A stretch of DNA of 12,765 bases from an uncultured Planctomycetaceae bacterium. GTDB taxonomy: Bacteria > Planctomycetota > Planctomycetia > Planctomycetales > Planctomycetaceae. Made by a program: the position numbers and the translations under genes. Shown piece after piece: positions 1 to 12,765 of the stretch; the stretch's first letter is position 1; each line of letters opens with the position of its first letter. The notes beneath the pieces are model-generated. The model did no database searches. It saw only the letters and a list, made by a program, of their open reading frames with translations, and was not told the DNA's origin. The DNA is taken from the NCBI GenBank assembly GCA_903921605.1, contig CAIXQV010000741.1:1-12765 (forward strand), written 5' to 3'.

Positions 1-110
1 ACTTCATCCATATCCCGACGAATGAGCCAGCGAATTTGAGTTCGCATGGCATCCGGAACCGGGGCCGTCGCATTTGCTGCTGGTTGTTGATTTGTTCGCT
101 TCAATCCCAT
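1..110 (-). CDS. rimI: N-terminal fragment of probable RimI-like GNAT acetyltransferase
   Basis: Read on the minus strand, an ATG at 110-108 opens a frame that runs off the left edge after 36 complete codons. An exact GGAGG Shine-Dalgarno lies at 120-116 with a 5-nt gap, which decides this start over the in-frame ATG at 122-120. After about 22 low-complexity residues (Gln, Ala, Pro, Asn) comes MRTQIRWLIRRDMDE. This resembles the beginning of planctomycete ribosomal-protein S18 alanine N-acetyltransferases as I remember them, where a short tail precedes an 'IRWMIRRDMPEV'-type first strand and helix of the GNAT fold. RimI acetylates the N-terminal alanine of ribosomal protein S18 in the cytoplasm. 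The acetyl-CoA-binding motif lies outside the window, so the family call rests on about 15 residues. The gene is divergent from the fhc cluster. Confidence 0.5.
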   Translation of the reverse strand, partial: MGLKRTNQQPAANATAPVPDAMRTQIRWLIRRDMDE

Positions 111-604
111 TGCGGCCTCCATGCCGATGAGAACGCCAAAAACTTCACGCGCCCGGATCCTGATCAGGGGTCAACCTTCTTCAGCTTTAAGCGACCGCTC
201 AATCGCTTCAAGACCGCCTGCTGAACACCTCATTGTGTTCGCCGCGGTGATCACCAACGATCTCGCCATTTAAAGGCTTCGACGCCGGGAGGTCGGAAGT
301 TAACAGAGTTCGAAAGTCGAGTCTACGTTGATGGCCGTCTCCTTAGGAATCCACGGAAAATCCGTCATCATCGGAGAACCTCAGCGGCACTTTCTGCCGT
401 GCCCAGGACTCTTTCCCCCAAGCGACCACAATATCCTGTGGCCCGTTGTTGCCTGCTTCCGGCAATCCTCCGTGAAGCGAGCAATCTCTGCGCCATCATT
501 TCCGCGTTGGATGTGGTGGTTTCCATGTCATCGCGGTAGATTATGGCTGCGGATTGCTGGTTGCCTGTGAAAATCGAAGCTGTTGCATTTTGAAAGAGTG
601 ATTC
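111..604. other. Divergent intergenic region between rimI-like gene and fhcB
   Basis: This 494-nt stretch separates the minus-strand rimI-like gene from plus-strand fhcB and must contain the promoters of both. I see no convincing sigma-70 promoter pair, riboswitch, tRNA or terminator. The plus-strand frames at 36-224 and 328-570 have unremarkable composition and resemble nothing I know. The part at about 335-570 has coding-like composition on the minus strand and is listed separately. Confidence 0.5.
335..570 (-). pseudogene. Possible degenerate coding remnant, unrecognised
   Basis: On the minus strand the sequence looks protein-like but is split between frames. One frame reads AIIYRDDMETTTSNAEMMAQ near 545-485. 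A second frame reads GPQDIVVAWGKESWARQ and onward to DDDGFSVDS near 445-345, ending at a stop. Neither frame has a credible start and ribosome-binding site, and joining them needs a frameshift near 470-480. I do not recognise the family. It may be a decayed gene or simply a chance open frame; the evidence is codon texture only. Confidence 0.2.
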
Positions 605-1957
605 ATGACAAGTGCCTCAACGCAAGTGCATGCACCAACTCGCGGCGCCCCCGGAGAGCTGAAAGTTATTCAGGATGCCACCTGTACCTTCTGCGGTTGT
701 GTGTGCGACGATATCGATCTGTCAGTTAAAGATGATCACATTATCGAAGCGAAACGAGCCTGCGTTCTTGGCAAAGCGTGGTTTCTGAATCATAGCGTTG
801 AAGATCGGCCCAGTTGCACAATTGAAGGGCGCCCCGCGACGCTCGAAGAAGGCTATGACCGCGCCGCTCAGATTCTGACGAACGGTAAGAATCCGATCAT
901 TTATGGTCTCAGCGATTCTCCCTGCGAAGCACAGCGCGTCGCGGTGAGTATTGCGGACTGGATCAATGGCACGATCGACACGACAACCAGTGTCTGTCAC
1001 GGTCCTTCCGGCATGGCGTTCCAGGGAGTTGGTGAAGTCACCTGTTCTCTGGGCGAAGTTACCAATCGCGGTGATATGATTATCTTCTGGGGCGCGAATC
1101 CGGCGGAAAGTCATCCTCGCCATTTCACTCGCTATAGCCTGATGCCCAAAGGCATGTTTGTTCCGAATGGTCGCAAGGATCGAACTTGTGTGATCATTGA
1201 TGTCCGCAAGACGAAAAGCGCGAAGGCGGCTGACATCTTTATTCAGATCAAACCCAAACGTGACTTCGAGGCACTGTGGACATTGCGAGCGATGGCCAAA
1301 GGGATCGAGCTCGATCCGGAAGTTGTGCAGCGAGAAACAGGCGTTGAATTCTCCGTGTGGCAGGATTTGATGGACCGCATGAAGGCCTGTAAGTTTGGCG
1401 TCATCTTCTTTGGGATGGGCCTGACGATGACTCGCGGCAAGCATGCCAACACAGAAGCATTGCTGGCTCTGACGCGCGACATGAATGCTCATACGCGGTT
1501 CGTCGCCAAAGCCAATCGTGGCCACGGCAACGTTTCTGGTGCGGACAATGTCGTCTCGTGGCGCACGGGATATCCGTTTGGAGTGAATCATGCTCGCGGA
1601 TACCCGCGATTTAATCCCGGGGAGTATACGACGTCGGATACTCTGGCGAATCATGAAGCTGACTGCGGGATGATGATAGCCTGCGATCCGATGGCCAATT
1701 TTTCTCAGCCTGCTCGAGAACATCTGGCAACGATCCCGTACATCGCGCTCGACACGAAAGAAACTCCGACGACTCGCGCGGCGGCGGTGGCATTTACGGT
1801 GGCCACATACGGAATTAATACGGGAGGAACGGTGTATCGCATGGATGACGTGCCAATTCCGCTTCGACCGGCGTTTCCTTCTCCCCATCCGAGTGATTAC
1901 GACGTTCTGACCGCGATTGAAGAACGAGTGAAACTGATCAACGGTGTGACGGGTTAG
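605..1957 (+). CDS. fhcB: Formyltransferase/hydrolase complex subunit B (FmdB/FwdB-like)
   Basis: This 450-aa protein is the bacterial homologue of formylmethanofuran dehydrogenase subunit B, a member of the molybdopterin oxidoreductase superfamily. In bacteria the Fhc complex converts formyl-H4MPT plus water to formate and H4MPT through a formylated methanofuran-like carrier. The B subunit is thought to be structural rather than redox-active. Visible features: a Cys cluster CTFCGCVCDD at residues 27-36 and Cys53 (C27-x2-C30-x3-C34-x18-C53), which has the spacing of the 4Fe-4S motif of the archaeal enzyme. The motif SVCHGPS at 129-135 places Cys131 where archaeal FwdB has its metal-ligand Cys or Sec. 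Downstream are IIFWGANPAESHPRH and a Rossmann-like region. Length is normal for the family. The start ATG at 605 has only a weak AAAGAG upstream. It is the first gene of an fhcB-fhcA-fhcD cluster, 102 nt before fhcA. Confidence 0.95.
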   Translation: MTSASTQVHAPTRGAPGELKVIQDATCTFCGCVCDDIDLSVKDDHIIEAKRACVLGKAWFLNHSVEDRPSCTIEGRPATLEEGYDRAAQILTNGKNPIIYGLSDSPCEAQRVAVSIADWINGTIDTTTSVCHGPSGMAFQGVGEVTCSLGEVTNRGDMIIFWGANPAESHPRHFTRYSLMPKGMFVPNGRKDRTCVIIDVRKTKSAKAADIFIQIKPKRDFEALWTLRAMAKGIELDPEVVQRETGVEFSVWQDLMDRMKACKFGVIFFGMGLTMTRGKHANTEALLALTRDMNAHTRFVAKANRGHGNVSGADNVVSWRTGYPFGVNHARGYPRFNPGEYTTSDTLANHEADCGMMIACDPMANFSQPAREHLATIPYIALDTKETPTTRAAAVAFTVATYGINTGGTVYRMDDVPIPLRPAFPSPHPSDYDVLTAIEERVKLINGVTG

Positions 1958-2003
1958 TTTGAAGTTTACAACAGCTCATGTGACCGTTGTTCCTCCGACC
2001 GCT

Positions 2004-2023
2004 CTGGAGTGCTTTGACTCCAG
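2004..2023. repeat. Short perfect palindrome between fhcB and fhcA
   Basis: CTGGAGT (2004-2010) and ACTCCAG (2017-2023) form a perfect 7-bp stem around a 6-nt loop. It lies mid-way in the 102-nt fhcB-fhcA gap. No T-run follows, so it is not a typical intrinsic terminator; the operon probably reads through. I recall similar 'ctggagtgctttgactccag' units scattered in planctomycete intergenic regions, which would make this a REP-like element, but a genome search is needed to establish that. Confidence 0.6.
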
Positions 2024-2059
2024 CCCCGCTCCCCATAAGTTCTCTTAAGCGCACGGCCA

Positions 2060-3724
2060 ATGACATCACCCGACTACATCAAGATCTCACAGGGAACGGT
2101 GTATGATCCCGCCAATGGTATCGATGGCGAAGTTCGTGATCTTTGGGTCCTGAACGGTCGCATCGTCGAAGCACCAACCGATTCCACGATCCGTCCTTCA
2201 CGCACGATTGATGCGGCCGGATTGGTCGTCATGCCCGGCGGCATTGATATGCATTGCCATATTGCCGGGCCTAAGGTGAATGTCGCTCGCAAAATGAGGC
2301 CTGAGGAAAAGCGTCGCGGCGAACAGATGCCGCGTACGAATGTCACTCACAGCGGCACGATGGGAAGCGTGCCCAGCACATTCGCGACCGGCTACAAATA
2401 CGCCGCTCTGGGGTATACGACAGCGTTCGATGCGGCTGTTCCTCCTTTGGGAGCTCGCCATGCTCACGAGGAATTTGAAGACACGCCGTGCCTCGACAAG
2501 GGTTTCTATGTTCTGATGGGGAATAATCACTACGTGATGCAATCCCTCCAGCGCAATGAACCACAGAAGTTAAAAGCCTTTATCGGCTGGTTGTTGGCCG
2601 CCAGCAAAGGGTTTGCTCCGAAGCTGGTGAATCCCGGCGGTGTGGAAGTCTGGAAGTCGAAGCAGGCCGGAAATGTCAGCGGGCTGGATTCGGATATTGA
2701 TCATTTCCATGTGACGCCGCGTCAGATTATTAGTGGAGTCGCTCAGGCTGCGGCTGAACTGGGACTGCCTCACCCGGTGCATATTCACTGCAATAATCTG
2801 GGGATGCCAGGCAACTGGGAAACGACTCTGGAAACGATGCGAGCTCTCGAAGGGCGTCGTGGTCATATAACTCACATTCAGTTTCACAGCTATGGCGGCG
2901 GGAACGGCGACGAGAATACCTTCAACAGCAAAGTGCTGCCGCTGGTCGATTATGTGAATTCTCATCCGAATATCACGGTCGACGTCGGCCAGGTGCTGTT
3001 TGGAGAGACGACCAGTATGACGGGCGACGGGCCGCTGGGATATTTTCTGTCGAAGGTCTACGGTGGCAAATGGTTCAGCAGTGACACGGAGATGGAATCC
3101 GGCTGTGGAATTACTCCGATCAAGTATCGCAATAAGTCCCTGGTGCATTCTCTGCAGTGGGCGATCGGGCTCGAATGGTACCTGCTGGTGAATGATCCCT
3201 GGCGAGTCGTCATGAGTACTGATCATCCGAACGGCGGATCGTTCCTGGCTTATCCTCAGATTATTCGTTTTCTGATGGATCGCACTTATCGTCGCGACGT
3301 GCTGAAGACATGTCCGCCCGAAATTCTGCAGCGATCATCACTGTGGGATATCGAACGACAGTATACGCTGAACGAGATCGCAATTATTACGCGAGCAGGC
3401 CCCGCGCGGATTCTGGGACTGAAAGACAAAGGTCATCTTGGTCCTGGCGCAGATGCCGATATTACGATTTATACGCCGCATGAAAACAAAGAGATCATGT
3501 TCGAAATGCCGCGCGTGGTGATCAAATCCGGCGAGGTACTTGTCGAACAGGGAGAGATCCGCAAAACTCTGATCGGGAAAACTCTGCACGTCAGTCCCAA
3601 CTACGATATTGAAGTCGAACCGGACATTAAGGAATGGTTCGAAAAGTACTATTCGATTCAGTGGAGAAACTACCCGGTAGATCTGAGCTATCTCAGTGAA
3701 TCGTGTGTGATCCCGACGAAGTGA
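2060..3724 (+). CDS. fhcA: Formyltransferase/hydrolase complex subunit A (FmdA/FwdA-like amidohydrolase)
   Basis: This 554-aa cytoplasmic protein is a metal-dependent amidohydrolase of the FwdA/FhcA family. It hydrolyses the formyl group from the formylated methanofuran-type carrier to give formate. Metal-centre residues can be followed through the chain: HxH at H65/H67 in GGIDMHCHIAG; K188 in APKLVNPGG, the likely carboxylated bridging lysine; H243 in PVHIHCNN; H272 and/or H276 in HITHIQFHSYGG; and D388 in MSTDHPNGG, the likely catalytic aspartate. These assignments are by motif position, not by alignment. A typical urease-like composite domain follows near the C-terminus (LGPGADADITIY, VVIKSGEVLVEQGEI). 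Length matches the family. The ATG at 2060 has no clear Shine-Dalgarno. It sits between fhcB and fhcD on the same strand, with which it forms a complex. Confidence 0.96.
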   Translation: MTSPDYIKISQGTVYDPANGIDGEVRDLWVLNGRIVEAPTDSTIRPSRTIDAAGLVVMPGGIDMHCHIAGPKVNVARKMRPEEKRRGEQMPRTNVTHSGTMGSVPSTFATGYKYAALGYTTAFDAAVPPLGARHAHEEFEDTPCLDKGFYVLMGNNHYVMQSLQRNEPQKLKAFIGWLLAASKGFAPKLVNPGGVEVWKSKQAGNVSGLDSDIDHFHVTPRQIISGVAQAAAELGLPHPVHIHCNNLGMPGNWETTLETMRALEGRRGHITHIQFHSYGGGNGDENTFNSKVLPLVDYVNSHPNITVDVGQVLFGETTSMTGDGPLGYFLSKVYGGKWFSSDTEMESGCGITPIKYRNKSLVHSLQWAIGLEWYLLVNDPWRVVMSTDHPNGGSFLAYPQIIRFLMDRTYRRDVLKTCPPEILQRSSLWDIERQYTLNEIAIITRAGPARILGLKDKGHLGPGADADITIYTPHENKEIMFEMPRVVIKSGEVLVEQGEIRKTLIGKTLHVSPNYDIEVEPDIKEWFEKYYSIQWRNYPVDLSYLSESCVIPTK

Positions 3725-3787
3725 TTTTGCTCAGTTCCTGATGCCAGATTTCTGCATTGGGCCAGTTCAAGCCGTGCCGTGTGTGTT

Positions 3788-3823
3788 TAGTAGGGTGGGA
3801 CCAGCGGAGCGCCGGCCCACCGC
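3788..3823. repeat. REP-like GC-rich hairpin between fhcA and fhcD
   Basis: GGTGGG at 3794-3799 pairs with CCCACC at 3816-3821. The inner CCAGCG/CGCCGG segments extend the stem with one bulge and one mismatch. The sequence around it, of the form TAGGGTGGGACCAGCG...CCGGCCCACC, matches a palindrome I remember as abundant between genes of planctomycetes. It is in the 138-nt gap between fhcA and fhcD and lacks a downstream T-run. A role in mRNA stability or processing of the polycistron is possible but unproven. Confidence 0.65.
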
Positions 3824-3824
3824 A

Positions 3825-3854
3825 ACTGTCAACGAAGAGACTGTCAACAAAGAG
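3825..3854. repeat. Contiguous 15-bp tandem duplication upstream of fhcD
   Basis: ACTGTCAACGAAGAG (3825-3839) is directly followed by ACTGTCAACAAAGAG (3840-3854), two 15-bp units with one mismatch. The second unit ends 8 nt before the fhcD ATG and supplies the AAAGAG that may serve as a weak ribosome-binding site. The pair abuts the REP-like hairpin at 3788-3823. Confidence 0.75.
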
Positions 3855-3862
3855 TGTGATTA

Positions 3863-4780
3863 ATGTCTGAGGTTTCAGCAGCATCTTTGCAACTGCATGG
3901 CGTCGAGATTATCGATACGTTTGCAGAAGCCTTTCCCATCAAGGCCGCTCGGTTGATCATTACCGCCGACAGTCTCAAGTGGGCCGTCACCGGCGCGACT
4001 GTGTTGTGTGGCAATGCAACCAGTGTGATCGCCTGTGATGTGGAAGCGGCTATTGAGCGAACGCTCACGGCTGAGGAAACTCCGGACATGCGTCCGGGTG
4101 TTTCTGTCCTGGTCTTTGGCTTCGGCACCGAAGCCCTTGGGAAAGCACTGCAGGGACGCGTGGGCCAGTGTATTCTGACTTGCCCAACCACAGCCTGTTA
4201 CAACGGCATTCTGGATTGTCCAAAGGAAAAACAGATCCGCATCGGAGGCGCTATTCGCTACTTCGGCGACGGTTTTCAGGTTGCCAAGAAGTTTGATCAT
4301 CGACGTTTCTGGCGTATTCCGACGATGGACGGTGAGTTCGTCTGCGAGGATTATTTCGGAACCGTAACCGGAGTCGCCGGTGGCAACTTACTGATCTGCG
4401 GTACAGATTCGTCATCAGCGTTGCTGGCAACTGAAGCGGCCGTCGAAGCAATTGGAAAAGGCACTGATGTCGCGTTGCCGTTTCCTGGCGGGATTGTTCG
4501 TTCGGGCAGCAAAGTGGGGTCTCGCTATCCCAAGTTGAAAGCCAGCACAAACGATGCCTATTGCCCAACATTGCGAGGCGTCACAAAGACTGAGTTGCCA
4601 AAGGATTGTCAGGCGGTTTATGAAATCGTGATCGATGGTCTCTCCTTTGAAGCCGTGCAGTCCGCAATGAAACGTGGGCTCCATGCGGCGGCAGCGTCGA
4701 AGAATGTTCTTCGTATCACCGCGGGCAACTACGGCGGAAAACTTGGCAAGCATCATTTCCATTTGAAGGATCTGCTCTAG
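3863..4780 (+). CDS. fhcD: Formyltransferase subunit D (formylmethanofuran:H4MPT formyltransferase, Ftr-like)
   Basis: This 305-aa protein is the Ftr homologue that transfers the formyl group between tetrahydromethanopterin and the methanofuran-type carrier, in the cytoplasm within the Fhc complex. Recognisable Ftr features are the N-terminal LHGVEIIDTFAEAFPIKAAR (residues 11-30), ILTCPTTACYNG (104-115), the central GEFVCEDYFGTVTGVAGGN (157-175), ALPFPGGIVRSGSKVGSRYP (204-223) and the C-terminal TAGNYGGKLGKHHFHL (286-301). The length is close to that of archaeal Ftr. The ATG at 3863 is preceded by a poor AAAGAG. It is the last fhc gene here. The next gene 143 nt on is unrelated, and no FhcC follows. 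Confidence 0.96.
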   Translation: MSEVSAASLQLHGVEIIDTFAEAFPIKAARLIITADSLKWAVTGATVLCGNATSVIACDVEAAIERTLTAEETPDMRPGVSVLVFGFGTEALGKALQGRVGQCILTCPTTACYNGILDCPKEKQIRIGGAIRYFGDGFQVAKKFDHRRFWRIPTMDGEFVCEDYFGTVTGVAGGNLLICGTDSSSALLATEAAVEAIGKGTDVALPFPGGIVRSGSKVGSRYPKLKASTNDAYCPTLRGVTKTELPKDCQAVYEIVIDGLSFEAVQSAMKRGLHAAAASKNVLRITAGNYGGKLGKHHFHLKDLL

Positions 4781-4923
4781 CCGGCTCAGATTCCTTTGCG
4801 ATAAACGTGATGGGAAAGGGGAGGGGCAGTGGTCGCATCTGAGCGATTCGACAAAGGCACTTGGCAAGCAAAGCTCTGCAACCTACCATGGAAGAGGGAT
4901 CGTGAAGTTTTCTGAGAGATTGC

Positions 4924-5379
4924 ATGCGTCGCTTTTTGTCCATCGTCCTGATCGTGATGATTCTGACCTCTCAGGGTCTGTGCGTAGTTCATGCGCATGT
5001 CGGAATGGCGTTGAGTCACTCAGAATCGCATTCCGGGCGCCCACACTTTCATGTGCACGGCTCGCATTCTCATGGATCCCATGAAGATTCTGCAGATCAC
5101 CATCATGATGAGGCACCGGTGTTGCCTGCAGTAACGCGGGTTCCATGTCCGTGGCACGATTCCGACGCCTGCTACTGTGCAGATTCTGTCGTGTCGATGA
5201 TCCAACGTTCCAGTGCTGCCGAGACACTGGATTTTATGTTGCTGGAACTGGCTGTCTGTAGCGTCGGATTTGTTCAACCAGAAGCCTTCTCTGCTCTTGA
5301 CGGTCGGCCTGATGCGCCTCGTCAATGGAGCAATGCGCGCACTCCGCTGTACTTGCGCGATCTTTCGATACGCTGTTAG
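4924..5379 (+). CDS. Small secreted His-rich protein, probable metal-binding
   Basis: This 151-aa protein starts with a short, clear signal sequence (RR then a hydrophobic run at residues 4-19; likely cut near VHA-H at 24/25). A stretch at about 25-62 follows that is very rich in histidine (HSESHSGRPHFHVHGSHSH, then DHHHDE). After it come VPCPWHD and DACYCAD, offering Cys/His ligands near residues 75-85, and a short hydrophobic region at 103-117. The end, TPLYLRDLSIRC, is reminiscent of small proteins that precede Co/Zn/Cd or Cu efflux genes (DUF2946-like in layout), but I cannot assign a family. It is 182 nt upstream of the adaptor gene on the same strand, which suggests periplasmic metal buffering or sensing for the pump. 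The start ATG at 4924 is preferred because only this one gives a signal peptide; its Shine-Dalgarno (GAGAG) is weak. Confidence 0.8.
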   Translation: MRRFLSIVLIVMILTSQGLCVVHAHVGMALSHSESHSGRPHFHVHGSHSHGSHEDSADHHHDEAPVLPAVTRVPCPWHDSDACYCADSVVSMIQRSSAAETLDFMLLELAVCSVGFVQPEAFSALDGRPDAPRQWSNARTPLYLRDLSIRC

Positions 5380-5405
5380 GCCTTGAGAGGCAGCTTGTTT
5401 TGCCA

Positions 5406-5419
5406 CGGCAGTGCTGCCG
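5406..5419. other. Perfect short hairpin in the leader before the RND genes
   Basis: CGGCAG (5406-5411) and CTGCCG (5414-5419) form a tight 6-bp stem in the 182-nt gap between the His-rich gene and the adaptor gene. A larger alternative pairs GGCAGC near 5389-5394 with GCTGCC near 5413-5418. Further along, TTGACA at 5495-5500 would fit a -35 box, but no good -10 lies at the right distance. Whether the gap holds an attenuator or a promoter is undecided. Confidence 0.3.
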
Positions 5420-5561
5420 CTCACGTTACCGATTCCGGCAAGGCTTTCATCGAGATCAAGCTCTCATCTTCCAGCTGAGCGTGTTTCCGGTTAATTGACA
5501 ACTGGCCGCTTAACCGCCGCGAACAATCTGCTCGCCTCCTGTTCTGTCTCAAGGTGTACAC

Positions 5562-6965
5562 ATGCGCCTCGCAAAATCATTCTCCGTTTTTGGCGTTCTT
5601 GTCCTTGTGGGAATCGCCGCGTATCAGACTCGTGATTCATGGTCGAAACCGCTAAAGCAGAAGAGCGTTACGCAGGCTCAGAAGGAGCAGGCTGTTCCGC
5701 CGATTCAGGAAGCGAAAACGCTTAAGATGAGCGAGCAGGCCCGAAAGAACCTCGGGCTGGTTTCACGGCCGACTAAGCCACAGGCCTACTGGCGAACGAT
5801 CGAAGTGCCGGGTGAGATCGTGGATCGGCCGGGCTATTCGGATCGAGGTGTCACGTCGCCAGCGGTCGGAGTCGTCACGGAGGTTCATGCGTTTCCTGGC
5901 GACACTGTGAAGCCGGGGGATCGTCTCTTTACTCTGCGACTCTTCAGTGAGTACCTGCAGAATACTCAGTCAGAACTATTCAAGGCGACTCGGGAAATTC
6001 AGCTTATTACTGAGCAACACGCGAGGCTTGAAGGTCTCGTGAAATCAGGCGGAGTGCCTGAATCTCGGCTCATTGAGCTCGACAATCAACTTCGACGACA
6101 GAAGGCCTTGATTCAGTCGTATCAACAGGATCTGCTCACACGTGGCCTGAATCCTGAGCAGATCAGGAGTGTTGCCGACGGAACGTTCGTTTCAACGATT
6201 GAAGTTGTCGCTCCTGCTGTGATGGATCACAAGAAGAATTCGTCTGAGATTCAGCCTGTGGTGTTTCACGCCACAGGAAGCAATGTCGATGGACTGGCCT
6301 ATGAGGTGCAGGAGTTAAACGTCGAATTGGGTCAGCAGGTTCAGGCTGGTCAACTGCTGTCGACATTGGCCAATCACCACGCCTTGTTCATTGAAGGTCA
6401 TGCGTTTAAGCGAGAGGCCTCGTTTCTGGCGAAGGCCGCTGAAAACAACTGGCCAATTCGATGCAGCTTTGCAGAGGATGATCAGGTCGACTGGCCTGCA
6501 TTTGATCAAACACTTGAGATCAGGCACCTCGCGAATGCCGTCAACTCCGAAACTCGAACGTTCAACTTCTTCATTCCGCTCTTGAATCAGTCGCGAGCGT
6601 ACGACAAAGACAACCAGACGTTCATTGTCTGGCGGTTTCGCCCGGGCCAGCGTGTGCGGCTGCAGGTGCCCGTCGAAGAATTAAAGAATGTGCTTGTCCT
6701 GCCATCCGCAGCCATCGTGCGCGAGGGACCGGAGGCCTACGTATTTCAGCAGAATGGTGATTTGTTCAATCGACTCCCCGTGCACGTGCTTCACGAAGAC
6801 CGACTCCAGACTGTGCTGGCCAATGACGGCAGCGTGAAAGCCGGGCTGTATCTGGCACAAAGCGCAGCGGCTTCACTGAATCGAGTCCTGAAGGCTCAGG
6901 CGGCCAGCGGTATTCGTGCGGACGTTCATGTGCACGCTGATGGAACGGTGCATGCGGCCCATTGA
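5562..6965 (+). CDS. RND efflux periplasmic adaptor (CzcB/CusB-like)
   Basis: This 467-aa membrane-fusion protein would link the inner-membrane RND permease to an outer-membrane channel. Visible regions are: an N-terminal membrane anchor or signal (residues 8-21); the first half of the barrel-sandwich (lipoyl) domain, VTSPAVGVVTEVHAFPGDTV (97-116) with VKPGDRLFTL; an alpha-helical hairpin about 127-192; the second lipoyl half, ELNVELGQQVQAGQLLSTLA (251-270); beta-barrel sequence around RFRPGQRVRLQVPVEELKNV (358-377); and a membrane-proximal domain from about 378. The C-terminus is HVHADGTVHAAH, a His-rich tail that may bind metal. The ATG at 5562 has AAGGTG about 6 nt upstream. The substrate cannot be read from sequence; the His-rich neighbours favour a metal cation. 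The stop codon is immediately followed by a heptamer-repeat array. Confidence 0.93.
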   Translation: MRLAKSFSVFGVLVLVGIAAYQTRDSWSKPLKQKSVTQAQKEQAVPPIQEAKTLKMSEQARKNLGLVSRPTKPQAYWRTIEVPGEIVDRPGYSDRGVTSPAVGVVTEVHAFPGDTVKPGDRLFTLRLFSEYLQNTQSELFKATREIQLITEQHARLEGLVKSGGVPESRLIELDNQLRRQKALIQSYQQDLLTRGLNPEQIRSVADGTFVSTIEVVAPAVMDHKKNSSEIQPVVFHATGSNVDGLAYEVQELNVELGQQVQAGQLLSTLANHHALFIEGHAFKREASFLAKAAENNWPIRCSFAEDDQVDWPAFDQTLEIRHLANAVNSETRTFNFFIPLLNQSRAYDKDNQTFIVWRFRPGQRVRLQVPVEELKNVLVLPSAAIVREGPEAYVFQQNGDLFNRLPVHVLHEDRLQTVLANDGSVKAGLYLAQSAAASLNRVLKAQAASGIRADVHVHADGTVHAAH

Positions 6966-7003
6966 GAATTGCCGATTGGAGATTGCCGATCGAAGATTGG
7001 AAA
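6966..7003. repeat. Left heptanucleotide-repeat array flanking the four-helix gene
   Basis: Directly after the adaptor stop codon the sequence divides into 7-nt units: AATTGCC, GATTGGA, GATTGCC, GATCGAA, GATTGGA, then AA. Positions 6970-6985 are a perfect 16-nt inverted match to 7400-7415. Positions 6970-6992 are a perfect 23-nt inverted match to 9063-9085 inside the permease gene. The array and its partner at 7388-7425 bracket the four-helix gene in inverted orientation and could pair in RNA. Confidence 0.9.
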
Positions 7004-7030
7004 GAGCAAAGATGAGATGGAGATTGAGCG

Positions 7031-7384
7031 ATGGACAACGTTGAATTGAAGAGTCGGACGAAGCAATTTGCGTTGCGGGCTATGAAACTGGTGGTGGCTT
7101 TACCAGTGGACGCTGTTGGAAAGACCATTGGGGCGCAGCTCGTTCGAAGTGCGACATCTGTGGGAGCCAATTATCGAGCGGCCTGTCGAGGTCGATCGAA
7201 GGCGGAATTCATAGCGAAGCTGCAAATTGTCGTCGAAGAAGCAGATGAATGCTGCTATTGGCTGGAGCTGATCATCGAAGGGGCCCTCTTGCCCGAACCC
7301 AAAGTGAACCCGCTCCTCGACGAAGCCAATCAGCTTACCGCCATCATGGTCGCGTCTCGAAAATCCGCCCAAAGCCGCCCCTAA
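7031..7384 (+). CDS. Four-helix-bundle protein, S23/IVP family (23S rRNA intervening-sequence type)
   Basis: This 117-aa protein belongs to the S23/IVP four-helix-bundle family: LRAMKLVVALPVDAVGKTIG (helix 1-2), QLVRSATSVGANYRAACRG (36-54), KAEFIAKLQIVVEEADECCY (57-76) with WLELIIEG following, and a last helix from about 92. Members occur as ORFs inside 23S rRNA intervening sequences, as free-standing genes, and as Avd of diversity-generating retroelements; their biochemical role is poorly defined, with nucleic-acid binding proposed. The family call is firm and the function is not. GGAG at 7019-7022 lies 8 nt before the ATG. It is wedged between adaptor and permease genes that are normally neighbours and is bracketed by inverted heptamer arrays, so I infer it arrived as an insertion. 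No reverse transcriptase or variable repeat is in the window. Confidence 0.93.
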   Translation: MDNVELKSRTKQFALRAMKLVVALPVDAVGKTIGAQLVRSATSVGANYRAACRGRSKAEFIAKLQIVVEEADECCYWLELIIEGALLPEPKVNPLLDEANQLTAIMVASRKSAQSRP

Positions 7385-7387
7385 CTG

Positions 7388-7425
7388 TTTTCCAATCGCC
7401 AATCTCCAATCGGCAATCTTCAATG
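7388..7425. repeat. Right heptanucleotide-repeat array, ending at the permease start codon
   Basis: Read on the minus strand this is CATTGAA, GATTGCC, GATTGGA, GATTGGC, GATTGGA, AAA: five 7-nt units in register. It is inverted relative to the left array at 6966-7003, and the two align along their length with one 7-nt-class indel. It shares a 16-nt direct match (7400-7415 with 9070-9085) with the element inside the permease gene. The outermost unit contains the CAATG that supplies the permease ATG at 7423, so the repeat also occupies the position of the ribosome-binding site. Confidence 0.9.
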
Positions 7426-10400
7426 CTAAATTCCGTCATCCGTTTTGCACTTCGATATCGCATGCTGGTTCTTGTCATCAGCATGGCGCTGATGGTGTAT
7501 GGGTCGTATCTGGCCACTCAGATGCCGATTGATGTCTTTCCGGATCTCGACCGGCCACGCGTGATCATCATCACGGAATGTCCGGGACTCGCGACGGAAG
7601 AAGTCGAGACGCTTGTTACGCAGCCCATCGAAATTGCCCTGCTGGGTGCCAGCGGGGTACAGGCTGTCCGTAGTCAATCGACAGCCGGACTGAACGTGAT
7701 CTATATCGAGTTCGACTGGAACACGGATATTCGGGCGGCTCGGCAAACAGTTCAGGAACGACTCACCACACTGGGGAGCGTTCTTCCCGAGGGCATTCTG
7801 CCGCAGATGACGCCACCTGCGTCGATCATGGGGCAGATCGTGGTTGCGGGTCTTTACCGACAACAAGGACCGACCGGCGGTGAACTGTTTCCGATTGAGC
7901 AAACCGACCTGATGGCTGAATTGGTTGTCGCTGACCCCACGGACAAAGACGGCGTCACGCAACAGCCTCAGGTTTTTGCCTGGAAGCCGACAGATCGTCA
8001 CAAGGTTAGTTCATGGACATCTGTGGCCATTGAGCGAGTTGACTGGCATGCGACAGAGCGATCGAGCGACGTGCATGGTACTGAACGGGATCGAGTGGCT
8101 ACGATTACGATCAATGGCAAGCCACATGAGGTTGAGTTCCCCTCTGCGGCGTCTCGCCAGATGGCTCTGCGAACGACGGCCGACTGGGTTGTCCGGCCAC
8201 GAATTCTGAAAGTCACGGGCGTCGCAGAAGCGTTTTTGCTGGGCGGCGACAAGAAACAGTACCAGGTTTTGATCGATCCAGCGGCCCTCATTGAGTACGA
8301 CGTAACTCTGCAGGAAGTGGAAGAAGCGCTCAGGCAGAGCAACATCAATGCAAGCGGTGGATTCGCGGTTCACGGAGAAACAGAACGTCCTATTCGCGTG
8401 CTGGGGCGACTCGGTCCGGATGCCTGGCGCGTTCTTGAAGACTTGCGGAAGATTCCTGTGATGAACCATCCTGAACGCTCCGTATTGCTCGGTCAGGTCG
8501 CACAGGTGGTTGAAGGGCCACAGTTCAAGCGTGGCGATGGCAGCGTGAATGGCCATCCGGGAGTTGTCTTCACGATCGTCAAACAGCCACACGTGGATAC
8601 TCGTTCGCTGACGGATAGTCTCGAAAAGGCATTCGTGGAGGCGGAAGCATCGCTTCCCGCCGACATAGTGATCAACTCCGAACTGTTCCGCCTGAAGAAC
8701 TTCATCGATCGCGGCATCTTCAATGTGGGCGAAGCCCTTGTGATTGGAGCTGTCCTGGTTGTCATCATCCTGTTTCTGTTCCTGCTCAATTTCCGCACAA
8801 CCTTTATTACGCTCACCGCGATCCCCTTGTCGCTTGTCATCACGACTCTGGTGTTTCGAATTTGGGGATACATCACAGGAACGCATCTCTCCATCAATGT
8901 CATGACACTGGGTGGCATCGCCGTGGCGATGGGAGAACTCGTCGACGATGCGATTGTTGACGTCGAAAATATCTTTCGTCGGCTGAAGGAGAATAATTGT
9001 CGACCGGAGATTGCCGATTGCCGAATGGAAGGCAGTTCGTCAGATCTTCAATCTCCAGTCTCCGATCGGCAATCTCCAATCGGCATTCGAAAATCTTCCC
9101 TTCTCGTCGTCTATGAAGCGAGCAAAGAAATTCGCAGTGCCATCGTGTTTGGCACGGCTGTCGTAATTCTGGTCTTCCTGCCACTTTTTGCGTTGTCCGG
9201 CGTGGAGGGTCGGCTGTTTGCTCCACTCGGCGTGGCCTACATCGTTTCGATTCTGGCATCACTCATTGTGTCACTGACGGTAACGCCCGTCCTTTCGTGG
9301 TATTTGCTGCCGCAGTCAAAGGCGACTCACGCGGAACATGATGGCGTGCTACTGCGACTATTCAAATGGGCCGCCGGATATCTGATCCGCCTGAGCATCG
9401 CTCACCCGCTTGCTTTGATGGCGTTGACGTGGCTGATGGTGGCTTATGCTGGCTGGGAACTGTCTCAACTGGGGCGCAACTTTCTTCCACAATTCGACGA
9501 AGGCAGCGTGCAGATCAATCTGACGTTGCCGCCCGGTTCTTCACTGGATGCTTCAAACCAGGTCTCGGGAGTCATCGATCGCAAGCTGCAGCAGATGCAG
9601 AAATCCGACAAGAACCCGGACGGGCCGATTCTGCATTTTGTGAGGCGAACCGGCCGAGCAGAAATGGACGAGCATGCTTCGCCCGTGAATACCGGTGAGT
9701 ATATTCTCAGCATGAACCCGGACATTCAGGCTCATCGCGAAGAAATCCTTAAGAAGTTCCTCGACGAACTCCGCGAAGAAGCTCCCGGAGTGGATGTGGA
9801 GGTTGAGCAGCCTCTGGCGCATCTTATCAGTCACATGGTTTCAGGCGTGTATGCTCAGATTGCGATCAAGATCCACGGCGATGATCTCGACACGTTGCAA
9901 CAACTTTCGGAGCAGGTCAAACAGACACTTCAGTCGGTACCCGGGGTAACGCCACCAATCGTCGAGCCAATTCGCCAGACGGAGGAGCTGCATATCCGCC
10001 TGCGACCGGATGACCTCGCTTTTCATGGTGTTACAAGAGCATACGTCGCGCAAGTCGTGCAGACAGCATTGCAGGGCGAAGTCGTTTCACAGGTGCTGGA
10101 AGGTCAGCGACGATTCGATCTTCTGGTACGACTCGAAGAAAGTTATCGCACGGATTACGCCAACATCGGACGACTGCGAATTGATCTGCCTAACAACCGC
10201 GGGCAAATCGAACTCCGGGAACTGGCGGATATCGGCGAAGGTTCAGGAGCCAACGCGGTCAATCGCGAGAACGCTCGCCGCCGGATCGTGATTCGCTGCA
10301 ACACTCAGGACCGCGACCTTGCGAGTGCCGTCGCAGAGATTCAGCAGCGAGTTCAAATGAACGTGACCATGCCGGAAGGCTACTTTGTCGAGTACGGCGG

Positions 10401-10995
10401 ACAGTTTGAAAGTCAGCAAAGTGCGACTCGCACAATCGTCGTGCTGGCTGGAATCTCTGTCATTGGAATGTTTGTCGTACTGATGATTCTGTTTCCTTCG
10501 GTTCGTGTGGTACTGCAGATCCTGAATGCACTTCCGACGGCATTCATCGGCGGAGTGCTGGCATTGGTGATCACTCAGCAGACGCTGACCGTTGCCAGTC
10601 TGGTAGGATTCATTTCGCTGGGTGGCATCGCAGTACGCAACGGGATTCTGCTGGTGACCCACTACTTTCATCTGATGAAGGAAGAGGGCGAAGATTTTAC
10701 TGAGCAAATGGTCGTGCGAGGAAGCCTCGAACGTCTGGCACCTGTGTTAATGACAGCTCTGACCGCAGGAATTGGCCTCGTGCCGCTTGTGCTTGGCGGT
10801 CAGGAACCCGGCCGCGAGATTCTTTATCCAGTCGCCACTGTCATTCTCGGTGGGCTGGTAACGTCCACGTTCTGTGAGTTCCTGATTCATCCTGGATTAT
10901 TCTGGCGTTTCAGCGGTCAGGATGCGGTCAAGCTTGCGAAGATGAGTGATGCGGTGGATGAGTTTGGTGAAGGAGAAGTAAGTGATTGCCTGTAG
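7423..10995 (+). CDS. RND heavy-metal-type efflux permease (CzcA/CusA-like) with in-frame repeat insertion
   Basis: This 1190-aa inner-membrane proton-driven antiporter is the pump of the tripartite system. The start at 7423 gives MLNSVIRFALRYRMLVLVIS, the usual beginning of this clade; the frame is open further left but that part overlaps the four-helix gene and is not family-like. Landmarks: TM1 at about 12-30; PIDVFPDLDRPRVIII; SIMGQIVVAGL (134-144); TTADWVVRPRILKVTGVAEAFLLGG from 251; TM2-TM4 at about 434-512; and GELVDDAIVDVENIFRRL, with D508/D509/D513/E515 where HME-RND pumps have proton-relay acids. Then come TM5-TM6 (FLPLFALSGVEGRLFAPLG), the second porter half (FLPQFDEGSVQINLTLPPGS) and a C-terminal membrane half with GGIAVRNGILLVTHYF. 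It is about 120-150 residues longer than typical relatives. One extra block is at about 147-246 in the first porter domain; a second at about 526-559 is encoded by heptamer repeats. No Shine-Dalgarno precedes the ATG. The metal substrate is not determinable. Confidence 0.94.
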   Translation: MLNSVIRFALRYRMLVLVISMALMVYGSYLATQMPIDVFPDLDRPRVIIITECPGLATEEVETLVTQPIEIALLGASGVQAVRSQSTAGLNVIYIEFDWNTDIRAARQTVQERLTTLGSVLPEGILPQMTPPASIMGQIVVAGLYRQQGPTGGELFPIEQTDLMAELVVADPTDKDGVTQQPQVFAWKPTDRHKVSSWTSVAIERVDWHATERSSDVHGTERDRVATITINGKPHEVEFPSAASRQMALRTTADWVVRPRILKVTGVAEAFLLGGDKKQYQVLIDPAALIEYDVTLQEVEEALRQSNINASGGFAVHGETERPIRVLGRLGPDAWRVLEDLRKIPVMNHPERSVLLGQVAQVVEGPQFKRGDGSVNGHPGVVFTIVKQPHVDTRSLTDSLEKAFVEAEASLPADIVINSELFRLKNFIDRGIFNVGEALVIGAVLVVIILFLFLLNFRTTFITLTAIPLSLVITTLVFRIWGYITGTHLSINVMTLGGIAVAMGELVDDAIVDVENIFRRLKENNCRPEIADCRMEGSSSDLQSPVSDRQSPIGIRKSSLLVVYEASKEIRSAIVFGTAVVILVFLPLFALSGVEGRLFAPLGVAYIVSILASLIVSLTVTPVLSWYLLPQSKATHAEHDGVLLRLFKWAAGYLIRLSIAHPLALMALTWLMVAYAGWELSQLGRNFLPQFDEGSVQINLTLPPGSSLDASNQVSGVIDRKLQQMQKSDKNPDGPILHFVRRTGRAEMDEHASPVNTGEYILSMNPDIQAHREEILKKFLDELREEAPGVDVEVEQPLAHLISHMVSGVYAQIAIKIHGDDLDTLQQLSEQVKQTLQSVPGVTPPIVEPIRQTEELHIRLRPDDLAFHGVTRAYVAQVVQTALQGEVVSQVLEGQRRFDLLVRLEESYRTDYANIGRLRIDLPNNRGQIELRELADIGEGSGANAVNRENARRRIVIRCNTQDRDLASAVAEIQQRVQMNVTMPEGYFVEYGGQFESQQSATRTIVVLAGISVIGMFVVLMILFPSVRVVLQILNALPTAFIGGVLALVITQQTLTVASLVGFISLGGIAVRNGILLVTHYFHLMKEEGEDFTEQMVVRGSLERLAPVLMTALTAGIGLVPLVLGGQEPGREILYPVATVILGGLVTSTFCEFLIHPGLFWRFSGQDAVKLAKMSDAVDEFGEGEVSDCL
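9003..9096. repeat. In-frame palindromic heptamer-repeat element inside the permease gene
   Basis: The left arm (about 9003-9030) reads ACCGGA, GATTGCC, GATTGCC, GAATGGA. The right arm, read on the minus strand from 9090 to 9045, gives GAATGCC, GATTGGA, GATTGCC, GATCGGA, GACTGGA, GATTGAA. Positions 9006-9018 and 9065-9077 form a perfect 13-bp stem. Orientation of the arms matches the pair that brackets the four-helix gene, but no gene lies between them. The element is translated as about residues 526-559, including SSDLQSPVSDRQSPIGIRKS, between the TM4 helix end (ENIFRRLKENN) and VVYEASKEIRSAIVFGTA, which are close together in ordinary relatives. No stop or frameshift results. Confidence 0.9.
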
Positions 10996-11015
10996 GTTGG
11001 ACATTCCTGTCCGAC
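10993..11015. repeat. Hairpin overlapping the permease stop codon
   Basis: GTTGGACA (10996-11003) pairs with TGTCCGAC (11008-11015), an 8-bp stem with one G-U pair and a TTCC loop. It begins at the TAG stop codon (10993-10995). The string TGTAGGTTGGACATTCCTGT resembles a short palindrome I recall as recurrent in planctomycete intergenic DNA. A short T-rich stretch (TGTTATT) follows, so weak termination or 3'-end protection between pump and lipoprotein genes is possible. Confidence 0.6.
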
Positions 11016-11139
11016 TGTTATTCCATCCTACATGACGTGATGTCTTGGCGAAGCAGGCAGCGCCTTGTTGACGTTGTCGAAATTTAACTGAATCGGACCG
11101 GAGTCGGTTCGAAGCCTTGTATGTAAGGGAGAGTTGATC

Positions 11140-11679
11140 ATGAAGAAATTTGGCAGTCTGTCGTCTGCATTTTGTGCTCTGGTTGCGATGACTTTTATCG
11201 TTGGTTGTCAGGAACCGGCGGCGCCGGAAACTGCGGCATCGTCCAACACGGCCTCAGCAACCGCCGAACATGGCCACGAGCACGCAGAAGGTGAGGGCGA
11301 GCACGCACATGGCCACGGAGCAGGTCCCCATGACGGAACGCTCGCCGACTGGGGTGGTGGCAAGTATCACGTCGAATTCACCGTCAGTCACGACAAACAG
11401 GAAGCCACTGTTTATGTTCTTGGCAGCGACGAAAAATCACCTGCACCGATTAAAACCGACAAGATCAGTCTGATGATTGGGGATCCGGAACTGCAGATCG
11501 ATCTTCTGCCGGTACCTCTCGAAGGCGAGACTGACGGGCTTTCATCACGGTTCGTCGGTAAGCACGAGAAACTGGGAATCGTTCAGGAGTACGCGGGAAG
11601 CATGAGTGCTGAAATTGAGGGAACGCCGTATACCGGTGATTTCAAAGAAGAAGCTCACGACGCTCACGATCACAAGTAG
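11140..11679 (+). CDS. His-rich lipoprotein, probable periplasmic metal-binding protein
   Basis: This 179-aa protein has a lipoprotein signal: MKK, a hydrophobic stretch, and the lipobox IVGC with Cys23 as the lipidation site. A linker rich in Ala/Ser/Thr/Glu follows, then a histidine-rich segment EHGHEHAEGEGEHAHGHG (43-60) and GPHDGTLADWGGGKYHVEFT. The rest is mostly beta-strand-like (EATVYVLGSD, LQIDLLPVPLEGE) and the C-terminus is again His-rich (EEAHDAHDHK). I infer a metal chaperone or sensor for the RND pump, 144 nt downstream of it; no named family is assigned. The ATG at 11140 is chosen because AAGGGAG at 11125-11131 is 8 nt away; an in-frame TTG at 11134 would be too close to that ribosome-binding site. 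Confidence 0.85.
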   Translation: MKKFGSLSSAFCALVAMTFIVGCQEPAAPETAASSNTASATAEHGHEHAEGEGEHAHGHGAGPHDGTLADWGGGKYHVEFTVSHDKQEATVYVLGSDEKSPAPIKTDKISLMIGDPELQIDLLPVPLEGETDGLSSRFVGKHEKLGIVQEYAGSMSAEIEGTPYTGDFKEEAHDAHDHK

Positions 11680-11705
11680 TCATCGAACAACAGATGTTCG
11701 CCTTC

Positions 11706-11743
11706 GGACTCTCCCGGACGCCTCAGAGCATTTGGGAGAGTCC
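11706..11743. other. Perfect 10-bp inverted repeat between lipoprotein and DUF3147 genes
   Basis: GGACTCTCCC (11706-11715) and GGGAGAGTCC (11734-11743) are exact reverse complements separated by 18 nt. The hairpin lies 27 nt after the lipoprotein stop and ends 18 nt before the next start codon. It lacks a T-run, so it is a weak candidate for an intrinsic terminator. An operator for a dimeric regulator or an RNA structure are alternatives. Confidence 0.6.
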
Positions 11744-11761
11744 TGACGTTTGGAAGAATGT

Positions 11762-12103
11762 ATGGCCATGATGAACGTGATCCTGCGAGTCGTTATCCCT
11801 GCCACGATCATCTTTGCGGTATCAGAATTGTCGCGGCGGTCACCTCGACTGGCCGCGTTTCTGCTGACGCTGCCACTGGTCAGCATTCTGGCGTTTGCTG
11901 CGTCATGGTCGAAAGAGCATGATCTGAAAAGTCTTTCGCAAATGGCGAAGGAGACTCTGGTACTCGTGCCCCTCGGGCTTCCCTTCTTTCTGCCACTGGC
12001 GTATGCCGATCGCCTTGGCCTTGGTTTCTGGAGTGCCATGCTTGCCGGTCTGGCACTCGCCTCGTTGACTGTTGGCCTATGGCTGATGTTGGGGCCGAAG
12101 TGA
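11762..12103 (+). CDS. Small integral membrane protein, DUF3147 family
   Basis: This 113-aa protein is almost entirely hydrophobic with four predicted membrane segments: about residues 4-19, 28-44, 62-78 and 86-108. The motif AVSELSRRSPRLAAFLLTLP between the first two helices is typical of DUF3147, a family without known function that often lies near metal or stress transport genes. GGAAG at 11752-11756 precedes the ATG at 11762 by 5 nt; ATG codons at 11768 and 11771 are alternatives, and an in-frame TTG at 11750 would lie on the ribosome-binding site. It is the last plus-strand gene of the pump locus, and a functional tie to efflux is inferred from position only. Confidence 0.85.
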   Translation: MAMMNVILRVVIPATIIFAVSELSRRSPRLAAFLLTLPLVSILAFAASWSKEHDLKSLSQMAKETLVLVPLGLPFFLPLAYADRLGLGFWSAMLAGLALASLTVGLWLMLGPK

Positions 12104-12321
12104 TCTGGGCGAGACACCGTCGCGTCACCAGAATCAGGCGACCCTCTTTGCATCATCATTCGGCAGGGCAAGTCTAATTGATGCCTGGTCCATTGGCAGC
12201 GCAACTGGCGATCTGCCCGGTATAGGTTCACTATGGAGATCCTGGAGCCACACTGGTTGGTGAGACATTTTTCCTGCCGTCGTTCCTGACGGTTGTCGCA
12301 CTCGGCTGAGCCCTTGTTTGT
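12104..12321. other. Non-coding stretch, nothing recognised
   Basis: No credible gene is seen on either strand. A minus-strand frame here is the tail of a long open frame that overlaps the DUF3147 gene in antisense and has no family-like content. No terminator with a T-run follows the DUF3147 stop codon. Confidence 0.4.
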
Positions 12322-12564
12322 TTACGTCGTGATTCGATAAATCGCACGGGCGACAAGCTGCTTGCCGGTACTGCTTTCTCCCCGAATCAACACAGGCACA
12401 GTCTGCGCCACGACTCGTCCAATGGCCTTGAATACCTCCAGCATGGCCGGACTTCGACCAACGAAGGATTCTGTAGATTCGGTGATGGGACTTTGCGTGC
12501 GAACAAGTGGCGAGTAGAGGAGCCTATCGATCATACGTGAGCAATCCGAACCATGGAATCGCAC
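12322..12564 (-). pseudogene. Truncated sigma-54 activator (AAA+ domain fragment)
   Basis: On the minus strand this 80-codon frame contains FVGRSPAMLEVFKAIGRVVA (34-53), TVPVLIRGESSTGKQLVARA (55-74) and IY. This is unmistakably the start of the sigma-54 interaction AAA+ domain of NtrC-type activators, including the Walker A motif at 62-68. Family consensus is GESGTGKELVARAIY; here the third glycine is Ser and Glu is Gln. The frame stops seven residues later, so the Walker B motif, the GAFTGA loop, the sensor regions and the HTH domain are all missing. Upstream only about 30 unrecognisable residues remain, with no receiver domain. The start would be GTG at 12564 without a good ribosome-binding site. 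I read it as a decayed fragment, not a working regulator. Confidence 0.85.
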
Positions 12565-12599
12565 GAAGAATGGACCGACCTATCAATCATCATCTGGCT

Positions 12600-12727
12600 G
12601 AATTCGAACGTCAGACTGTGTATTAAACGGATGAATCGGCGAAGAACAATGCCCACAACTCACCGAGGTGATGCTGTCATCCTCCGCCGGAAATTGGGTT
12701 CACTTTGAGTGGCTGACAAAGCTCGCA
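12600..12727 (-). pseudogene. Possible degenerate zinc-ribbon coding remnant
   Basis: On the minus strand, CELCQPLKVNP (12727-12695) and, in another frame, DDSITSVSCGHCSSPIHP (about 12678-12625) supply two CxxC pairs about 25 residues apart. Together they look like a zinc ribbon of the sort found at the N-terminus of some planctomycete Ser/Thr kinases, interrupted by a frameshift near 12680-12690. A stop follows near 12591. There is no intact frame and the window ends nearby. This is pattern-based and weak, but it fits the neighbouring sigma-54 fragment in suggesting a zone of decayed genes. Confidence 0.2.
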
Positions 12728-12765
12728 CTACGAAAACAACGGAGCAATGATCTGCCCGGCGTTGA

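Follow-up and report, generated by a model that had tools for sequence, protein, structure and literature searches.

A candidate mobile cassette formed by an S23/IVP gene and two inverted heptamer arrays in a planctomycete metal-pump operon

Between the adaptor and permease genes of a heavy-metal pump, a 12,765-nt stretch of DNA from an uncultured Planctomycetaceae bacterium (hereafter, the window) carries a 457-nt block, 6966-7422, that is probably a mobile cassette. In this interpretation, an S23/IVP gene and its two inverted array ends insert as a unit into operon gaps, and the protein likely binds its own ends. Mobility is indicated by sequence comparison: empty and filled sites exist, gene and ends are exchanged as a unit, copies that are 83-90% identical are found at unrelated sites, and S23-less derivatives are detected.

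The block and its arms

The block separates the stop codon of the adaptor gene (TGA, 6963-6965) from the start codon of the permease gene (ATG, 7423-7425). The features of the locus are as follows:

5562..6965, + strand: RND periplasmic adaptor (CzcB/CusB-like), left host gene; NCBIfam adaptor models match, below their cut-offs
6960..7003, + strand: left arm, a GATTGCC/GATTGGA-type heptamer array, inverted partner of 7389-7425, starting at the adaptor stop codon; arm score 23.5
7031..7384, + strand: S23/IVP four-helix-bundle gene, 117 aa plus stop; PF05635, TIGR02436, PDB 2rld_A
7389..7425, - strand: right arm, an inverted heptamer array (CCAATCN/GGCAATC) finishing at the permease ATG
7423..10995, + strand: CusA/CzcA heavy-metal RND permease, right host gene; TIGR00914, 704.3 bits (cut-off 701.45); PF00873
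8998..9087, + strand: S23-less inverted GATT-heptamer hairpin, in frame within the permease gene

The initial annotation had described a 117-aa S23 gene between opposed heptamer arrays running from the adaptor stop to the permease ATG, and both its coordinates and the S23/IVP identity were confirmed. The protein scores 55.9 bits against PF05635 (cut-off 33.8) and 80.5 against TIGR02436 (cut-off 24), and its relative in the PDB is 2rld_A (57.6 bits). The gene looks to be under purifying selection: dN/dS lies between 0.03 and 0.16 in eight of nine pairs (the remaining one was not computable), with dS above 1 in most, and the pair formed by the window and locus L001 gives a dN/dS of 0.13 at a dS of 0.21. 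When the sense-strand ORFs of the block were scanned, S23 was the only gene found and no recombination enzyme was recognised. No Rfam family matches the window at the gathering threshold, and the block lies between the adaptor and permease genes, not inside a 23S rRNA gene. The metal pump adjoins a C1-transfer cluster (605-4780) that encodes formylmethanofuran dehydrogenase subunits B and A and formylmethanofuran-H4MPT formyltransferase.

According to TRF, the left array (6968-6999) is made of GATTGCC, GATTGGA and GATCGAA units and the right array (7391-7424) of CCAATCN and GGCAATC units, both with a period of 7 and a super-period of 14 nt. The cleanest long inverted pair joins 6960-6990 with 7395-7425 (31 nt, 90% complementary), and its outer ends reach into both coding sequences, over the final codon and stop of the adaptor gene (CATTGA) on one side and the start codon of the permease gene (TCAATG) on the other. 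An inverted pair of 43 nt is 74% complementary. An arm score was obtained by local alignment of the left flank against the reverse complement of the right flank. The window scores 23.5. For 1,500 placements made at random with similar geometry, in loci longer than 9 kb, the median was 8 and the 99th percentile 12; their maximum of 170 was a chance match to some large inverted repeat. Like the 23S rRNA intervening sequences (IVS), the block has an S23 ORF between complementary ends.

Empty sites, filled sites and exchange

A genome scan with the adaptor yielded 31 loci, and both genes were readable in 30 of them. The initial annotation had assumed that adaptor and permease genes are normally adjacent, and had proposed a search for syntenic loci lacking the 457-bp block. 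Both ideas were borne out, as 18 of the 30 junctions contain just a spacer of 12-17 nt (e.g., TGAGGAAAGCACG ahead of the ATG). An S23 cassette is present in ten junctions (L001-L007, L009, L020 and L027); that of L020 has an internal deletion, and the S23 gene of L007 has an internal stop. The L008 junction is a relic of 148 nt with arm sequence and an S23 remnant only, and the L011 junction has an 82-nt spacer without recognisable S23. On the adaptor and permease tree, cassette presence undergoes four changes if L008 is counted as present and L011 as empty. L027 and L009 are placed among empty relatives, with weak support for the fork of L009. Loci L001, L003 and L009 are closely Planctomycetaceae-like despite contig titles that read Candidatus Kuenenia stuttgartiensis, and the titles may be wrong.

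Two arm types, GATTGCC-like and ATTTTGG-like, are found at the czc site. The host-gene tree requires five changes of arm type and the S23 tree a single one; therefore, gene and arms move as a unit. Judged by the host genes, L002 is the sister of the window (98), with 90.9% nucleotide identity in the adaptor gene, but their S23 genes are only 66.4% identical and their arms are of different type. In contrast, the S23 genes of the window and L001 are 93.4% identical, and the AU test on S23 data rejects a clade made of the window, L001 and L002 (p = 0.0003).

A rather unlikely explanation for such swaps is that one ancient insertion was followed by ordinary homologous recombination via the conserved pump genes that flank the cassette. 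The flanks are similar enough, with 64-91% nucleotide identity between the adaptor gene of the window and those of other occupied loci and 84% between the permease starts of the window and L002, and recombination through them could by itself account for the exchanges at the czc site. It leaves unexplained, however, that the S23 genes next to czcA-like starts in L038 and L064 belong to other subfamilies (16-21% identity), that copies lie at unrelated sites in genome G026, and that cassettes occupy the Nostoc plasmid junctions described below.

On those plasmids, the empty and filled states of two junctions can be compared almost to the base, and insertion of a mobile cassette is the interpretation that we favour. 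The two junctions are neighbours within one Nostoc operon; L175 has its cassette in the first and L178 in the second, and therefore each record shows the empty site of the other. In the first junction (J1; L175 filled, L178 empty) the insert has 417 nt including the arms, with no net loss; in the second (J2; L178 filled, L175 empty) it has 506 nt including the arms and lies between TA and ATG. Target duplication is absent from J1, and J2 has none or 3 bp depending on placement, so that the constant duplication typical of DDE-type insertion sequences was not found at these two junctions. A third junction (J3; L173 versus L250) aligned less cleanly and was left uncounted. The same operon is found on further plasmids: the match spans the whole stretch in H69-H71 and about two thirds of it in H73-H77, none of which has a listed four-helix feature.

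In genome G026, three copies (L158, L161 and L162) that are 83-90% identical lie at unrelated sites. The blastn match stops about 90 nt upstream of S23 in all three, at or just outside the left arm, and extends 150-170 nt downstream in L161 and L162; L158 is cut by the contig end. Both neighbours are shared by 72 locus pairs, 17 of which have S23 identities below 0.45; examples are L038 and L064, and planctomycete L111 versus Planktothrix L185. Of the traits by which mobile elements are recognised, the same unit at different sites and the empty counterparts are found here, and a recombination enzyme of its own, or an identified one, is not.

Arrays without S23 occur too, mostly as short inverted hairpins. 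An in-frame insert like that at 8998-9087 of the window is found at the same place in the permeases of L002, L003 and L020, and is missing from the 22 remaining permeases of an alignment of 26 (shorter sequences were left out). A survey with one array pattern in five genomes gave 79 matches, and 20 regions were fetched; most two-unit matches look like chance. Among the longer arrays surveyed, all S23-less inverted pairs lie in genome G002, where eight inverted GATT pairs form hairpins of about 100 nt in seven regions (L230, L232-L236 and L238). The array of L237 is one-sided, and that of L241 runs into the contig end. Several of the G002 hairpins adjoin a GAGCGGCA...TGCCGCTCGC repeat.

Arms across phyla and their relation to the protein

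The presence of arms at other S23 genes was examined in 165 genes with usable flanks, from planctomycete loci and, in 29 cases, from plasmids of Cyanobacteriota, Gemmatimonadota, Pseudomonadota, Chloroflexota, Bacteroidota, Spirochaetota and Bacillota. Not every S23 place known from the scans was included, and low-scoring fragments were mostly left out. The seed profile was made without L043, L047, L059 and L061, and another step without L047 and L061. The 146 matches of the seed profile were reduced to 139 after removing identical ones and to 137 with usable flanks; later sets comprised 150 of 153 loci (mismatch analysis) and 165 of 168 (phylum-wide arm scoring), and flank windows were altered in the former for C-terminally extended ORFs and in the latter for the 15 plasmid loci added last.

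An arm score of at least 12.5, just over the random 99th percentile, was reached by 144 of the 165 S23 genes, including 26 of the 29 on plasmids and at least one in each of the eight phyla. The expectation that inverted arrays would accompany other S23 genes was thus upheld. Two outcomes had been named beforehand as contrary to the cassette proposal, namely that orthologous loci in distant relatives would all have S23 but no arrays, or that arrays would show no genome-wide association with S23. Neither was seen, although some arrays do occur without S23, as described above. Twenty-one S23 genes fall below the threshold, and the arrays of L172 and L195 look to be in the same orientation. Small-gene controls from planctomycete genomes of the same set never reached 12.5: none of 28 Cupin_2 genes (maximum 12.0) nor of 27 SSB genes (maximum 9.5) did so, these 55 being what was left of 60 after five were dropped because of frame length or short flanks. 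The unit period is clear in 151 of the 165 loci, and is 7 in 130 of them, 8 in 13, 6 in seven and 9 in one. G exceeds C in the left arm at 112 of 119 loci.

It is highly improbable, in view of these data, that S23 is a resident operon gene and that the arrays have nothing to do with it, being slippage repeats or sites for a regulator. Heptamer repeats have indeed been reported in several bacteria, and PMC4692102 and PMC4679880 do not use the term S23 in their main texts (nor does PMC2700814). Against this view, the two arms of one locus match each other (median score 18.5) but arms of different loci do not (median 8, 99th percentile 14.5), the control genes lack arms, and empty czcB-czcA sites exist. 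The idea of a resident gene beside unrelated repeats is contradicted by these observations together with the 144 armed S23 genes, and was discarded.

The sample contains variants of several kinds. An S23 subfamily with 6-nt GTACTC units is formed by L158, L161, L162, L043, L056, L076 and L078, and past the arms the outer ends of some of its copies look like a TTCTGGC...GCCAGAA inverted repeat. The S23 proteins of L041, L042, L054, L073 and L074 have a long C-terminal extension, and the extended frame of L042 seems partly to read through array-like sequence. L147 harbors two tandem S23 genes about 420 nt apart.

If arms and protein belong together, one may ask whether the repeat follows the protein. 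On the S23 tree, the unit period changes 11 times, compared with a mean of 17.6 (minimum 16) after shuffling, and the GATT motif changes eight times, compared with 18.2 (minimum 15). When the other czc-site copies are omitted, the motif still changes eight times, against a shuffled mean of 13.6 (minimum 11). Protein identity correlates with arm similarity (r = 0.296; 0 of 2000 permutations) over 10,128 pairs kept after 168 pairs with related flanks were dropped. The correlation is, however, likewise expected if the arms just travel with the gene, and such joint travel explains part of the link between repeat and protein.

Predictions made in advance gave a mixed picture. GATT units in RTK-type loci were clear in four of nine cases (one with reversed polarity) and partial in one, and an 8-nt period was found in three of six (the others had 7, 7 and 9). 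A strict rule leading from protein to period was discarded, as both predictions held only partly. A cross-phylum nearest-neighbour test of the arms was weak (mean percentile 0.615, p = 0.035, n = 26), and a 6-mer S23 subfamily query on plasmids gave no matches. Taken together, the link between repeat and protein is real in phylogeny, without amounting to a strict code. The earlier suggestion that the protein recognises the repeat gains indirect support, in that both the period and the motif of the units cluster on the S23 tree.

Possible mechanism and relatives

A tentative mechanism for the cassette can be outlined. An S23 oligomer would contact successive array units, thereby setting their period at 6-8 nt and determining some of their sequence, and would bring the two array ends together; a separate partner would do the cutting and joining. 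A Y1 transposase was considered for the latter role and set aside, since it is near-ubiquitous and does not discriminate (28 of 30 S23-bearing genomes versus 6 of 9 S23-free genomes). It is likely that, at the DNA or cDNA level, one end serves as the model from which the other is renewed, as is suggested by mismatches that show no G-U excess: 97 G-U-compatible, 103 A-C and 215 other mismatches, along with 3,230 matches, were counted in 119 loci. In L149, L135 and L101 the arms have long complementary stretches that are not heptamer repeats, with hardly any repeat in L149, which suggests that copying can transfer an entire end to the opposite side. As for the choice of site, the neighbours are co-directional in 23 of the 24 annotated plasmid loci with both in view, and S23 runs with both of them in 19; therefore, the cassette favours, or survives best in, operon gaps.

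A different model, which we consider doubtful, is that the arms act as RNA: they would pair in the polycistronic transcript, RNase III would cut the stem, and the czcB and czcA messages would be separated or differentially stabilised. The window arms do pair in the minimum free energy and centroid structures predicted for a 476-nt RNA, which could form one long hairpin and has a stability z of -2.34, with three of 100 shuffles at least as stable. Besides, PMC4990558 describes RNase III cleavage of the Coxiella 23S IVS and heptamers within the arm of that element, and S23 has the orientation of both neighbours in those 19 plasmid loci. On the other hand, mismatches that keep G-U pairing are no commoner than A-C mismatches, and S23 is antisense to both neighbours in four of the 24 plasmid loci. 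Selection on pairs of an RNA stem was not supported, for lack of a wobble-pair excess. The initial annotation had seen in the block the architecture of the 23S IVS transferred to a protein-coding operon, perhaps as a small mobile cassette. The empty and filled sites and the arms at 144 of 165 S23 genes agree with that proposal, but the absence of G-U excess does not favour arms kept for RNA pairing.

One may also imagine that a resident reverse transcriptase copies the S23-bound cassette RNA and inserts the cDNA in trans, in a DGR- or intron-like form of retromobility. This seems unlikely to us, even if PMC10053308 describes a likeness in sequence and fold between PF05635 and the DGR accessory protein Avd, and even if the arms give the impression of having been copied and not mended at single pairs. 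A PF00078 match is missing in 12 of 30 S23-bearing planctomycete genomes, whose completeness is not stated, and past or other enzymes might have acted. A resident reverse transcriptase was discarded as a requirement for that reason. No reverse-transcriptase domain was recognised among the nine window proteins scanned.

The mobile cassette that we propose recalls several known systems. Short hairpins, non-autonomous copies and little or no target duplication characterise REP/RAYT, IS200/IS605 hairpin-ended elements and MITEs. Unlike REP/RAYT and IS200/IS605, the cassette has no recognised Y1 transposase, and its ends are arrays of 6-8 nt units.

The closest resemblance is to the 23S rRNA IVS. 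In Coxiella, as described in PMC4990558, the IVS has 428-444 nt, an S23 ORF inside, complementary ends, and heptamers upstream of the ORF. The distribution of such sequences is sporadic, according to a passage of PMC11270868, and mobility has been suspected. Similar size, an internal S23 ORF, complementary ends and heptamers are shared with the window cassette; however, cassettes of its class occupy gaps between protein genes, at many sites and in several copies per genome, their unit sequence varies with the locus, and S23-less derivatives exist.

Paired, oppositely oriented 7-nt arrays at many places are also known in Xanthomonas and Geobacter metallireducens, where PMC4692102 and PMC2700814 discuss them in terms of G-quadruplex formation or regulator sites; heptamer arrays are likewise described in PMC4679880. 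These pairs may possibly be S23-less derivatives. Among the matches listed in the open-access literature, no report was found that links S23 genes to matched inverted arrays outside rRNA, and an earlier description may exist elsewhere.

In our reading, these elements make up a class of small mobile cassettes that is widespread and whose known relative is the 23S rRNA IVS. A broader proposal, for which we see roughly even chances, is that S23 cassettes are distinct, multi-phylum minimal mobile elements whose protein reads the ends by period and motif in a co-evolving repeat code, and that 23S IVS, S23 genes of defence operons and orphan heptamers are members or remnants. What S23/IVP proteins do, and what the 23S IVS is, have so far been unclear, and the appearance of S23 in screens for cas-locus and DGR association is unexplained. 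If S23 genes encode the protein part of a mobile cassette with cognate ends, the family would gain a function open to testing, namely binding to the array that flanks the gene; the heptamer repeats of several phyla would gain an origin; and guilt-by-association calls near S23 (in CRISPR, other defence operons and metal efflux) would need correcting.

The cas loci are a case in point. S23/IVP genes between cas6 and cas4 and between cmr2 and cmr3 are reported as a function found in cas loci in PMC3936711 and PMC10910872, and 18 S23 genes are counted in cas loci in the former. The protein family is the same, and the position is again between operon genes. Flanking arrays accompany cas-operon copies of S23, inverted in L176 and L177 and in the same orientation in L172, and therefore these copies are likely cassettes that landed there. 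S23 genes within or beside annotations of CRISPR-Cas, DISARM/MmeI, type I restriction or DNA methylase are found in L172, L176, L177, L185, L189, L191 and L192.
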